Below, piece after piece: positions 1 through 64,000 of a DNA stretch of 64,000 nucleotides; positions within the stretch are counted from its first letter, which is position 1; each line of letters opens with the position of its first letter. Location of the stretch: assembly GCF_038630985.1 (NCBI RefSeq), contig NZ_CP152049.1, forward strand, positions 6,997,501 to 7,061,500. Reading direction: 5' to 3'. Under the pieces are notes generated by a model that saw only the letters and a list, made by a program, of their open reading frames with translations, was not told the origin of the DNA and searched no databases. Source of the stretch: Paenibacillus sp. FSL H8-0548. Lineage in GTDB: Bacteria > Bacillota > Bacilli > Paenibacillales > Paenibacillaceae. Made by a program: the position numbers and the translations under genes.

Positions 1-507
1 TACGGCCTGCGTAATTCTCGTTCCGAGATATACATGAGCGTTTCCCTGATCATCCTCATATACGACGAACACACCTGGCAGACCTGCATCAGCAATAAAA
101 TCAATCGCATTCGAAAAATTCCGAAGTCCGTTGCTTCTCTCATCCTCGAGCGGGTAATTGCTAGCAGTCAGCACGATCGGAATGCTCGAATTCGCAAATA
201 AATAACTCAGCATAGCAGCGCTATAGGCCAGCGTATCTGAACCATGCGTAATGACAAGACCATCGTACAGCGCTGTATCTACCCCGCGAATAGCCTCAGC
301 AAGTACAATCCAATCATCTGTCGTCATATTTTCACTCAATAAATTTAGTGGCTGTATCGTATGTAGAATGCTATCGTCCCGCTGACGGGTGCTATTGAGA
401 TAGACATCAATTAGTGAATAAGTGCCTGATTGATCAACATCAATACCAGCTCCTTGCTTTTTGCTTCCGATGGTTCCTCCTGTAAATAGAACTAACAGCT
501 GTTTCAT
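1..507 (-). CDS. L-asparaginase family protein (C-terminal part outside window)
   Basis: This gene would encode an asparaginase, hydrolysing L-asparagine to aspartate and ammonia. The first 169 residues are inside the window and the rest lies upstream of position 1. The N-terminus KQLLVLFTGGTIGS carries the TGGTIG nucleophile loop of the family. About 90 residues further on come the second active-site motif HGSDTLAYSAAMLSYLF and then PIVLTASNYPL, the usual strand order of the N-terminal asparaginase domain. Start: ATG at 507 preceded by AAGGAGGAGCACAA. HGSD replaces the more common HGTD. The type (cytoplasmic I or II) cannot be decided; no signal peptide is present, so a cytoplasmic enzyme is likely. 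Confidence 0.9.
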   Translation of the reverse strand, partial: MKQLLVLFTGGTIGSKKQGAGIDVDQSGTYSLIDVYLNSTRQRDDSILHTIQPLNLLSENMTTDDWIVLAEAIRGVDTALYDGLVITHGSDTLAYSAAMLSYLFANSSIPIVLTASNYPLEDERSNGLRNFSNAIDFIADAGLPGVFVVYEDDQGNAHVYLGTRITQAV

Positions 508-638
508 TTGTGCTCCTCCTTGCTATGCTGCTATCGTATATGCGCAGCTGCACGCAGGTCAAGTGGTATTCTCCCTCTTAACAGGTTCCCCCTCCCATCC
601 ATCTTCATACCCTATAAAAATCGATCCGACTAAATATG

Positions 639-681
639 AAAAAAGAGGACGCCTGCAAACTACAGCTTCATCGCAGCATCC
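639..681 (-). terminator. Intrinsic terminator of the sugar-binding lipoprotein gene
   Basis: On the minus strand GGATGCTGC pairs with GCAGGCGTCC (one bulge, one wobble) and is followed by TCTTTTTTC. It lies 24 bases past the stop at 705. Confidence 0.5.
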
Positions 682-704
682 CCTTTCCCATATCAACCTT
701 ATCG

Positions 705-2039
705 TCAATTTTGCAGTTGCCTTTGCAGCTGCCAAAACTCATCGAACTCGCTTAGCAGCATATCAGCAGTGAGCTGTCCCTGCAAGTAAAAACGTCCGCG
801 CTCCGTACTCATCTTAAAAAACTCATTATAATTCATATAATGGCTTGGCCGCTTGACTCCTCTATAATGGATAGGATCGTTATTCATCAGAATATAAGGC
901 GCATAAGGACCAGTAGCATACTTTTCCTCATTCAGCGCATTATTGTAAATGGATATGACGCTTGCCGCGTCTGCAAAGTCTCGATTATTCTCCATGGTGG
1001 AGAGGTATACAATGAACCTCCAGGCCTCTTCACGATGCTTAGACTGCAAAGCAATTCCCCAGCCTGCCGCTCCAACATTAAAATGTGATATGCCCTGTGG
1101 TCCCGAAGGAAGAGGGGCTGTGGCCCATTCCATATCCTTGAGCTTTTCTATAAACATTGGAATGACGTCCGAGTCCTGAATCAGCATTGCCGCTTTACCG
1201 TCCATAAATGCTTGAACATGCTCAGTAAATCCCCAATCCATAGAGTCAGGATGAGAAATTTCGGTGTAAAGCTTGCGGTACAGCTCAAGAGCTTCCTGCG
1301 CCCGCTCGTCCTTAAAAATCGTAGTTCCATCCAAATTGAACATCGAATCATTCGTGCCGACATCGTCTCCATTGTAATCTTGAATCATGCTGGAGAGCAT
1401 GTATGCTGCACCTGGTCCGCCTCGGAAAGCAAAGCCGTATTGTCCCATCATCGGCTTCGTCAGCTGCTTGCCCACATAATAGAGCTGCTCCCACGTTTCC
1501 GGTACCTGAAGCGCTCTGGCATCAAACCAATCCTTGCGATAATAAAGCTGTACCTGATAAAGGCTGCTTGGTATGTAATAGGTGATATTGCCGACATCCC
1601 TGGCCATTAGCCTAGCATTTTCACTAAGTAGAGCATAATTGCCCCAGTGTGAAATGTTTTTTTCAAGGCTTGCGAGCAGACCGCGTGAAGCATATTCATG
1701 CGCCGTAATATCACGCACCTCAACGATATCAACCTCCCGGTTCTCCTCCAGCATCGTTAATATCGTCTTGTCTGGCGTAGAATTTTGTGGCGTAATCAAT
1801 TGAATGCTAATGTTCGGATGATCTGCTTCATACTGATCAATAAGCTGTTCGAGTTTCGCAGTCCGCTGCGGCGATATCAAGCTTTGAACAATCTTTAACG
1901 TTATTTTCTCATGCGCGGAATCAGCTGATTCCTCTTGCTCTATCTGAAGATCTACATTTTTCGTACAGCTGCATAAAATAGAAATCATGATGATGCATGA
2001 GAGAAAATATATTGTTCTACTCATTATATGGTGCCTCAT
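705..2039 (-). CDS. Extracellular solute-binding lipoprotein, family 1 (sugar ABC importer)
   Basis: A binding protein that would capture a sugar or oligosaccharide outside the membrane and pass it to an ABC permease. The N-terminus has a hydrophobic segment ending in a lipobox-like ILCSC, with Cys as the lipidation site. The mature part follows the family 1 pattern: an early LEQLIDQYEADHPNISIQL strand-helix, a WEQLYYVGKQL segment, and a late GAAGWGIALQSKHREEAWRF segment. Start: ATG at 2039, seven bases after AGGAGG; a TTG 18 bases upstream contains that site and was rejected. No permease or ATPase gene is adjacent, so it is an orphan here. The substrate cannot be told from the sequence. Confidence 0.88.
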   Translation of the reverse strand: MRHHIMSRTIYFLSCIIMISILCSCTKNVDLQIEQEESADSAHEKITLKIVQSLISPQRTAKLEQLIDQYEADHPNISIQLITPQNSTPDKTILTMLEENREVDIVEVRDITAHEYASRGLLASLEKNISHWGNYALLSENARLMARDVGNITYYIPSSLYQVQLYYRKDWFDARALQVPETWEQLYYVGKQLTKPMMGQYGFAFRGGPGAAYMLSSMIQDYNGDDVGTNDSMFNLDGTTIFKDERAQEALELYRKLYTEISHPDSMDWGFTEHVQAFMDGKAAMLIQDSDVIPMFIEKLKDMEWATAPLPSGPQGISHFNVGAAGWGIALQSKHREEAWRFIVYLSTMENNRDFADAASVISIYNNALNEEKYATGPYAPYILMNNDPIHYRGVKRPSHYMNYNEFFKMSTERGRFYLQGQLTADMLLSEFDEFWQLQRQLQN

Positions 2040-2130
2040 CACATTTCCTCCTATCAATAATGATTCATTCCCGCTACTTTATTTATCGGCTTTATGTGGC
2101 TGGTACGACACTGTTTATTCGTTTTTTTTC

Positions 2131-2168
2131 AAAAAAAATCAACCCTACGCTATTCGCATAGGATTGAT
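2131..2168 (-). terminator. Strong intrinsic terminator
   Basis: On the minus strand ATCAATCCTATGC and GCGTAGGGTTGAT form a 13-bp stem (two wobble pairs) with a 5-base loop, followed by eight T. It lies just after the nitroreductase remnant and ends transcription of the AraC regulator gene. Confidence 0.85.
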
Positions 2169-2187
2169 CTTTTTAACGAAAACAAAG

Positions 2188-2361
2188 CTATTCAATAATG
2201 GTAAGCCGGTCGATTGCTGGAATACGAGACTGCGCTGCTGGCACCTTCTGGGGGTAGCCGGTATGCAGAACACCAACGATTTTCTCTCCAGGCTGCACCC
2301 CGAGAGCTTGACGGAATTCCGGCTGATACATCAGTCCGATGGATAATTTTATTTGTGCAGC
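2188..2361 (-). pseudogene. Remnant of a nitroreductase-family gene (C-terminal piece only)
   Basis: Reading the third minus frame gives about 57 residues ending at TAG 2188, including QPEFRQALGVQPGEKIVGVL followed by HTGYPQKVPAA. This is the usual C-terminus of FMN nitroreductases (…ALGLQPGEKIVGLIYLGYP…). No start codon or N-terminal FMN-binding part exists: upstream the frame runs into the end of the AraC regulator gene, whose stop overlaps the first few bases. The terminator at 2131-2168 may originally have served this gene. The family match is strong over this short stretch; that it is a deletion relic rather than a translated peptide is inference. Confidence 0.7.
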
Positions 2362-2363
2362 TG

Positions 2364-3935
2364 CTATTGCGCATAGTTCAGAAAATATCTCACCGTCTCA
2401 TCAATCAACCCGTCGTGGACAAGAGGATTGTAATTAAGCCGATCATGATAGCTAATAAACATACATTTTCTTTGTTTGTCCCCTTGCTTCAGATGAAGCC
2501 AGCTCTTCTCCAATTGATCACAGTAGGCACGCGAGGAACCAGCTGGGACAAGAAAGAGTACGCTGCTGCAGCCCAAATCAGCAATCTCATGGAGTGAGGG
2601 TGTATCCAAAAAACCGATTTGACGAGCAGAGTGCGGGGAAGCCATTTGTAAATCATCATAAAAGAAATCCTTCATCTTGCGGCGGCGCGGTCCGAACATA
2701 CGAAAACCCGATTGACCAGCGTGAACTAGCAAAAATGGCTCATCGCCTAAGCTATCCTTAAGCTGCATACGCGCATTTTGAACCTTAATCTCGTAGTAGG
2801 CTAACCAGCGCTCGCCCACTGTAGACAAGCCGAGCGCTTCACTAATGTCCATCAGCCGTTCCTTCCAAGAGTAAGCCTTCCAGTCGAGCGTAAGGACTGG
2901 AGCAATTGCAGAGCATGCTGCATGCATGTCCTGCTCTAATGGCCCTGCCAGGATCAGATCCGGCTCCGCCTCTCGCAATTGCTGCAGCACCGTTTCCTGC
3001 TGATGCTTTCCTAATCGAATAATAGATAAACATGTGCTCATGCCGAGTGCCGATAGATCCCCCGCAAATACCGAAACAAGTGTCGCCACTCTCTTTTTTG
3101 CAAGCTGGGCATATTCGGTAGGCGCCAGCCCGAGCTGCTTTTTAAACAATCGGCTAAAGTAATACTCATCCGGATATCCCACTGAATGAGCTACATCGAC
3201 AATAGAAGCCGTTGTACCTGAGAGCATATGCATAGAAGCATCCAACCTAAGCTTCGTTATATATTTGAGCGGGCTTAAGCCAGTATAGGTGCGAAATGCC
3301 TGGTAAAAGCGACTCGTGCTTACACCGGAGGATCTGGCAAGCTCCTCCATATCCATCGGAGAGTTGATTTGCTCAATCATGAACTGCTTCGTGTGCTCGA
3401 TGAAGCTGATTAGACCAGCCTCCGTCCCTCTAGGCTGCTGAGTAGCTTGCACAAGAGCTGCAACCATAGCATACAGCTGCGATTGAAGCTGATAGTAAAG
3501 ACTGACATCATCGGAGCCGCAATCGCTTTGGAAGTCCTGTATCCAGCTCCTCGCTTGAGGCAATCGCAGCAGCTTTAAGCCTGTACTGTCTCGATAGGGA
3601 AGATTATCTATCCTGGCATTGGAAGAGCCTTCTGCATCAGCCGCAGACTCACTCCGAAAATGAATAAGCAAAACCGTTGCCTGCAGCGAGCCTGAGTTTT
3701 GCAGTGTACCTATACAATCCGGCGGAATGAGAAACAGCTCTCCTGCAACCGCTCTATTGGAAGTGTGCAGCTCCTGCTTCACAATTCTAACCTTAACCTT
3801 CTGCTGCAGCACATAGGCGAAGCAATGCTCCTGCCCATGGATCAAATGATGCTGGTCCCCAGGCGACAGCTTGATTTCTTCTGTCTTTGTATAGGTCATT
3901 ATTTTATATTTTTCTTGATCCGGCTGTTGCGTCAT
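2364..3935 (-). CDS. AraC-family regulator fused to a periplasmic-binding-like domain (siderophore-sensing type)
   Basis: Cytoplasmic transcription regulator of the Btr type, in which an AraC DNA-binding domain is joined to a siderophore-binding-like fold that senses an iron-siderophore or its free ligand. An N-terminal cupin-like part (about residues 10-125) is followed by an AraC double helix-turn-helix (about 185-280; MEELARSSGVSTSRFYQAF and VGYPDEYYFSRLFKKQLG). A FepB/TroA-like domain follows (about 290-515; AEPDLILAGPLEQDM). Start: ATG 3935 preceded by AAGGATGTGAGC; 15 codons in the open frame upstream lack such a site. A Fur-like box lies about 55 bases upstream. The neighbouring genes are not siderophore transporters, so the target operon is unknown. 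Confidence 0.88.
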   Translation of the reverse strand: MTQQPDQEKYKIMTYTKTEEIKLSPGDQHHLIHGQEHCFAYVLQQKVKVRIVKQELHTSNRAVAGELFLIPPDCIGTLQNSGSLQATVLLIHFRSESAADAEGSSNARIDNLPYRDSTGLKLLRLPQARSWIQDFQSDCGSDDVSLYYQLQSQLYAMVAALVQATQQPRGTEAGLISFIEHTKQFMIEQINSPMDMEELARSSGVSTSRFYQAFRTYTGLSPLKYITKLRLDASMHMLSGTTASIVDVAHSVGYPDEYYFSRLFKKQLGLAPTEYAQLAKKRVATLVSVFAGDLSALGMSTCLSIIRLGKHQQETVLQQLREAEPDLILAGPLEQDMHAACSAIAPVLTLDWKAYSWKERLMDISEALGLSTVGERWLAYYEIKVQNARMQLKDSLGDEPFLLVHAGQSGFRMFGPRRRKMKDFFYDDLQMASPHSARQIGFLDTPSLHEIADLGCSSVLFLVPAGSSRAYCDQLEKSWLHLKQGDKQRKCMFISYHDRLNYNPLVHDGLIDETVRYFLNYAQ

Positions 3936-3989
3936 AATCCGCTCACATCCTTTAAAAATCATATTATTTTTATAAAGCATAAATAATAA

Positions 3990-4004
3990 TAATAATCATT
4001 GTCA
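3990..4004 (-). promoter_or_regulatory. Fur-like operator upstream of the AraC regulator
   Basis: TGACAATGATTATTA on the minus strand matches the Fur inverted repeat TGATAATNATTATCA at 13 of 15 positions, including the central spacer position. It sits in an AT-rich promoter region about 55 bp before the start codon. This fits iron-repressed expression. Confidence 0.6.
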
Positions 4005-4128
4005 ATGCTGTAGGTAGAGACAATTTTATGCAGACAACCCCAAAGCGGTAATAAACCAAGCATAAACGATTCATGCCTTATTGAATAGGACGAGGAATAC
4101 TTTAACATAAAAACCGAGGTGACATTAG

Positions 4129-4701
4129 ATGCTCTATCCAACAGATGACAAGCAGCAGGTTTATGGAAAACGATACTTTGGCAGAGGCGGTGTCAAGTTT
4201 GCACTGCTCAAGCTGCTTGAAGAAGAGCCGATGCATGGCTATCAGATGATGAAGGCGTTAAAGGAGCAGTCCGGCGGACTTTATGTGCCTAGCCCGGGCT
4301 CTATCTATCCGACGCTGCAAATGCTTGAAAAACGCGGATTTATTTCTGTAAGGATTGAGGATTCCGGAAAAAAAATTTATAGGATAACGGAGCATGGTCG
4401 ATCCTCTTTACTGCTTCTTCCTGACAAGACAAGCCGAATTGCAGCAGTAGATGGCCGCTACTCACCGGAGGCCGAGGCCTTCCGTATTGAAAAAATACGG
4501 CTCAAGCTTGGTTTATCAAGCCAATCCTTCGGTTTGCTCAGACTGGTAACCCAAGCGGAGCAAGAGGCTTCTGCAAGCAAGGAGCGTGCAAATCGATTAC
4601 AGAAGCTATTATTTGAGCAGCAGCAGCAAATCAATAAGTTTCTGGATGGACACGAGCAGGAAAGCTTCTCAGCTGAGGAAAATCAGGAAGCATACACCTA
4701 G
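4129..4701 (+). CDS. PadR-family transcriptional regulator
   Basis: A 190-residue DNA-binding repressor. Residues about 20-95 form the PadR winged helix (KFALLKLLEEEPMHGYQMMK, then PSPGSIYPTLQMLEKRGFI and a wing with KKIYRITEHG). Residues about 140-185 are a charged helical tail rich in Glu and Gln, as expected for the dimerisation coiled coil. Start: ATG after GAGGTGAC. It runs convergently towards the MMPL exporter gene; PadR proteins often control exporters or detoxification genes, but no target site was identified here. Confidence 0.9.
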   Translation: MLYPTDDKQQVYGKRYFGRGGVKFALLKLLEEEPMHGYQMMKALKEQSGGLYVPSPGSIYPTLQMLEKRGFISVRIEDSGKKIYRITEHGRSSLLLLPDKTSRIAAVDGRYSPEAEAFRIEKIRLKLGLSSQSFGLLRLVTQAEQEASASKERANRLQKLLFEQQQQINKFLDGHEQESFSAEENQEAYT

Positions 4702-4710
4702 CTTTTGTTC

Positions 4711-4815
4711 ACAAGGTGAAACGGCTGTCGCCGTCCTTTGGCGGCGCTGCGCGTTTCATTCCGGAGAAGTATAGAGATCGTATGGCGAAATGATCTACTT
4801 TCCTATATTTCAAAG
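4711..4815. repeat. Intergenic repeat A, copy 1
   Basis: About 105 bases (AAGGTGAAACGGCTGTCGCC … CTTTCCTATATTTCAAAGAA) recur with few changes at 18912-19020 and in diverged form near 63719-63823. Each copy contains two imperfect inverted repeats: GTGAAACG…CGTTTCAT, and AGTATAGAGAT…ACTTTCCTATATTT. Confidence 0.75.
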
Positions 4816-4816
4816 A

Positions 4817-4860
4817 AGGGGTTGCCGCCAGTCTGCAGCTCAGACCACCCGGCAACCCCT
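4817..4860 (-). terminator. Terminator of the MMPL exporter gene
   Basis: AGGGGTTGCCG and CGGCAACCCCT are perfect 11-bp arms separated by 22 bases, ending 9 bases past the stop at 4870. On the minus strand it is followed by TCTTTG, a weak T run. Confidence 0.65.
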
Positions 4861-4869
4861 ATTCATCTA

Positions 4870-7800
4870 TTAGCTTATCGAATCATGTGAGACAGGATGA
4901 CCCTTTAACGTCTGCCCGTCTTGAGCACGTCCTGGCTGCCCATCCTCCGGCCTCCGGCCCATAAATGGCCACCAGTTGGCAGGTCCGAATATACGAACCA
5001 TTACAGGGATAAACAATGGAAGCATAAGCAATGCGTACATAAATAATCCGCACAGCACAATTGTGGCGATTTGCAAGAGCGACATTACGCCCGATGGAAG
5101 CATCGCAGCGAACGTTCCCCCGAGAATAACGGCTGCCGACATAATAACGGTACCCATATTTTTCATCGCCTCAAGAATGGCTTCCTGCGGTGACAAATGA
5201 CGGTATTCCTTGAAGCGATCCATCAAGAAAATACTGTAATCGATACCGAGCGCCACTAGCATAACAAACCCGAAGAACGGAACCGCCCAGCTGATGCCTG
5301 ACAATCCAAGCATCCTTACGAATATGACCTCTGCAATGGCCAATGAAGAATAGAAAGTAACGAGCAGCGATGCAACCATATAAAGCGGCATGACGATGGA
5401 GCGGAACAAAATAATTAATATAATGGAGATCCCGATCAGCATCAGAATAACCGTGCGTGAGTAGTCGGCCTTCGAAATATTGCTCAAATCATTGTTCATG
5501 CTCGTTACACCGCCAATGGCAACCTGTGCGCCGCTGTAGTCCGTACCTGTAATCGCACGGTTTACAGCAGACTCGAGCTCCTCAATCTGTGCCATCGTTT
5601 CCTGTGAATAAGGATTACCGCTAAATACGACATCGAACTTTGCCGTCTGACGGTCATTGGACATATAAACATTCAGTGCCGATTGGAACTCCTCATTAGC
5701 AATCGCCTCTTCTGGAATGTACCAGCCTGTCAGCTGTTTATCCGGTGCTCCAGCCAAACCACTCAAGTAGCCTCCTGCGGAAGCAAGCCCGTCAGTGACC
5801 TGAGACAATCCGTCCACGCTTTGATCAAGCCCGCTCGTGAGCTCGCCAAGCTGATCATTTAAAGCAGCAAAGCCGGCTTGAAGCTCCTTCTGACCATCTG
5901 CAAGCTCATTAAAACCTTGCGTTACGCCTGGTAGCTTCGAAACAATTTGCCCTTGGCCTTCAGCCGCCTGTGCGATACCAATCTGAAGCTCTGCAAGCCC
6001 ATCCGCGAGCTTGCCAAGGCCTGACGCCAGTGCCGATTGTCCTTCTGCTGCTTGCAGGAAGCCGGCATTCGCCAGTACCATACCTGAGGAAATGCCAGTC
6101 AGCTGCTCTCCCAGCTGGTTCAATTGACCGCTAATACCTGCTGCTCCTACTTGAAGCTGACCTAATGTACTTAGCGCTTGCTTGAAGCTTTCGTCAGCTT
6201 GCAGCTCTGGATAGGTTTCCTGCAGACCGGTTAAGCCTTGCAAGACACCAGATAGACCATCTGCCAGCTTCGCTTGCTCAGCAGCAACAGCGCTATATGC
6301 GCCCGTCAATTGACCGAGGCCTCCGCCTAGCTGCTCATAGCTGCCTAACAGCTGACGGCTTGCGCCTGCTAATTGCGCCGCGCTGGCTTGTGCCTGCTTC
6401 AGTCCCTCGCTAAGCTCTCCAGCACCGGCTGAACCGTCCTGCAGACCCTGTTGAATTTGTTTCAGTCCATCGCCCAGCTGTACGATGCCCGCCTTCAGCT
6501 GATTCGTACCCGCAACGAGCTGCTCTGCGCCATTAACAGCTTCACTGAGCTTTGGCGCATTTTCATTCAGCGCGCTGCTTGCTTCAGCAAGTCCGTCACC
6601 GATTTTCCCCAAGCCATCGCCGCTCTGACCGAGACCGTCCTCAAGTGTCACAACTTGATCAGAAACGAGAAATTGCTCCATAATATCGCCAGTTGGACGA
6701 GTGGCGCTGCGAACGGTCTTAACACCCCCCGTATTGGCAAGCTCGCGGCTTACCTGCTCCATTATCGCAAGACCCTCTGGCGTATCCATCGGTTTATCCG
6801 ACTTAACGATAACCGTAGTTGGTAAAGAATCCCCTGGTCCAAAGCTATCTGAAATAATATTAAACGCTTTGACAGAATCATATTTATCACCAATTTCATC
6901 TAAGGAGTTAAAGGAAATGGTTCCCTTGTACGCCGTTAGAAACGGAACAATAATTACGGCCAAAATAATAAGTGCCCAAACGGGACGCTTCAATGAAAAT
7001 TTCCCGACACTCCCCCACAGCTTGCTTGGCTTATGCTCTAGAGAGCCTTTCGCAGGCCAGAACAGCTTTGTGCCCAGCACCGCCATAAAGAAAGGCACGA
7101 TCGTGAACAAGGCAATGAGCAAGATCGCTACACCGACCGCAACAGCAACCGCCGAGCGGTACAGCATGAAGGTAGAGAAGCCAATCGCTGAAAAACCGAC
7201 CAGTACAGCTAGACCAGAAAACAAGACGGTCTTGCCCGCTGTCCGATACGTCTGAATAATAGCTTCTGTTTTGTCGCCCCCGCTATGCGTAAGCTCTTCC
7301 TTAAATCGGCTGATAAGCAGAATACAATAATCCGTACCGATCCCGAACAAAACAGCAACGAGGAAGATTTGCGTAAAGTTTGAAAGCGGGAAGTCGAAGT
7401 ATTCGACTAAGAACGCAATAATGGATTGTGATATCAAATAAGTAAAGCCAACCCCCACAAGCGGAACGATCGGCGCAATGGCCGAACGGAATACGACAAA
7501 TAAAATAATTAATATAAAGCCGAGTGTAATAAACTCTGTTTTCTTAAGCCCTTCCTGTGAGCTTTGTACAACATCCTCGGAAATCAGCCAGTTTCCCGTA
7601 TAATAATGATCGACCTTCACATCGGAAATAGCCGCATAAAGACCATCGCTAAGCTCTGAAAGCTCACGATCTCCTGCCTCAACATTAACGAGTACAAGAA
7701 TCGTATTCCCATCCTCGGACACCATTTGCTCTTCAAGCTCTTTGGTATCAAAGTGCGTCGTTACGGACAAAACACCGATGGACTCACCGTCGCTCTTCAG

Positions 7801-8082
7801 TTTATCCACACCGCTCCGCACATCTGCTAAATCTGCATCTGACAAACCGCCATCCTTATGAAATACGAGCACGGTGGACATTCCGCTGTTGGCGCCTTCT
7901 TCATCTGCCCCAATTGCGTTCTCCAGTTCACTTGCTATCGTTGATGAATAACCATCTGGCACATTGATCTGGCCCTTCGTGCGAACGAGCTCCTCCATGC
8001 CTGGCGCGGTTACCATCAGCCCTACCGCAGCAATCAACCAAACAGCCAGCACCAGCCATCTATACTTTAGTACCGTCCTCAT
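4870..8082 (-). CDS. MMPL-family RND-type membrane transporter
   Basis: A 1070-residue integral membrane exporter of the MMPL/YdfJ family. Such proteins use the proton gradient to move lipids or toxic hydrophobic compounds outwards. Each half has an N-terminal membrane helix (residues 10-30; about 365-385), a large outside domain, and a five-helix bundle carrying the motif GIGTDYCILLISRFKEEL in the first half and ALGIDYSIFLMDRFKEYR in the second. The second outside domain holds an unusually long (about 300-residue) helical insertion with repeated Leu/Gly/Gln heptads (LGDGLKQIQQGL, LADGLAELQIG), like the coiled region of YhgE/Pip proteins. Start: ATG after GGAGGG. It follows the marR-type gene by 28 bp and is probably in the same operon and repressed by it. 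Confidence 0.92.
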   Translation of the reverse strand: MRTVLKYRWLVLAVWLIAAVGLMVTAPGMEELVRTKGQINVPDGYSSTIASELENAIGADEEGANSGMSTVLVFHKDGGLSDADLADVRSGVDKLKSDGESIGVLSVTTHFDTKELEEQMVSEDGNTILVLVNVEAGDRELSELSDGLYAAISDVKVDHYYTGNWLISEDVVQSSQEGLKKTEFITLGFILIILFVVFRSAIAPIVPLVGVGFTYLISQSIIAFLVEYFDFPLSNFTQIFLVAVLFGIGTDYCILLISRFKEELTHSGGDKTEAIIQTYRTAGKTVLFSGLAVLVGFSAIGFSTFMLYRSAVAVAVGVAILLIALFTIVPFFMAVLGTKLFWPAKGSLEHKPSKLWGSVGKFSLKRPVWALIILAVIIVPFLTAYKGTISFNSLDEIGDKYDSVKAFNIISDSFGPGDSLPTTVIVKSDKPMDTPEGLAIMEQVSRELANTGGVKTVRSATRPTGDIMEQFLVSDQVVTLEDGLGQSGDGLGKIGDGLAEASSALNENAPKLSEAVNGAEQLVAGTNQLKAGIVQLGDGLKQIQQGLQDGSAGAGELSEGLKQAQASAAQLAGASRQLLGSYEQLGGGLGQLTGAYSAVAAEQAKLADGLSGVLQGLTGLQETYPELQADESFKQALSTLGQLQVGAAGISGQLNQLGEQLTGISSGMVLANAGFLQAAEGQSALASGLGKLADGLAELQIGIAQAAEGQGQIVSKLPGVTQGFNELADGQKELQAGFAALNDQLGELTSGLDQSVDGLSQVTDGLASAGGYLSGLAGAPDKQLTGWYIPEEAIANEEFQSALNVYMSNDRQTAKFDVVFSGNPYSQETMAQIEELESAVNRAITGTDYSGAQVAIGGVTSMNNDLSNISKADYSRTVILMLIGISIILIILFRSIVMPLYMVASLLVTFYSSLAIAEVIFVRMLGLSGISWAVPFFGFVMLVALGIDYSIFLMDRFKEYRHLSPQEAILEAMKNMGTVIMSAAVILGGTFAAMLPSGVMSLLQIATIVLCGLFMYALLMLPLFIPVMVRIFGPANWWPFMGRRPEDGQPGRAQDGQTLKGHPVSHDSIS

Positions 8083-8110
8083 CTCTCATATCCCTCCATC
8101 TAAAATAAAA

Positions 8111-8551
8111 CTAATCATTCATCAAGTCTTTCCCAAGCTTCTCAAAGGTCTCTATAAAACAAATGGCCTCTTGCTCATCAAAATGATTGATGTATTTAGC
8201 AAGCAGCAGGTGAATCTTATCCTCCATCTCTTCGCAAACCTGCTGGCCTTCCGTCGTAAGCGCCAAATAAATGACTCGGCGATCCTTTTCATCCGGTATT
8301 CTTTCAATCAGGTTTTTGTCAAATAATCTTGTCGTAATCGCAGATATTGAGCTTTTGCCTACGCAAAAAATATCAGCCAGCTCAGATGGCGTGCTCCGCT
8401 TGCTTGAGTGCAAATAACGCAAGGTTGAAAACTGGTCAATCGTTAAATCATCCGGCATTAACTCGCGGATCATAGCATTTAATCGGCGGTTCACGAGAAA
8501 TGTTGCTGCCTCGTAACGATCAATTATTTGTTTCAGCAACGCTCGATCCAC
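8111..8551 (-). CDS. MarR-family transcriptional regulator
   Basis: A 146-residue winged-helix repressor. The core (about residues 45-105) has TIDQFSTLRYLHSS, the recognition helix region VGKSSISAITTRLFDKNLI and the wing DEKDRRVIYLALT with the conserved DxRxxxL pattern. Start: GTG at 8551, eight bases after AAGAGGAGG; an in-frame GTG 21 bases upstream would place that site inside the gene. It is the first gene of an operon with the MMPL exporter. A palindrome in its promoter suggests autoregulation with release by a toxic ligand, the usual MarR arrangement. Confidence 0.92.
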   Translation of the reverse strand: MDRALLKQIIDRYEAATFLVNRRLNAMIRELMPDDLTIDQFSTLRYLHSSKRSTPSELADIFCVGKSSISAITTRLFDKNLIERIPDEKDRRVIYLALTTEGQQVCEEMEDKIHLLLAKYINHFDEQEAICFIETFEKLGKDLMND

Positions 8552-8607
8552 AATAGTATCCTCCTCTTTCACAGCTAGTGAACAGACATGAAACTAATTC
8601 TATTATG

Positions 8608-8636
8608 AAATAGTTCGATAATAGAACTATATCAAA
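8608..8636 (-). promoter_or_regulatory. Promoter and operator of the marR-MMPL operon
   Basis: On the minus strand TTGATA, 17 bases, TATTTC form a sigma-A-like promoter. The spacer is filled by the inverted repeat ATAGTTC-tattatc-GAACTAT (8611-8631). A palindrome between -35 and -10 is a typical site for MarR autorepression. Confidence 0.6.
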
Positions 8637-8711
8637 TCTTTTTCAGCAATTCAACGTTATGAATTTGAACATATGGTGAACAAATACTGGAAATAAATAT
8701 GGACAAACGAT

Positions 8712-8741
8712 TTGCTTTTTAGAAGCAGCAGTTTATATACT
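8712..8741 (+). promoter_or_regulatory. Probable promoter of the short flavoprotein gene
   Basis: TTGCTT, an 18-base spacer and TATACT lie about 40 bp before the start codon at 8782. Confidence 0.4.
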
Positions 8742-8781
8742 ATTGAGGTAAATACAAAATCATTCACTGGAGGTTTGCCGC

Positions 8782-9345
8782 ATGTACGATATCATTATTA
8801 TTGGCGCTGGTCCAGCTGGAGCAAGCGCGGCCATTTTTACTGCGAAAGCAGGCAAGAAGACGCTCGTGTTTGAAAACAACAAAGGAATGACCAAGCGCGC
8901 TTGGTTCGAGAATCATTACGGAGTATTGGAAATTGGAGGTCCTGATCTTGTCGATACCGGCAAAAAACAGGCCGAAAAATTCGGTGCTGAGATCAAAGAG
9001 GAAACCGTACAAAATATTGAAGCTGTTACAGGCGGACTACGAGTAGATACGGATGCCGGCAGCTATGAAGCTAAGCATGTACTGTTCGCCACTGGTGTAT
9101 CCACTGAGCTCGCAGAGCACATCGGACTTACTACGAAGCCGGGCACTGAGCCGCGCATCAAAACCATTATCGCTGTCGATCAGGCAGGAAAAACAAACAT
9201 AGAAGGCATTTGGGCAGCCGGTACGGTAGCTGGAGTAAGCGTGCATGCCATTATTACTGCAGGCGACGGAGCGAAGGCAGCCATCAACATCATTAGTGAG
9301 CTAAATGGCGAGAGATACGTAGATCATGATGTTCTCAAAGCTTAA
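8782..9345 (+). CDS. Short FAD-dependent oxidoreductase (thioredoxin-reductase-like, no NADPH domain)
   Basis: A 187-residue flavoprotein. The N-terminus YDIIIIGAGPAGASAAIFTAKAG is a Rossmann FAD motif (GxGxxG), and the C-terminal part GIWAAGTVAGVSVHAIITAGDGAKAA is the second FAD contact of the thioredoxin reductase family. The inserted NAD(P)H domain of about 120 residues and its CxxC redox pair are missing: the chain passes from the FAD half directly to the closing half. It may depend on another reductase for electrons or act as an FAD-binding sensor. Start: ATG after TGGAGG. It is a single-gene unit, with its own promoter and a strong terminator behind it. Confidence 0.85.
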   Translation: MYDIIIIGAGPAGASAAIFTAKAGKKTLVFENNKGMTKRAWFENHYGVLEIGGPDLVDTGKKQAEKFGAEIKEETVQNIEAVTGGLRVDTDAGSYEAKHVLFATGVSTELAEHIGLTTKPGTEPRIKTIIAVDQAGKTNIEGIWAAGTVAGVSVHAIITAGDGAKAAINIISELNGERYVDHDVLKA

Positions 9346-9390
9346 CTGCAATTTTCTAATATAAGAATGAAAACGTGGATCAATAGAAAT

Positions 9391-9440
9391 AGGAGCGATC
9401 TCCAGGTTATGAACCTTAGGAGATCGCTCCTTTTATTTTA
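9391..9440 (+). terminator. Terminator after the short flavoprotein gene
   Basis: AGGAGCGATCTCC and GGAGATCGCTCCT form a perfect 13-bp stem with a 15-base loop, followed by TTTATTTT. Confidence 0.85.
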
Positions 9441-9485
9441 AAGCACGCCCTCTTTACAGCTGCTCCACGTTTATCCGCTAACTAA

Positions 9486-10079
9486 CTATTCCTCATCTGT
9501 TATCTCGTCAGCGGCCGACTTATCTTTTACTCCAGCTCCATCTGGACGTTCGCCACGCGATCCCTTTCCTTCATGGCCGTTCTTATCGTCGCCCTTGGTT
9601 GGTACCGTAAATTCGCCATTCACAAATTTTGTCACCTGCTCAGAGACAGCTGCCAGTCTAATATCGTATTGCTCTTGAGTAATTGTGCCGGCTGCTAATT
9701 CTTCTGCCAGCTTCTCGTCCAGCTTCACTTTCTGATCACTTACCAGCGCATCAATAACGGTTTGTACGTCGACTCCGTTCTCCTCTGCAATAGCCGCAAT
9801 CGTCTTGCCCGCCTCCTGCTCAGCCTCTAGCTCAGCCGCAGTCAGGCTAAGAACTGCTGTCAATTGTTCTTGTATATGTTCAAAACCGCTTCCGAGGCCG
9901 CCGCGTTTGCCGCTGTGGTTCTTTTTAGCAGTTCCCTTATCTGTTTGAGTGCTCTGCTCCAGCTGCTTATCAACGCTAGCTGTTGCTGCATTTACATACT
10001 GGCTCGTCCATAAGCTGCCGCCTCCTAGCGCCAGTGTTAGTGCGATTGCACCTGCTGTTATTGCTCCTGCTTTCATCAT
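9486..10079 (-). CDS. Secreted protein of unknown function with an Ala/Glu-rich helical repeat
   Basis: About 197 residues. Residues 1-32 are a signal peptide (MMKAGAITAGAIALTLALGG … YVNAA). The central part LTAAELEAEQEAGKTIAAIA followed by EENGVDVQTVIDALV is a motif seen in small secreted proteins of Firmicutes and Actinobacteria whose function is not known. The C-terminus is charged and of low complexity (Lys, Gly, Glu, Asp). Start: ATG 10079, eight bases after AAAGGTGG; the upstream GTG overlaps that site. Three 11-bp direct repeats about 80 bp upstream suggest control by an OmpR-type response regulator. Confidence 0.75.
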   Translation of the reverse strand: MMKAGAITAGAIALTLALGGGSLWTSQYVNAATASVDKQLEQSTQTDKGTAKKNHSGKRGGLGSGFEHIQEQLTAVLSLTAAELEAEQEAGKTIAAIAEENGVDVQTVIDALVSDQKVKLDEKLAEELAAGTITQEQYDIRLAAVSEQVTKFVNGEFTVPTKGDDKNGHEGKGSRGERPDGAGVKDKSAADEITDEE

Positions 10080-10159
10080 ACTTAATTCCACCTTTCAATT
10101 ACGATTTGTTGTTACAAGACCCATCATAACAGGCAATACTTAAGTCTCCTTTAAAGACC

Positions 10160-10191
10160 GCTGAAGGTTAGCTGAAGGTTAGCTGAAGGTT
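10160..10191. repeat. Three tandem 11-bp direct repeats (possible response-regulator site)
   Basis: GCTGAAGGTTA occurs three times head to tail, the third copy ending in T-T-G. The period of 11 bp, about one helical turn, and the position upstream of the start at 10079 resemble OmpR/PhoB-family binding sites. Confidence 0.6.
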
Positions 10192-10375
10192 GTTGCGGCC
10201 TGCTGCTATTGGATCAAACTGGATATTGTGAGTTGATACATGATTAAAATGAACTTTCATTTTTGGAATTGAACACTTTCCTAACATTAAGTGCGTATTT
10301 TTCTAATAGACATTTGTTACTGTTAGGGTAGTGCATACACCATGAAATGTTGTGAAAATAATTAGTGATTGCCTA

Positions 10376-10403
10376 TACATTTTCCGACAAAATTCGACGA
10401 TAA
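10376..10403 (+). promoter_or_regulatory. Sigma-D-like promoter of the chemoreceptor gene
   Basis: TACA, 16 bases, GACGATAA resembles the motility sigma factor consensus TAAA-N15-GCCGATAA. It lies about 37 bp before the start codon of a chemoreceptor gene, a typical target of this sigma factor. Confidence 0.4.
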
Positions 10404-10439
10404 ACTACATTAACAAATCCATTAAGAGGTGTAGCCCAC

Positions 10440-12185
10440 ATGTTTCGTATGAAGGACAAAAGCTTAGTCGTTACCAGCTCCATTGTGTTAGCCCTGCTAT
10501 TAATCATTGTTATTGGCGTTACGGAGTATTTGTCCTACAACACGCAAAAAAAAGCTTATTATGATGAGATCGAACGAATAGGTCAAACCCTCAGCTACCA
10601 AATCGAAGCTGATCGTGAAATGCTTGCATTAGGCTATAGCGAGATAGCTGCCGGAAATTACGATGATAACGACAATTCCAAGCAGCTACAGAAGTATCTT
10701 GATGCCATGGTTGAGAACGATATTGTCGCTAACGCCTACATCTATATGCCTGAGATCGTGGAGCAGGAAGGCACTAATGCGCTTACCATGCTGCAAAGCA
10801 GTGCGCAGCTGAAAGCGGACGGCCTAGGACCCGGAGCCGTTTATCAAATGACGTTCACATTGGAAGAGAGTGTGAATAAAGCCTTTAAGGATGGCACTGC
10901 TATCACAGACTTAGTCATAGATAAGTACGGTCAGTGGTTGACATTTTTCTCTACCTTAACAGATTCTAGCGGCAAGACCATCGGCTTATTCGGCATAGAT
11001 GTTGAATACCAAAAAATTGATACAGCCTTGTCCACATTGCTGTGGAAGAGTATCGGGATAGCAGTACTTCTATCCGCTATTGCTATCGGCATTATTATTG
11101 TACTTATTCGTATCGTGCTGAAGCCGCTCAAAAGACTTGCGGTAGTTGCCTCGCTGGCAGCACAAGGAGACTTAACCCTCTCCGTGCCCGTCAGTGGCAG
11201 CAACGAAATTGCACAAGTTGCTATAGCATTTAACCAAATGATCGCCAGCCTGCGCCAGCTGACCAGCAGCATTCGTACGACATCGGACGAGGTTGCCGGC
11301 TCTGCCTTCAACATGCAGCAAAGCGCCGAACAGACCTCAAGAGCTACTGAAGAAGTAACCGAAGCTATCCAAGAGGTTGCATCCGGCTCCGAGACACAGC
11401 TGCAAAGCTTCCAAGAGTGCCAGCGTGCGATGACGGAAATGACCATCGGCATTCAGCGAATCGCGGAATCAACGTCCTCCGTATCCGATCTTGCTGCCGA
11501 GACTTCCACGCTTGCTGTTGCAGGCGAAGCTGTTATCGAGCAAACGCTCGATCAAATGCAAACGATTGAAACCAATGTCGTAGCAACGGTTGCTACCTTA
11601 CGTGAGCTGGAGGAGCAAAGCAATCAAATCGGTCATATTCTAGCCATGATCGGCGATGTAGCCACTCAAACCAACCTGCTCGCTCTTAATGCTTCTATAG
11701 AAGCAGCACGTGCTGGCGAGCATGGCAAAGGCTTCGCCGTCGTTGCCCACGAAATAAGAAAGCTGGCAGAGCGCTCTAAAGAATCTTCTGAACAAATCGG
11801 TACGATCCTGCACAGCATTGGAAACTATACATCGACTGCATTATCCTCTATGGAACAATCCGCTGATGCGGCACGCACTGGCTCAAGCGTTTCGGGCCAA
11901 GCGGGCGAATCATTCCGCACCATTGTTGCTTCCATCCGCGACGTATCCTCTCAAGTACAGGAGGTTTCCGCAGCATCGGAGCAAATGTCCGCTGGCAGTG
12001 AACAGATCGCCGCCTCGCTCGATGAGCTTGAGACGATAACAGCGAGTGCCGCTGGCAATTCACAGCGCGTAGCTGCTGCTTCCGAGGAGCAGCTTGCCTC
12101 CATGCAGGAGGTTGCAAGCTCATCCGAGCAGCTTCGTAATTTGGCTTCCAGCCTGCAAGAGGCCATTGGACGGTTCAAAACCTAA
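10440..12185 (+). CDS. Methyl-accepting chemotaxis protein
   Basis: A 581-residue membrane chemoreceptor that senses an outside ligand and controls CheA. It has a membrane helix at about 10-30, an extracellular Cache-like domain to about 195, a second helix at about 200-222 ([20 protein letters not shown]), a HAMP linker at about 224-277 and a long helical signalling domain. The hairpin tip reads [20 protein letters not shown], the most conserved stretch of the family. Start: ATG after AGAGGTG. No che genes are nearby, so it is an isolated receptor. The ligand is unknown. Confidence 0.95.
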
Positions 12186-12211
12186 GCAATAGGGTGATAT
12201 AGCAACTAAGC

Positions 12212-12254
12212 AAAAACGGCTAAACGGGTATGCTCCCGTTTAGCCGTTTTTTTC
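12212..12254. terminator. Bidirectional terminator between the chemoreceptor and bmrD
   Basis: AAAAACGGCTAAACGGG and CCCGTTTAGCCGTTTTT form a perfect long stem with a 6-base loop and T runs on both strands. It serves both convergent genes. Confidence 0.9.
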
Positions 12255-12266
12255 TATCCTCTATCA

Positions 12267-14294
12267 TTATGCCGACAATGCAGCACCTAGCTGCAGCTGA
12301 TACATGGCGAAATATTTGCCCTGCTGCTCCATAAGCTCATCATGACTGCCACGCTCTACAATTACACCGCGATCAAGCACAAGAATTTGATCTGCATTCC
12401 GAATGGTGGATAGACGATGCGCAATAACAAACGTCGTACGCCCTTTCTTCAATACATCAAGCGCTTCTTGAATAATCGCTTCCGTCTCCGTATCGATGCT
12501 AGCTGTTGCTTCATCCAATATGAGAATAGCTGGATCATAGGCTAGCGCTCGTGCAAATGAGATCAACTGCCTCTGGCCTGCAGACAGCGTGCTGCCCTTC
12601 TCAATTACCGGTGCGTCAATGCCGCCTGTGAGCTGACTGAACATATCATACGCGCCAACGTCGCGGAGCGACTGTTCAATCTTTTCCCGACTTATCTCAG
12701 GATTATCCAAGCTGATGTTGGAAGCAATCGTTCCCGTAAATAGAAACGGATCCTGCAGAACAATACCCATATGCTGCCTTAGCAGCTGCTTCGGCATATC
12801 GCGCACATCCGTACCGTCTACCCTAATTTTTCCTTCATTGGAATCATAGAAGCGGAACAGCAGATTTAATATCGAGCTCTTCCCAGATCCGGTGTGGCCT
12901 ACGAGCGCAACAGTCTCCCCTTGACGGGCATGGAAGGAAATATGCTTCAGAACGTATTCATCCTTCTTATACGCAAACGAAACATCCTCGAATTGCACAT
13001 CACCCTTATAGCGATCCATCTTGCCAGAAACGACATCAATGCCTTCCTCGTCCATCAGCTTGAAGACACGTTCTGCAGAGACACGTGCTGTCTCCAGATT
13101 GGATAGCTGGTTTACGATACCGACAATCGGTGCAAACATGCGGTTCATATAATCAACGAAGGCGTAAAGGACACCGACAGATACCGCTCCGCGCAGCGAA
13201 TCGCCCCAGAACATCCAAATCACGATTATAAATAAAATGTTCCGAACGACATTGACTAAATTATGCGACGTAATGGAATTTAAGCTGAGCAGTTTATTTT
13301 GATACGTATAATAATGCTCGTTCATTTCTTCAAATTCCTTATTCGTCTCCTTCTGACGGCGGAACGCCTGAATAATGGTCATCCCTTGAATCGATTCATT
13401 GATCATGCCATTAATTTCGCTCAGCTTGGCGCGAATAATACGGTTGTAACGCGCAGCAAACTTCCGATAGACGATAATCCATACGATTAGAATTGGAACT
13501 AACGGCAGTGCAATTAGCGCTAGTCGAACATCCAGCAGGAACAAAGCTCCATAGATCGCTGCCATATAAATAATGCCTGTGAAAAAATTCGCCAAAACCG
13601 CGACGTACAGCTCACGAATCGCTTCTGTATCATTCGTCACCCGCGAGACGACCTGCCCCGCCGATAAATTATCATAATAATTGACGGGCAACCGCTGCGT
13701 ATGTGCAAAAATATCGGTGCGCAGCTTGCGTACGATGCGGTTCGCAGACGTCTGCAGCATCAATCGCTGTCCGTAGGTGAATACCGCCACCAGCAGCAAG
13801 AAACCAAAATACATAGCTGCAAGCTTCAGCAACGCCGGAAACTCAGGCTTATAAAACTCATAAAGCTCCGGATTCGTGAGCTCCGTTACCGGATAGGAAG
13901 CCTGCTTCCCAGACTCCTTCTCTGTCACGGTCAACGTATTCCCTTCGATGACACGCTTGCCCTGCTCGAAAGCTAGCGCATCGTCCAGCCAATAAAACTT
14001 GCGACCAATCTGCAGCACGCGAACCTCTTTGCCCTTTGGCTCTGAACCGCTAGCTGCAAAGTGATCCTCGCGCTTATACCATTTATCTTTATAAAAAACC
14101 GCATAGTCCTGCTTCGCCTCAACCTCATGCCACTTCTTCTCGATGCCGAGAATATTTTGGTCGATCATCCGTTTGGCGATCAGCGGGCCTGCAAGCTCTG
14201 CGCATACGGCTAATATGAGTAGCAGCAGCGCAAGAATAATCGGTTTTTTATATAGCATGGCGTATTGAAACAATCGTTTTCCTGTATTGCCCAT
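12267..14294 (-). CDS. bmrD: ABC multidrug exporter, subunit BmrD (YheH) type
   Basis: A 675-residue half-transporter that pairs with BmrC to pump drugs out using ATP. Six membrane helices are followed by an ATPase domain. Between the first two helices there is an outside insertion of about 100 residues, typical of YheH (about 673 residues in Bacillus subtilis). ATPase motifs: Walker A GHTGSGKS, signature LSAGQRQ, Walker B ILILDEAT with the catalytic Glu present, and switch His in VIAHRLSTI. In the known dimer this subunit carries the competent catalytic Glu while BmrC is degenerate. Start: ATG after TGGAGCG. It follows bmrC by 21 bp. Confidence 0.92.
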   Translation of the reverse strand: MGNTGKRLFQYAMLYKKPIILALLLLILAVCAELAGPLIAKRMIDQNILGIEKKWHEVEAKQDYAVFYKDKWYKREDHFAASGSEPKGKEVRVLQIGRKFYWLDDALAFEQGKRVIEGNTLTVTEKESGKQASYPVTELTNPELYEFYKPEFPALLKLAAMYFGFLLLVAVFTYGQRLMLQTSANRIVRKLRTDIFAHTQRLPVNYYDNLSAGQVVSRVTNDTEAIRELYVAVLANFFTGIIYMAAIYGALFLLDVRLALIALPLVPILIVWIIVYRKFAARYNRIIRAKLSEINGMINESIQGMTIIQAFRRQKETNKEFEEMNEHYYTYQNKLLSLNSITSHNLVNVVRNILFIIVIWMFWGDSLRGAVSVGVLYAFVDYMNRMFAPIVGIVNQLSNLETARVSAERVFKLMDEEGIDVVSGKMDRYKGDVQFEDVSFAYKKDEYVLKHISFHARQGETVALVGHTGSGKSSILNLLFRFYDSNEGKIRVDGTDVRDMPKQLLRQHMGIVLQDPFLFTGTIASNISLDNPEISREKIEQSLRDVGAYDMFSQLTGGIDAPVIEKGSTLSAGQRQLISFARALAYDPAILILDEATASIDTETEAIIQEALDVLKKGRTTFVIAHRLSTIRNADQILVLDRGVIVERGSHDELMEQQGKYFAMYQLQLGAALSA

Positions 14295-14315
14295 TGCTCT
14301 TCACGCTCCAATTTA

Positions 14316-16061
14316 TTACGTTTCAATAGTAGCCTCAAGCTGCTGGCGATCATATTGCTCACGATACCAGCCGCCACTCTCTAACAATTGCTCATGTGTG
14401 CCTTCCTGCACGACTTTGCCCTCGTCTAAGACGATGATCCAATCGGCATGCTGCACGGCTGACAGCCGGTGCGTCGTAATGAGCGTGGTCTTGCCTGCTC
14501 TTTCCGTACGAATGCCTTCAATAATCTCAGCCTCCGTCTTCCCGTCAACCGCTGACAACGCATCATCCATGAGCAATATTTCCGGATCGGCAATTAATGC
14601 GCGGGCAATGCTGACACGCTGCTTCTGTCCACCAGACAGCGCAACGCCCCGCTCCCCAACCATCGTCTCCAGGCCATCCGGCAAAAATTTAATATCCTTG
14701 GCGAACGAAGCCCGCTCAAGCGCGCGCTGCAAATCCTTCTCGGTTCCCTCTTTGAGGCCAAAAAAGATATTTTCGCGAATCGTCTTGGAGAAGAGAACTG
14801 GCTGCTGCGGCACATAACCAATCCAGCCAAGTAAATCATCAATTTTCACACGGTTAAGCGATGCCCCGGATATGCTGATGTCCCCGCTGCCGAGCGGGTA
14901 TTCGCGAAGCAGCTGCTTAAGTAGTGTCGTCTTGCCGCTGCCGGTTCTGCCAACGATGCCGAGAGTCTGACCTTGATGCAGCGTAAAGGATACTTTGCTC
15001 AGGTTATCGACGGTAGAGGACGGATAACGGAATGTAACCTTGCTAAAGGATAATGAGGTAGGCTCCTCCACCCGAACAGGTACACTTGCATCATTAACGT
15101 CCGGCTTATAGCCAAGCGTCTCACTAACACGATCGAGCGAAGCATTGCCGCGCTGCATAATATTGATAAGCTCGCCGATGGCGAACATCGGCCAGATCAG
15201 CATGCCAAGAAATACGTTAAAGGATACCAATTCACCAAGTGTGATCTCATTGTGGAAAACTAAGTAACCGCCATAACAAAGCCCGATCAAATAGCTCGTT
15301 CCCACAAGAATTTTCATCGTAGGCTCGAACAATGCGTCAATACGTGCTACGGCGATATTTTTGCTGAGTACCTCGTTTGTCTTAGCGCCAAAGCGCTCTT
15401 CGTTTGCTTCCTCCTGTACAAAGGCTCTTATCACTCTAACCCCGGATACGGATTCCAGCACCTGATCGTTGAGCTCACCGAATGCATTTTGTGCATCCAT
15501 AAAGCGCTCATGAATTTTTTTGCCATAAAAGCTCATCGCCAGTGCCATAAGCGGCAGTGGCAGTAATGCGGCAAGCGTCAGCTTGATGCTAATGAGACCT
15601 GCCATTACAATTAGAATCGTAATCATAAACAAAGTCGAATCAATGAGCGTCAATATGCCAAAGCCTGCAGTCGTCGCAACGGCCCCAAGGTCATTGGTCG
15701 AGCGGGCCATCAGATCACCCGTACGATTGCGTTCGTAGAAAGTAGGAGTCATTTTTAGAAAATGTCCCATTAATCGTGATCTAAGCAGCTTCTCCAGTAC
15801 GAAGGCACCGCCAAACAGCTTATAGTGCCAGACGTACGTAATAACATAGCCGACAATCGTAATGGCTATCCAACCATAAAGTATCCGATTGAAGTCAGCC
15901 TGACCGAGCAAATCCTGATGAATACCATCAATCGTATAGCCGATGAGCCATGGCGGAATGACATCGATAAACCCTGTAATCACAAGCAGCGAGATCGCTA
16001 CGGTATAACGCTTCCAATTCGATTTAAAAAACCAGCTTAACTTTTTGAGTACACTAAACAT
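14316..16061 (-). CDS. bmrC: ABC multidrug exporter, subunit BmrC (YheI) type
   Basis: A 581-residue half-transporter, close to the 585 of Bacillus subtilis YheI. Six membrane helices (about 1-310) are followed by an ATPase domain with Walker A GRTGSGKT, signature LSGGQKQR and Walker B ILLMDDALS. The residue after the Walker B Asp is Asp instead of Glu, so this ATP site is expected to be catalytically weak, as known for heterodimeric exporters. Start: ATG 16061 with GGAAGGTG about 12 bases upstream. It is the first structural gene behind a leader ORF and two terminator-like hairpins, so expression probably depends on attenuation. Confidence 0.92.
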   Translation of the reverse strand: MFSVLKKLSWFFKSNWKRYTVAISLLVITGFIDVIPPWLIGYTIDGIHQDLLGQADFNRILYGWIAITIVGYVITYVWHYKLFGGAFVLEKLLRSRLMGHFLKMTPTFYERNRTGDLMARSTNDLGAVATTAGFGILTLIDSTLFMITILIVMAGLISIKLTLAALLPLPLMALAMSFYGKKIHERFMDAQNAFGELNDQVLESVSGVRVIRAFVQEEANEERFGAKTNEVLSKNIAVARIDALFEPTMKILVGTSYLIGLCYGGYLVFHNEITLGELVSFNVFLGMLIWPMFAIGELINIMQRGNASLDRVSETLGYKPDVNDASVPVRVEEPTSLSFSKVTFRYPSSTVDNLSKVSFTLHQGQTLGIVGRTGSGKTTLLKQLLREYPLGSGDISISGASLNRVKIDDLLGWIGYVPQQPVLFSKTIRENIFFGLKEGTEKDLQRALERASFAKDIKFLPDGLETMVGERGVALSGGQKQRVSIARALIADPEILLMDDALSAVDGKTEAEIIEGIRTERAGKTTLITTHRLSAVQHADWIIVLDEGKVVQEGTHEQLLESGGWYREQYDRQQLEATIET

Positions 16062-16126
16062 GCTTCTCTACCACACCTTCCGCTGTCCATCCCAGCATCG
16101 TAAACCTTGAATATTCCTATATTTAC

Positions 16127-16162
16127 AAAAAAAAGAAGCGCGCCGCCGCAACGACACGCTTC
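16127..16162 (-). terminator. Second intrinsic terminator in the bmrCD leader
   Basis: On the minus strand GAAGCGTG pairs with CGCGCTTC (8 bp, one wobble) and is followed by eight T. It lies between the leader ORF and bmrC, only about 65 bp before the start codon, so bmrCD transcription must read through it. Confidence 0.7.
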
Positions 16163-16210
16163 CTCCTCAGGCGGGAAACGACTGGAATTCAGTCGTATCT
16201 CGCAAGCATA

Positions 16211-16248
16211 GAAAAGGCGCATAGTTACGGTGACGTAACCATGCGCCT
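16211..16248 (-). terminator. Attenuator hairpin in the bmrCD leader
   Basis: On the minus strand AGGCGCATGGTTACG and CGTAACTATGCGCCT form a 15-base stem with a single mismatched pair and a 4-base loop, followed by TTTTC. The 5' arm is also complementary to leader codons 21-27 (16285-16303), so a competing antiterminator can form. Confidence 0.7.
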
Positions 16249-16270
16249 CTGATGATCGGAATATCCTCAA

Positions 16271-16363
16271 TCAAAGATAAACGACGCGCGGATGGATTAC
16301 GTTATTCATGTTCAAACGATGATTAATAGCTGCAATAAGACTAAAATGATTGTGAATGTTCAT
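16271..16363 (-). CDS. 30-residue leader peptide of bmrCD (BmrB-like)
   Basis: A short open frame, ATG 16363 to TGA 16271, preceded at nine bases by the near-perfect site GAGGAGGG and a good promoter. The peptide begins MNIHNHFSLIAAIN and ends RVVYL. In Bacillus subtilis a leader peptide gene (bmrB) precedes bmrCD and causes ribosome-mediated attenuation in response to translation-inhibiting antibiotics. Here the ORF contains a segment that can pair either with the region around its own ribosome-binding site or with the 5' arm of the following hairpin. No sequence similarity to BmrB is claimed; the analogy rests on position and structure. Confidence 0.7.
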   Translation of the reverse strand: MNIHNHFSLIAAINHRLNMNNVIHPRVVYL

Positions 16364-16398
16364 GGAACGTAACCCTCCTCTCGTAAAATATATTAGTC

Positions 16399-16427
16399 AC
16401 TTTACCATCCGATGAAAATACTGTCAA
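16399..16427 (-). promoter_or_regulatory. Promoter of the bmr leader and bmrCD
   Basis: A perfect -35 TTGACA, a 17-base spacer and -10 TAAAGT read towards the leader ORF; TTGACA ends about 60 bases upstream of its ATG. Confidence 0.7.
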
Positions 16428-16491
16428 TACCCTATATTCTAATTTTTTGTGCCCATTCATGTGCCAGCTGTCACAAATCGTTGCGGATTTC

Positions 16492-16507
16492 TGTGATTTG
16501 AATCACA
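16492..16507. promoter_or_regulatory. Fnr/Crp-type palindrome upstream of hmp
   Basis: TGTGATTTGAATCACA is TGTGA-N6-TCACA, the exact pattern bound by Bacillus Fnr and Crp-family proteins, 66 bp before the hmp start. A Crp-family regulator gene lies directly beyond hmp. A second inverted repeat (TCACAAATC … GATTTCTGTGA) overlaps its left side. Confidence 0.65.
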
Positions 16508-16573
16508 AGAGCTTCACTTCCCTCCGTCTATACTTAGCTTATTCGTTTCAAACAAAGCCTGGAGGGATTAAAC

Positions 16574-17806
16574 ATGCTAAGCGTCCAATCCATTAACATT
16601 ATTAAATCAACGGTTCCTGTACTAGAAGTACACGGCGTTACGATTACAAAGCGCTTCTATGAGCTGCTGTTCACTAATCATCCTGAGCTCCTGAACCTAT
16701 TCAATCACGCGAACCAGAAGCAAGGCAGACAACAAGCCGCCCTTGCAAATACCGTATATGCAGCAGCGCTGCACATTGAAAACCTGAGTGCCATTATTCC
16801 AGTTGTAAAGCAAATTGGCCATAAGCATCGCAGTCTGGGCGTAAAGCCTGAGCATTATCCGGTTGTCGGTAAATATTTGCTGATGGCCATTAAGGATGTG
16901 CTCGGAGATGCCGCTACCGATGATATTTTGAATGCTTGGGCAGAGGCTTATGGGATTATCGCTGATGCATTTATTAGCATTGAAAATGAAATGTACGAGG
17001 AGGCACACACGGCGGCTGGAGGCTGGGAGGGCTTTCGTTCCTTCCGCGTGGAGCGGATGGTTAAAGAGAGCGAGGTTATCAGCTCCTTCTACCTTGTTCC
17101 GGAGGATGGCGGTGCCATTGCAGCCTTTAAGCCTGGGCAATATGTGAGCGTAAAAATTAATCAAGAAGGCGCAGAGCATACGCAAATTCGTCAGTACAGC
17201 TTATCCGCTTCATCCGGGAAGCCCTATTATCGCATCTCTGTGAAGCGCGAGGACGGAGATCAGGATCGTGCCGCTGGTGCTGTATCCACCTATTTGCACC
17301 AATGTGCAGCCGTTGGCACTCCCTTGCTGCTCTCAGCTCCCGCCGGTGATTTCACCTTGAATCTAGAAGACGAGCGGCCTGTCGTGCTGCTTAGCGGTGG
17401 CGTTGGCCTAACTCCTATGCTCAGCATGCTTCATACACTCGTGGAGCAGGCTCCGAAGCGGCCTGTTACCTTCATCCATGCTGCTCAAAACGGAGATTTT
17501 CATGCCTTGAGAGAGGAAGTAGATGCACTGGCAAGTGAGCATCCGCAGCTTGCGGTCTATTATTGCTATAACAACCCAACTAAACAGGATTTGGAGCAGC
17601 AGCGCTTCCACAAAACAGGCTATGTTGATCTGCCTTGGCTGCAATCGGTCATTAAGGATGCCGGAGGGCCATTCTATTTCTGCGGTCCGCTGCCATTTAT
17701 GACCGCCATGAACCGTTCGCTTAAGCAGTGGGGAATTCCAGAGGCAGATATTCACTTTGAGTTTTTTGGTCCCGCAGCAAGCCTTGAGCCGGCCGTAACT
17801 GTCTAA
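16574..17806 (+). CDS. hmp: Flavohaemoprotein, nitric oxide dioxygenase
   Basis: A 410-residue cytoplasmic enzyme that converts NO to nitrate with O2 and NAD(P)H. The globin domain (1-140) shows B10 Tyr in TKRFYELLF, E7 Gln in QGRQQAALA and the proximal haem His in KPEHYPVVGKYL. The FAD domain (150-260) has RQYSLSAS, and the NAD domain has LLSGGVGLTPMLSML and FYFCGPLPFM near the end. Length and order are those of full Hmp proteins. Start: ATG after GGAGGG. An Fnr/Crp-type site upstream fits induction under low oxygen or nitrosative stress. Confidence 0.97.
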   Translation: MLSVQSINIIKSTVPVLEVHGVTITKRFYELLFTNHPELLNLFNHANQKQGRQQAALANTVYAAALHIENLSAIIPVVKQIGHKHRSLGVKPEHYPVVGKYLLMAIKDVLGDAATDDILNAWAEAYGIIADAFISIENEMYEEAHTAAGGWEGFRSFRVERMVKESEVISSFYLVPEDGGAIAAFKPGQYVSVKINQEGAEHTQIRQYSLSASSGKPYYRISVKREDGDQDRAAGAVSTYLHQCAAVGTPLLLSAPAGDFTLNLEDERPVVLLSGGVGLTPMLSMLHTLVEQAPKRPVTFIHAAQNGDFHALREEVDALASEHPQLAVYYCYNNPTKQDLEQQRFHKTGYVDLPWLQSVIKDAGGPFYFCGPLPFMTAMNRSLKQWGIPEADIHFEFFGPAASLEPAVTV

Positions 17807-17820
17807 ACGCACGTTCATTC

Positions 17821-18321
17821 TTATTTCAACGAAGCCCGCAGCAGCCGGTTAACCGTTTCGCGCCGCAAGCCGATAAACTGTCCGATTTCATCCTGTGTCA
17901 GCACATCCGTTATCGGGGCTGGTCCAATGTAAGCTGCAAACCACTGCTGCAGCTTGCTCAGCTTATCGGCGGGGGCGATCTGGGTTAATTGATCGATACG
18001 CTGCTGCATCATTCGCAGCTTGCCTTGGAGGAGCAAAGCAATATCGCGGATTTTCTCCGGACTCTGCGCGAGCTCCTCATACCATTCCTGCGGCGATACG
18101 ATATCAACTTCACAAGTAACCAGGGCGATCGCCGTACCATGATTAGGCATTGGACTTATTAAGGAATGATGAGGGATGATCTCATCCGGTACGATAATAT
18201 TGACTAGATGCGGGCTGCCGTCCTCATGCAGGCGAACGATCTTAAGCAGCCCGCTTCGCAAGTGATAGAGCGACCCTTCTTCCCCTTGTCGAAACAGGAT
18301 TTGGCCTTTATGCAGCAGCAC
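17821..18321 (-). CDS. Crp/Fnr-family transcriptional regulator
   Basis: A cyclic-nucleotide-binding-fold regulator, 166 residues from the chosen start. The sensor domain reads KGQILFRQGEEGSLYHLRSG, a long dimer helix follows, and the C-terminal helix-turn-helix is TQDEIGQFIGLRRETVNRLL. There is only one Cys, so it lacks the Cys cluster that binds an FeS centre in true Fnr. Start: GTG 18321, seven bases after AAAGGTGG; an ATG at 18384 gives 187 residues but has no good site, and a 9-bp hairpin (AAACCCTTC…GAAGGGTTT) lies between them. It is convergent with hmp and a candidate to act at the hmp site. Confidence 0.85.
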   Translation of the reverse strand: MLLHKGQILFRQGEEGSLYHLRSGLLKIVRLHEDGSPHLVNIIVPDEIIPHHSLISPMPNHGTAIALVTCEVDIVSPQEWYEELAQSPEKIRDIALLLQGKLRMMQQRIDQLTQIAPADKLSKLQQWFAAYIGPAPITDVLTQDEIGQFIGLRRETVNRLLRASLK

Positions 18322-18775
18322 GAAATTCCCACCTTTATCCAAACCCTTCTGTTTTGACGGAAGGGTTTTCTTGTATTTTCGCATAACAAGCTATATAAGT
18401 TAAGCTCAAGGTGAAACGAAGCATCCGGCGGCTGCACCTGGGATCGTAAAACTTGATCTGCTCGCTTCGTTTTACCCTCACATTTATAAATGCAATGAAT
18501 TTAGATGGAATTTCTCCCGCTAAAATAACGTTGTTCGCTTCGCAGTATGAACTAGATGGAATTTGTCCTGTTAATTTTACTGTTTCTCATGAATTCGGCT
18601 GATTCCTTAGAACTAGTGGGAGGAATTCCATCTAATCGCCAAAATAAGCTAAATTCCCTTAAAATAGAGGGAGAAATTCCATTTACATAAGCTGAACTCA
18701 AGCGTAAACGGCTATCGGCGTCCTTTAAAGGCAAAGCTCGTTTCGCAGTGATAGATAAACCCTAGAATCTCGCTG

Positions 18776-18845
18776 CAACCGCGACGTAAAGAATAATCTA
18801 CTCGCGCAGCGACCAAAACGTAAGCTACTAGTTCAACTTATATAG
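18776..18845. repeat. Intergenic repeat C, copy 1
   Basis: The core TCTACTCGCGCAGCGACCAA and its flanks (TAAAGAATAA before, AACGTA…CTAGT after) recur at 35997-36065 with a few changes. Both copies end in …CTTATATA/G. Confidence 0.7.
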
Positions 18846-18911
18846 TTTGATCATGACACATTTAAGTAATTGACGGTACAAGAGCAAGAGGAGTAAAATG
18901 TTACTTGCTGA

Positions 18912-19020
18912 CCAAGGTGAAATGGCTGTCGGCGTCCTTTAAAGGCGCGAGCGCGTTTCATTCCGGCGAAATATAGAGATAGTATGGCGAAATGATCTAC
19001 TTTCTTATATTTCAAAAAAA
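18912..19020. repeat. Intergenic repeat A, copy 2
   Basis: Close match to 4711-4815, including GGCGTCCTTTAAAGGCGC and the terminal imperfect palindrome GAAATATAGAGATAGTA … TACTTTCTTATATTTC. It ends just before the ribosome-binding site of the next gene, so it may form part of its leader. Confidence 0.75.
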
Positions 19021-19059
19021 GACTCAAACTTCCATGTTGAAAGAAGGGATTTACGCAGC

Positions 19060-19542
19060 ATGCGCATCAGAACTTACGCTATTTGCTTATATATCATTAT
19101 GGTTTACTGGGTTTCCTTGCATGTCCCGTACATGAATGCTTTGTTTTTCCCAACGTTAGGCGCATTCAGCCTACTCTTTATTTCAAGGCCCTTTGAGAAA
19201 GCAGAGGTTCGCAAAATCGCCTTTGGAGCGATTCTTTCATCCGTTATTGGCTCATTATTCGTCTTTTGGAGCTCTGGCGTGCTCTCCTTGCTTTTCACGC
19301 TGCTGATCGTTATCTTCCTCATTAATAAATTTAAATGGAATGCACCGCCAATATTGGCCGTTTCTCTTATTCCATTTTTTACGCAGCCTCCGCTATTATG
19401 GGTCATTCCCTTATCTGTCTGCGGCTCACTGCTCGGCTTGCTAATGACTTTGTCTGCTGCTTCATATGTTGAGAAAAGATTCGGCACCATTTCGCTGTTC
19501 CCCAAAAAAGCGATCAATACCGAATCGGATTCGGCGATGTAG
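19060..19542 (+). CDS. Small integral membrane protein, HPP-like
   Basis: 160 residues with about five hydrophobic segments (7-22, 25-42, 54-70, 72-88, 100-135). The stretch NALFFPTLGAFSLLFISRPF and the NAPPILAVSLIPF segment resemble the HPP/FUSC-like family of small membrane proteins, whose role is not established. Start: ATG after GAAGGGA. The stop codon directly abuts the stop of the convergent helicase gene. The family call is tentative; membrane location is clear. Confidence 0.75.
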   Translation: MRIRTYAICLYIIMVYWVSLHVPYMNALFFPTLGAFSLLFISRPFEKAEVRKIAFGAILSSVIGSLFVFWSSGVLSLLFTLLIVIFLINKFKWNAPPILAVSLIPFFTQPPLLWVIPLSVCGSLLGLLMTLSAASYVEKRFGTISLFPKKAINTESDSAM

Positions 19543-21846
19543 TTAAGGTCTCCATTCCTCCGGCAGCAGGCGCTGATACTGCGCTTGCCTATACCGATCG
19601 TCTATAAGCACGAGCGTCCCACGATCGGTTTCGGACCTTATTAATCTCCCGCCGGCTTGAAGAACCTTATTCATCCCCGGAAAGACGTAAGCATAATCAT
19701 AGCCACTCTTGCCCCGCTCGTTAAAATAATCCTTCAGCATATTACGCTCCACCCCTAGCTGGGGCAGCCCTACGCCAACGACTATAACTCCAACCAACCG
19801 GTCGCCAACTAAATCCACACCCTCTGAAAATATACCGCCCATGACAGCGAAGCCGAGCAACGACTGCTCATTACTGCCTTGAAAGGCTTTCAAGAAGCTA
19901 TCCCGCTCCTCCTCTGACATATCCGGTCGCTGCAGCAGCACTTCTGCATCTGAAGCAGAGCCTGCACTAGTTGACCATTCCCTTAGCTCCATATAAGTTT
20001 CATAAACCGCATTCATATAAGCATAGGAAGGAAAAAAAACAAAATAATTGCCTGGACGCTCCTCCATCAGCTGCATAATCAGCTTCGCAATCGGCTCCTT
20101 AGACGCATCGCGATCATGGTAGCGAGTAGAAAGCGGTTTGATAATGACATCCAGCTGCTCCTTCAAAAAAGGTGAAGGGACCACCAGCGTATAATCCTCT
20201 TCCCTCGCTCCCAGCATGTCCATGTAATAGGAAACCGGCGAGAGTGTAGCGGAGAAATAAATATGCGAACGATATCCCTTGCCCATTTGCTGCAGCAATA
20301 ATGAAGGGTCGAGGCAGAACAGCTTTAGCCGCACATCATTTTTCGTCAGCTCCGTATAGACAACATATCGGTCATCGAATAGCTTGGCCGTGCGAATAAA
20401 ATTTTGTGCGTTAAAATAAGCATCCAATAGCTGACCGCTTCCTGCAGCTCCAGCTGCCAACGCTTGTTCTGCGGCGGAAGCAAAGGCAGCTGCCAGCGCA
20501 ACCAGCTCCTCTGGCAGCTGCCGCTCCACCAGATGCGGCGCACCATCACTGCTCTTGCGCAAAGCAATAAAATAATCATTCATCGCCTTCGCTGTGCGGT
20601 AGCCCTCGCTGTGCACACCCTTAAGCTCGCGCTGCAGCGCTAGAAAAGGCGCCTTCGTCAGCTCCGCTGAAAACATCTCCCGTGCCCGGTCCACAAGGTT
20701 ATGCGCCTCATCGACGAGCAAGGCCGAACGCTTCTTCATCTCTGCATATTGACGTTTAAATGAGATGCGCGGATCAAAAATATAATTGTAATCACAAATA
20801 ACCGCATCAGCCGCATACGCCAAATCGAGCGAAAACTCAAACGGGCATACAAGGTGCTTATGAGCATAGCGCTCAATGACCGCCCTTGTCATAACCGTCT
20901 CCTGCTCCAATATATCAAGCACCGCGCCATTTATTCTATCGTAGTAGCCATCTGCATAAGGACAATGCTCCTTCTCGCAGCGTACTTCCTCTTGAAAGCA
21001 AATCTTATCCTTAGCCGTTATCGTTACGGCATGCAGGTGCAGGCCCTTATCACGCATGAACAGAAGCGCATCCTCGGCCGCTGCTCTTGTTGTCGTTCGT
21101 GCTGTCAAATAATAAAAGCGCTGCAACAGGCCTGTCCCTATCGCCTTGATAGTCGGATAAGTCGTAGAAATGGTCTTGCCAATACCGGTAGGTGCTTTGG
21201 CAAATAAACGAACGCCTTCCTCGATTGATTTGTATACCGCCCCTGCCAGCTTCCGCTGCCCTGCGCGATAAGCCTCGAATGGAAATGCCAGCCCGTGAAT
21301 GCTTTCGTTTCTAGCTAGCTCATGCCTGCGGCGCTGCTGCGCATAAGGCGCGTAACGCAATACGATCTCATGGACGTACTCCGCAAGCTCTTCATAGCTT
21401 ACCTCTCTCACGAACCGTCGTTCCTCTTCCGTCTCCGTTTGCACATAGGTTAGCTGCACACGCATCGCCGCCTGCTCGTGCTCTTTAGCGTACATATAAG
21501 CATAGAACAACGCTTGCGCCCAGTGTACCGGATAACCATCCTCCGCAATGCGATCCAGATCGCCGCCGGTCGATTTAATCTCATCAATCGTCAATAACGG
21601 CTCCGTACCCAGCAGCCCATCACAGCGCCCATCTACAACAAACAACAGATCATCCAGCTGAATGTCTGCTTTCACATAAACCTCTTTAAGATCTTGTTCA
21701 CCATAGGCGCGCTGCACCCGCTGGTGTGCCTTCGTACCCTCATGCATCGTATCGATCGCATTTAGCCTGACATCGATGCTGCCGCTAAGAAATACATATT
21801 CGACCAAGTGTCTCACTGAAATGGTAACCGTATCATTCATTAGCAT
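19543..21846 (-). CDS. ATP-dependent DNA helicase of the XPD/DinG type with N-terminal nuclease-like domain
   Basis: A 767-residue superfamily 2 helicase acting on DNA 5' to 3' in its family. The N-terminal 190 residues (VDGRCDGLLG … TIDEIKSTGGD) look like a PD-(D/E)XK nuclease or Cas4-like fold. Walker A is APTGIGKTIST, and the FeS cluster Cys residues appear as CFQEEVRCEKEHCPYADG and later VCPFEFS. Walker B is the DEAH motif LLVDEAHNLVDRA, and the C-terminal motif VI is QAGGRLIRSETDRG. Start: ATG at 21846 or two codons later, after GGAAGAAAAG. It stands alone and probably functions in repair or resolution of unusual DNA structures. Confidence 0.9.
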   Translation of the reverse strand: MLMNDTVTISVRHLVEYVFLSGSIDVRLNAIDTMHEGTKAHQRVQRAYGEQDLKEVYVKADIQLDDLLFVVDGRCDGLLGTEPLLTIDEIKSTGGDLDRIAEDGYPVHWAQALFYAYMYAKEHEQAAMRVQLTYVQTETEEERRFVREVSYEELAEYVHEIVLRYAPYAQQRRRHELARNESIHGLAFPFEAYRAGQRKLAGAVYKSIEEGVRLFAKAPTGIGKTISTTYPTIKAIGTGLLQRFYYLTARTTTRAAAEDALLFMRDKGLHLHAVTITAKDKICFQEEVRCEKEHCPYADGYYDRINGAVLDILEQETVMTRAVIERYAHKHLVCPFEFSLDLAYAADAVICDYNYIFDPRISFKRQYAEMKKRSALLVDEAHNLVDRAREMFSAELTKAPFLALQRELKGVHSEGYRTAKAMNDYFIALRKSSDGAPHLVERQLPEELVALAAAFASAAEQALAAGAAGSGQLLDAYFNAQNFIRTAKLFDDRYVVYTELTKNDVRLKLFCLDPSLLLQQMGKGYRSHIYFSATLSPVSYYMDMLGAREEDYTLVVPSPFLKEQLDVIIKPLSTRYHDRDASKEPIAKLIMQLMEERPGNYFVFFPSYAYMNAVYETYMELREWSTSAGSASDAEVLLQRPDMSEEERDSFLKAFQGSNEQSLLGFAVMGGIFSEGVDLVGDRLVGVIVVGVGLPQLGVERNMLKDYFNERGKSGYDYAYVFPGMNKVLQAGGRLIRSETDRGTLVLIDDRYRQAQYQRLLPEEWRP

Positions 21847-22022
21847 AAGTCTTTTCTTCCGCTCCCAAAAAGAACATTTGTTCCTTTATTGTAGCACATG
21901 AGCCGAAGCAAGCGTAAATAGGTTGTGAGTCAGATTCAGGATAATGTTTCCAAATATGCAACTTTATTAATAATGAAGGCGTCTAAACTGATGTAAAAGT
22001 ATTATTAATAAGGAGTTTTTAT

Positions 22023-22535
22023 ATGAGGCTTAAATTAATTTTGTTCATGATTTTTATCGTTTGTTTACTTAGCGCATGTAAAACTGATGTGGGTCCTACG
22101 ACAGAGGATAGCAGCAGTCCCCTCTCCGAAGAAATGAACGAGGTTATTTCAAATTATATTATTGAAAAGTATTCATCTGTCTATGCTCACACCGAACAGC
22201 AATTTGAAGTACATAGAGTATATGGCACGAGTGAATCAAATGGAATCATTAGTGTTTATATGCATTCCTATTTTGGCGGGTTTAATAAGTCCACCGGGCT
22301 AAAAACTCAAGCGGGGCATTCATTGCCTGCTGTTATTCGTCTGCAGAAAAAAGCAGCAGGATACTCTGTAACCAGCTACACTGAGCCAAAAGACGGAGAT
22401 CTTTATCAATCTTCTTTGAAAAAAATGTTTCCTGAAAAGTATTTAAGCATGGCACAGCGAGATGTTGGAAATGTTGAGGATTTGCACGAAGAGATGGATC
22501 ATAAAGTAAATGTTTGGTTGGGAGAAGCGAAATAA
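22023..22535 (+). CDS. Lipoprotein of unknown function
   Basis: 170 residues. Residues 1-18 form a lipoprotein signal ending in LLSAC with Cys at the lipidation site. The mature part (about 152 residues) has a Ser/Thr/Glu-rich linker and then a compact domain with AVIRLQKKAAGYSVTSYTEP, with no recognised family. Start: ATG after AAGGAG. Base composition is AT-rich compared with the helicase gene before it, as is the next gene, so the pair may be foreign. Confidence 0.75.
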   Translation: MRLKLILFMIFIVCLLSACKTDVGPTTEDSSSPLSEEMNEVISNYIIEKYSSVYAHTEQQFEVHRVYGTSESNGIISVYMHSYFGGFNKSTGLKTQAGHSLPAVIRLQKKAAGYSVTSYTEPKDGDLYQSSLKKMFPEKYLSMAQRDVGNVEDLHEEMDHKVNVWLGEAK

Positions 22536-22682
22536 AAGCTTGGTTACCGCAATAGATAGCAAAATGGAACCGGAACGATTGGGTCAACTGTTGGTTGAAT
22601 AAAAAAGTATATCAAATATCAGGTTATTGTTTGTTTCCATTAACATCAATAAAATTGGTGTTAATAAGGAGCGTGAGAAGTT

Positions 22683-23513
22683 ATGAAGGCTACACTGGCA
22701 AGAAACATAAACAGATATCGTAAGGAAAAGGGACTAACACAAGAAGAACTTGCAAACATACTTGGAATTACCTTTCAAGCAGTTTCAAAATGGGAAAACG
22801 CTCAGACAATGCCCGAAATCTCATTGTTACCACATCTGTCTAAAGTATTGGAAATAAGTATTGATAAACTACTTGGTTATGTAATACAGGATAAACAGAT
22901 TACCATTTATGAGGAAGAATATAAAACGCCAGATTATTATTGGGGTATGGAACCAAATACAGCATGTTATGAAGTCATTCGTTTAATGCCCCCTACCAAA
23001 CATCTAAAATTACTAGATATTGGTTGCGGCGAGGGGAAAGACTCTGTGTTTTTTGCAAGAAATGGATATGATGTCACATCAATTGATGTATCCGATGCAG
23101 GTATTGAAAAAACTAAAAGGCTTGCTGATAAAGTTGGTGTACCCGTTGAAGTCTTCAAAGCCGATATTTTGGATTTTCGTATAGATTCCAATTTTGACAT
23201 CCTTTTCTCTAGCGGTGTATTTCATTATATTAAGCCTGATTATCGAAACGACATATTTAGTAACTATAGACAGTTTACAAACACAAATGGTATTCATGTT
23301 TTTAATGTATTTGTAAACAAACCTTTTATATCTCCACCACCTGAAAAAGAACCCAATGCATTTAAGTGGCATTCTGGAGAATTACTTTCACATTATCACG
23401 ACTGGCTTATTAGGGACAGCTCAGAAGTTATTTTTGACTGTAATTCATCAGGCATCCCGCACCAACATGCCATAACAAAAATGATTGCACAAAAAACTAG
23501 CTTATTAAACTAA
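22683..23513 (+). CDS. XRE helix-turn-helix fused to an SAM-dependent methyltransferase
   Basis: A 276-residue fusion. Residues 1-66 are a Cro/CI-type domain (YRKEKGLTQEELANILGI and FQAVSKWENAQTMPEI). Residues about 85-270 are a class I methyltransferase with SAM motif I LLDIGCGEGKDSVFFARNGY, motif II TSIDVSDAGIEKTK, an acidic FKADILDF segment and FSSGVFHYI. The methyltransferase part resembles TehB-type tellurite-resistance enzymes. The combination suggests DNA-bound control coupled to methylation of a small molecule, which is inference. Start: ATG after AAGGAGCG. AT-rich; one candidate for horizontal transfer. Confidence 0.85.
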   Translation: MKATLARNINRYRKEKGLTQEELANILGITFQAVSKWENAQTMPEISLLPHLSKVLEISIDKLLGYVIQDKQITIYEEEYKTPDYYWGMEPNTACYEVIRLMPPTKHLKLLDIGCGEGKDSVFFARNGYDVTSIDVSDAGIEKTKRLADKVGVPVEVFKADILDFRIDSNFDILFSSGVFHYIKPDYRNDIFSNYRQFTNTNGIHVFNVFVNKPFISPPPEKEPNAFKWHSGELLSHYHDWLIRDSSEVIFDCNSSGIPHQHAITKMIAQKTSLLN

Positions 23514-23538
23514 AAAGAATCGATCGTTCAACAAAACA

Positions 23539-23582
23539 GGCAGCAGCCCAAGACATTATTTCACGTCTCTGGCTGCTGCTTC
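23539..23582 (+). terminator. Terminator after the XRE-methyltransferase gene
   Basis: GGCAGCAGCC pairs with GGCTGCTGC, extended by AGAC…GTCT, followed by TTCTATGTTT. The T run is imperfect. Confidence 0.6.
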
Positions 23583-23623
23583 TATGTTTGTCGTCAGTCT
23601 AATGCTTTATTTTGCTTGAACCA

Positions 23624-23905
23624 TTAACGCTCTTCAATCTCTTCCTCGGGATGGCGGCCAACGCCGTTCAACAAATCCGTACCGTGGAATTCCTCGACTG
23701 GCGACGCTGCATCAACAGGGCTGTCCTTTGCAATAATATCCGCATCCGGCACAGCTGCAAGCTCCTCTGAGATTTCCTCCGAGGTTTCTGAAACTGCGTC
23801 CTCTTGTACTTCTTCCGTAAACAAACCAAACCTTGGATCGATATCCTTCTCGGTCACTAAGCTGTTGTTCAAGTGCTCTCTAGTGTGATCATGTCCGTTT
23901 GTCAT
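23624..23905 (-). CDS. Acidic hypothetical protein
   Basis: 93 residues, very rich in Glu and Asp (VQEDAVSETSEEISEELAAV) and with no hydrophobic core, so probably disordered. Supported as a gene by AAGGAGG seven to eight bases before the ATG and its clean spacing from neighbours. No family is recognised. Confidence 0.65.
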   Translation of the reverse strand: MTNGHDHTREHLNNSLVTEKDIDPRFGLFTEEVQEDAVSETSEEISEELAAVPDADIIAKDSPVDAASPVEEFHGTDLLNGVGRHPEEEIEER

Positions 23906-23999
23906 TTAAAATGGCCTCCTTCGTCGGTTCTATCCTATAATACCCACCTCAACCATCATTCTAACCAACTATTTCTGCGAGGCTTTAACGCAGTCAATC

Positions 24000-24866
24000 C
24001 TACCTATAGGCGAGCAGGATAATGGTCGCATTATCCTGATAAGGTCTCTGCTGTGCAAGGACATACTGCAATATATAATCAGCGGCAGCCTGCGGTGAGA
24101 ACTTGAACGCCACCTCAAGCAGCTCCTCTGACAGGTCATCATGAATACCATCGCTGCACAATAAAACATAGTCGCCTGCCAGCAGCGCCAGCGGTGTTTG
24201 ATTCGCATCGATTTCGGTCATGCTTGGAATACCTAGATAGCTGGTCAACAAATGACGTTCCGGATGTGACTCCGCTTCTTCTATGGAAAGCGTTCCTGCC
24301 AAAACTTGTTCATACAGCCGATTGGCATACACGTGATCTCGCGTTAATGAAACTAGCACGCCGCTCCGGTATAAATACACTCGGCTGTCACCTGCGGATA
24401 TCCAGTTCAACTTCCCGCTAGCAATGACAGCTGCAATGAGCGTCGATCCAACATTCCATTCCAGATCATTCTTCAGCGCTAGCTCGTAAACGGCTTTATT
24501 CGCGAGCTGCAAGGACCGACCCAGCGCCTTAGGTACGGAGGTCAACGGCGAATGAATCGCATAAGCGCTCACCATCGTTTCCACAGCAAGTATTCCCGCT
24601 TCCTTGCCCATGGCGTAACCGCCCATGCCATCTGCCAGCACCGCAAAAAAGTCCTGTTTCTCCTTCTTCCCCGTTTCCTCTAGAGGAAAGAGCCTATAGG
24701 CATCCTGCTGCTCTTCTCGTTCGCCGATATGCTGCGCTAAGCCCGCAGCGACACTACGCGAAGCTGAAGCTCTATTTGCGCTTATGAGCTTATAAATGGA
24801 TCTCCAAATGAAAGCTAGAATCCGTCTTACCCTCGCGCTTCCCTTAATGAGCCATCTCATTCTCAT
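24000..24866 (-). CDS. PP2C-family protein phosphatase
   Basis: A 288-residue Ser/Thr phosphatase that would dephosphorylate proteins using two metal ions. Motifs in order: N-terminal basic segment, GEREEQQDAYRLF (the metal-binding Asp position), FFAVLADGMGGYAMGKEAG (the classic DGMGG), GSTLIAAVIASGKLNWISAGDSR in two parts, LTRDHVY, LLCSDGIHDDLS, and the closing DNATIILL. Start: ATG 24866 after AAGGCGGGGATC; 31 further open codons upstream lack a site. It stands alone without an adjacent kinase gene, unlike prpC/prkC. The N-terminal 40 residues are basic and amphipathic. Confidence 0.9.
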   Translation of the reverse strand: MRMRWLIKGSARVRRILAFIWRSIYKLISANRASASRSVAAGLAQHIGEREEQQDAYRLFPLEETGKKEKQDFFAVLADGMGGYAMGKEAGILAVETMVSAYAIHSPLTSVPKALGRSLQLANKAVYELALKNDLEWNVGSTLIAAVIASGKLNWISAGDSRVYLYRSGVLVSLTRDHVYANRLYEQVLAGTLSIEEAESHPERHLLTSYLGIPSMTEIDANQTPLALLAGDYVLLCSDGIHDDLSEELLEVAFKFSPQAAADYILQYVLAQQRPYQDNATIILLAYR

Positions 24867-25007
24867 ATGATCCCCGCCTTGTCCATACTGCTTTGAGCAT
24901 ACTGCTCTCAACAATATAGGTATGGAGAGTCCCCTTTGTTTAGAAGAAGATTTAATCATTTAAGAAAATTGTAACGACAGCTAGCTCAATAAACATGAAG
25001 AACAACA

Positions 25008-25036
25008 ATAAGACTGCCGGTGACCGGCAGCCTTAT
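25008..25036 (-). terminator. Terminator of the CBS-domain gene
   Basis: AAGGCTGCCGG and CCGGCAGTCTT form an 11-bp stem with one mismatch and a 3-base loop on the minus strand, followed by ATTGTTGTT. Confidence 0.55.
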
Positions 25037-25061
25037 GATCCGCAATAGGATGACTTTCCAA

Positions 25062-25466
25062 CTAGTCAGCAATATTTCGGGTATAGTATTCGATTATATC
25101 TTTGCGGCGAATAATACCAAGGAAGACGCGATCGGCATCTACGACCGGAACGAAGTTCTGATCGGCCGCCAGCGCTAGCATATCGTCCAAATCGGCGTTA
25201 ATCGCGACGCATTCGACTTTCATCCGTTTTTTGATGGAAACGACAGGAATTTCGTGCATCGTATCGAAGCTGAGGCCTGGTGTGCCTTTCAGCTTCCATA
25301 ACAAATCTCCCTCGGATAGTGTTCCGAAATATAAGCCATTTTCATCTAGAATCGGAATGGCCGTATAGTGGCTTGCCTCTAATTTATCCATAGCTTCTTT
25401 CATGTTAGAGGATGTCAAAAGGTAAGAGACCTCGTTCTTAGGAAATAGAAACGATTTGATTTCCAT
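25062..25466 (-). CDS. CBS-domain protein
   Basis: A 134-residue protein made of two CBS motifs that together bind adenine nucleotides. The first is at about 10-60 (EASHYTAIPILDENGLYFGTLSEGD in two parts) and the second at about 80-130 (DQNFVPVVDADRVFLGIIRR). No catalytic domain is attached, so it probably acts as a small regulatory module, as in YkuL/CcpN-type proteins of Bacillus. Start: ATG 25466 after AAAGGAGTGTGA; 37 open codons upstream have no site. Confidence 0.9.
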   Translation of the reverse strand: MEIKSFLFPKNEVSYLLTSSNMKEAMDKLEASHYTAIPILDENGLYFGTLSEGDLLWKLKGTPGLSFDTMHEIPVVSIKKRMKVECVAINADLDDMLALAADQNFVPVVDADRVFLGIIRRKDIIEYYTRNIAD

Positions 25467-25578
25467 TAAATCACACTCCTTTCGTATATTAAAACATATT
25501 TTGTCGTGGGGTGCATGTGGAAGTGACTGGGGCATACCTAACATTATCGAATAGAGGAAGCTGTTGACGATAAACAAA

Positions 25579-25608
25579 GAAAAACCCCGAGCGAGTGCTC
25601 GGAGTTTT
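25579..25608. terminator. Terminator of the sugar-binding protein gene (25619)
   Basis: CCGAGC-actc-GCTCGG stem extended by paired A/T on both sides, with TTTTTC on the minus strand and TTTTCC on the plus strand. It mainly ends the sugar importer operon. Confidence 0.75.
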
Positions 25609-25618
25609 CCATTGCTTA

Positions 25619-26932
25619 TTATTTTTTCACGATATCCTGTACCGCTTTGTCAAATTTCTCAAGCAGCTGGTCACTCGTGATTTGCTTGCCAAGATACTCT
25701 TGCATTGCAGCGCCCCATTGCTGCGTAATGCCGTCTGGGAAGCGATCCCAGTTCCAGCTTTTCACTTGCTCAGGGTTCGCATTGGCGTAGATTGCGAAAT
25801 CGCCGCCGATTTTGCCTACTGCCTCTGGGTTTGGCTCGATGGAGGACAGTGCAGGTACAAATTTAAAATCAGTCGCAATATATTTTTTGCCCGTTTCCGA
25901 AGTAACCATCCAGTTCAAGAATGCTTTAGCCTCTTCTACTTGATCCGATTTGCTGTTCACGATCCAGTTGTTCGGTACGCCTGTAAATACACTCGGCTTA
26001 TCTAGAAGCGGCACCGCCATCATCCCTAGATTAAGTGCTGGATCGATTTCGTCGATCATCCCTTGAATCCAGTTGCCATGCTGAATCATCGCGTATTTGC
26101 CTGATGCAAATTCAGCTACCTGCGTATTGTAATCCGTTGTAAGAGCATTGTCTTGACCATTAGCGAACATAATGTCCACAAGGCGAATCCACTGCTTCAT
26201 AGTCGGATCATCCTTCAGCTTCACTTTATCCGCCTTCACATCTTCGATGAAAGCAGCTGGGTCTGCTTGGTTAGCAAAGGCAATGTTGAGCGTATGAATA
26301 CCCATCGACCACCACTCCGAAGTCAGTGCGAACGGAATGATGCCAGCGTCCTTCAGCTTCTTAGCCGCAGCCTCAAGCTCATCCAGCGTTTGCGGCAGCT
26401 CTGTAATGCCCGCTTTTGCGAATAAATCTTTGTTATACGTAAAGCCGTAAGCCTCAAGGTTCATCGGCATGCCAAGCAGCTTGCCATCACGCGTAATTTG
26501 CGCTTTAGACGCATCTACCAGATCCTTCGCCCACGCTTCACCTGACAGATCAACAGCACGGTCGACGTACGGATCGAAGCCTGACCAACCGCTGGAGTTG
26601 AAGATTTCCGGCTCTTCGCCAGCCGCCAGCTCCGCTTTCAGCAAGGCGCTGTAATCCTCGCCGCCGCCATGCGTTTCAATATCTACTTTTACACCTGTTT
26701 CCTTCTCATATTCTGTCGCCATTTTCGCAAGCGCATCTGCGATCTCTACTTTGAACTGAAACACTTTAATCGTAACGTCCTTCTTAGGTGCTGCCGTTGC
26801 TTCCGTTTTACCTGTATCGTTAGTATTCTTCGGTGCGTTTGTAGCCGCTCCACCATTATTGTTGCTGCCACAAGCACTTGCCAGAAAGATAAGCATAATA
26901 GCAGACAGCATAACCGCGATTAATTTTTTCAT
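25619..26932 (-). CDS. Sugar ABC importer, substrate-binding lipoprotein (family 1)
   Basis: A 437-residue lipoprotein that captures a sugar for the two permeases encoded upstream. The signal peptide ends in FLASACGS with the lipidated Cys at about 21, followed by a Gly/Asn/Thr linker. The mature chain has KMATEYEKETGVKVDIETHG, WSMGIHTLNIAF and the C-terminal PNNWIVNSKSDQVEEAKAFL typical of the family. Start: ATG 26932 with GGGGGGT upstream. It is the last gene of a permease-permease-binding protein set with a 143-bp gap before it that contains a LacI/CcpA-like palindrome, so it may have its own control. Confidence 0.93.
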   Translation of the reverse strand: MKKLIAVMLSAIMLIFLASACGSNNNGGAATNAPKNTNDTGKTEATAAPKKDVTIKVFQFKVEIADALAKMATEYEKETGVKVDIETHGGGEDYSALLKAELAAGEEPEIFNSSGWSGFDPYVDRAVDLSGEAWAKDLVDASKAQITRDGKLLGMPMNLEAYGFTYNKDLFAKAGITELPQTLDELEAAAKKLKDAGIIPFALTSEWWSMGIHTLNIAFANQADPAAFIEDVKADKVKLKDDPTMKQWIRLVDIMFANGQDNALTTDYNTQVAEFASGKYAMIQHGNWIQGMIDEIDPALNLGMMAVPLLDKPSVFTGVPNNWIVNSKSDQVEEAKAFLNWMVTSETGKKYIATDFKFVPALSSIEPNPEAVGKIGGDFAIYANANPEQVKSWNWDRFPDGITQQWGAAMQEYLGKQITSDQLLEKFDKAVQDIVKK

Positions 26933-26965
26933 TTTTATGACCCCCCGCAATTTTTTATCATTTTT

Positions 26966-26978
26966 TGTAACGCTTACA
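26966..26978. promoter_or_regulatory. Palindromic LacI/CcpA-like operator (cre-like)
   Basis: TGTAACGCTTACA is a perfect 13-bp palindrome around a central base, close to the catabolite-responsive element TGWAARCGYTWNCW though one base short. It lies 34 bp before the binding-protein start. Confidence 0.45.
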
Positions 26979-27075
26979 ACGTTAGTATAAGTGTGCAACA
27001 ACGTAGCACAACACCGAATATATTGTACAAATAGGTGTAATATGTTGATAACTTCCAGATATACACGCTGCATGC

Positions 27076-27909
27076 TTACCCTTTTACTGAACCAGCCGTA
27101 ATGCCTTCAATAATATGCTTTTGCAAAAATAAGAAAAACATGATGACCGGAATCGTACTTAAGGTGAGCGCGGCCATTGCAAGATCCCACTTGCGCAAAT
27201 ATTGGCCAAAAAACTTTTGCACCGCCAGTGGAATAGTAGTCAGATTATCGTTAACAACGAGCACCGGCAGCAAATAATCATTCCAAATCCACAGCACGTT
27301 CAAAATAATAACGGTAACGGTAATCGGCTTCAAGAGCGGAAATACGATCCGCCAAAACACCCCATAAGGAGAGCACCCGTCTACTACTGCAGCCTCCTCC
27401 ACTTCAAGAGGCACCGACTTAATAAAGCCATGATACAAAAACATCGACAACGAAATACCGAAGCCCATATAACAAATAACGATACCATACAAATGTCCGC
27501 GAAGCTCGAACAGCGAAGTAATTCGCATCAAGGGCAGCATGACCGACTGAAATGGAATAATCATAGCCGCAATGAGTACCGTGAGCAGCAAATTATTGAA
27601 CACTGTCGGGCGGCGGACCAAGCGATATGCCATCATCGAGCTAATGACTACCAGCATCGTCACGCTGATCGAGGTAATTAGGAATGAATTGAGAAATACA
27701 GTTGGAAAATCAATGGCGACCCATGCTCGCTTAAAGTTATCGAAGCCAAGCTTCTCTGGCAATGACGCCGCATTCAGCAAAATATATTTGAGCTCTTTAA
27801 ACGAGTTGACGATGAGAAAATAAAAGGGTGCCAAAAAAACGAGAGCTGCTGCAATACCAACGAGCTCCAGCAGCAAGAGTAGAGGCGTATATCGCTGTTT
27901 GCTATCCAT
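27076..27909 (-). CDS. Carbohydrate ABC importer permease (MalG-like)
   Basis: A 277-residue inner-membrane permease with six helices. The ATPase-coupling loop reads EEAAVVDGCSPYGVFWRIVFPLLKP in two parts, the conserved EAA motif. Start: ATG 27909, whose first bases overlap the stop of the upstream permease (TAATG), and which has GAAGGAGGTGG before it, so the two are translationally coupled. The upstream 11 open codons are part of the other gene. No ATPase is encoded; a shared MsmX-type ATPase elsewhere is likely. Confidence 0.93.
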   Translation of the reverse strand: MDSKQRYTPLLLLLELVGIAAALVFLAPFYFLIVNSFKELKYILLNAASLPEKLGFDNFKRAWVAIDFPTVFLNSFLITSISVTMLVVISSMMAYRLVRRPTVFNNLLLTVLIAAMIIPFQSVMLPLMRITSLFELRGHLYGIVICYMGFGISLSMFLYHGFIKSVPLEVEEAAVVDGCSPYGVFWRIVFPLLKPITVTVIILNVLWIWNDYLLPVLVVNDNLTTIPLAVQKFFGQYLRKWDLAMAALTLSTIPVIMFFLFLQKHIIEGITAGSVKG

Positions 27910-28799
27910 TACGCCTCCACCTCCTTCTTCTTCGTAATCCAAACCTGGGTCACCGTAATGAGCGCAACAGCGAAGAAGAAGATCATCGCTTTCGCTGTAC
28001 CGAGACCATAGCGGTTGTTGACAAGCCCCTCCCGATAAACATTAAGTGCTATCGATTCCGTCGCATTGCCCGGTCCACCCGCCGTTAGAGACAAGTTAAG
28101 ATCAAACATTCGAAATGAATTTGACGTCGTTAGAAATAAACAAATTGTTATGGCTGGCATAATGAGCGGTACAGTAACCGAACGCAGCATTTGCAGAGCG
28201 CCTGCCCCATCGATTCGTGCTGCCTCGATTAAATCCTTCGGCACACTAATCATCGCCGCAATATAAATAATCATCATATAGCCAGCGGTCTGCCATACAA
28301 AAACGATGACAATTCCCCAGAAGGCTGTATCCGGAGTTCCCAGCCACTGTAGATTAAAAAATCTGATACCCGTTGCCTCTCCAATCGCTCGGAAGCCCCT
28401 TACAAAAATGAAATACCAGATGTAGCCAAGCAGCAAGCCGCCAATGACGTTAGGCAGGAAGAACACCGTCCGCAAAATATTGCGGCTCTTCAGATTTCGC
28501 GTCAGCAGCAGCGACAGTAGAAATGCGATGACATTCGTGACGACAACAGCAGCAGCCGTAAACTTCGTCGTGAACCAAAACGCATTCCAAAATCGCTCAT
28601 CATCAGTAAAAATTCTTATTATATTTTTCATTCCGATCCATTTAGCGTTTCCTAAGTCTAGTCCGTTCCATTCCGTAAACGTGTAATAAAAGCCCATCAT
28701 GAACGGAGCCAGCACAATTAGCGTAAATGCAATTAATCCTGGGCCTACAAACACCGTTTGCTGGACCCATTCGTTCCATTTTATTTTTTTGGACATCAT
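27909..28799 (-). CDS. Carbohydrate ABC importer permease (MalF-like)
   Basis: A 296-residue permease with six predicted helices and the EAA loop EAARIDGAGALQMLRSVTVPL. It pairs with the following MalG-like protein. Start: ATG (or the next ATG) at 28799 after AAGGGGGA. The open frame reaches 41 codons further but that part lies in the divergent promoter region. It is the first gene of the operon, divergent from a histidine kinase that probably controls it. Confidence 0.93.
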   Translation of the reverse strand: MMSKKIKWNEWVQQTVFVGPGLIAFTLIVLAPFMMGFYYTFTEWNGLDLGNAKWIGMKNIIRIFTDDERFWNAFWFTTKFTAAAVVVTNVIAFLLSLLLTRNLKSRNILRTVFFLPNVIGGLLLGYIWYFIFVRGFRAIGEATGIRFFNLQWLGTPDTAFWGIVIVFVWQTAGYMMIIYIAAMISVPKDLIEAARIDGAGALQMLRSVTVPLIMPAITICLFLTTSNSFRMFDLNLSLTAGGPGNATESIALNVYREGLVNNRYGLGTAKAMIFFFAVALITVTQVWITKKKEVEA

Positions 28800-28910
28800 T
28801 CTCGTCCCCCTTCTCTTTCCCTCTGCCGGAATAAATCTATTACTAATCACAGTATAGAACCGAGCCCGCCAATGAACCACTGAGAATGATGATAAGGTAG
28901 GTGGACTATA

Positions 28911-30839
28911 TTGACCATCCACAGCAGGATCGGTTACTGTGTATGCATGAGAGATATGAACAGAAAGCGGGCGAGTGCAGCTATGAATGGAGTTAAGCCA
29001 TTTAATACGATTCGAAAAAAACTGATGCTCCTGCTGCTCGCAGCAACGATTTTGCCCATCGCGACCTCCATGATTATCTCCTATAATGCGACAACCAAAT
29101 CGATCACAGAGGAAGCCATTGCCAAAAATAATCGACTGCTTTCCCTAGGCAAAACCAATATTATGAACTACATGAACAACATTAATCAGAAATCACTCGC
29201 TGTCTATAACGCGATGAACGTACCGCGCTCCTTGTATTATATTTTGGAGCACAGTATGGAGGATGAGGTATTTCCGAACGATATTACCGACGTCATCCGC
29301 AATCGCAATCTACTGAAGGACCACCTGTACAACATCTATCAAAGCGTCAGCGAATTCCATAAAGTACGATTGTATGTCGTGAACCAAAACGCAACCTATC
29401 TACTCTGGAATGACGACATCAAGGTCGGACAAAATGTGGAGGAAATACCAGAAACTCTCAAGAAGGCCTATATTGAGCCTACGCATAAAAGCCATAATTA
29501 CGGACTCGTCAATCTTAAATCATCCGCGAGCGAGGAGCTTGTATTCACGCTGCATCGCCCGATATTTCGTGCGCCAAGCGACGAGCTGCTCGCCGAGCTG
29601 TCCATCGATGTCAAGCTGCTTGTACTGGAGGACTTAAATCGTCAGCTCTATGACAGCGGTGAGGAAAGCTTCTATATTGTCGATGCCGAGGGACAAATTG
29701 TGCTATCCTCAAACAAAGCTGAGATTGGCACAGAAGCTGCGCAAAGCTGGCTCGGTTCTATTGTAGAATCCGGTCAGGACAGCGGGCATTTCGATTGGAA
29801 GGCGGGAGCGTTCGACGGGATGATTTTTTATGATCGAATTAAAACGCCATATATGGACTGGTATTTAATTAAGCAAACGCCTTATAAGCATCTCTTTAGC
29901 GCTGCGGATCGAATTGCCCGGATTAATACAGCCGTCGGAATTGTGTTTCTTGCTATCGTGGTGCTCGCGACATTATTCATTTCCATCCGATTTACGAAGC
30001 CACTGCTGCGCTTGATCGGGTACGTGAACAAAATTGAAACGGGTAATTTGAACGTATCGATCGACATTCACAGCAATGACGAAATCGGCCTGCTCGCCAG
30101 ACGCTTCCGCTCGATGATGCAGACGATTAACAATTTGATTTTGACAGAATATCGGCTCGAGATTGCCAACAAGACCAATGAGCTGAAGGCGCTGCAAGCG
30201 CAGGTAAATCCTCACTTTTTGTATAATGCGCTGCAGTCGATCGGAACAGTTTCACTACAGCACGGTGATACGAAGGCTTATTCACTCATTACCTCCCTTG
30301 GCAAAATGATGCGCTATCACATGAACACGATGGATGCAGTCGTAGAGCTTAGCAGAGAACTCGATTATGTACAGGCCTATCTCGACCTTCAGAAGCAGCG
30401 CTTTGATACTGCTCTGCATATTCAGCTTCATATAGAGGAGCAATCCAGACATATTCTCGTTCCAAAAATGATTCTGCAGCCGCTGCTTGAAAATTTCTTC
30501 AAGCACGGCTTCGTGCAATCGTCCGAGGAGCCCTCGGAGCTGATCATTGCCAGCAAGCTGGATGAAACACAGACATGGCTCACCATTACCATTGCGGATA
30601 ATGGACGCGGCCTGTCTGAAGAGCGCCGGCAGGAAATTTTGCTGAGGCTGGAGCGTGTGACCACGCACGGGGCTCCTCAGACGAGTAAGCAGGAGGAAGG
30701 AGGGATCGGCTTGCACAACGTGCTTTCAAGGCTGCGCCTGCATTTTAACGCAACGGCTTTCATGGAGCTTCAGCATGTGCAGCCGCACGGCTTTTCCGTA
30801 ACGATCCATATTCCGCTGGCAAAGGAGAATGAAGGATGA
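28911..30839 (+). CDS. Sensor histidine kinase, YesM type
   Basis: A 642-residue membrane kinase. A helix at about 33-55 is followed by a large Cache-like outside domain, a second helix at about 340-362 (VGIVFLAIVVLATLFISIRF), a HAMP linker and the His_kinase domain with LQAQVNPHFLYNALQSIG carrying the phosphorylated His. The ATPase domain has MILQPLLENFFKHGF, ITIADNGRGLS and GGIGLHNVLSRL. Start: TTG at 28911 with GGTAGGTGG six bases before it; an internal ATG at about 28956 is a weaker alternative. It overlaps the response regulator by four bases (ATGA) and is divergent from a sugar importer, the likely target. Confidence 0.92.
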   Translation: MTIHSRIGYCVCMRDMNRKRASAAMNGVKPFNTIRKKLMLLLLAATILPIATSMIISYNATTKSITEEAIAKNNRLLSLGKTNIMNYMNNINQKSLAVYNAMNVPRSLYYILEHSMEDEVFPNDITDVIRNRNLLKDHLYNIYQSVSEFHKVRLYVVNQNATYLLWNDDIKVGQNVEEIPETLKKAYIEPTHKSHNYGLVNLKSSASEELVFTLHRPIFRAPSDELLAELSIDVKLLVLEDLNRQLYDSGEESFYIVDAEGQIVLSSNKAEIGTEAAQSWLGSIVESGQDSGHFDWKAGAFDGMIFYDRIKTPYMDWYLIKQTPYKHLFSAADRIARINTAVGIVFLAIVVLATLFISIRFTKPLLRLIGYVNKIETGNLNVSIDIHSNDEIGLLARRFRSMMQTINNLILTEYRLEIANKTNELKALQAQVNPHFLYNALQSIGTVSLQHGDTKAYSLITSLGKMMRYHMNTMDAVVELSRELDYVQAYLDLQKQRFDTALHIQLHIEEQSRHILVPKMILQPLLENFFKHGFVQSSEEPSELIIASKLDETQTWLTITIADNGRGLSEERRQEILLRLERVTTHGAPQTSKQEEGGIGLHNVLSRLRLHFNATAFMELQHVQPHGFSVTIHIPLAKENEG

Positions 30840-32458
30840 AGGCATTAATCATTGACGATGAGAAGCATGTAAGAGAAGCCATTCGCCTGCTTGTACCGTG
30901 GGAACGCTTTGGCATCGATACGCTGCTCGAAGCACAGGACGGTATGTCCGCTACCCATCTCATCCGCACCGAACGACCGGAAATTATTTTTACCGATATG
31001 ATGATGCCGAATATGGATGGCACAGAGCTGCTGCAATGGGTGGCGGAGCATGCGCCTGCTAGTAAAATTATCGTTATCAGCGGACATGATGACTTCAGTC
31101 TCGTGCGCCATGCGGTAAAGTATGGCGGTGTCGATTATATTTTGAAGCCGATTGATGCGGAGCAGCTGGTAGGTGCACTTACGAAAGCGGTCAACTGCTG
31201 GACGACCGAGGAGCAGGAACGCACCCGAAAGCTCCAAATGAATATCGAGCTCAACCAGCTTAAGCCTATCTATTTGGAGCAGTATTTCTCGGCGCTGATC
31301 AACGAGCCAGGCAGCTATCCCAGCTTAGCCGAGACGCTAAGGCAGGAACTTGGCATCACTAAGTCCGTTACACAAGCACGAATCGCCATCGCTAGATTTG
31401 ATCTCACTTCTCCTAGCATTAGAGAGAAGTTTGTATCTGGGCTGGATTTGCTATTGTTTTCTTTGACGAATATTTGTAATGAGTTTCTTAAGGAGACAGA
31501 GCTTGGCTTCGCGCTTCGCCACCGGGGGCAGGAGCATGAGCTGCTGCTGCTGTTCTGGGGAGAGGGCGAGCAGGCGCCTCAGCTGCTTGCAGCCATAAAC
31601 GATGCGATATTTTTGGCGCTGAAGACGCGTCTTCACTTTGGAGTCGGGCGCGCAGAAGCCTTTCCTCTGTCAGCAGCAAGCGCGTATCAGCAAGCAAAGC
31701 TCGCACTGCTTAGGCGTAATTTGCTCGTTCATGATTCGTATTGCCATCTGTTTGATGAAGCCCATTCTACTTCGGAAAATACACTGCTTCTCTTCAGCGA
31801 GCATGAAGAAAGCATACGATTCGCTGTACAAAGCGGCAGCAAGGAGCAAATACGCCGCGCCTTTCAGCCTTGGTTCGATAAGCTTGATCAAAGCGGATAT
31901 ATTTCACTCAAACAGCTATTTCCATGGAGACAGCAATATGAGCTTGCCAAAACGATATGGAAATCCAAAAGCGTTCAAAACCGCAGCAATGGACAGGAAC
32001 GTCCTTCCGAAGAATCGGTATCGCTGCCTGTCGACGAAAATGGATCTTTTGATTACGAGCTGTGGAAGAAAATGATATATGAAGAGGCATGTGACGTTTC
32101 CTCGCAGCTTTCGGAGTCAGACAAAGAGCGCAGTGTGATCGATGACATTGCAAAATATATCGAGCAGCATCCGCAGGAGGAAATTACACTGCAGGATATA
32201 TCGGAGCGCTTTTATTTGAGCAGAGAGTATATCTCGCGGAAATTCAAGCAGGAGACTAACGGGAATCTGTCGGATTTCATTGCTGAGGTTCGTATCAAAC
32301 GCGCGAAGGAGCTGCTGGCGAATAGACAGCTAAAAATTTCACAGGTGGCCGAGCTTGTTGGTTTCCAGGACGAGAAATATTTTAGCCGTGTATTTAAGAA
32401 ACGTACGAGCTGTTCTCCCAATGACTACCGCAAGCAGCATTACGGTGAAAATGAATAG
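30836..32458 (+). CDS. Response regulator with AraC DNA-binding domain, YesN type
   Basis: A 540-residue regulator. The receiver domain (1-125) has acidic pocket LIIDDEKHVREA, phosphoacceptor Asp in FTDMMMPNMDG (about 54), the Ser in IVISGHDDF and Lys in DYILKPIDAEQL. A long central linker is followed by an AraC helix-turn-helix pair at about 435-535 (ISERFYLSREYISRKFKQET and VGFQDEKYFSRVFKKRTSC). The start overlaps the kinase stop as ATGA. Together they form a two-component system that likely induces the adjacent sugar importer. Confidence 0.94.
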   Translation: MKALIIDDEKHVREAIRLLVPWERFGIDTLLEAQDGMSATHLIRTERPEIIFTDMMMPNMDGTELLQWVAEHAPASKIIVISGHDDFSLVRHAVKYGGVDYILKPIDAEQLVGALTKAVNCWTTEEQERTRKLQMNIELNQLKPIYLEQYFSALINEPGSYPSLAETLRQELGITKSVTQARIAIARFDLTSPSIREKFVSGLDLLLFSLTNICNEFLKETELGFALRHRGQEHELLLLFWGEGEQAPQLLAAINDAIFLALKTRLHFGVGRAEAFPLSAASAYQQAKLALLRRNLLVHDSYCHLFDEAHSTSENTLLLFSEHEESIRFAVQSGSKEQIRRAFQPWFDKLDQSGYISLKQLFPWRQQYELAKTIWKSKSVQNRSNGQERPSEESVSLPVDENGSFDYELWKKMIYEEACDVSSQLSESDKERSVIDDIAKYIEQHPQEEITLQDISERFYLSREYISRKFKQETNGNLSDFIAEVRIKRAKELLANRQLKISQVAELVGFQDEKYFSRVFKKRTSCSPNDYRKQHYGENE

Positions 32459-32479
32459 AGCTGCATCGAAAAATGAAAA

Positions 32480-32530
32480 AAGCCCAGCTCTGTGAGAACG
32501 GCGTTAACCGCTCCCGCAAAGCTGGGCTTC
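32480..32530. terminator. Bidirectional terminator after the response regulator gene
   Basis: AAGCCCAGCT and AGCTGGGCTT form a perfect 10-bp stem; A-rich bases on the left give a T run on the minus strand, so it can also end the ydjO-like transcript. Confidence 0.75.
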
Positions 32531-32546
32531 TCGTTGACAAAGGCAC

Positions 32547-32777
32547 CTACGTAATCGGTGTGCCCTTCTTCAACGCCTTCATGTCACTATTAGAGTTATT
32601 GAGGGCTGGCAGCATCTTCTCGCCGCTGACCATTGGTGCATGGCAGATCAAACATGTAGGCACATGCTCAAACGCGAAGTTATCGCGCATCCAACTGTTG
32701 CACCCTTCTGTCTCACATGTCCATACCTTCGTGTTTTCTTCCGGAATTTCTTCAAGCGGTTTTTTACGATTGTACAT
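32547..32777 (-). CDS. YdjO-family small zinc-ribbon protein
   Basis: 76 residues with two Cys pairs, CETEGC and CLIC, that form a zinc ribbon, and the family hallmark WTCETEGCNSWMRDNFAF. The family is typified by Bacillus subtilis YdjO, reported as cold-inducible; its function is not known. Start: ATG after GAAGGAGG. It is a single gene between two terminators. Confidence 0.85.
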   Translation of the reverse strand: MYNRKKPLEEIPEENTKVWTCETEGCNSWMRDNFAFEHVPTCLICHAPMVSGEKMLPALNNSNSDMKALKKGTPIT

Positions 32778-32804
32778 GTTCAGCCTCCTTCGCGATAAAA
32801 AAGG

Positions 32805-32839
32805 AAAAACTGCCTCGAACTTATGAGTAAGGGGCAGTT
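32805..32839 (-). terminator. Terminator of the gene ending at 32929
   Basis: On the minus strand AACTGCC and GGCAGTT pair around a long loop and are followed by TTTCC. A shorter stem than others in the window. Confidence 0.5.
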
Positions 32840-32928
32840 ATCATTTATAAACAGCAGTGTATTTTGAATATTTGCTTCAAACTTGCAATGATTTTATTGT
32901 ACCATATTTCGTCCAATAAAGGCAAATA

Positions 32929-33603
32929 TCAGTTCATATTTTCGCGCCTTTTTTTGAAGGAATCACTATAGTACGCAAATAACTGCTCGACCGGTTTAAA
33001 ATACAGATGCCCATCCTCCCATGGCTGAAAATGCAGATCCATTCTGGAGTCCCCCCAATTTGGAGGCGTCCCCGCTGTACTTAGCTTTCCAGGCAGCACT
33101 GGCTCCTCAACAACAGCGGGAAACTCCTGATAGCCAAAGAGCATGTTCTCATGCATTGCAATGATTTCGTATTTCGGTCCAAGGAAGGCCCGCTCCTCCT
33201 GCAGCTGGTAATGATAATAAATGTAGCTGGCTGCCATTTCCGGCTTCAAGTGCGCCACTCTGCCTACTCGACGCTCAACAGGCTCTTTGCGAAGCCAATG
33301 CTCATAGCTCGCCGGCTCATTGAAATGAAACACATCGATCATCGGAATCCATTTGTGCGAAGCTGCTTGTCCCGGCCAATCCTCTAAATACGAGGCCATC
33401 CTGGGCAAAATTTCCTCTGGCTCAAGCTGTCGATCAACGCTTTCGAAGTAAACATATACGTTGCGCTCCCACTTGAAGCAGCCTGCCGTCATTATTTCAC
33501 CCTGCTCGATTAGCTCATGGACAGCTTGCTCCCGCTTCGCTGCATCGATCGCTTCTTCCTCCATGCCTTCCTTGATGTGCGCACGTGCAATAATTCTAAA
33601 CAT
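32929..33603 (-). CDS. Protein of unknown function
   Basis: 224 residues, soluble, with no signal peptide. It begins like a ferredoxin-fold monooxygenase (MFRIIARAHIKEGMEEEAID), followed by a Trp- and Tyr-rich second half (YHYQLQEERAFLGPKYEIIA, NWGDSRMDLHFQPWEDGHLY). Both halves show the YIYYHYQLQ-like strands of an ABM (antibiotic biosynthesis monooxygenase) repeat, so it may be a two-domain ABM-type protein, but the match is weak. Start: ATG after GCGAGGG. It is a single-gene unit. Confidence 0.75.
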   Translation of the reverse strand: MFRIIARAHIKEGMEEEAIDAAKREQAVHELIEQGEIMTAGCFKWERNVYVYFESVDRQLEPEEILPRMASYLEDWPGQAASHKWIPMIDVFHFNEPASYEHWLRKEPVERRVGRVAHLKPEMAASYIYYHYQLQEERAFLGPKYEIIAMHENMLFGYQEFPAVVEEPVLPGKLSTAGTPPNWGDSRMDLHFQPWEDGHLYFKPVEQLFAYYSDSFKKRRENMN

Positions 33604-33883
33604 ACATTCCCTCGCTTCGGTGATTTGTGCTAACAGGGCGTTGCTTTATCGCTATGTACTCAGCAGTTGAATACTAAGAGCCGCTCATTTCATTTTATGC
33701 AAATCGGTGCTTAATCAGAACCTGAAATATATTATCCATACATCGTTATCATAAGGCAGGGCAAGCTCTGCATTCAATGACTATTTTATAAAAAACTAAT
33801 GCTCACGCTGTGATATTTGAATTGTTGGATATTCTAATGGAGGTAGCCCTATAATAAAGCCCGATCGAAGGAGGATAAGCGAT

Positions 33884-34015
33884 ATGGAAAGCACAAAAGA
33901 GTTTGTTGAGAGACTTAAAGCTACTCAGCACAAAGCCGAGCTCAATAAAAGACGCAATGGCAATGGCAATCCAGCAGAAAGACTCTCCAACAAGCAGCAC
34001 GGCACCAATAAGTAA
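33884..34015 (+). CDS. 43-residue DUF4023-like protein
   Basis: A short gene: MESTKEFVERLKATQHKAEL, then an Asn/Arg-rich stretch and the end ERLSNKQHGTNK. The start and the C-terminal LSNKQH match the small Bacillaceae family DUF4023 as I remember it. Start: ATG eight bases after AAGGAGG, and a strong terminator follows the stop by 12 bases, both supporting a real gene. Confidence 0.75.
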   Translation: MESTKEFVERLKATQHKAELNKRRNGNGNPAERLSNKQHGTNK

Positions 34016-34026
34016 TTAGAACCAAA

Positions 34027-34067
34027 TGCCCCTCTAACCGCGAGTGCTCTAGAGGGGCATTTTTTTA
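34027..34067 (+). terminator. Terminator after the DUF4023-like gene
   Basis: TGCCCCTCTA and TAGAGGGGCA form a perfect 10-bp stem, followed by seven T. Confidence 0.92.
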
Positions 34068-34137
34068 TGAAAAGCAGGAGAGTCCTCTTCCTAGTCGAAT
34101 TTACATAACTTAGTAAATATCGTTAGGAGGAATACGT

Positions 34138-34818
34138 ATGATTACTAAAAAGCTAGCTGTATTCGGCGTCTCGCTTGTATTCTTGCTTGGAAGTGCAGCA
34201 GGAGCGGTAGCAAATTCAAAATTCCAAGAAATAAAAGCAGCTCTGAACCCCGCATTAAACGTAGAGCTTAACGGCGAGCTTTTGGCACCTATGAAAGCAA
34301 TCATTTATGAAGGAACCACGTATTTGCCCGTTCGCAATATAGCATCCATGGCTGCGCTCAGCAGCAAAATCGAATACGATCAGAAAAACAACAAGCTGGT
34401 GCTTGGCAGCAAAAAATCTATAAATGTATCTTCGCCGAGCAGCGAAGGCTTCTATCAGCTAATCATAAACGGCAACTGGCATCCTTCGCTTTTAACAAGA
34501 AATCATTTGCTGTACAGCAATTCCTACATGGGTATTGAGTTTTATTTCGAAAGCGTCGAAGGCAGCTCTCTGGACTCTTATACAGCTTCCGCGCTTAAAG
34601 CGATGGGAGGAAAATCCACTCATCAAGCAGAACTTACATTAGCGAAGCAAAAAGCAAAAGAAATCAGCTATGAAACCCCGGGCTCCGTTGGAAAGCTCGC
34701 TATCGTAAAATATGGATCTGATTATATTACTTTAAATTTTTTCGTCAGCAAGCCTCAGTTTAAAGCTTCAGATTTTGATGAATTCGAAAAAATAAAAACA
34801 AGCTTCAACATCCAATAG
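34138..34818 (+). CDS. Secreted protein with copper-amine-oxidase-N-like stalk domain
   Basis: 226 residues. The signal peptide ends at AGAVANS (about 27). Residues 35-95 (VELNGELLAPMKAIIYEGTT then YLPVRNIASM) form the stalk domain found in many Paenibacillus surface proteins, originally named after copper amine oxidase N-termini; it does not imply amine oxidase activity. The remainder has no recognised family. Start: ATG after TAGGAGGAA. Likely exported; its role is unknown. Confidence 0.85.
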   Translation: MITKKLAVFGVSLVFLLGSAAGAVANSKFQEIKAALNPALNVELNGELLAPMKAIIYEGTTYLPVRNIASMAALSSKIEYDQKNNKLVLGSKKSINVSSPSSEGFYQLIINGNWHPSLLTRNHLLYSNSYMGIEFYFESVEGSSLDSYTASALKAMGGKSTHQAELTLAKQKAKEISYETPGSVGKLAIVKYGSDYITLNFFVSKPQFKASDFDEFEKIKTSFNIQ

Positions 34819-34834
34819 AGGGACAAGCTGGACG

Positions 34835-35161
34835 TTATACCGAATACTCATGGGGATAATATTCAATGCGTGAATCTGCTGCGATCGTCAGACGGTTATG
34901 TTCTGTATCGTATTCGACCGGACCGTCCTTGACGTAATACCATGTTTTTAGCGTAGGCTGATCGTCAAATTCTTGAAAGATAAATACGTTCAGCTCCTGC
35001 TTATGAGCAAGCAGCTCCTTAATCGCCTCGCTCCATGGCACGTCTACTGTAAATATCCAGCCTTCCCCATGCTGAACGAGCGTATAAGGAATATGCTGCT
35101 TATTGGTGTCAATAAACATCCGTCCGCCTACGGCATGCTTTACTTGAAACGTTTTCTTCAT
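34835..35161 (-). CDS. Hypothetical protein
   Basis: 108 residues, acidic and mostly beta-strand by appearance (WIFTVDVPWSEAIKELLAHK, TLKTWYYVKDGPVEYDTEHN). No family is recognised. Start: ATG 35161 eight bases after AAGGAGGG; the eleven codons upstream were rejected because that site sits inside them. It is followed 47 bp upstream by the pirin gene on the same strand and may share its transcript. Confidence 0.7.
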   Translation of the reverse strand: MKKTFQVKHAVGGRMFIDTNKQHIPYTLVQHGEGWIFTVDVPWSEAIKELLAHKQELNVFIFQEFDDQPTLKTWYYVKDGPVEYDTEHNRLTIAADSRIEYYPHEYSV

Positions 35162-35208
35162 CCCGAATCCCTCCTTGAAAGCGTGCATACGCAAGCTTTA
35201 ATTGCAAG

Positions 35209-35907
35209 CTATGGCAGATCAATCAGCATAAAAAAGGCCGGCTCCTTAGCAGTAAAAACAAGCTCCTCCACTGCCTCGATCTGAGCCGTATCACCTGTCG
35301 CCAACGTTTCGCCATGCACTTGCAGCTGACCCTCAATGATGAATACGAACTGTTTGCGACCAGACTTAACTTCGTACGGCAGCTGCTTGCCTGTCTCAAG
35401 CTTACTCAAATAGATCGTCATATCTTGGCCGATTGAGGCAGCTTCCTCCAGCCCTTGATCAGATACGACAGGAAGCAGCGCATTGTGCAGTTTATTAATA
35501 TCGAACCTGCTCGCTTCGTAAGACGGCGCCATGCCCCGCTCCTTAGGCATAAACCACAGCTGAAGCAAACGAAGCTCCTCCGTCTCCGATGCATTGAACT
35601 CTGTATGAATGACACCTGTACCCGCCGACATACGCTGTACTTCGCCAAACGAGGTTACGACAGAATTGCCCATATTATCTTCATGTCTAATTAAACCGTT
35701 TAATACGATAGATACAATTTCCATATCACTATGCGGATGAGCGCCAAAGCCTTTGCCTGGATCTAAAGAATCGTCATTACACACACGCATAACACTAAAG
35801 CCTGTCCGATTCGGATCATGATAGCCACCGAATGAGAAGCTTGGCCGGCTGCGCAGCCAGCCGAGATCGGCTGAATGCCGCGTTGCATCGGAAAATACGT
35901 TAATCAT
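35209..35907 (-). CDS. Pirin-family protein (YhhW-like)
   Basis: A 232-residue bicupin. The metal-binding motif reads GKGFGAHPHSDMEIVSIVLN with further ligands in GVIHTEFNASE; the second cupin closes with FVFIIEGQLQVHGETLATGD. Pirins act as quercetinases or redox-type regulators. Start: ATG 35907 after GGAGGAGAAACG; six codons of open frame precede it. It lies in the same direction as the hypothetical protein downstream. Confidence 0.92.
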   Translation of the reverse strand: MINVFSDATRHSADLGWLRSRPSFSFGGYHDPNRTGFSVMRVCNDDSLDPGKGFGAHPHSDMEIVSIVLNGLIRHEDNMGNSVVTSFGEVQRMSAGTGVIHTEFNASETEELRLLQLWFMPKERGMAPSYEASRFDINKLHNALLPVVSDQGLEEAASIGQDMTIYLSKLETGKQLPYEVKSGRKQFVFIIEGQLQVHGETLATGDTAQIEAVEELVFTAKEPAFFMLIDLP

Positions 35908-35996
35908 CGTTTCTCCTCCAAACAACTGTTTATTTACTTACTTATTTATAGCAGTTTTCAGTCTAGCAAGCAAGCCTCGCGCTGTGGTTCGGTGCG

Positions 35997-36065
35997 CTGC
36001 ACAACCCCGAATCTAAAGAATGATCTACTCGCGCAGCGCCCAAAACGTAGATTTCTAGTCCATCT
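35997..36065. repeat. Intergenic repeat C, copy 2
   Basis: TCTACTCGCGCAGCGCCCAA with flanks TAAAGAATGA and AACGTAGATTTCTAGT matches the copy at 18776-18845. Lies between the pirin gene start and the FAH-family gene stop. Confidence 0.7.
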
Positions 36066-36082
36066 TATATGTTTCCGTCAAC

Positions 36083-36943
36083 TCAATCACCCACCGGATT
36101 TCGAAGCGGCTCGAAGCCTTTGATCTGACATTCAATAATGTCGCCATTACGAATAACGACAGCGCCCGGTGTTCCTGTCATAATAATATCGCCAGGGAGC
36201 AGCGTCATCACTTTCGAATGAAAGGCTACCGTAAACCACGGACGAAACTTCATGTTGAACACTTTATTTCGATGAGCTATCTCGTCGTTAATGACTGTCT
36301 TGACTTCCATTTCCAACGGGTCAGGAAATTCGTCCTTCGTTATGAGCTGCGGTCCGAAGCTGAAGAACGTATCAAAGCTTTTGGCTCTCGTTAAATAGCG
36401 CGGATTTCTCGCATGAATGTCAGACGCGGTAATGTCGATCGTCGTTGTGTAGCCAGCAATAACATCCTGAGCCTCGGCCTCTGTTATATTTTTGCATGTC
36501 TTGCCAATAATAATACCCAGCTCTGCCTCCGCCGTAATTTGCCCCGCACCAAGCGGAATACGAATGGCATCAAGCGGACCGATAAGCGTCGTATCCGGCT
36601 TCATGAAGCTGACCGGCTCATCATCAGGAGCAGTAGTTGCGAGCTCGGCAGCATCCTTCACATAATTCATGCCGATACCCCATATTTTGCGCGGATGTCG
36701 ATACAAGGGCCCATATTCCACTTCTTCATAAGGAATAGCCGTCAGTTGAATTAACTTTTCCTTGCCGCCCTCGTCGTACCATTTTGATAGCTGCTCCAGC
36801 TCCGCAAACCGGATAAGCTCGAACAGCTCCGCGCTCCAGCCCGTTCCTTCTGATTTATTAATTGTTTCTATTAATACTAGTCCATTCTCGCTAGGAAGAG
36901 CGGCGAGCTCCTGTCCATTCACCTTTACAGTCGATATCTTCAT
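36083..36943 (-). CDS. Fumarylacetoacetate hydrolase family protein
   Basis: 286 residues with the FAH C-terminal domain. The metal-binding acidic residues appear as EAELGIIIGKTCKNITEAEA, the fold core GYTTTIDITASDIHARNPRY, and the closing GDIIMTGTPGAVVIRNGDII. The enzymes hydrolyse or decarboxylate beta-diketones and related dioxo acids. Start: ATG after AAAAGGAGCC. It is the third gene of an operon with an amidase and an Ntn amidohydrolase, suggesting degradation of a nitrogen-containing organic acid. Confidence 0.92.
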   Translation of the reverse strand: MKISTVKVNGQELAALPSENGLVLIETINKSEGTGWSAELFELIRFAELEQLSKWYDEGGKEKLIQLTAIPYEEVEYGPLYRHPRKIWGIGMNYVKDAAELATTAPDDEPVSFMKPDTTLIGPLDAIRIPLGAGQITAEAELGIIIGKTCKNITEAEAQDVIAGYTTTIDITASDIHARNPRYLTRAKSFDTFFSFGPQLITKDEFPDPLEMEVKTVINDEIAHRNKVFNMKFRPWFTVAFHSKVMTLLPGDIIMTGTPGAVVIRNGDIIECQIKGFEPLRNPVGD

Positions 36944-36961
36944 ACCCGCAGGCTCCTTTTC

Positions 36962-38152
36962 TTAGCTTAGCTGCTTTATTTTTTCTGCTGCGTTATTAGC
37001 TACCCATTCCAGCAGCCTTAGATCTTGGCCACGACCTGCGATAAAGGATATCCCTATAGGAAAACCAAGCTCGCCAGCTATCGGCACCGTCACCTGCGGC
37101 AATCCTGACAGTCCAGCCACACAACACATTTCGAGCGTCTGCATACGGCGCTGCTCTACCTCAGGGCCAGCCATATTTAGAAGCGGAGCAATCGCCGGTA
37201 CTGCTGGAACAATCAGTATTGCATCATCTCCAAGCAAGGCGTCCATTCTGTGGCGCACCGCTTCACGCAGCGCATAGGCCTCAGCATTTTCTTCCGTCTT
37301 TAGCGTGCTCGCCCATGCAAATCGTTCAGCTATGCCAGGCCCGAACGAGGGCTTCACGCTTGTAATCCATTCCTCATGCTCACGCCAAATTTCAATTCCT
37401 TGAATCGTACGAAACGCATTCATCCAGTCCCGTAAACCGTCCGGAGCAACGACTACATCCTCATTCCATTCCACCAGTCCGCTCAGTGCGTCAAAGAAAG
37501 GCGACGCTGCTGCCATCGAATGCTCATCTGTTAATGACCATATATCTTGGGCAAGCAGCAATCTTGAGAAAGACTCTTCACTGTCCTCAGGCGAATCAAG
37601 CAAAATACGTCCCACATCAAGCAGCGTCTGGGCGTCGCGAGCCATCCAGCCCACTGTGTCAAAGCTGGGGGCGAGTGGAATTAGCCCGCCAGTGGGAACT
37701 GCTCCATGCGTAGGACGTATGCCATAGATCCCGCAATATGCGGCTGGCACTCGAATGGAGCCTCCCGTATCGGTACCAATAGCAAAATCCGCTAAACCTG
37801 CTGATACAGCAACCGCTGACCCGCTCGAGGAGCCACCGGGAATGCGGCCCGGCGCACTCAGGTTCATGGGTGTGCCGTAATGTGCGTTCTCACCATTAAT
37901 GCTATACATAATTTCATCGGTAATGGTCGTTCCCTCAAGCCTGGCACCGCTGCGCAGAAGCTTATCTACAACGACAGCATGCCTGGTAGACGGGCCATGA
38001 GAGCGAAGCCAATCTGGATTGCCTGCTCCCGAAGTATGACCCGCAATATTAAACACATCCTTAACCGCAAACGTTTTTCCGCTAAGACTTCCTTCTGCCA
38101 GCGGCTCTACTACTACCTGCTCATTCGCATACGCGTTCCAGCTTTGCTTCAT
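36962..38152 (-). CDS. Amidase signature-family enzyme
   Basis: A 396-residue amidase that cleaves carboxamides. The Ser-cisSer-Lys triad is visible: Lys in FAVKDVFNI (about residue 31), Ser residues in PGGSSSGSAVAVSAGLADF and the nucleophile Ser in GTDTGGSIRVPAAYCG. Start: ATG 38152, eleven bases after GGAGG; an ATG at 38185, two bases past the stop of the upstream gene, gives 12 more residues and is also possible. It is the second gene of a three-gene operon. Confidence 0.92.
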   Translation of the reverse strand: MKQSWNAYANEQVVVEPLAEGSLSGKTFAVKDVFNIAGHTSGAGNPDWLRSHGPSTRHAVVVDKLLRSGARLEGTTITDEIMYSINGENAHYGTPMNLSAPGRIPGGSSSGSAVAVSAGLADFAIGTDTGGSIRVPAAYCGIYGIRPTHGAVPTGGLIPLAPSFDTVGWMARDAQTLLDVGRILLDSPEDSEESFSRLLLAQDIWSLTDEHSMAAASPFFDALSGLVEWNEDVVVAPDGLRDWMNAFRTIQGIEIWREHEEWITSVKPSFGPGIAERFAWASTLKTEENAEAYALREAVRHRMDALLGDDAILIVPAVPAIAPLLNMAGPEVEQRRMQTLEMCCVAGLSGLPQVTVPIAGELGFPIGISFIAGRGQDLRLLEWVANNAAEKIKQLS

Positions 38153-38187
38153 CTCTGTCCCTGCCTCCAGTTCGCTCGTCTTCATCA

Positions 38188-39768
38188 CTACCAGCCTATA
38201 GCTGCCCCGTCGCAGCGCGGATCTGATCCGCCTTGAAGAAATCCCTGCTCATCGCGCATAATGGCGTGGGCATGCCCCATAATACCATCAAAATCTTTTA
38301 CTTTTCGTACCGTATGTCCTGCCTGCGCCAATGACTCCAGCACCTCTGCAGCTACACGCCCTTCTATTTTCAGCTCCTGTGTAGGCTCGCCCCATGTTCG
38401 GCCCCACACCCATCTAGGCTCATTGATCGCTTGCTGCGGGTCCATTCCGTAATCTATCATTCGAGTAAATATCGCTGTCTGCGTCTGCGGCTGTCCTTCC
38501 CCGCCTTGCGTGCCGTAAAGCACCGCAGGCTTGCCATCGCGACTAGCCATCGCTGGCATTAACGTATGAAAGGTCCGCTTAGCAGGCTTAAGACTGTTTA
38601 CATGATTCGGATCGAGCGAGAAGAAGGAGCCTCTATTTTGCAATAAAACACCTGTGTTTCCTGCCACCACGCCTGAACCAAACTCAAAGTATAAGCTTTG
38701 AATAAAGGAGACGGAATTCCCCTCCTCATCTACAACTGCCGCATAGGCAGTATCGCTGCCCAGCACCTCCGATTTTTCCGATGATGCACGATTCAGCTCG
38801 ATAGAGGCTGCTAGACTCGCTGCGTAGCCTTTGTCCAGCAGCCGCTCCAGCGGCACGTTCGCAAACGCAGGATCGGATAAATATTGGTTTCGGTCGCGGA
38901 AGCTCAGCTTAAGCGACTCGACACATAGCTGATAGTAATCATGGGAGCCATGCTCGATTTCACCGAGCTTAAATTGCTCCAATATTTGAAGCGCCATAAT
39001 CGCGGAGAAGCCCTGTGAATTGGGCGGCATCTGATGAAGCGTGTAGCCACGGTAGCTGCCCTCGATCGGCGTCACCCAATCGCCATGATGATCCGCCAAA
39101 TCATCCGCTGTCAAAAGGCCATCATGCTTGCCTAGAAAACGAACGATTTCCTTCGCAGTCTCACCCTTATAAAACTCATCGCGGCCAAATTCCGCTAAGC
39201 GCCGCAGCGTCTTCGCAAGCGCAGGCTGCTTAAATCGCTCGCCTATCTTTACGGCCTGCCCGCCTGGCAAATAAATATCCGCCGTCTCAAGTGTCCTCGC
39301 CAGCACCGCTTCGTTATGCACCGTATTATGATATTGATCCTTCGACATTGGAAAACCATTTTCAGCATATTCGATAGCAGGAGCCAGCACCTTCGCCCAT
39401 GAAAGCCGTCCGTATTCACGATGAACCGCATCCCAGCCGTCAACCATGCCGGGCACCGTCACAATACTTTCAATACCGCGATTCGGAATGGCCGACATGC
39501 CTGCGTAGGCACCTATATTAGCGTTATATCCAGAACGACCGCTGGCGTTGTAGCCGCGTGCCTTTCCTTCCGAATGCTCATAGCTGAGCCAGAAGGAATC
39601 TCCTCCCAAGCTTGTCATATGCGGATAAACGACTGCGAGACAGGCACTGACGGCAACAGCGGCATCAAACGCATTGCCGCCCTGCTCCAAAATACGCGCC
39701 CCAGCCGCAGTAGCCAAATAATGAGGGCTGACAATCATTGCTTTCGTACCGATTACGGACTGATTCAC
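38188..39768 (-). CDS. Gamma-glutamyltransferase-fold amidohydrolase (oxamate amidohydrolase-like)
   Basis: A 526-residue Ntn hydrolase of the gamma-glutamyltransferase family, which self-cleaves at a Thr. The predicted nucleophile is Thr in SDTAYAAVVDEEGNSVSFIQ, and the substrate loop reads SLYFEFGSGVVAGNTGVLLQ. This differs from true GGT (TTHxSVVD) and resembles HpxW-type oxamate amidohydrolases. Start: GTG 39768 after GGGAG; 26 upstream codons lack a site. No signal peptide is seen, unlike secreted GGT. It is the first gene of the operon, divergent from the Lrp-type regulator. Confidence 0.85.
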   Translation of the reverse strand: MNQSVIGTKAMIVSPHYLATAAGARILEQGGNAFDAAVAVSACLAVVYPHMTSLGGDSFWLSYEHSEGKARGYNASGRSGYNANIGAYAGMSAIPNRGIESIVTVPGMVDGWDAVHREYGRLSWAKVLAPAIEYAENGFPMSKDQYHNTVHNEAVLARTLETADIYLPGGQAVKIGERFKQPALAKTLRRLAEFGRDEFYKGETAKEIVRFLGKHDGLLTADDLADHHGDWVTPIEGSYRGYTLHQMPPNSQGFSAIMALQILEQFKLGEIEHGSHDYYQLCVESLKLSFRDRNQYLSDPAFANVPLERLLDKGYAASLAASIELNRASSEKSEVLGSDTAYAAVVDEEGNSVSFIQSLYFEFGSGVVAGNTGVLLQNRGSFFSLDPNHVNSLKPAKRTFHTLMPAMASRDGKPAVLYGTQGGEGQPQTQTAIFTRMIDYGMDPQQAINEPRWVWGRTWGEPTQELKIEGRVAAEVLESLAQAGHTVRKVKDFDGIMGHAHAIMRDEQGFLQGGSDPRCDGAAIGW

Positions 39769-39918
39769 GGCTACCACTCCCAAAAAAAGTTTACGATTAT
39801 GAATAAATTCACTATAAATATAATTCAATGTCAGATTACCTAACACAATCTATGAATTTAAAATAACACTTTCATAGATGATAGGCAACTAAAATGTAAT
39901 CAAAATTAATTTATTGTA

Positions 39919-39953
39919 TTGAAAACGACTGACAATGTGTATATATTTATACA
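39919..39953 (+). promoter_or_regulatory. Promoter and palindromic operator of the Lrp-type gene
   Basis: TTGAAA, 17 bases and TATATT form a good promoter. The palindrome TGTATA-tatt-TATACA overlaps the -10 element and could be the autoregulatory site for the Lrp-type protein. Confidence 0.5.
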
Positions 39954-40023
39954 TATGGTAATCGAAACACGATATTACAGTACACCTTGAAATTTAACCA
40001 AAGAGAATTGGAGCTGATCATAC

Positions 40024-40506
40024 ATGCATTCCAAACCGCTTGATGAGTCATCGGAAATCGGAATTGATGACATCGATCGTAAAATCATTGCAGAACTTAA
40101 TATTAATGGGAGAATATCTTACACTGACTTAGCGAAAGAAATTGGTTTATCTCGTGTAGCCGTACAATCAAGAATCAATGCGTTAATGGATAGCGGCGTA
40201 ATTGAACGCTTCACTGCCGTCATCAACCCTGAACGAATTGGTATACAGGTGTCGGCTTTTTTCAATGTTGAGGTGGAGCCCAAGCATCTGCACGCCGCAG
40301 CCGATCAGCTATCGGAGGAGCCATTTGTCACCAGCCTCTATCACATGACCGGACCTAGCAAGCTGCATATGCATGGTCTATTCCGCAACAATCAGGAGAT
40401 GGAGTATTTCTTGAAAGAGAAGCTCTACCCGCTGCCCGGCATTATGAGCGTCGACTGTCAGGTACTCATTAATCGTTACAAAAGCCGAATGGGAATGAGG
40501 CTGTAG
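40024..40506 (+). CDS. Lrp/AsnC-family transcriptional regulator
   Basis: 160 residues. The N-terminal helix-turn-helix reads [20 protein letters not shown] then [20 protein letters not shown]; the C-terminal half is the RAM ligand-binding ferredoxin fold. Start: ATG with TTGGAGC upstream. It is divergent from the amidohydrolase operon and in line with two transporter genes, and is a likely regulator of both, responding to an amino acid or related acid. Confidence 0.93.
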
Positions 40507-40509
40507 CAT

Positions 40510-41145
40510 ATGGGAAATAAAATAATGAACAACCGCTATATGCAGCTATCTTGGGCGATGATGAAGACGGGCATTATCGGTTATGGAGGCGGACCTTCGG
40601 TTATTCCGCTTATTCGTTACGAGGCAGTCACCAATTACAAGTGGATTGAAGATGAGGAGTTTGGCGAGATTCTTGCGATAGCCAATGCATTGCCCGGTCC
40701 TATTGCAACCAAAATGGCCGCTTATCTGGGCTATAGAGAGAAAGGAACCCTTGGAGCTGTTACAGCGGTTCTTGCCCACATCATTCCGTCCGGCCTTGCG
40801 ATGATTTTGCTGCTGAGCTTTGTTCAGTATTTGAGCAGCGCCGCCTTTATTCAAGGGATGATCGGCGCGGTAACGCCCGTCGTCGCTGTTATGCTCGGCA
40901 TGATGGCTTATGAGTTCGGTGAACGAGCAGTCAAAGGGCTCGGCAAATATGTCGGCTTCGGATTTTTCGCGATCGCTTTCGGCTTGCTGCAGGGCATCCA
41001 TATTCATCCCGCAATCGTCATTGTTGCGTTTCTTGGCTACGGTGCTTTTCATCTGAGAACAGTCGCTGCGCTTCAGCGAAGAAAACAGAAGAAGCAGCAG
41101 CGCCGCGCACAGCAGAAGGAGGGTGTAACTCGTGGAATGGATTAA
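40510..41145 (+). CDS. chrA: Chromate transporter family protein, subunit 1
   Basis: A 211-residue membrane protein corresponding to one half of ChrA. It has the family N-terminal GYGGGPSVIPLIRYEAV and the ANALPGPIATKMAAYLGY segment, plus five to six helices. The C-terminal tail is basic (RRKQKKQQRRAQQK). Start: ATG nine bases after GAGG, three bases after the previous stop. It pairs with the next gene, forming a short-chain two-subunit transporter. The substrate here need not be chromate; the neighbourhood suggests an organic acid. Confidence 0.88.
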   Translation: MGNKIMNNRYMQLSWAMMKTGIIGYGGGPSVIPLIRYEAVTNYKWIEDEEFGEILAIANALPGPIATKMAAYLGYREKGTLGAVTAVLAHIIPSGLAMILLLSFVQYLSSAAFIQGMIGAVTPVVAVMLGMMAYEFGERAVKGLGKYVGFGFFAIAFGLLQGIHIHPAIVIVAFLGYGAFHLRTVAALQRRKQKKQQRRAQQKEGVTRGMD

Positions 41146-41677
41146 TTTAATTATCGGTTTCTTTGTTGCCAATGCGCTCGGCTATGGCGGGGGACCTGCC
41201 TCCATTCCGCTTATGTACCGGGAGATCGTGACCAATCATGCGTGGACAACGCCGGTGGAGTTTTCGAATATCCTGGCTTTAGGAAATGCACTCCCAGGAC
41301 CAATAGCAACAAAAATTGCCGCTTTTGTCGGCTACGACGTCGGAGGATGGATCGGCTTAATCGCGGCCCTTACGGCAACGATAGTACCTTCAGCTATAGC
41401 ACTTATTCTGCTTCTTAAAGTATTGCAAAAGCATCGGCAATCGCCCGTTGTGAAGGGCATGACGCTGCTCGTGCAGCCCGTCATTGCGATCATGATGCTG
41501 CTTCTCACATGGCAAATGGCGGAGAGCTCTGTCGAATCGATTGGTATTATTCAATCCCTTATTATTGCTGCCGTCGCCTTCTGGGCGATGCAATTCCGCA
41601 AAATCCATCCTGCCATCGTCATCGTTATCGCATTTGCTTACGGCGGGCTCGTCATCCCGCACCTGAATGTTCTTTAG
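41132..41677 (+). CDS. chrA: Chromate transporter family protein, subunit 2
   Basis: A 181-residue membrane protein, the second half of a two-subunit ChrA-type transporter. It repeats the motifs of subunit 1 (GYGGGPASIPLMYREIV and GNALPGPIATKIAAFVGY). Start: GTG eight bases after AAGGAGGG, overlapping subunit 1 by 14 bases, so both are translated together. Confidence 0.88.
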   Translation: MEWINLIIGFFVANALGYGGGPASIPLMYREIVTNHAWTTPVEFSNILALGNALPGPIATKIAAFVGYDVGGWIGLIAALTATIVPSAIALILLLKVLQKHRQSPVVKGMTLLVQPVIAIMMLLLTWQMAESSVESIGIIQSLIIAAVAFWAMQFRKIHPAIVIVIAFAYGGLVIPHLNVL

Positions 41678-41696
41678 TTCGCTGAAATCATTTATG

Positions 41697-42506
41697 CTAG
41701 CTCGACAATGCAAATTTCAACACTCTGCTAAGGGCTGCTGGCAGCACACTCACATGTCCTTCTTCCGGAAACTTCACCAGTTTCGAATAAAAGCCTTTGG
41801 CTGCGAGCGGCTTTAAGCTTTCAGCCAGCTGCTCGGAATCCATCACCATATCCGGAAGCTCATCCGCACCGATGGTAATCATGAGCCTTGGCAGCGTATC
41901 GACATGAAGCTCCATCGCTTCAAAGCTTGCTTTCTCCTCCAGCACTGCATGACCATTCCACCAGATAGAGGGACTTCCCGCTACAAAATTTTGAAATGAC
42001 TGCGGACGGTTGAATAAGGCATGAAGAACAAACAACCCTCCTAGAGAGTGCCCAAAAATTGTTTGTCGATTTTTATCAATCGGGTAGTCCTTCTCAATCT
42101 CAGGCATGAGCTCCGCCTCAATAAAGTCAAGAAAGAGATCAGCTCCGCCATGTTCCGGCCATGCCTGTCCATTAGGGCGAACAGGCAGCTTCTCCACCTG
42201 CGCAGGCATGGTGAAGTCATAGCAGCGCCGATCCATATCAAAGGGCTCCCTTGATGGATAGCCAATACCCACGATAACGACAGGATCATAACCATGAGGC
42301 TTACGCGTCTGCAAGCGAGCCGCCTCAGCCAATGTATCAAATACGGCATCACCATCCAAAGCATAAATTATAGGGTAGCCTTGCGAGGGGGGAGCCTCTT
42401 TCGGTCTTGCAATCCTAATATGATACTCCAGCTGCTTATGACTCGAATATAAAATATACTCAACATTCCCGGTAATAGAGCCGCTTATCGATGTCTCCTT
42501 GCTCAT
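41697..42506 (-). CDS. Siderophore esterase-like alpha/beta hydrolase
   Basis: A 269-residue hydrolase of the Fes/IroE/BesA type that would open iron-loaded siderophores. The nucleophile elbow is FGHSLGGLFVLHALF, and the fold has YPIIYALDGDAVF near the start and the late KFPEEGHVSVLP with the catalytic His. Start: ATG overlapping the TGA of the upstream siderophore-binding protein (ATGA), so the pair is coupled. It shares Fur control with that gene. Confidence 0.9.
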   Translation of the reverse strand: MSKETSISGSITGNVEYILYSSHKQLEYHIRIARPKEAPPSQGYPIIYALDGDAVFDTLAEAARLQTRKPHGYDPVVIVGIGYPSREPFDMDRRCYDFTMPAQVEKLPVRPNGQAWPEHGGADLFLDFIEAELMPEIEKDYPIDKNRQTIFGHSLGGLFVLHALFNRPQSFQNFVAGSPSIWWNGHAVLEEKASFEAMELHVDTLPRLMITIGADELPDMVMDSEQLAESLKPLAAKGFYSKLVKFPEEGHVSVLPAALSRVLKFALSS

Positions 42507-43519
42507 GGTGCTAGAAGCGCGACAACATCATCAATCATTTTGCCATAAGCAATCAGTCCGCTGCCTGTCCAGTATTGATCACTGACTTCAAATACATTTT
42601 CATTTTTAGCAGCAGGCATGCTTTTCCAGATCGCATTATCCGTTAGCTCCATAATGTTTGCCGTACCAGTACCCCCGTAATTAATGGTAAAAATAAAGTC
42701 GGCATCCAAATCAGGAAGAATTTCTAAAGATGCATCTAAACTGTTCGCCGTTTCTAACAGCTTGCTTTTGCCAATTCCAAGCTCATGTGAGAGAACATAG
42801 CCTCCGAAATAATTACCGCCAATTAGGTACATGCCTTTTCCGTTAAAATTAATTAATACTGCGTTTTTCCCATCTACGACAGGTGCGAGCTTAGCTTTGG
42901 CCTCTTCTTTCTTTTGCTCGTATGCACTCAGAGCATTAACCGCTTCTTCAGGCTTGCCAAGCAGCTCACCAAGCTTTGTAATGGAGCTTTCCAGATCGCC
43001 GGCAGCATTATTAAACACATAGGTTGGTGCAATTTTCGAATAATTCTCGTAAACGCCGTTCTCAGCATAAAATGCGTTATGCAAAATAATCAAATCAGGC
43101 TCAAACGCCATTACCACCTCAGGGGATGGCGGCAGACCGCCGGCAAAATTGGCTAACGGCACATCCTGGAGCTGATCCTGCAAATACTTCTGTCCTACTC
43201 CCCCGTCAGCCCATTGCACCACAGGCTTAACGCCTATACTAAGTAGAGAATCCTCCATATAAGGAGCAAATACCTTTAAAGGCTTGGCTGGTATTGTGAG
43301 TTCATGATCTTGCTCATCAATGACGACCTTAGTCGACGGCTCTTCTTGGACCTCTACTGCCGCAGTTTCTACTGGGGCTATGGTCTCCTCTGCAGGTCCA
43401 ACATCATGACCAGCATTGGAACCGCAGGCAGAAAGCAGACTAACGGTCATTACAACCAAAAGTAATATAAGACTGCTTTTTTTCAGTAATTTTAAATACG
43501 GGTACGATTTTTGAAACAT
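42503..43519 (-). CDS. Iron-siderophore ABC importer, binding lipoprotein
   Basis: A 338-residue FepB/FhuD-type binding protein. The lipoprotein signal ends in SLLSACGS. The mature chain shows the two-lobe pattern PEVVMAFEPDLIILHNAFYA and LEILPDLDADFIFTINYGG. Start: ATG 43519 after AGGAGGAG. A Fur box lies just upstream. No permease or ATPase genes are present here, so it must use a shared transporter. Confidence 0.92.
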   Translation of the reverse strand: MFQKSYPYLKLLKKSSLILLLVVMTVSLLSACGSNAGHDVGPAEETIAPVETAAVEVQEEPSTKVVIDEQDHELTIPAKPLKVFAPYMEDSLLSIGVKPVVQWADGGVGQKYLQDQLQDVPLANFAGGLPPSPEVVMAFEPDLIILHNAFYAENGVYENYSKIAPTYVFNNAAGDLESSITKLGELLGKPEEAVNALSAYEQKKEEAKAKLAPVVDGKNAVLINFNGKGMYLIGGNYFGGYVLSHELGIGKSKLLETANSLDASLEILPDLDADFIFTINYGGTGTANIMELTDNAIWKSMPAAKNENVFEVSDQYWTGSGLIAYGKMIDDVVALLAP

Positions 43520-43536
43520 AAAAAAATCTCCTCCTG

Positions 43537-43551
43537 TGATAATTATTCTCA
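43537..43551 (-). promoter_or_regulatory. Fur box before the siderophore-binding protein gene
   Basis: TGAGAATAATTATCA matches the Fur consensus TGATAATNATTATCA at all but one position, placed between the AraC regulator stop and the start at 43519. Confidence 0.8.
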
Positions 43552-43561
43552 TTTAGGAAGA

Positions 43562-44764
43562 TTATAATGGATGCGCCTCGGAGTCTCCATGCATTTTATC
43601 CATATCCATATTTGGACAATGTCCTGTTAACAGCAGCAGCATTTCATCCAGCATACGATTAGCCGCAACCGCCGAAGATTCGCACCACGGGTCAGATGGA
43701 ACAACATAGACATTGCCTTTTTGCACCGCTTTAAGGAAACGCCAGCTCTTATCATGCTGAAGAGATAACCAATACGCCCGCGACTCTGCCTCCGGACAAA
43801 CCAAAAGAATAAACCGATCAGCATCAAGCTCATTCAACTGCTCCAACGTGATCAGCTGATTGTACAGTGACTCCTCCGCATAGGCGGAAGAAAGCTTCAG
43901 ATCACGATATAATACGCCTTGAATAGCATGATTGCAGTATAAATGGAGCCCTTGGCCATACACGCGAAGAACGACAAAGGTATCCTCCCCTATCGTCTGC
44001 TGCATCTGCTTTCGAGCCAGTTCCAGCTTCTGTTCATAACCTTCAATCCAGGCTGTAGCTTGCTTTTCCCGTTCTACAAATACAGCGATCTGATAGAGCT
44101 GCTCTCTCCAGCCTGTTCCCGAGACCTCTACAAATAGCGAAGGCGCAATGCTGCTAAGCCTCTGCTTTTCTTCCTCCTGCAAATATCCGAAGCCCACAAT
44201 CGCATCCGGTCGGCTCTTAATGAGCTTATCTGATTCCTCCAAGCTTTGCGCATCCCCATAGCTCATATGAACCTTGATTTTCGTTTGATAAACATTGTAG
44301 TAATAAGGAGTCCACTTCGAGTCGAGCGGTGCTGCAACTGGAATGATGTTAAGCGCTAGAAGCTGACCAATAATCGAAGGTGAGCAAGCCGCAATACGCT
44401 TTCGCGGATGCTTGACGAATGCGGAGGGCGATACTCCAACCTCTTTCTTGAACTTCCGGCTAAAATAAAACTCATCGCTATATCCGACCCTCTGAGCAAT
44501 CTCCCTCAGCCGATATTCCGTCTCAATTAAATATCTTTTCGCCCGGTTAATGCGCAGATCCGTCAAGAAGTCCATCGCACTTTGACCATAGGTTTTCGTA
44601 AACAGGTCAACGAAATATTTTGGACTAATATTCGCCATCGCAGCCAGTTGTTCAACAGACAGCTGCTCGTTAAAATGCTGCTCCATAAACACCCGAATTT
44701 CAAACAAATCAGTCTTAGGCTGCCGAGCCTTCTCTGTTTTCGAATGATTCCGTTCCCAATGCAT
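43562..44764 (-). CDS. AraC-family regulator fused to a siderophore-binding-like domain
   Basis: A 400-residue regulator related in design to the one at 2364, but lacking its N-terminal cupin part: the AraC helix-turn-helix begins at about residue 22 (LAAMANISPKYFVDLFTKTY and VGYSDEFYFSRKFKKEVG). The binding domain follows (ACSPSIIGQLLALNIIPVAA, SRPDAIVGFGYLQEEEK). Start: ATG after GGGGG. It is the first gene of the iron operon, with a Fur box in front and another behind. It probably activates the operon when the matching siderophore is present. Confidence 0.9.
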   Translation of the reverse strand: MHWERNHSKTEKARQPKTDLFEIRVFMEQHFNEQLSVEQLAAMANISPKYFVDLFTKTYGQSAMDFLTDLRINRAKRYLIETEYRLREIAQRVGYSDEFYFSRKFKKEVGVSPSAFVKHPRKRIAACSPSIIGQLLALNIIPVAAPLDSKWTPYYYNVYQTKIKVHMSYGDAQSLEESDKLIKSRPDAIVGFGYLQEEEKQRLSSIAPSLFVEVSGTGWREQLYQIAVFVEREKQATAWIEGYEQKLELARKQMQQTIGEDTFVVLRVYGQGLHLYCNHAIQGVLYRDLKLSSAYAEESLYNQLITLEQLNELDADRFILLVCPEAESRAYWLSLQHDKSWRFLKAVQKGNVYVVPSDPWCESSAVAANRMLDEMLLLLTGHCPNMDMDKMHGDSEAHPL

Positions 44765-44846
44765 CACATACCCCCTAAGCCTATTCCATCCGATCTGTCC
44801 ATTCTGAATAATTTCCTTATAACAACTTCATACATTATATCATCAT

Positions 44847-44861
44847 TGAGAATCGTTATCA
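44847..44861 (-). promoter_or_regulatory. Fur box before the AraC regulator gene
   Basis: TGATAACGATTCTCA matches the Fur consensus at 13 of 15 positions and is part of a longer repeat TGATAACGATTCTCAATGAT. Confidence 0.78.
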
Positions 44862-44907
44862 ATTATAGATAGCTGCAGATGTGTCCTTATAGCAAATGAA
44901 AAATAGC

Positions 44908-44950
44908 AAAAAAACAGCAGCCCAAGGAATCTCCTCGAGCTGCTGTTATT
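44908..44950 (-). terminator. Terminator of the sugar isomerase gene
   Basis: On the minus strand AACAGCAGC pairs with GCTGCTGTT and is followed by TTTTT. It lies about 15 bases past the stop at 44965. Confidence 0.8.
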
Positions 44951-44964
44951 TATTTTAAAGGCTC

Positions 44965-45789
44965 TTATATTCGTCCGCGAATCCCATCAATATAAGCCTT
45001 CGACTGCGCCATCTGATGCTCCTTCGCTTCCTCCATAATGATCTGGACATGCGGCTTATATTGATTTAGAAGCTTCATATAAAGCTCATAGTTCATCTTG
45101 CCAAGTCCAGCCGTCACGGTTCCTAGCTCACCATTATCCAGCAAAATACGATCCTTCGCATGGGCTGCAATAATTCGGTCGCCAAGCAGTTCGAACGCTT
45201 CTTCGATCACTTGATCCTGTTTCGCAAAATTTGCAGCCGTCAGCAGGTTGCCCGGATCGATAACGACGCCGATATTGGAGGAAGGAACCTCCTCCAGCAT
45301 ACGAGCAAGCTCGGGAGCCGTCCCGATCAAATGGTCATTTGCCGCCTCGAGGCCAACAAATACGCCCCATTTCTCTGCTTCCTCTACCAGCTCTTCCAGA
45401 GTAGCTTTCATAGTCGCCCAGTCGCGGTCGGTGTAGTCGTTGCCCTCATTGCGTCCAGTTTCAGCCGCCACCATTGGCGCTCCAAAAAACTTGGCATAAC
45501 GCAGAAGCTCCTTAAAACGATTCACGTTCGCACGGCGAAGCTTCTCGTCTCGTTCAAACAAGTGAACGTAGCAGCCTAGCACCGAGATTGAAACACCATG
45601 CTTATCGAATTGCTCGCCGATTGCATTCGCAAGCCCTGGACTTATATTGCCCGGCTTGCTGAAATCCACATCGCTAATCGCCTTCCACAATGCAAGCTGA
45701 ACATGCGTAAAGCCGCTTTCCGCTACTTTAGGAGCAAGCTCCTTATAGGGCAAGCTTCCGAATAAATGAGCTAATACACCGACTGACAT
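44965..45789 (-). CDS. Sugar phosphate isomerase/epimerase family protein
   Basis: A 274-residue TIM-barrel enzyme of the xylose isomerase-like (AP endonuclease 2) superfamily. Metal-binding residues fit ETGRNEGNDY, GLEAANDHLIG, VIDPGNLLTAAN, AAHAKDRILLDNG and IIMEEAKEH near the end. Start: ATG after AAGGAGACGG. It is the last gene behind yidC on this strand, but the terminator and different function suggest a separate role, most likely sugar conversion. Confidence 0.9.
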   Translation of the reverse strand: MSVGVLAHLFGSLPYKELAPKVAESGFTHVQLALWKAISDVDFSKPGNISPGLANAIGEQFDKHGVSISVLGCYVHLFERDEKLRRANVNRFKELLRYAKFFGAPMVAAETGRNEGNDYTDRDWATMKATLEELVEEAEKWGVFVGLEAANDHLIGTAPELARMLEEVPSSNIGVVIDPGNLLTAANFAKQDQVIEEAFELLGDRIIAAHAKDRILLDNGELGTVTAGLGKMNYELYMKLLNQYKPHVQIIMEEAKEHQMAQSKAYIDGIRGRI

Positions 45790-45807
45790 CTGACCGTCTC
45801 CTTCATA

Positions 45808-46632
45808 TTAGACGCTGCCCCCGAGTGCGACCTCCACCTTGGGCGCGTACACTTTTTTGGCTAGATAGGATTGCGCAATCATAAAGATACCGCCCGCCAC
45901 CCAGTACAACGAAATAGCTGCAGGTGCCGATAAGGCGAACACGCCCATGAGAACCGGTGACAAATATCCCATGAAAGCAAGCTGCTTCTGCTGAGCCGCA
46001 TTTGCGTTTGGCTGCGCTGTTTGCGATACCTTGAACTGCACAAAATAAACGAGCGCCGCGATGATCGGAAGCACAATATCAGGCGAGCCCAGCTTGAACC
46101 AAAGGAAAGAATGATCCGCCAGCTCGGGGGTCAGCTTAATGGCTGAATATAGACCCATCAATATTGGCATTTGAATGAGCATCGGCAAGCAGCCAATGGC
46201 AAGCGGATTGACCTTATGCTTCTGATAAAGCTGCATCGTTTCCTGCTGAAGCTTCTGCTTGGAATCTGCATCTGACTTGTTCTTATATTTGTCTTGAAGC
46301 TGCTTAAGCTCGGGCTGAAGTATTGCCATCTTTGTCTTCATCTGACTTTGCGAGCGATACTGGCGCATCATAAGCGGCAGCAGCAACAGACGGATAATCA
46401 GGGTAATGCCGATAATCGCAAAACCATAATTACCATGGAACATATCTGCCAAATACTGAAGAACCGCAGATAACGGATAGATCACATAATGATTGAATAC
46501 CCCTGGTGTATTTCCATCGATCGTACCGCTAGCGGTACTGCAGCCGCTTACTAGAAGCAGGCCTGCCAGCATCATGCCGGCCAATAACAGTCGTCCATAT
46601 TTTAATGAAGGGAATACATTGCTCGGTTGCAT
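45808..46632 (-). CDS. yidC: Membrane protein insertase YidC (YidC2/MisCB type)
   Basis: A 274-residue insertase. The lipoprotein signal ends in LLLVSGCSTA. Five membrane segments follow, with the conserved Arg in GITLIIRLLLLPLMMRQYRS (the hydrophilic groove) and a charged cytoplasmic loop (LQPELKQLQDKYKN). Start: ATG 46632 after GAGGAGGA. That ribosome-binding site is part of a 10-bp hairpin inside the overlapping upstream ORF, as in Bacillus subtilis yidC2 (yqjG), where the MifM arrest peptide controls translation. This supports calling it the inducible paralogue. Confidence 0.93.
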   Translation of the reverse strand: MQPSNVFPSLKYGRLLLAGMMLAGLLLVSGCSTASGTIDGNTPGVFNHYVIYPLSAVLQYLADMFHGNYGFAIIGITLIIRLLLLPLMMRQYRSQSQMKTKMAILQPELKQLQDKYKNKSDADSKQKLQQETMQLYQKHKVNPLAIGCLPMLIQMPILMGLYSAIKLTPELADHSFLWFKLGSPDIVLPIIAALVYFVQFKVSQTAQPNANAAQQKQLAFMGYLSPVLMGVFALSAPAAISLYWVAGGIFMIAQSYLAKKVYAPKVEVALGGSV

Positions 46633-46925
46633 AAAAATCCTCCTCGTTTGTTTGAAAATAGCGCTACAAACGAGGCGGAGCAGTCTGCTATGTCGTCATC
46701 CGGCGATTCCTTTCGCTTAACCTTCCTTACCAGCCAGTGCCGCAGTGGAACAGTGCGTAACAGCACCTGCGGCAATGCAATATACAATATACTTACAACC
46801 CTGTGCCGTTCCCAATACTCATAGGCTCCTGAATGCAAATGTGCAGCATAGGCGTAAGCCAAGGAGCATAACAAGCTAATCGAAATCAAATACGGTATAA
46901 TGTCATGCAGCTCAAACTCAAACAA
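46602..46925 (-). CDS. MifM-like translation-arrest peptide controlling yidC
   Basis: About 107 residues from TTG 46925, eight bases after GGGAGG. It has a membrane segment at 9-28 and a second hydrophobic stretch at 43-58. It then carries residues 64-81, WLVRKVKRKESPDDDIAD, which line up with the Bacillus subtilis MifM arrest region as remembered (WIRKVFRMNSPVNDEED): the W, RKV, SP and acidic run are shared, with one extra residue. Unlike MifM, the frame continues 26 residues further and overlaps yidC by 31 bases. A hairpin covering the yidC ribosome-binding site starts one codon after the acidic run, so a stalled ribosome would open it. MifM monitors membrane insertion; the same role is inferred here. 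Confidence 0.72.
   Translation of the reverse strand: MFEFELHDIIPYLISISLLCSLAYAYAAHLHSGAYEYWERHRVVSILYIALPQVLLRTVPLRHWLVRKVKRKESPDDDIADCSASFVALFSNKRGGFLCNRAMYSLH
46639..46679 (-). promoter_or_regulatory. Hairpin sequestering the yidC ribosome-binding site
   Basis: On the minus strand CCTCGTTTGT and ACAAACGAGG form a perfect 10-bp stem. The 3' arm includes the GAGG of the yidC site GAGGAGGA, so the site is closed unless a ribosome occupies the 5' arm. Confidence 0.75.
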
Positions 46926-46982
46926 TGTATTCACCTCCCTTCCTTGCATTAATAATCAAAATACTTTTCATTCTATTTGGTT

Positions 46983-46991
46983 ATTATATCA
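46983..46991 (-). promoter_or_regulatory. Extended -10 promoter of the mifM-like/yidC unit
   Basis: TGATATAAT on the minus strand is a perfect extended -10 element about 58 bases before the TTG start; no strong -35 was found at normal spacing. Confidence 0.5.
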
Positions 46992-47056
46992 GTAATTCTG
47001 TTCTAATTACGAGTACAACCATCACAAATATGTTACAGCTCTAATTTAGTTGGTTA

Positions 47057-47086
47057 TTTACAAATAGATGGTGAACAACATATACT
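47057..47086 (+). promoter_or_regulatory. Promoter of the amino-acid importer
   Basis: TTTACA, 18 bases and TATACT lie about 75 bp before the start codon at 47161. Confidence 0.5.
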
Positions 47087-47160
47087 TTCTAGGTTGCATT
47101 GGCCGATAGACAGCCGCATTTCAGTGCAATGAACAATCAACTTAGAAGAAAGAGGATCTC

Positions 47161-48660
47161 ATGAAACGAAAAAAGTTACATCTCATCTATTTGCCGCTCA
47201 TCGCCTTGATCATCCTGCTTCTTTCCCTAGGGCAGGCACTCCCATTTAACATAGAAAGCTCCTATTCTGTCCACGCAGAAAGTACAGCTGCTGCAGCGGT
47301 AGAGGGACAAAAAAAGAAGCTAGTCATGGGAACCTCAGCCGATTACCCTCCATACGAGAGCGTAGATGCCAAGAGCAGCGGTGAAATCGTCGGACTAGAT
47401 CTCGATATTGCCAAGTATATCACCAGCCAGCTCGGTTATGAACTGGAAATCGCAAACATGGATTTCAATGGTCTTATTGCATCCCTCCAAACCGGACGCG
47501 TCGATTTCGTTATGTCTGCCATGTCCGCTACGGATGAACGCAGGCAAAATGTCGACTTCTCCGATACCTATTATGCTGCACGCAATACCATTGTCTCCAA
47601 AAAATCCGCACCGCTGGAAACAGAAAACTCTCTTTCCGGCAAAAAGGTAGGTACCCAGCTTGGCTCCACGCAGGATTTATATGCGCAAACCATCGAAGGT
47701 GCCGTCCTCAAGAAGCTCAATAAAATTCCTGATCTTATTCAAGAGCTGGGCTCCGGACGTATTGACGCCGCTATCGTTGAGGATGCCGTTGCGATCGAGA
47801 TGACAAGCCTTAACCCAGATCTGGTCATGAACTTTCTGCCAGCAGAGTCTGCCGATAATGGCTATGCCATAGCATTTCCTAAGCAATCAACGATCGTGAA
47901 TCAGTTCAATGGCGTGCTTGCAGAGATGAAAGCAAACGGCGAGCTTGATCGAATCGTACAAAAATGGTTTCCTGACGGAAGCTCAAAGTCTAGTTCCGGT
48001 CTGAACATCGACTTCAGCATTTTAAAGGACTATATCCCTTATATTTTGAAAGGCGTCTACGTAACCCTGCTCTTCACACTAGTTTCCGCACTATTCGGAC
48101 TAGTATGGGGAACGGTATTGTCGCTGTTCAAGATTTCCGGTGTAAAGCCGCTCGAGTGGTTCGCGACCGCCTATACCTCTATTTTTCGCGGAACGCCGCT
48201 GCTCGTCCAGCTAACGATTATTTATTATGCAACACCGCAGCTGTTTCATTATGATATTCCTGCGCTGATGGCTGCTGGCCTTGCCTTTGGCCTCAACTCC
48301 GCCGCTTATTTGTCTGAAACGATTCGCGGCGGCATTATGGCCGTCGATAAGGGGCAGCGCGAGGCTGCTGTCGCGCTCGGGATTCCGTATCGCACGATGA
48401 TGCTGCGCATCATTTTCCCACAGGCGCTTCGTACGATTTTGCCAGCACTTGTTAACGAATGTGTCGCTTTGCTGAAGGAGTCCTCACTCGTATCCGTCAT
48501 TGGTGTCGCCGATCTAATGCGCCGCGCAGATGTCGTACGTTCCGACACATTCCGCTCCATTGAGGTGCTGCTGTTTATTGCCGCTATTTATTACGTGCTC
48601 GTGCTTATCTTAACTTCAATTGCTCGTAGACTTGAAAGGAGGCTGCGCCGCAGTGATTAA
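47161..48660 (+). CDS. Amino-acid ABC importer: fused substrate-binding protein and permease
   Basis: A 499-residue fusion. After a signal-anchor (residues 8-27) comes a family 3 binding domain (about 52-275; MGTSADYPPYESVDAKSSGE, GLDLDIAKYI, DFVMSAMSATDERRQNVDFS). A HisM/GlnP-type permease follows (about 290-495; RGTPLLVQLTIIYYATPQL and the EAA loop GQREAAVALGIPYRTMMLRI). In this arrangement the binding domain is tethered to the transporter. Start: ATG after AGAAAGAGG. The next gene supplies the ATPase. Confidence 0.93.
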   Translation: MKRKKLHLIYLPLIALIILLLSLGQALPFNIESSYSVHAESTAAAAVEGQKKKLVMGTSADYPPYESVDAKSSGEIVGLDLDIAKYITSQLGYELEIANMDFNGLIASLQTGRVDFVMSAMSATDERRQNVDFSDTYYAARNTIVSKKSAPLETENSLSGKKVGTQLGSTQDLYAQTIEGAVLKKLNKIPDLIQELGSGRIDAAIVEDAVAIEMTSLNPDLVMNFLPAESADNGYAIAFPKQSTIVNQFNGVLAEMKANGELDRIVQKWFPDGSSKSSSGLNIDFSILKDYIPYILKGVYVTLLFTLVSALFGLVWGTVLSLFKISGVKPLEWFATAYTSIFRGTPLLVQLTIIYYATPQLFHYDIPALMAAGLAFGLNSAAYLSETIRGGIMAVDKGQREAAVALGIPYRTMMLRIIFPQALRTILPALVNECVALLKESSLVSVIGVADLMRRADVVRSDTFRSIEVLLFIAAIYYVLVLILTSIARRLERRLRRSD

Positions 48661-49375
48661 TGTAACCGACCTTACGAAATCTTTCGGCAAAAATCAGGTA
48701 CTTAAAGGCATCACAACAACGATTGAACGAGGAGAGGTGGTTGCGCTGATTGGGCCGTCAGGCTCTGGCAAATCTACTTTCCTACGCTGTATAAATATGC
48801 TGGAGACGCCAACCTCCGGTATCATTACGATTGATGGCACGCCAATTACTGATCCGAAAACTGACATTGCCCGCGTTCGTCAGCGCATTGGGATGGTGTT
48901 TCAGCATTTTCACCTATTCCCGCATATGACTGTGCTGGATAACATTACGTTTGCTCCCATCCAGGTCATAGGAATGTCGACTGAGGAGGCTAAAGGCAAA
49001 GCGAAGGAGCTGCTTGCCCGCGTAGGTCTCTCAGACAAAGCAGACAGCTATCCATCGCGCTTGTCTGGCGGACAGAAGCAGCGCGTAGCTATCGCTCGCA
49101 GCCTCGCGATGGAGCCCGACATTATGCTGTTCGACGAGCCTACCTCAGCGCTTGATCCTGAGATGGTGAAGGAAGTGCTGAGCGTCATTCGCGGACTCGC
49201 CCACAGCGGCATGACGATGCTCATCGTCACCCATGAGATGAAGTTTGCGCGTGAGGCTGCGGATACGATCTACTTCCTCGACCAAGGAAAGCTGGTTGAG
49301 CGGACGAAGCCCGAGCAGTTTTTCAGCAAGCCGCAAAGCGAGCGCGCAGCGCGGTTTCTGGAGCAGGTGCTCTAA
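48653..49375 (+). CDS. Amino-acid ABC importer, ATP-binding protein
   Basis: A 240-residue ATPase of the GlnQ/HisP type. Walker A GPSGSGKST, Q-loop VFQHFHLFPHM, signature LSGGQKQRVA, Walker B IMLFDEPTSALD and switch His in TMLIVTHEM are all intact. Start: GTG 48653 after AAAGGAGG, overlapping the fused permease gene by eight bases; a longer frame upstream has no ribosome-binding site. The two genes form a complete importer, probably for a polar amino acid. Confidence 0.93.
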   Translation: MINVTDLTKSFGKNQVLKGITTTIERGEVVALIGPSGSGKSTFLRCINMLETPTSGIITIDGTPITDPKTDIARVRQRIGMVFQHFHLFPHMTVLDNITFAPIQVIGMSTEEAKGKAKELLARVGLSDKADSYPSRLSGGQKQRVAIARSLAMEPDIMLFDEPTSALDPEMVKEVLSVIRGLAHSGMTMLIVTHEMKFAREAADTIYFLDQGKLVERTKPEQFFSKPQSERAARFLEQVL

Positions 49376-49448
49376 ACGCACCGTTCACGGCTTAGCAAAC
49401 AAAAGCTTAAGCGCACACTAGTCGTTTATAGTCACAGGCTGCTAATTT

Positions 49449-49636
49449 ACGTTGTAGTTTCTACAACAGATACCTTACATGAGGCTTAGCTAATTGAGCT
49501 ACGTTGCAGTTATGCAGCAGATTGAATGGTTTTCGTCTCATTCGAGGTCATAATTGCTGATTCTATTGCATTTACTGCAGCGTAGACATTCGATCGGCTC
49601 TAACTAGGACATTCTACTGTAAAAACTACAATAGAA
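49449..49636. repeat. Cluster of repeat B hairpins
   Basis: At least four 24-27-base units with a shared plan, e.g. ACGTTGTAGTTTCTACAACA (49449), ACGTTGCAGTTATGCAGCAG (49501), TATTGCATTTACTGCAGCGT (49564) and TTCTACTGTAAAAACTACAA (49612). Each pairs internally around TGCA/TGTA-type arms. The same unit recurs at 60383-60575. Confidence 0.65.
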
Positions 49637-49809
49637 TGCTCCGGCTAAAGATGAGGAAGAGCAATAAATACCTAAGCAGTCCACATCTGCTAACCATTCA
49701 AATCTAGCCTTCATCGTATACGCACGCAGTATAGCACACTGAGCTGAACATAGCTGGCAGCAAGCTGCTAAGCCGGATAAACGTTTGCTGCACGTAACAA
49801 ATTCAAACA

Positions 49810-49840
49810 AAGCTCTGCGGCTCACCCAGCCGCAGAGCTT
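49810..49840. terminator. Bidirectional terminator beside the GH105 gene
   Basis: AGCTCTGCGGCT and AGCCGCAGAGCT form a perfect 12-bp stem with a 5-base loop; TTTG on the minus strand and TTTCATTTT on the plus. Confidence 0.8.
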
Positions 49841-49852
49841 TCATTTTATTCG

Positions 49853-50959
49853 TTATTGCTTCGCAGCAACAAGCGACTCCATCTCCACACAGGCCATCAC
49901 AAATGCGCCTACCCCGTGCAGATCGTTCTCGCAGGTCGGCCGAGTGACATAGCTTTCATAATCGCCAGCAGAAGTTCCGATACAAATATCCGGCAAAATA
50001 AATCCGCCTTGCTCGTCAAATCGCACCACGCTCACCAGTCCCGCGAACCCTCGCCTTGCAGCATTCAAGCCTTCCTCGCCAACAAGCCCAAGCTTATAAG
50101 CTCTTGCAAGCGTATAGACGAACAAGCAGGTGCAGGAGGTTTCCAGCCAGTTGTCCGATAAGCCGCCTTTGTCTACAATCTGATACCACAAGCCGCTCTC
50201 CGCATCCTGATAGTTGACTAGCGACCTTGAGAAATCAGCCTGCACGTCCTCAAGCTCCGAGCGTCCCGCTTCCCCTTCGGACAATTCATCCAGAAACTGC
50301 GCGACCGCAAGTCCATACCAGCCGAGCGAGCGTCCCCAAAATTCGGGTGAGCAGCCGGTCTCGGGGTCAGCCCATGACATCTGCCTGCTCTCATCCCATG
50401 CATGATACAGCAATCCCGTTTTCTCGTCCTTCATATATCGGCGCATCAGCTGCTCCTGATGCAGCGCCATCTCGCGCAAGCTTGGCTCGCCATAAGCGTT
50501 CGCATATTTCATTGCAAACACGCCGCCCATATACAAGCCGTCCAGCCACATATTATAGGCATACTTGTCCTTGTGCCAGAAACCGCCCTCCGAGGTGCGG
50601 TTTAAGGTCTGAAATAAGCTGCGCAGCTTATCCGCTGCTGCCCGATATTTGCGATCAGCACCCCGCTCATCCAGCCGGAACAGCAGCAGTCCTGCTTGCA
50701 CCGCATCCAGCTCATCACGGGCAAACTCAAAATTTCCATAATCGTCCACTAATTTATCCACATAACGCTTAATATAGGCATCATAACGATCATCCCGCTC
50801 TGCCTGCCAGAGCATCTCCATTCCGCAAAGGAACACGCCTTGATGATAATGCCAGCGGCCAGCAGGCGGCAGCTCCTCCGGCAAATACGTGCTCATTAAT
50901 GAATCACATGCCGCTCTCGCCCATTCCATCGGTGTCATTTTTTCTGTCTGAAGCATCAT
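49853..50959 (-). CDS. Glycoside hydrolase family 88/105, unsaturated rhamnogalacturonyl hydrolase
   Basis: A 368-residue cytoplasmic hydrolase resembling YteR, which removes the unsaturated sugar from rhamnogalacturonan oligomers. It has the (alpha/alpha)6 barrel signature MWLDGLYMGGVFAMKYA with the catalytic Asp, GRSLGWYGLAVAQFLDEL and the substrate-binding DNWLETSCTCLFVYTLARAY. Length is normal for the family. Start: ATG after GGGAGGAG. It is the last gene of an importer operon, which imports such oligosaccharides. Confidence 0.92.
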   Translation of the reverse strand: MMLQTEKMTPMEWARAACDSLMSTYLPEELPPAGRWHYHQGVFLCGMEMLWQAERDDRYDAYIKRYVDKLVDDYGNFEFARDELDAVQAGLLLFRLDERGADRKYRAAADKLRSLFQTLNRTSEGGFWHKDKYAYNMWLDGLYMGGVFAMKYANAYGEPSLREMALHQEQLMRRYMKDEKTGLLYHAWDESRQMSWADPETGCSPEFWGRSLGWYGLAVAQFLDELSEGEAGRSELEDVQADFSRSLVNYQDAESGLWYQIVDKGGLSDNWLETSCTCLFVYTLARAYKLGLVGEEGLNAARRGFAGLVSVVRFDEQGGFILPDICIGTSAGDYESYVTRPTCENDLHGVGAFVMACVEMESLVAAKQ

Positions 50960-50979
50960 AGTCGAGCTCCTCCCTTTTG

Positions 50980-51855
50980 TTAGCCTTTAATTGAGCCCAG
51001 CATCGCGCCCTTGGAAAAATGCTTTTGCAAGAACGGATACACGATCAGTATCGGCAGCGTTGCTACCACGATAACGGCCATCTTCACCGTCTGATCCGGT
51101 GGCGGTACGGCTGCATCGAGATTTGAGCTGTAATCCATGCCGCTTGCAAGTACGACAATTTGGCGCAGCAGCACTTGAATCGGCCATTTCGCGCTGTCAT
51201 CCAAATATAGAATCGCACTTAAATACGTGTTCCAATACGTAACTGCGTAGAATAAGGAAATCGTCGCAATCGCGGGCATCGAAAGCGGCAGCACGATCCG
51301 GAACAGAATGCCGAAATCGTTGCACCCATCAATTTTAGCCGATTCCTCCAGCCCTTCCGGAATATTTTGAAAAAAGTTTTTCATAATAATAAGGTTGAAC
51401 GCACTGATCGCCGACGGAATAACAAGCGCCGCATAGCTGTTGATCAGCCCCATCTCTTTCACGACGAGGAAGGTTGGAATGAGTCCACCGCTGAACAGCA
51501 TCGTAAATACGACAAGGAACATAATGGCTTTGCGTCCGTCGAGATCTCTTCGGGACAAGCCATACGCCATCAGGGCCGTCGTGAACATGCTGAATGCAGT
51601 ACCAAACAGCGTAACACCACTTGAAACCGCCATTGCACGGAAAATCGTATCCGTCGAAAATATAAATTTATAAGCGTCCAAGCTCCAAATGGTTGGCACG
51701 AGGATGAACTTTTTCACCGCCATCTCGGCACTCGTCGTAAACGATCCAGCAACGACATGCAGAAACGGGAGCACCGTTACAAGCGCAATAATGGCGAGCA
51801 GTGTAAAGTTCACAATCTGGAAAAGCCGACCGCTGAGCGTTTTATCCTCTACCAT
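50980..51855 (-). CDS. Carbohydrate ABC importer permease (LplC/YtcP-like)
   Basis: A 291-residue permease with six helices and EAA loop ESAKIDGCNDFGILFRIVLP. The sequence SLFYAVTYWNTYLSAILYLD and the ending GAMLGSIKG are typical of LplC-type proteins. Start: ATG after AGGAGGG. It forms the importer with the preceding permease and the binding protein; the ATPase is not encoded here. Confidence 0.93.
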   Translation of the reverse strand: MVEDKTLSGRLFQIVNFTLLAIIALVTVLPFLHVVAGSFTTSAEMAVKKFILVPTIWSLDAYKFIFSTDTIFRAMAVSSGVTLFGTAFSMFTTALMAYGLSRRDLDGRKAIMFLVVFTMLFSGGLIPTFLVVKEMGLINSYAALVIPSAISAFNLIIMKNFFQNIPEGLEESAKIDGCNDFGILFRIVLPLSMPAIATISLFYAVTYWNTYLSAILYLDDSAKWPIQVLLRQIVVLASGMDYSSNLDAAVPPPDQTVKMAVIVVATLPILIVYPFLQKHFSKGAMLGSIKG

Positions 51856-51893
51856 GCAGAACCCTCCTAAAGTTTTTGTAGAAACAGCCTGCG

Positions 51894-52844
51894 TTAATAG
51901 ACGCCTTCCTCACCCATCTTCTTCGCCAGCCTATTCGCTCCCATGACGAGCACGAGACCGATAAAGGATTTGAAGAAGCCAATGGCGGTGCTGTAGCTGA
52001 ACTGTCCTTGCCTTAGCCCTGCCGTATACACGTAAGTGTCGATAATTTCGGCGACATCTCTATTCATGGAATTGATCAGCAGATATACATGCTCAAAGCC
52101 CAGCTCAAGCACATCGCCAATTTTCAGTATGAGCAAAATAATGATTACGCTGCGGATGGCAGGCAATGTAATATGCCACACCTGTCTGAGCCGCCCGGCA
52201 CCATCCATGCGCGCTGCTTCATATAACCCGGGATCTACAGAGGCGATAGCCGCCAAATATATAATCGTTCCCCAACCCGCTTCCCGCCAGATGACTTGTA
52301 GGATGTAAGTAGGTCTGAACCACTCGGGACTGAGCAGGAAATTGATTTTTTCGAATCCAAAATACACAAGCAGCTCATTTACGATACCGCCGTCTGACGT
52401 CAGCATTACGAAGCTGATCGACACGATAATGACCCATGACATAAAGTGAGGCAAATAAACCAGCGTCTGGAACGTTCTTTTGAAAAATGATGTTCGAACC
52501 TCATTAAGCATAAGCGCCAATATAATCGGAACTGGAAAATAAAACAATAAATTCATGCCAAACAGCAGCAAGGTATTCGTCAAAATGTTCAAAAAATCAG
52601 GCTCGGTGAACAATCTCTCGAAATGCTTGAAGCCTACCCATTCGCTCCCGCCGAAGCCCTTGAACGGCTTATAATCTTGAAAGGCGATCGTAAGCCCAAA
52701 CATCGGAATGTATTTGAAAATAATAAAATAAAAGATACCCGGCAGCAGCATGACATAAAGCAATTTGTTTTTCCATAAACGCTTCTTAAGCTCGCTTGTA
52801 CGAGGCTGTGGCACCCTTGCCTGCTGAATAACCGTTTCCTGCAT
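51894..52844 (-). CDS. Carbohydrate ABC importer permease (LplB/YteP-like)
   Basis: A 316-residue permease with six helices and the EAA loop YEAARMDGAGRLRQVWHITL. The N-terminal segment LLYVMLLPGIFYFIIFKYIP and FGLTIAFQDYKPFKG are LplB hallmarks. Start: ATG 52844 after GGAAAGGAAG; the 31-codon extension lacks a site. Second gene of the operon after the binding protein. Confidence 0.93.
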   Translation of the reverse strand: MQETVIQQARVPQPRTSELKKRLWKNKLLYVMLLPGIFYFIIFKYIPMFGLTIAFQDYKPFKGFGGSEWVGFKHFERLFTEPDFLNILTNTLLLFGMNLLFYFPVPIILALMLNEVRTSFFKRTFQTLVYLPHFMSWVIIVSISFVMLTSDGGIVNELLVYFGFEKINFLLSPEWFRPTYILQVIWREAGWGTIIYLAAIASVDPGLYEAARMDGAGRLRQVWHITLPAIRSVIIILLILKIGDVLELGFEHVYLLINSMNRDVAEIIDTYVYTAGLRQGQFSYSTAIGFFKSFIGLVLVMGANRLAKKMGEEGVY

Positions 52845-52940
52845 GTCGGTTCTTCCTTTCCACCGGAGGTTTTGGAGACTGCCCGAGATTTCGTGCAGCC
52901 CCCAACGCTTCACTGCTTTACTTCGAATGACGACCAATCT

Positions 52941-54503
52941 TTATTTTTTGTAAGCCGCATTAAATTCCTCAATAATTTGAGCACCGCCGCGTTTCTTCCA
53001 GTCCTCAACAGCCTTGTCGAACCCAGCTTTATCGATTGAACCATAAATATATTTGTAAGTAGCATCTTTAATCACATCTTGAAGCGGTGTACCCTTCTCT
53101 GTATATGTTGATGAATCAAGAGCTGCAGTTGGATCAGCGATCGCGATCTTCTCATTCTCAATGATAAGCTGCTCCGCATGAATACGTGCTGGAAGCTCAT
53201 TAAGGCTCTCGTACATGCCGTTTGTTTCCGACTCTCCTACAACGCTGTCCTTGTAGCCCTTCACCTCACGCTCAATCAGCTCTTTGTCCGATGAAACTTT
53301 TGCTTGGCCATCTACTACTGTATAATGAGTGCCTTCAATACCCCAGAACATGACGTTCGCTACTTCAGGCGTCATCAGCTTATCGAAGAACGCCAAAATT
53401 TTCTTCAGCTCCGTTTCGTCTTTTATTGCAGATTTCGGGAACAGCACTACGTTGTTGTAGCCTGGAATAGACCAAGAAGCCAGCTGACCCTCCGGTCCGG
53501 CAACCATGCTATGCGTATCGACAACAGCTGTCGGCACGTTTTTGACTAGATCCTTCACCAAGGAATCCACATCCTGCATAGAGCCGATATAGACGCCCGC
53601 TTTGCCGCTTGTGAACATGTTTACCTGATCCGTCTTACTCGTCGCTGCAAAGTCCACATTCATCAATTTGGCATCACGAATTTTTTTTATATAATCCATC
53701 GTTGCTACATATTCAGGTGTCGTAAAATCAGGTACAAGCTGCCCATCTCTCTCGCCCCAGTTATTCGGTGTTCCAAACCAAGCAGATACGGTTTTGAACG
53801 CGCCGTAAATGAGATCATTGCGATCAGCCAAACCAACCGTATCCGGCTTACCGTTTCCGTCTGGATCACCAGTTGTAAATTTCTCCATCATGGCAAACAG
53901 CTCATCTTCGTTAGCCGGTGCAGCGATGCCCAGCTGATCTGCCCAGTCCTTGCGATATATGATGCCTTGACGCGCAAGCGGTCTGCCGATATATACCGAA
54001 TACAGCTTGCCGTCGACCTTCGTATTGTTCAAAATTTCTTCCTTCAGCTTGCCAAGATTCGGAAACTCGTTTAGATAAGGCCCGATTTCCCAGAACTGGC
54101 CCTCGCGAAGCGCCTCCTTCATTTGGACGAAGGTTGCTTGATTTTTCAAATAAGTAACCTGCGGAAGCGAGCCTGTAGCAAAGGACGCGTTTAGCTTCTC
54201 TTCATAGCTGTCAGCTGGAAAGAACTGATAAGTCAGCTTCGTATTGGTTAGCTTTTCAATTTCCTTTTTGATCGTATCCGGTGGCGTCTCTGCGATGTTA
54301 AGTGGAAGCATAATCGTAATTTCGGTTGGCTTCTCCGGTTCTGCCGGTTTAGCTGTCTCTTCTGTCTTTGCACCGTTGTCATTGGTTGGAGCCGGCGAAG
54401 CATTTTTGCTGCCGCCATTATTATTACCCCCTGAACATGCTGCGAGCAATAAGCTAAACGTCAAAACCACGCTCATCAAAACCACCATCGATTTTCTCTT
54501 CAT
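52941..54503 (-). CDS. Extracellular substrate-binding lipoprotein (LplA-like)
   Basis: A 520-residue lipoprotein; signal ends SLLLAACSGG. The mature chain has NPDxNGKPDT-like loop DPDGNGKPDTVGLADRND, FGTPNNWG and the ending typical of LplA/YtcQ, large binding proteins for complex oligosaccharides. Start: ATG after GGAGG. It is the first gene of the permease operon and is clearly paralogous to the binding protein at 55175. Confidence 0.92.
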   Translation of the reverse strand: MKRKSMVVLMSVVLTFSLLLAACSGGNNNGGSKNASPAPTNDNGAKTEETAKPAEPEKPTEITIMLPLNIAETPPDTIKKEIEKLTNTKLTYQFFPADSYEEKLNASFATGSLPQVTYLKNQATFVQMKEALREGQFWEIGPYLNEFPNLGKLKEEILNNTKVDGKLYSVYIGRPLARQGIIYRKDWADQLGIAAPANEDELFAMMEKFTTGDPDGNGKPDTVGLADRNDLIYGAFKTVSAWFGTPNNWGERDGQLVPDFTTPEYVATMDYIKKIRDAKLMNVDFAATSKTDQVNMFTSGKAGVYIGSMQDVDSLVKDLVKNVPTAVVDTHSMVAGPEGQLASWSIPGYNNVVLFPKSAIKDETELKKILAFFDKLMTPEVANVMFWGIEGTHYTVVDGQAKVSSDKELIEREVKGYKDSVVGESETNGMYESLNELPARIHAEQLIIENEKIAIADPTAALDSSTYTEKGTPLQDVIKDATYKYIYGSIDKAGFDKAVEDWKKRGGAQIIEEFNAAYKK

Positions 54504-54677
54504 ACAGCATTGACCTCCATCAATCGTTTTGGTTGCTACACCTCCAAGCTATCATCCCAAACGAGAGTGCCGATACAATCATTTGTACACATGAACACTG
54601 ATTTCACGCCGATCTGAGCTAATGATTACTGCTGCTGTACATGACACCATGCGGAGGAATGGAAAGATACGCAGCAC

Positions 54678-54706
54678 AAAAAGGGCGAAGATCGCTCTTC
54701 GCCCTT
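54678..54706 (-). terminator. Terminator after the 60-residue ORF
   Basis: AAGGGCGAAGA and TCTTCGCCCTT form a perfect stem with a 4-base loop, followed by TTTGTGC on the minus strand. Confidence 0.8.
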
Positions 54707-54761
54707 AAACTCATGTAATCCTATAGTTAGGATCGAGATGACATTAAGGTCACCGCTCCCG

Positions 54762-54944
54762 TTATTTCCAAGCTGAAATTTCTATTTTCTTATATTTGCG
54801 AACGAGCCTTCTTTCCAGCCTTTTGAAAAAACCTTGGTTCTGCTTCTCTTCCTGAATTTTACGCAGTCCTCTTATCAGCAAATGGTATCTCCATTCGTCA
54901 TCATGGCCCAGCTTATGCACTTCTTTGAAGAAATCCGTTTTCAT
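54762..54944 (-). CDS. Small basic hypothetical protein
   Basis: 60 residues, basic and helical (YHLLIRGLRKIQEEKQNQGF, RLERRLVRKYKKIE), no membrane segment. Start: ATG 54944 ten bases after GGAG; its own terminator follows, which supports a real gene. No family is recognised. It sits between two paralogous binding-protein genes. Confidence 0.55.
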   Translation of the reverse strand: MKTDFFKEVHKLGHDDEWRYHLLIRGLRKIQEEKQNQGFFKRLERRLVRKYKKIEISAWK

Positions 54945-55109
54945 TTTTGTCACACTCCATGGCGCATTTTTTCAAATAATGGTAATGGACCTATTTTACA
55001 ACAACAGTCTGTGCAAATTCTGAACATAATTCGATTTAGTTCGACACGTCGATGAATCTTTATACCTAACCAAATTAAAAAAACCTGTTTCTTTGTGCTC
55101 ATTCCAATG

Positions 55110-55155
55110 AAAAACAGAACGGCCGTGCAGGATAAATATAGCCTGCACGGCCGCA
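55110..55155 (-). terminator. Terminator of the second LplA-like gene
   Basis: CGGCCGTGCAGG and CCTGCACGGCCG form a perfect 12-bp GC-rich stem with a 10-base loop, followed by TTCTGTTTTT on the minus strand. Confidence 0.85.
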
Positions 55156-55174
55156 TTGAAATGGACTATTATTA

Positions 55175-56692
55175 TTATTGCTTTATAAAATACGCATCCG
55201 TATACTCACTCATCATCATGCTCCCGCCGCTGCGCTTCCAGCGTTCAACCTCCTGATAGAAGCCTTCGGCGCTAATCTGCCCCAAAACATATCTATACGT
55301 TGCATCGGAAACGATTTTGTACAGCTCCATGCTCTTCTCGTCATATGTCCTAGATTCAAGGCCAATTGTCGGGTCCTTCACAATAAATTTTTCGTTGTCT
55401 GCGCTAAGTCGATCCGCGAGCTCCCACATGGACTCCTTCTCCGCGACCTTCAGCAAATTAGGGTTGCTAAGGTCAGCAATCATCAGTGAATAGAGCGCGT
55501 TTACCTCCGAGACTCGCAATTGCGAGGTGGCTTCGGGCAGCTGTACCTGTTCTCCATCCATTGTGTAATGCTTGCCCTCTATTCCATAGCGCATCAGATT
55601 GGCTACATCCTTATCCATCGTGCGGTCGAAGAAAGCAAGCTGCTCCAGCAGCTCCTCCTCCGTGCGAATCGCTTTTTTGGAAAATAAATAAAGCCCGTTA
55701 TAATTAGGAATTGACCATACACGGTAGCCCTCTGGCCCCTGCATACGGTTCACCAGCGTAAATCGCGCATCGGGGTTGATCTGCTTCGCCTCATCTGACA
55801 GCCGCTGCACGTCGGTCATGCTCCCGATATAAACGCCTGCGGCCCCGCGTATAATTTTGTCCCGCTGCATTTCCTTGCTCGTAACTGCAAAGTCCGCGTT
55901 CATCAGCTTCTCATCATACAACCGCTTCATGAAGTTCATCGTGTCCATATAAGATGCTGTTTCAAATTCCGGAACTACCGCCTTGCCCGCGATTCCCCAG
56001 TTGTTAGGCGTGCCAAAATAAGAACTCAACGTCTTAAAGGCACCAAATACCAAATCATTGCGGTCAGCTAGTCCAACCGTATCCTGTCTCCCATTTCGAT
56101 CAGGGTCATTCAGCGTAAATTGCTTAATCACCTCATACAGCTCTTCGAGTGTTCCCGGCTTGCCAAGCTTTAGGTTATCCAGCCAGTCCTCCCTAATGAT
56201 AATGCCTTGTCTTGAGGATGGCCTTTCCGTATAGAGTCCATATATCCGCCCTTCGATCGCAGCTTGCGCCAAAATGCCTTCATCCAAATGCCGCAAATTC
56301 GGAAACTGCTTCAAATAAGGGCCAATCTCCCAAAAGGATTCGGAGCGAATCGCATTTTTCACAAAAATATAATCGGTATGCTTCACGAAGGTTGCCTTCT
56401 TAAGCGAGTTGGTGGAAAGCGCCGTATTCATTTTATCCGTATAAATACCGTCGGGAACCCAATTGATTTCAAGCTTCGCATTCGTAAGCTCTTCAATTTC
56501 CGCAATAATTTCCTCGCTTGGCGGATGAGGAAAATGCAGCGGCGCCATAATCGAAATCGTCGGTCTGGTGCTGCTGCCCCCCTGCTCTTGTGAAGCTGAT
56601 GCGGCGCAGGAAGCACACAAAAGGAGAATAAGAAATACAGCGAGAATACGTCCGCTACTATGCAGTCCTGCTTGACGTGAACGGTTGCCCAT
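55175..56692 (-). CDS. Extracellular substrate-binding lipoprotein (LplA-like, paralogue)
   Basis: A 505-residue lipoprotein; signal ends LLLCASCAAS. It shares with the 52941 protein the loops DPDRNGRQDTVGLADRND, GAFKTLSSYFGTPNNWG and the C-terminal ATYRYVLGQISAEGFYQEVE (compare ATYKYIYGSIDKAGFDKAVE). The overall likeness is along the full length, so a duplication followed by divergence is likely. Start: ATG after AAGGAGG. It has its own terminator and is divergent from a membrane-bound AraC regulator, so it may act as a sensor partner as well as a transporter component. Confidence 0.9.
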   Translation of the reverse strand: MGNRSRQAGLHSSGRILAVFLILLLCASCAASASQEQGGSSTRPTISIMAPLHFPHPPSEEIIAEIEELTNAKLEINWVPDGIYTDKMNTALSTNSLKKATFVKHTDYIFVKNAIRSESFWEIGPYLKQFPNLRHLDEGILAQAAIEGRIYGLYTERPSSRQGIIIREDWLDNLKLGKPGTLEELYEVIKQFTLNDPDRNGRQDTVGLADRNDLVFGAFKTLSSYFGTPNNWGIAGKAVVPEFETASYMDTMNFMKRLYDEKLMNADFAVTSKEMQRDKIIRGAAGVYIGSMTDVQRLSDEAKQINPDARFTLVNRMQGPEGYRVWSIPNYNGLYLFSKKAIRTEEELLEQLAFFDRTMDKDVANLMRYGIEGKHYTMDGEQVQLPEATSQLRVSEVNALYSLMIADLSNPNLLKVAEKESMWELADRLSADNEKFIVKDPTIGLESRTYDEKSMELYKIVSDATYRYVLGQISAEGFYQEVERWKRSGGSMMMSEYTDAYFIKQ

Positions 56693-56831
56693 AGGTATCC
56701 TCCTTGTTTAATCAGCCTTTTTTCTTCATAATCTAAGGAACTGATTATCTATCGTCCAGATGATTATTGCTCAAAATGTATGCGTTTACTAAAATAAAGC
56801 TATTGCTCTCTCAATTCTTGATAAGGTGTTG

Positions 56832-59141
56832 ATGGCTGTGCGATCCTTAACTTTTCTAAGCAAGATGACGATATTCGGATTTCTGCTCAGCACGCTTCCT
56901 GTTATTTTTATCGGCAGCTTTTCCTACGTGACTTCTACCAAAGAAATCCAGAAAAATGTAAACGCAGGGAAAATGCAGTTGATTATGCAAATCAACTCAA
57001 ATGTAGAGCAGAAACTAACAACTGTCAACCACACGCTGAATCAGGTCATCAACTCGACGGTTCTGAAAAAAGCGATGAACCAGCCGCTCACCGTAAACGA
57101 ATTTGTCATGTATGACGATTTGCGAAGCGAGATTCGGCATATGCAATCGTTTGACACAAAGCTGGAGGATGTTGTGCTGATCAATGATCGGCATAACTGG
57201 ATGATCAAAAACTCCGGTCTATATGATTTTGAGCACTATGCTTATTATGAGGAGCTTGCCAGCTTGATGCAAGAAAGCGAGAGCACCTCTTGGGTACTGA
57301 ACCCATCCAGCTGGTTTTATAGCGAGGAGGCCGCAGGAAGTGCCGCTTGCAGCTACAGCATCAGTCTAGTTAAGAAGCTCCCTACCAACGGACTTGAGCA
57401 TTACGGCTTGGCGCTTGCCAATATTCCGACCTGCAGCCTAGAGGAATTGCTCGAAAATGAAGGCGACCCCTTCTCTAATATGATGATTTTGGATGATCAA
57501 TTTCGCATTTTGCTGCATCACGATCAGTCGTTGATTGGCAAGCCCTTAGCGGAGAGCGGCTTACACATGGAGCAGCTTACAGATACATCAGGCCAGTATA
57601 CGGCTGCGATCGATCAACAGAATTATTCAGTTTCCTACTATCGCTCCGAGCTTAACGGCTGGATCTATTTGTCGACGACCTCCATTGCCAGCATTACGAA
57701 GGAATCGACTAAAATTGGCGCGTACACGCTCTATATATGCCTGTTTATGGTCATGCTGAGCATGCTGCTTGCTTGGCTTGTCTCTCGCCGCATGTACTCC
57801 CCCATTCAGCTCCTGCTGAATCAGATCGGTGAGCGGCTGACTGATATTCAGAAACGGAAAACGAATGAATTCCAGGCCATTGGCGAGCGTGTTACACATT
57901 TATTCCAATCAAAATCAGAGCTGGAGAAAGAGGTTAGCCAGCATATCCATCAGGTCCGTACCTTCTTCCTGATGAAAGCCTTCCAAGGAACAGCTAAGCA
58001 AAGTGAGATCCCAGAGAGACTGGTTCAATTCGGCTATAAGCGGCAGCTGGAGGAGTGGAGCACGATGGCTGCCATTACGCTGCAAATCGATTTCAGCGAC
58101 AGCAGCCGTTATTCAAAAAGCGATTCAGAGCTGCTGCTATTCGCCGTGCACAATATGATTGAGGAGCTTATTCCTGCTGAGCAGCGCCTCTCGCCGGTCA
58201 TCATGGATCAGACTATCGTGACGATAATCGGCAGCAGCGAATCTGACCTAGAAGCGTTTCACACGGCCAAGTACGCCCTAACCGAGCATCTTCAGCAGCA
58301 AATTACGAGCTATCTCAACGTGCAGGTCAGCATAGGCATGAGCTTGCCGTTTCATTCCTTCTCCGCGCTTGCCACTGCGTACAGGGAAGGTCTGGAGGCG
58401 CTGAAGCATCGGATCAAATTAGGCGAGGGCATCATCATTCAGTATGAGAACATCAATGAAGGCAATCACTATTTAAATCTGAATTATCCAGGGCAGATTG
58501 AGAACGAGCTTATGGATGCCATTAAGCTGGCGGATAAAGACAAATCGAAGGAGCTGCTTCGGACCTTTTTGCAGGCGGTATTTGCCGTAGAGCTGTCCCC
58601 CCAGGAATACCAGATCCCGCTGGCTCGGCTGCTCAATAACCTACTGATCGTCATGCAGGAATCCGGAGTAAGCTTGAATCAGATTCACCCCATGAAGGGC
58701 TCGCTGCTCGAGGAGCTGCTGGAGCTGCACACGACTACAGAAATTGACGACTGGTTCTGGACTAAAGTCGTTTATCCGATGATCAAGATTTTCAAGGATC
58801 GCCAAGAGGCGCAGTATCATAACATTTCCGAGAAAATCATTGATCTCGTGCAGCATCAATACGATACCGACCTTACGCTGGAGGAATGCGCTTCACGCCT
58901 TCATTATAATGCCAATTATTTAAGCAGCGTGTTCCGCAAGGAAACCGGCCATTCCTTTAGCGAGTATTTGTCGATGTACCGTTTTAAAATGGCTAAGAAA
59001 TGGCTTGCTGAGAGTGAAATGCCGATCAAGGACATTGCTGCCAAGCTTTGCTATAATAATCCGCAAAATTTTATTCGCTCCTTCCGCAAACAGGAAGGCA
59101 TCACGCCTGGTCAGTATCGCTATAAAAAACGCGGTGAATAA
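56832..59141 (+). CDS. Membrane-bound AraC-family regulator with extracellular sensor
   Basis: A 769-residue one-component regulator. A helix at about 12-32 is followed by an outside Cache-like sensor (to about 290) and a second helix at about 294-316 (TLYICLFMVMLSMLLAWLVS). A long cytoplasmic linker leads to the AraC pair at about 668-765 (LEECASRLHYNANYLSSVFR and LCYNNPQNFIRSFRKQEG). It is of the type that regulates neighbouring oligosaccharide importers. Start: ATG 56832 after AAGG; GTG codons just before and after are alternatives. It is divergent from the paralogous binding protein, likely its target or co-sensor. Confidence 0.9.
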   Translation: MAVRSLTFLSKMTIFGFLLSTLPVIFIGSFSYVTSTKEIQKNVNAGKMQLIMQINSNVEQKLTTVNHTLNQVINSTVLKKAMNQPLTVNEFVMYDDLRSEIRHMQSFDTKLEDVVLINDRHNWMIKNSGLYDFEHYAYYEELASLMQESESTSWVLNPSSWFYSEEAAGSAACSYSISLVKKLPTNGLEHYGLALANIPTCSLEELLENEGDPFSNMMILDDQFRILLHHDQSLIGKPLAESGLHMEQLTDTSGQYTAAIDQQNYSVSYYRSELNGWIYLSTTSIASITKESTKIGAYTLYICLFMVMLSMLLAWLVSRRMYSPIQLLLNQIGERLTDIQKRKTNEFQAIGERVTHLFQSKSELEKEVSQHIHQVRTFFLMKAFQGTAKQSEIPERLVQFGYKRQLEEWSTMAAITLQIDFSDSSRYSKSDSELLLFAVHNMIEELIPAEQRLSPVIMDQTIVTIIGSSESDLEAFHTAKYALTEHLQQQITSYLNVQVSIGMSLPFHSFSALATAYREGLEALKHRIKLGEGIIIQYENINEGNHYLNLNYPGQIENELMDAIKLADKDKSKELLRTFLQAVFAVELSPQEYQIPLARLLNNLLIVMQESGVSLNQIHPMKGSLLEELLELHTTTEIDDWFWTKVVYPMIKIFKDRQEAQYHNISEKIIDLVQHQYDTDLTLEECASRLHYNANYLSSVFRKETGHSFSEYLSMYRFKMAKKWLAESEMPIKDIAAKLCYNNPQNFIRSFRKQEGITPGQYRYKKRGE

Positions 59142-59211
59142 ACCGATAATAAAGAGTAGATATTTTTTCGAATCATACTTTGCTCTTCAATATGACTGGG
59201 AGGCTAGACGC

Positions 59212-59727
59212 ATGCTGCAACGACCGTCCAAGGAAGAATATATGGCCTATTATGAGCAATATGTTGCATTAGTAGGAGACGAACCGCTAATTGATACACT
59301 TGCAAAACAGCTGACAAGCACGACTGAGCTGCTCTCTGATATTCCTGAGCAGCAGTCAAATTTCCGCTATGCAGAAGGCAAATGGACGCTTAAGGAGGTT
59401 ATTGGGCATATCTCAGATAACGAGCGCGTCATGAGCTATCGCTTGCTTCGCATCGCCCGCGGCGATAATACACCGCTTGCTGGCTATGACCAAGACCAAT
59501 TTATGAGCGGCTCCTCGTTCCAGGACTGGAGCTTATCCCAGATCATTGAGGACTATATATCCGTTCGAAAGGCAACACTCACGCTGCTGCGCGGCTTGTC
59601 CGACGAGGCTTGGCAACGCATTGGCTCAGCTAATGGCACAGAGATCACAGCTAGAGCAATAGCATATATCATTGCAGGGCATGAGCTTCATCATTGGAGG
59701 ATCATTCAGGATAAATATTTGGGTTAA
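59212..59727 (+). CDS. DinB-family protein
   Basis: A 171-residue four-helix protein of the DinB/YfiT type. Metal-binding His residues fit KEVIGHISDNERVM and the late AGHELHHWRIIQDKYL. These proteins are thiol transferases or hydrolases of unclear role. Start: ATG 59212 eight bases after GGGAGG; the frame upstream lies in the end of the AraC gene and was rejected. Confidence 0.88.
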   Translation: MLQRPSKEEYMAYYEQYVALVGDEPLIDTLAKQLTSTTELLSDIPEQQSNFRYAEGKWTLKEVIGHISDNERVMSYRLLRIARGDNTPLAGYDQDQFMSGSSFQDWSLSQIIEDYISVRKATLTLLRGLSDEAWQRIGSANGTEITARAIAYIIAGHELHHWRIIQDKYLG

Positions 59728-59828
59728 TAGATTGTCGAAGCCGCTATTGCAAAATATTATATATGTAAACCTACCGTTATGATAAAATAGTTAACATATA
59801 TTATTTTAGCATAAGGGGCGGTAACGGG

Positions 59829-60248
59829 ATGACGATTCGATTGCGGGGGCATCATCTGCTTTGTTTACTCGGTTACCGAGGCATGGGCTATTCTGATGAT
59901 TTCTGCACCAATATGACGATCATTTATGAGACGCTGCGCACCAGCCCCCATACCGAGGTTGAGATTGTCATCGGTCCAGACGATGTATGCAAAGCTTATC
60001 CGCCAGATAAGGCCTACCACTGTGAAGGCACGGTCTACGGTTTAGATGCGGCTGTGCTTGCAAAGCTTGGACTGAGTGCAAATGAACGCGACAGCTGGCA
60101 GTCCATATGCAGCCGCGTTGCAGCTACAATGGTGCCTGAGGATATTAGCCGGCTCTGTACCACTTGTCCGTGGGAGAAATACGGGGTCTGCTCGGAAGGC
60201 GTCGGTCTCGTTGTCAACGGCCAGCCGCTGCCTAAGGTAGGCAGCTAA
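59829..60248 (+). CDS. DUF1284 protein
   Basis: A 139-residue protein beginning IRLRGHHLLCLLGYRGMGYS, the DUF1284 hallmark, with a set of Cys residues (FCTNM, DVCKAY, HCEG, LCTTCPWEKYGVC) that may bind an FeS cluster or zinc. Function unknown. Start: ATG after AAGGGGCGG. A terminator follows about 75 bases later. Confidence 0.88.
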   Translation: MTIRLRGHHLLCLLGYRGMGYSDDFCTNMTIIYETLRTSPHTEVEIVIGPDDVCKAYPPDKAYHCEGTVYGLDAAVLAKLGLSANERDSWQSICSRVAATMVPEDISRLCTTCPWEKYGVCSEGVGLVVNGQPLPKVGS

Positions 60249-60323
60249 CTGCTAGAGAGCGGATTAGTAGCCTAGTTCGTTAGAGCATTATTATTTTAAT
60301 CACTGCTGAGCAGACGTTTTTTT

Positions 60324-60360
60324 GAGCCCTGTCGATCATCGATCAGGGCTCTTTCTTTTG
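60324..60360 (+). terminator. Terminator after the DUF1284 gene
   Basis: GAGCCCTG and CAGGGCTC with an inner CGA/TCG pairing form the stem, followed by TTTCTTTTG. Confidence 0.8.
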
Positions 60361-60382
60361 TTTCGAGACGGGGTCCAGCGCA

Positions 60383-60575
60383 GCGTACGCTGCACTTTGT
60401 GCAGTAGATTTGCTGCTGCTGCACTGACTGCTCGCGTACACTGCACTATATACAGTAGATTCCTTGTTTTGAGGCATAAATCGTTCGTTTGAAGCTACTT
60501 CTGCTGCAAAAGTGCAACGTAGCTGTTCGAATTGACTCCTATGTGAGATTTCTACTGCAAAAGGTGCAACGTAGG
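60383..60575. repeat. Second cluster of repeat B hairpins
   Basis: Units: GCGTACGCTGCACTTTGTGC (60383), GCGTACACTGCACTATATAC (60434), CTGCTGCAAAAGTGCAACGT (60501) and CTACTGCAAAAGGTGCAACG (60551). The first two are reversed relative to the last two; the plan is TCTACTGCA-n-TGCA(A/G)CGTAG. Confidence 0.65.
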
Positions 60576-60733
60576 CTTTTGTCAGAAGCAATAAAGTATT
60601 ACACTGGCTCCAACAAAAAGACAGCGGCAGCCATGGACGAGAAAATAAAGTCCTAGACTACCACTGTTTTATTGAGCTAACGTTCCTTGTTAGCGTAATG
60701 ACAAATGATACGATTCACTATTATTAATGGTAA

Positions 60734-61105
60734 TTAATTGATACTGTGAAGAGCGTGAAGTGCATCCTGTTTATCTTTTAAAAAGAATACCTGCTTGCCA
60801 TTGTTACACTCATAAATAAAATCCTTCAAACTCTTGCTGTTATACTCAGCGAATTCTCCGACAATAGCGAGCTTAACATTGTAGTTCGCATATTTCTGCA
60901 ATACATCACCAGCAAGTCCAGTCTTTAGCTCGAAGAAATCCTCAGTTATGTTCGATTTGTTAATCATTATTTTATTGCAACCATTGTTGTTGTAACTAAT
61001 AGAAGCCATTAAATCCAATGCATCTTGAACATCGTGTATTACGATATCAGAACTATCTACAATTGCGACCATAGAATTACCATTTTGGTCGATAAATATA
61101 TTCAT
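60734..61105 (-). CDS. DUF4180 protein
   Basis: A 123-residue protein matching the DUF4180 pattern as remembered: NDVQDALDLMA-like VIHDVQDALDLMASISYNN, NKSNITEDFFELKTGLAGDV and LKDFIYECNNGKQVFFL. Function unknown. Start: ATG 61105 after AAAGGTGG. It is AT-rich relative to serS. Lies downstream of serS but 61 bp away; no terminator was seen between them. Confidence 0.85.
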   Translation of the reverse strand: MNIFIDQNGNSMVAIVDSSDIVIHDVQDALDLMASISYNNNGCNKIMINKSNITEDFFELKTGLAGDVLQKYANYNVKLAIVGEFAEYNSKSLKDFIYECNNGKQVFFLKDKQDALHALHSIN

Positions 61106-61166
61106 TTTTATACCACCTTTCATTGATAAGATGCTTTAATCGAGCTAATTCGTCAAACTTACTAGG

Positions 61167-62456
61167 TTAACCTTTGGGCAGAAGAATCTGCTGCATGCCA
61201 TTCATATAAGGCTGAAGCGCTGCCGGAATACGGATAGAGCCATCCTCCTGCTGATGATTCTCGAGGAGTGGAATGAGAATACGCGGGCTTGCCACTGCCG
61301 TATTGTTGAGCGTATGGCAAAACTTTAGCGAGCCATCCTTATCTCGGTAACGGATATTCGAGCGACGCGCTTGAAAATCGTGCAGGTTCGACGACGAATG
61401 TGTCTCCCCATAGGCTCCACGGCTCGGCATCCACGTTTCAATATCGTATTGCTTATATGTTTTTTGCGACATGTCGCCGGTACATACCGCCATGACCCGG
61501 TAAGGCAGCTCCAGGCATTGCAGCAGCTCCTCGGCATTCGCCGTTATTTGCTGCAGCAGCGCCTCCGATAGCACAGGATCAGCCTTGCATAGAATGACCT
61601 GCTCCACCTTAGCGAACTGGTGAACTCGGTATAGCCCATGAACATCCCTGCCCGCCGAGCCAACTTCGCTGCGGAAGCAGGTCGAAGCCGCGGCCAGCTT
61701 GATTGGACGATCCGCGTCTATGATTTCATCTGCGTAATAGGCAACCATAGGCACTTCCGAGGTGCCGACCAGCCATTTATCCTCATTCGCAATTCGATAG
61801 GTTTGGTCTTCCCCTAACGGGAAAAAGCCTGTATGGTTCATCGCTTCCGTCCGAACCATCAACGGCACATCGAGCAGCGTGAAGCCTTTTTGCAGCAGCA
61901 TATCAAGGGCCAGCTGCTGCACCGCCCGATGGAGCAGCACACCCGCTCCCTTCAAATAATAGTTGCGGCTGCCCGCTGTCTTTACGCCCCGCTGAACATC
62001 AACCATATCGTGGAGCTCGCCAAGCGCCATATGATCCCTCAGCTCAAAACCAAAGATTGGTGCTTCGCCTATCCGTCTTTGCTCCACATTATCGGCATCC
62101 GAGCGGCCCTCTGGCGTATCCGGCGACACGATATTCGGAACTAGCGCGAGCAGCTCTGCCGTTTTGCACTCCGCTCTTGTCAGCTCTGTTTCTGCAACGG
62201 CTAGCTTCTCATTCGTTTCCTTTACCTTCTGCTTCGCCTGCTCCACCTCTTGCTGCGGTGCGCCCTGCCTCACCAGCGTCCCGATATGGTTCGACAGCTT
62301 ATTGCGCAGGCTCCTTAGAGCCTCAACCTCCTGCAACAGCGAGCGCCGTTTCTCATCCCATTGCAGCAGCTCCGTAATCGAAATGAGTATCCCTTTCTGA
62401 GCGGCTACCTTCTGCACTTGTTCCTCATTTTGCCTGATCCATTTCATGTCCAACAT
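61167..62456 (-). CDS. serS: Serine--tRNA ligase
   Basis: A 429-residue synthetase that charges tRNA-Ser. The N-terminal arm is a coiled coil (about 30-105; LLQEVEALRSLRNKLSNHIG). Class II motif 2 reads STCFRSEVGSAGRDVHGLYR, and motif 3 reads NNTAVASPRILIPLLENHQQ. Length is normal. Start: ATG 62456 after AAGGAGCG; the open frame further upstream enters the T-box terminator. A T-box leader shows that expression responds to uncharged tRNA-Ser. It may be a second serS copy, since T-box-controlled copies often are. Confidence 0.97.
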   Translation of the reverse strand: MLDMKWIRQNEEQVQKVAAQKGILISITELLQWDEKRRSLLQEVEALRSLRNKLSNHIGTLVRQGAPQQEVEQAKQKVKETNEKLAVAETELTRAECKTAELLALVPNIVSPDTPEGRSDADNVEQRRIGEAPIFGFELRDHMALGELHDMVDVQRGVKTAGSRNYYLKGAGVLLHRAVQQLALDMLLQKGFTLLDVPLMVRTEAMNHTGFFPLGEDQTYRIANEDKWLVGTSEVPMVAYYADEIIDADRPIKLAAASTCFRSEVGSAGRDVHGLYRVHQFAKVEQVILCKADPVLSEALLQQITANAEELLQCLELPYRVMAVCTGDMSQKTYKQYDIETWMPSRGAYGETHSSSNLHDFQARRSNIRYRDKDGSLKFCHTLNNTAVASPRILIPLLENHQQEDGSIRIPAALQPYMNGMQQILLPKG

Positions 62457-62487
62457 GACACCACGCTCCTTTTTAATAGAAAAACAC

Positions 62488-62529
62488 AAAAAACGCCCTC
62501 ATCCCTATATGGGACGAGGAGCGTTTTTT
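62488..62529 (-). terminator. T-box terminator of serS
   Basis: AACGCTCCTCGTCCC and GGGATGAGGGCGTT form a long stem followed by TTTTTTG on the minus strand. It is the off-state hairpin of the T-box. Confidence 0.92.
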
Positions 62530-62693
62530 ACTCGCGGTGCCACCCAAATTGACCAAACAGACAAGCTGTTCAATCCTCTTTGCTCCGCGATAACGGGCGG
62601 ACCCGGTAAACTTAGGGGGAGGTGTCTTCCTCCCCTTGACGAGAACGCCTCCGAGTTGGATTCTCTTCACTGGCGTGATCCGATAATTAATTT
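62488..62693 (-). ncRNA. T-box riboswitch of serS
   Basis: The minus strand contains the T-box bulge sequence TGGGTGGCACCGCG (62533-62546) just before the terminator, the hallmark of tRNA-sensing leaders. Upstream are the stem I region and a further hairpin (GGGGAGG…CCTCCCC). The specifier codon was not assigned with certainty; the gene controlled makes serine the expected tRNA. Confidence 0.92.
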
Positions 62694-62699
62694 TCTAGT

Positions 62700-62729
62700 A
62701 CTATAGCATATGAATCAGTAAGAAAACAA
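62700..62729 (-). promoter_or_regulatory. Promoter of the serS T-box transcript
   Basis: TTGTTT, 18 bases and TATAGT on the minus strand, just upstream of the T-box. Confidence 0.5.
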
Positions 62730-63162
62730 GTGCGAATACAAAAACATGCTATTCAACTCTTACTTTAGAGCATATAAATATTTCTTCATACTCCGATTTC
62801 ACTCTGTAAGGACGCATGCGTCCTTACAGACCACATCCTAATGACTTTGGAGCTTACAGCTATCTTTCGGGCTCACCCACACTCCGCTTGCAGCCATCTT
62901 TTACGTTCACACATACGCCTACTTTTCTCAACCTCAAAATCGCAATACTCTGTATCACAAAGTATTACCAATCAATCCCCTCCTGCTCATACGCTTTATC
63001 GACTAACTCACCTTCTTTTATCTCCCATACATTCAGCAACCATTCGACAGCGAAAAGTGACTTTCTATAAATATATGGTTGAAAATACTAAAATACGTTT
63101 ACATTAATAAAGGGGTTGACCTCGGGATGAGACGAGTTTGGCCCTATTAAAGGAGGATCATC
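62711..63162. other. Intergenic region with a perfect palindrome
   Basis: About 450 bases between serS and the next lipoprotein gene. It contains a 28-bp perfect palindrome at 62803-62830. Open frames here have no ribosome-binding sites and unlikely composition, and were not accepted. Confidence 0.5.
62803..62830. promoter_or_regulatory. 28-bp perfect palindrome
   Basis: The sequence reads TCTGTAAGGACGCA and then its exact reverse complement. It could be an operator for a dimeric regulator or a loop-less hairpin; no matching regulator is known in the window. Confidence 0.45.
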
Positions 63163-63717
63163 ATGTGGAACGATATGACAACGATAAGAAAGGTCAAAAG
63201 CAATAGGAAGGGCTTTACCACCTTCGCCGCTTTTGGCATTGCCATGACCTTATTGGCAGGCTGTGGGCAGACAGGTACCAGTAATATGGGTGATAGCTCT
63301 AATGTAGACGCTGCTGTCATCACACCGCCAGGTTCAAGCGACGGAATGAACGCACAAATAGACGAGAATAATCCCTATGCGGCGGCAGGTATTAATAATC
63401 CAACAGCTTTTGTAAAAATGTTTGAGATCGCTAAAGCAGCAATTGCCGCTGATGAAAAGAAGGCTGTTGCGGAGCTTGTCTTGTTTCCACTTCAGGTAAA
63501 TGGAGAAAATCCTGTTAAAATTACGTCCAAGGCGGATTTTATAGAGAAATACGACCAAATTATAACCCAATCCGTAAAGGATGCTCTGGCTGCTCAGAAG
63601 GTAGAAGATTTATTTGTTCGCGATCAAGGTGTCATGGTTGGAGACGGCGAGCTGTGGTTCGGAGCATCAGCCGAGGAGCCTCAGGTGTATGGCATCATTG
63701 CCGTTAACCCTTCCTAA
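63163..63717 (+). CDS. Lipoprotein with an NTF2-like C-terminal domain
   Basis: 184 residues. A basic N-terminus is followed by a hydrophobic segment ending in the lipobox TLLAGCGQ (Cys at about 34). After a low-complexity linker the C-terminal domain (about 85-180) has KADFIEKYDQIITQSVKDAL and DLFVRDQGVMVGDGELWFGA, typical of small NTF2-like lipoproteins of unknown role. Start: ATG after AAAGGAGG. A terminator follows about 100 bases later, after a copy of repeat A. Confidence 0.82.
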   Translation: MWNDMTTIRKVKSNRKGFTTFAAFGIAMTLLAGCGQTGTSNMGDSSNVDAAVITPPGSSDGMNAQIDENNPYAAAGINNPTAFVKMFEIAKAAIAADEKKAVAELVLFPLQVNGENPVKITSKADFIEKYDQIITQSVKDALAAQKVEDLFVRDQGVMVGDGELWFGASAEEPQVYGIIAVNPS

Positions 63718-63718
63718 T

Positions 63719-63823
63719 AAGAAGAAGCGACTACGTCGTCCTTGTCTAAGAACAAGAAGTTTCTCGCAAAAATATAGACGGAGAATAAATGTGAAACTTA
63801 TACTTTCCTATATTTGAAAAAAA
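63719..63823. repeat. Intergenic repeat A, copy 3 (diverged)
   Basis: AGAAGCGACTACGTCGTCCT … CTTTCCTATATTTGAAAAAA follows the plan of the copies at 4711 and 18912, including the final ACTTTCCTATATTT arm, but the middle is changed. It lies directly after the lipoprotein stop. Confidence 0.55.
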
Positions 63824-63867
63824 CCAGTCCTCACCCGAGAACGGAGTGAGTGGCTGGTTTTTTTTGT
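63819..63867. terminator. Bidirectional terminator at the window's right end
   Basis: AAAAACCAG and CTGGTTTTT form the ends of a longer stem (with CTCAC/GTGAG inside); eight T on the plus strand and six or more on the minus strand. Confidence 0.8.
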
Positions 63868-63885
63868 TCCTCAAAATCAAGTCTG

Positions 63886-63999
63886 CTAAGAGCTCGCAAG
63901 CGCGTTTCGAAAGGCTAAAATATATTTGGATTGATCCAGCGGGCTAACTCCTCGTCTTTCACGCTCTGCATGCACATCAGGAGGACATTCACGATAGCC
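63886..63999 (-). CDS. C-terminal end of an unidentified protein (partial)
   Basis: The minus strand reads 37 residues to a TAG at 63886 (GYRECPPDVHAERERRGVSP then LDQSKYILAFRNALASS). The stop lies just before the bidirectional terminator, which supports a real gene end. The start is beyond the window. No family was recognised from this fragment. Confidence 0.5.
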   Translation of the reverse strand, partial: GYRECPPDVHAERERRGVSPLDQSKYILAFRNALASS

Positions 64000-64000
64000 C

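Follow-up and report, generated by a model that had tools for sequence, protein, structure and literature searches.

A probable MifM-type upstream open reading frame and a Shine-Dalgarno-masking hairpin ahead of yidC2 in Paenibacillaceae

In Paenibacillus sp. FSL H8-0548, a small open reading frame (ORF) lies directly in front of a secondary yidC gene and runs into it, which raises the question of whether this insertase is controlled by a nascent peptide, as in the MifM-YidC2 system of Bacillus subtilis. The stretch of DNA analysed, referred to here as the window, consisted of 64,000 nt of contig NZ_CP152049.1. The yidC2 gene (45808–46632, minus strand) encodes a secondary YidC/Oxa1 insertase with a lipoprotein-type signal, and both Pfam and NCBIfam assigned its product to YidC/Oxa1 (PF02096, 2.2e-49; TIGR03592, 5.2e-57). 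The genome contains two yidC genes; the other copy is 42% identical and is located approximately 0.3 Mb away, close to the contig end. Among named genomes, close relatives of yidC2 were found in Paenibacillus species, P. endophyticus, P. luteus, and P. harenae among them. The mifM-like upstream ORF (46602–46925, minus strand) consists of 107 codons and a stop codon (46604–46602), and its 31-nt overlap with the 5' end of yidC2 and its 26-residue C-terminal tail were both as given in the original prediction. Divergent from the ORF, a gene at 47161–48660 (plus strand) encodes one protein in which a family 3 solute-binding domain (PF00497) is combined with a transporter membrane domain (PF00528), and an ABC ATPase gene comes next after it. 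A possible iron-uptake cluster occupies 41697–44767 (minus strand), with an AraC-type regulator that carries a fused periplasmic-binding domain (43562–44767), a second periplasmic-binding protein (42503–43552), and a putative esterase (41697–42506). A promoter scan of positions 46900–47170 returned one plus-strand site, against 1.1 expected, and no minus-strand site.

The ORF had been proposed to begin at a TTG with a good ribosome-binding site. This start could be confirmed, as TTG was kept in 19 of 19 compared loci, the window's included, and a Shine-Dalgarno (SD) site, GGGAGGTGA, could be read from the sequence at 46931–46939 (minus strand). TTG was also the commonest inferred start in the family (86 of 111 loci), where start codons were picked by SD score. 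An in-frame ATG at 46949, eight codons upstream of the TTG, has no visible SD of its own, so automatic annotation may pick the wrong start for this ORF. The relatives of the ORF, among the matches listed, were named only as 'hypothetical' or 'uncharacterized' proteins. Searches of Pfam, NCBIfam, and PHROGs matched no family, by which a known protein family was rejected, and a sequence search of the PDB returned nothing at E up to 10. A known RNA family was likewise rejected, since the Rfam search of the locus gave no match at E up to 1.

The distribution of the ORF was evaluated in 197 genomes spread evenly over the family Paenibacillaceae, of which 115 carried a yidC2-type gene (best bit scores of at least 236; the next value was 192). 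A search with the single sequence recovered the ORF in 101 of these 115 genomes, and in only 2 of the 82 genomes without yidC2 was an ORF-like match obtained (E 0.005 and 0.009), both containing stop codons. An iterated profile, which scanned ORFs that had 55 codons or more and whose ends fell within -260 to +200 nt of the aligned yidC2 start, placed the ORF directly upstream of yidC2 and on the same strand in 114 of 115 genomes, a count that depends on kinship, as do all the family counts here, since the genomes are related. A chance ORF was rejected on this basis. In the sole exception, genome G164, yidC2 is preceded by a DDE transposase, and an ORF match sits approximately 0.9 kb from the end of another contig. 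Three of the 114 ORFs, without an SD-supported start, were left out of the alignment (G154, G202, and G089; n = 111). The set for stop positions excluded G197 and G208, where the motif was missed by the search pattern (n = 112), the set for spacing additionally excluded G079, where the yidC start was miscalled (n = 111), and motif residues were counted in the 110 of 111 ORFs in which the motif could be located.

Simple hydropathy and charge counts, in place of a dedicated topology predictor, revealed a predicted N-terminal membrane segment at residues ~9–27 (46845–46901, minus strand) with a hydropathy of 1.75, an acidic N-tail, and a basic C-side, indicating an N-out/C-in orientation. Across the 111 family ORFs, the N-tail was negative in 100 and neutral in 11, the C-side was positive in 92, neutral in 4, and net negative in 15, and the hydropathy of the segment fell below 1.6 in 22; N-out/C-in is accordingly the orientation predicted for most of the family. 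The distance from the membrane segment to the proline of the motif described below was confined to 43–48 residues (5–95% range, 111 ORFs), being 47 in the window ORF compared to 52 in one B. subtilis-type MifM. An N-terminal membrane segment of apparent N-out/C-in orientation at a short, fixed spacing from the putative arrest site, as in MifM, was therefore a feature of the family by these counts.

The arrest-like segment, WLVRKVKRKESPDDDIAD, extends from W64 to D81 when the TTG is counted as codon 1, and its position at 46683–46736 (minus strand) was the one originally predicted. Its core in the window reads R71-K72-E73-S74-P75-D76-D77-D78. The alignment of 111 proteins gave R-x-[VI]-[RK]-R-[KR]-E-[AS]-P-D-[DE]-[DE]-x-x-D-C, within which the family-wide core motif is R-[KR]-E-[AS]-P-[DE]-[DE]-[DE]. 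The W-RKV motif to which arrest had been attributed did not hold across the family: a tryptophan near the usual place occurred in only 56 of 110 ORFs, whereas Arg was present at P-4 in 109, Glu or Asp at P-2 in 106, and Ala or Ser at P-1 in all 110. The literal B. subtilis arrest sequence RIxxWIxxxxxMNxxxxDEED is absent from the window ORF, which has no RI and no MN and in which the acidic run is shifted; the W, the Arg at P-4, the S-P, and the acidic residues are shared. That sequence is a species-level criterion which the published family screen, as far as its account goes, did not use. The MifM rule of the screen calls for an acidic stretch between residues 70 and 100 with a 5-residue charge below -0.3 (PMC10987492), and 102 of the 111 ORFs, including that of the window, satisfied it. 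The nine failing ORFs all belong to one genus (g14), and their starts may be called too late.

Selection along the ORF was assessed by Nei-Gojobori counts over all pairs of 19 loci, comprising the window and the 18 closest among 29 other loci; two of them (L040 and L041) encode an identical ORF protein, and all 19 carry the string KRKESP, which was used for locating the frame. The dN/dS ratio was 0.11 in the membrane region, 0.26 in the linker, 0.03 in W64–D81, and 0.96 in the tail. Synonymous sites within W64–D81 had diverged as elsewhere (pS 0.68), and the segment is therefore held as a peptide. The tail (residues 82–107; 46605–46682, minus strand) overlaps the hairpin, the SD, and the yidC start, and its dN/dS of 0.96 at a pS of only 0.20 showed that it is constrained as RNA, not as a peptide. 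The C-terminal extension described in the original prediction does span 26 residues in the window; as a functional peptide feature it was rejected, given this ratio and the 26 of 112 ORFs that stop before the yidC start. The remaining 86 ORFs extend beyond the yidC2 start (one being at the locus with the miscalled start), and with that locus set aside the stop falls between 36 nt ahead of the yidC2 start and 163 nt beyond it. The Pro-to-stop distance had a standard deviation of 47 (111 loci).

The mRNA hairpin masking the yidC2 SD could be recovered at this locus using RNAfold. Its 10-bp stem, with the 5' arm at 46666–46675 and the 3' arm at 46642–46651 (minus strand), was exactly the one proposed before, and three outer pairs (46679–46677 with 46640–46638) join it past one mismatch. 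The SD, AGGAGG, lies at 46639–46644 (minus strand), 59 nt downstream of the P75 codon, counted from its first base. It had been claimed to reside in the 3' arm; it is indeed masked, but only half of it falls in the 10-bp arm and the rest mostly in the extension. Likewise, a hairpin beginning one codon past the acidic run is true of the extended stem, whereas the bare 10-bp stem begins 7 nt past D81. The minimum free energy in the window was -21.8 kcal/mol (z -2.64; 3 of 200 shuffles were equally or more stable), and across the family the median z was -2.96, with values below -2 in 88 of 111 loci (20 shuffles per locus). An SD pairing probability above 0.5 did not discriminate, being seen in 109 of 111 loci against 84% of shuffles.

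Covariation was analysed in the 52 of 111 loci with a spacing of exactly 59, representing 45 distinct sequences, against 500 column shuffles, which ignore relatedness, and against partners slid by 1–3 nt, which corrects for relatedness in part. Both-sided compensatory cells numbered 52, compared to a shuffle mean of 14.6 (maximum 27) and at most 25 on sliding, and paired cells reached 86%, compared to a shuffle mean of 74% and at most 64% on sliding. Pairs with a both-sided change (8; shuffle maximum 8, slid up to 7) and extra pair types (20; shuffle maximum 20, slid up to 20) were not separated from the controls. The hairpin thus shows compensatory changes, with two of four measures separating it from the controls.

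The distance between motif and SD was nearly constant. The Pro-to-SD spacing was approximately 59 nt with a standard deviation of 2.8 (111 loci), and the bases that pair with the SD lie a median of 28 nt past the first base of the Pro codon (25–75%: 27–28.5). The same distance from the Pro-equivalent codon was 57–60 nt in four B. subtilis-type loci. When the equivalent codon was placed by hand in six other Bacilli loci, spacings of 56–62 in four and 47 in one were obtained, and one had no SD matching the search pattern. A ruler anchored on the Cys usually found at P+7 was tighter than one anchored on Pro (standard deviation 1.77 versus 2.41; 93 of 111 loci), which is only a hint, as a different offset occurs in just 10 loci, drawn from few lineages.

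A fixed motif-to-SD spacing beside a freely drifting stop codon suggests that what selection maintains is the place of a putatively stalled ribosome and not that of termination. This bears on plain translational coupling, in which ribosomes on the ORF would unfold the hairpin and finish close to the start of yidC2 without any arrest. Coupling through gene overlaps is common, and the overlap seen at most of these loci would suit it. However, the stop wanders from -36 to +163 nt around the yidC2 start while the spacing stays fixed, and coupling requires no invariant peptide motif such as the one conserved here at a dN/dS of 0.03, which leaves this explanation improbable.

The relationship to MifM itself was examined using four loci (L241–L244) with 60–95% identity to the YqjG query, whose upstream ORFs end in ...HRITTWIRKVFRMNSPVNDDEDASSLLL or similar. 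These ends closely fit the published MifM consensus RIxxWIxxxxxMNxxxxDEED (PMC7897499, PMC12992588), and the loci are taken here to be of B. subtilis type. In the first round of the profile built from Paenibacillaceae alone, the four MifM-type ORFs scored E 0.0013–0.021 against 0.075 for the best of the decoys (594 decoys and 95 reversed candidates), all E-values of these iterated-profile and decoy searches referring to small local sets. In the second round, two of the four passed 0.001 before inclusion, and all four did so after those two were added. The iterated HMM thereby ranked MifM ahead of every decoy, revealing a sequence relationship. Direct hhalign comparison with the four MifM sequences was weak (probability 3% and 23%); it aligned the two arrest segments. 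Outside the family, 12 of 13 checked profile matches precede a yidC gene and one (L220, E 0.026) does not, and several of the matches beyond these 13 (L214, L215, and weaker ones) are probably due to chance.

The two systems are alike in having an ORF before a secondary yidC, one N-terminal membrane segment, an SD-masking hairpin, a C-terminal segment that turns from basic to acidic and carries Arg at P-4 and S/A-P, and a motif-to-SD spacing of 57–60 nt in MifM versus about 59 nt in Paenibacillaceae. They differ in that M80 and N81 of MifM are replaced by K/R and E, the acidic run directly follows the Pro where that of MifM begins two residues later, and D-C often follows this run at P+6/P+7. 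Furthermore, the Paenibacillaceae ORF mostly crosses the SD into yidC2 (86 of 112), unlike the four B. subtilis-type ORFs, which end 29–36 nt before the aligned yidC2 start. Glu/Asp at P-2 in the place of Asn81 is the main molecular difference.

In all likelihood, the ORF encodes a MifM-family monitoring substrate that switches on yidC2 via a self-stalled ribosome. In the locus data this reading is based on the gene order, the conservation, the selection on the peptide, the compensatory hairpin, the fixed spacings, and the sequence link to MifM. The MifM-like reading of the original prediction held in the comparisons of position, membrane segment, peptide conservation, hairpin covariation, spacing, and the chain of profiles. 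When the upstream ORFs were aligned across Paenibacillaceae, the relatives kept both the core motif and the hairpin, the opposite of the outcome it had named as contrary. In the reported MifM cycle, stalling opens the hairpin and YidC2 is made, and insertion releases the stall (PMC6037786, PMC13183943). By analogy, the nascent chain here would have one N-terminal membrane segment requiring YidC-type insertion. When insertion is slow, the segment ending ...RKVKRKESPDDDIAD would hold the ribosome near its own end, where it would cover the 5' arm of the hairpin, freeing the yidC2 SD so that YidC2 is made. With prompt insertion, pulling on the chain would end the arrest, the ribosome would move on, and the hairpin would re-form, keeping yidC2 expression low. 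Three elements of this scheme are predictions taken over from MifM, namely the stall, its release through YidC, and the consequence for yidC2.

Another reading is an arrest peptide answering a different signal, such as a metabolite, an antibiotic, or Sec, instead of YidC-dependent insertion; the YidC signal is suggested only by the downstream gene. Against this, the target is the secondary yidC of a two-yidC genome, and the negative N-tail (100 of 111) and the 43–48 residue spacing match yidC-linked peptides including MifM, as these are described in PMC10987492; this alternative is considered very unlikely. An ORF product acting in trans, with regulation beyond cis, would suit the conserved membrane region (dN/dS 0.11) and the nearly inseparable ORF-yidC2 pair, but can be largely dismissed, since the most strongly constrained stretch keeps a set distance to the SD, the C-terminal tail drifts, and B. 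subtilis-type mifM, whose product is reported to act as a nascent chain (PMC6037786), shares the arrangement and the spacing.

Under the preferred reading of a MifM-family arrest peptide, a stall position can be predicted. Arg79 and Asn81 of MifM are reported to contact Arg66 of uL4 near A751, and replacement of Asn81 by Ala abolishes arrest (PMC4423224). If R71 at P-4 stands for Arg79, a P site 10–13 residues further on (mainly codons 89–92 in the MifM data) would fall on D81–A84, and the common Pro-to-SD spacing places it at the same codons. The leading edge of a ribosome lies approximately 16 nt from the P-site codon, so with P sites at D81–S83 it would reach about 46670–46664, over the 5' arm (46675–46666). 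A stall with the P site at D76–D78 would stop short of the 10-bp 5' arm, and D81–S83 is therefore regarded as the likeliest position, a correction to the original prediction. Met90 of uL22 is reported to modulate the species specificity of MifM (PMC4423224); the surrounding loop has the sequence RPRAMGRAS both in the window's genome and in the B. subtilis-type one, so the ribosome would pose no obvious obstacle to arrest. A contact between the P-2 Glu and uL4 Arg66 is offered as a proposal. It forms part of a bolder and rather doubtful version of the model, a two-way switch in which arrest would free the yidC2 SD and the released ribosome, passing through the SD and ~10 codons into yidC2, would briefly block initiation, giving tighter repression than the hairpin alone, with E73 at P-2 holding uL4 Arg66 in place of Asn81. 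If the E73-Arg66 contact is true, two lineages would reach the same stall by different contacts.

Among other Bacilli, ORFs annotated, for example in Peribacillus and Metabacillus, as 'hypothetical protein' occupy the same position before yidC2, with a hairpin over the SD in those folded. Several of them share an R-x-[DE]-x-[PG]-acidic core; they differ in their bridging motifs, such as RREGPEDDE, RKDGPDDDS, and RRYDAGDD. Many other Bacilli examined had no such ORF before the yidC2-type gene. None was seen at eight loci of family f13 (L257, L260, L263, L270, L274, L275, L276, and L281), where an ORF end resembling an AraC-type helix-turn-helix regulator, recognised by eye, was seen instead, which suggests a different control of the gene. 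Small ORFs at two further Bacilli loci, L272 (G549) and L292 (G391), end 59 and 84 nt short of the aligned yidC start, have an N-terminal hydrophobic stretch, and share similar C-terminal ends, KWRRQALPKLSDE and RWRIKCLSKMSDE. The MifM-type profile did not pick them up at E < 1, and they are possibly another arrest-peptide branch. At L248 and L249 (G550 and G406), ORFs reading ...LKRIKIKIDPGDEDSHFSP end 90–93 nt before the aligned yidC start; that of G550 scored E 0.55 and 0.25 in later profile rounds, among the decoys.

Two published systems outside the Bacilli also bear comparison. The arrest peptide CliM of Clostridia (formerly uC_KYxIW) resembles the present ORF in preceding a secondary yidC and in its SD hairpin, differs in its unrelated motif KYxIW, and is reported to monitor YidC; acidic residues near the PTC are described as needed by MifM and not by CliM (PMC13183943). 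ApcA of Actinobacteria is an arrest peptide encoded ahead of a presumed secondary yidC (PMC7897499), and differs in its RAPG-type motif (PMC10987492) and in belonging to another phylum.

In the published screen, 592 Firmicutes genomes yielded 572 MifM sequences, picked by the acidic stretch (PMC10987492). Since 102 of 111 ORFs satisfy its charge rule, some Paenibacillaceae ORFs are probably already among these sequences. Neither Paenibacillus nor Paenibacillaceae is mentioned in the main texts of PMC10987492, PMC7897499, PMC13183943, and PMC12992588, and a literature search, thin in subscription journals, found no paper on MifM, yidC arrest peptides, or monitoring substrates in Paenibacillus or Paenibacillaceae. 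The system can be regarded as a MifM-family member if that family is taken as broadly as in print, and as a variant with respect to motif and gene overlap, and the Paenibacillaceae form is most likely a distinct branch of the MifM system. In the cited papers, as far as their accounts go, the arrest requirements of MifM derive from B. subtilis. The 111 aligned natural variants separate features that are near-universal (Arg at P-4, E/D at P-2, A/S-P, three positions that are mostly acidic, a spacing of ~59 nt ahead of the SD, and 43–48 residues from the membrane segment) from those that B. subtilis happens to use (M80, N81, and RI), and this set yields direct and cheap predictions on what arrest requires.
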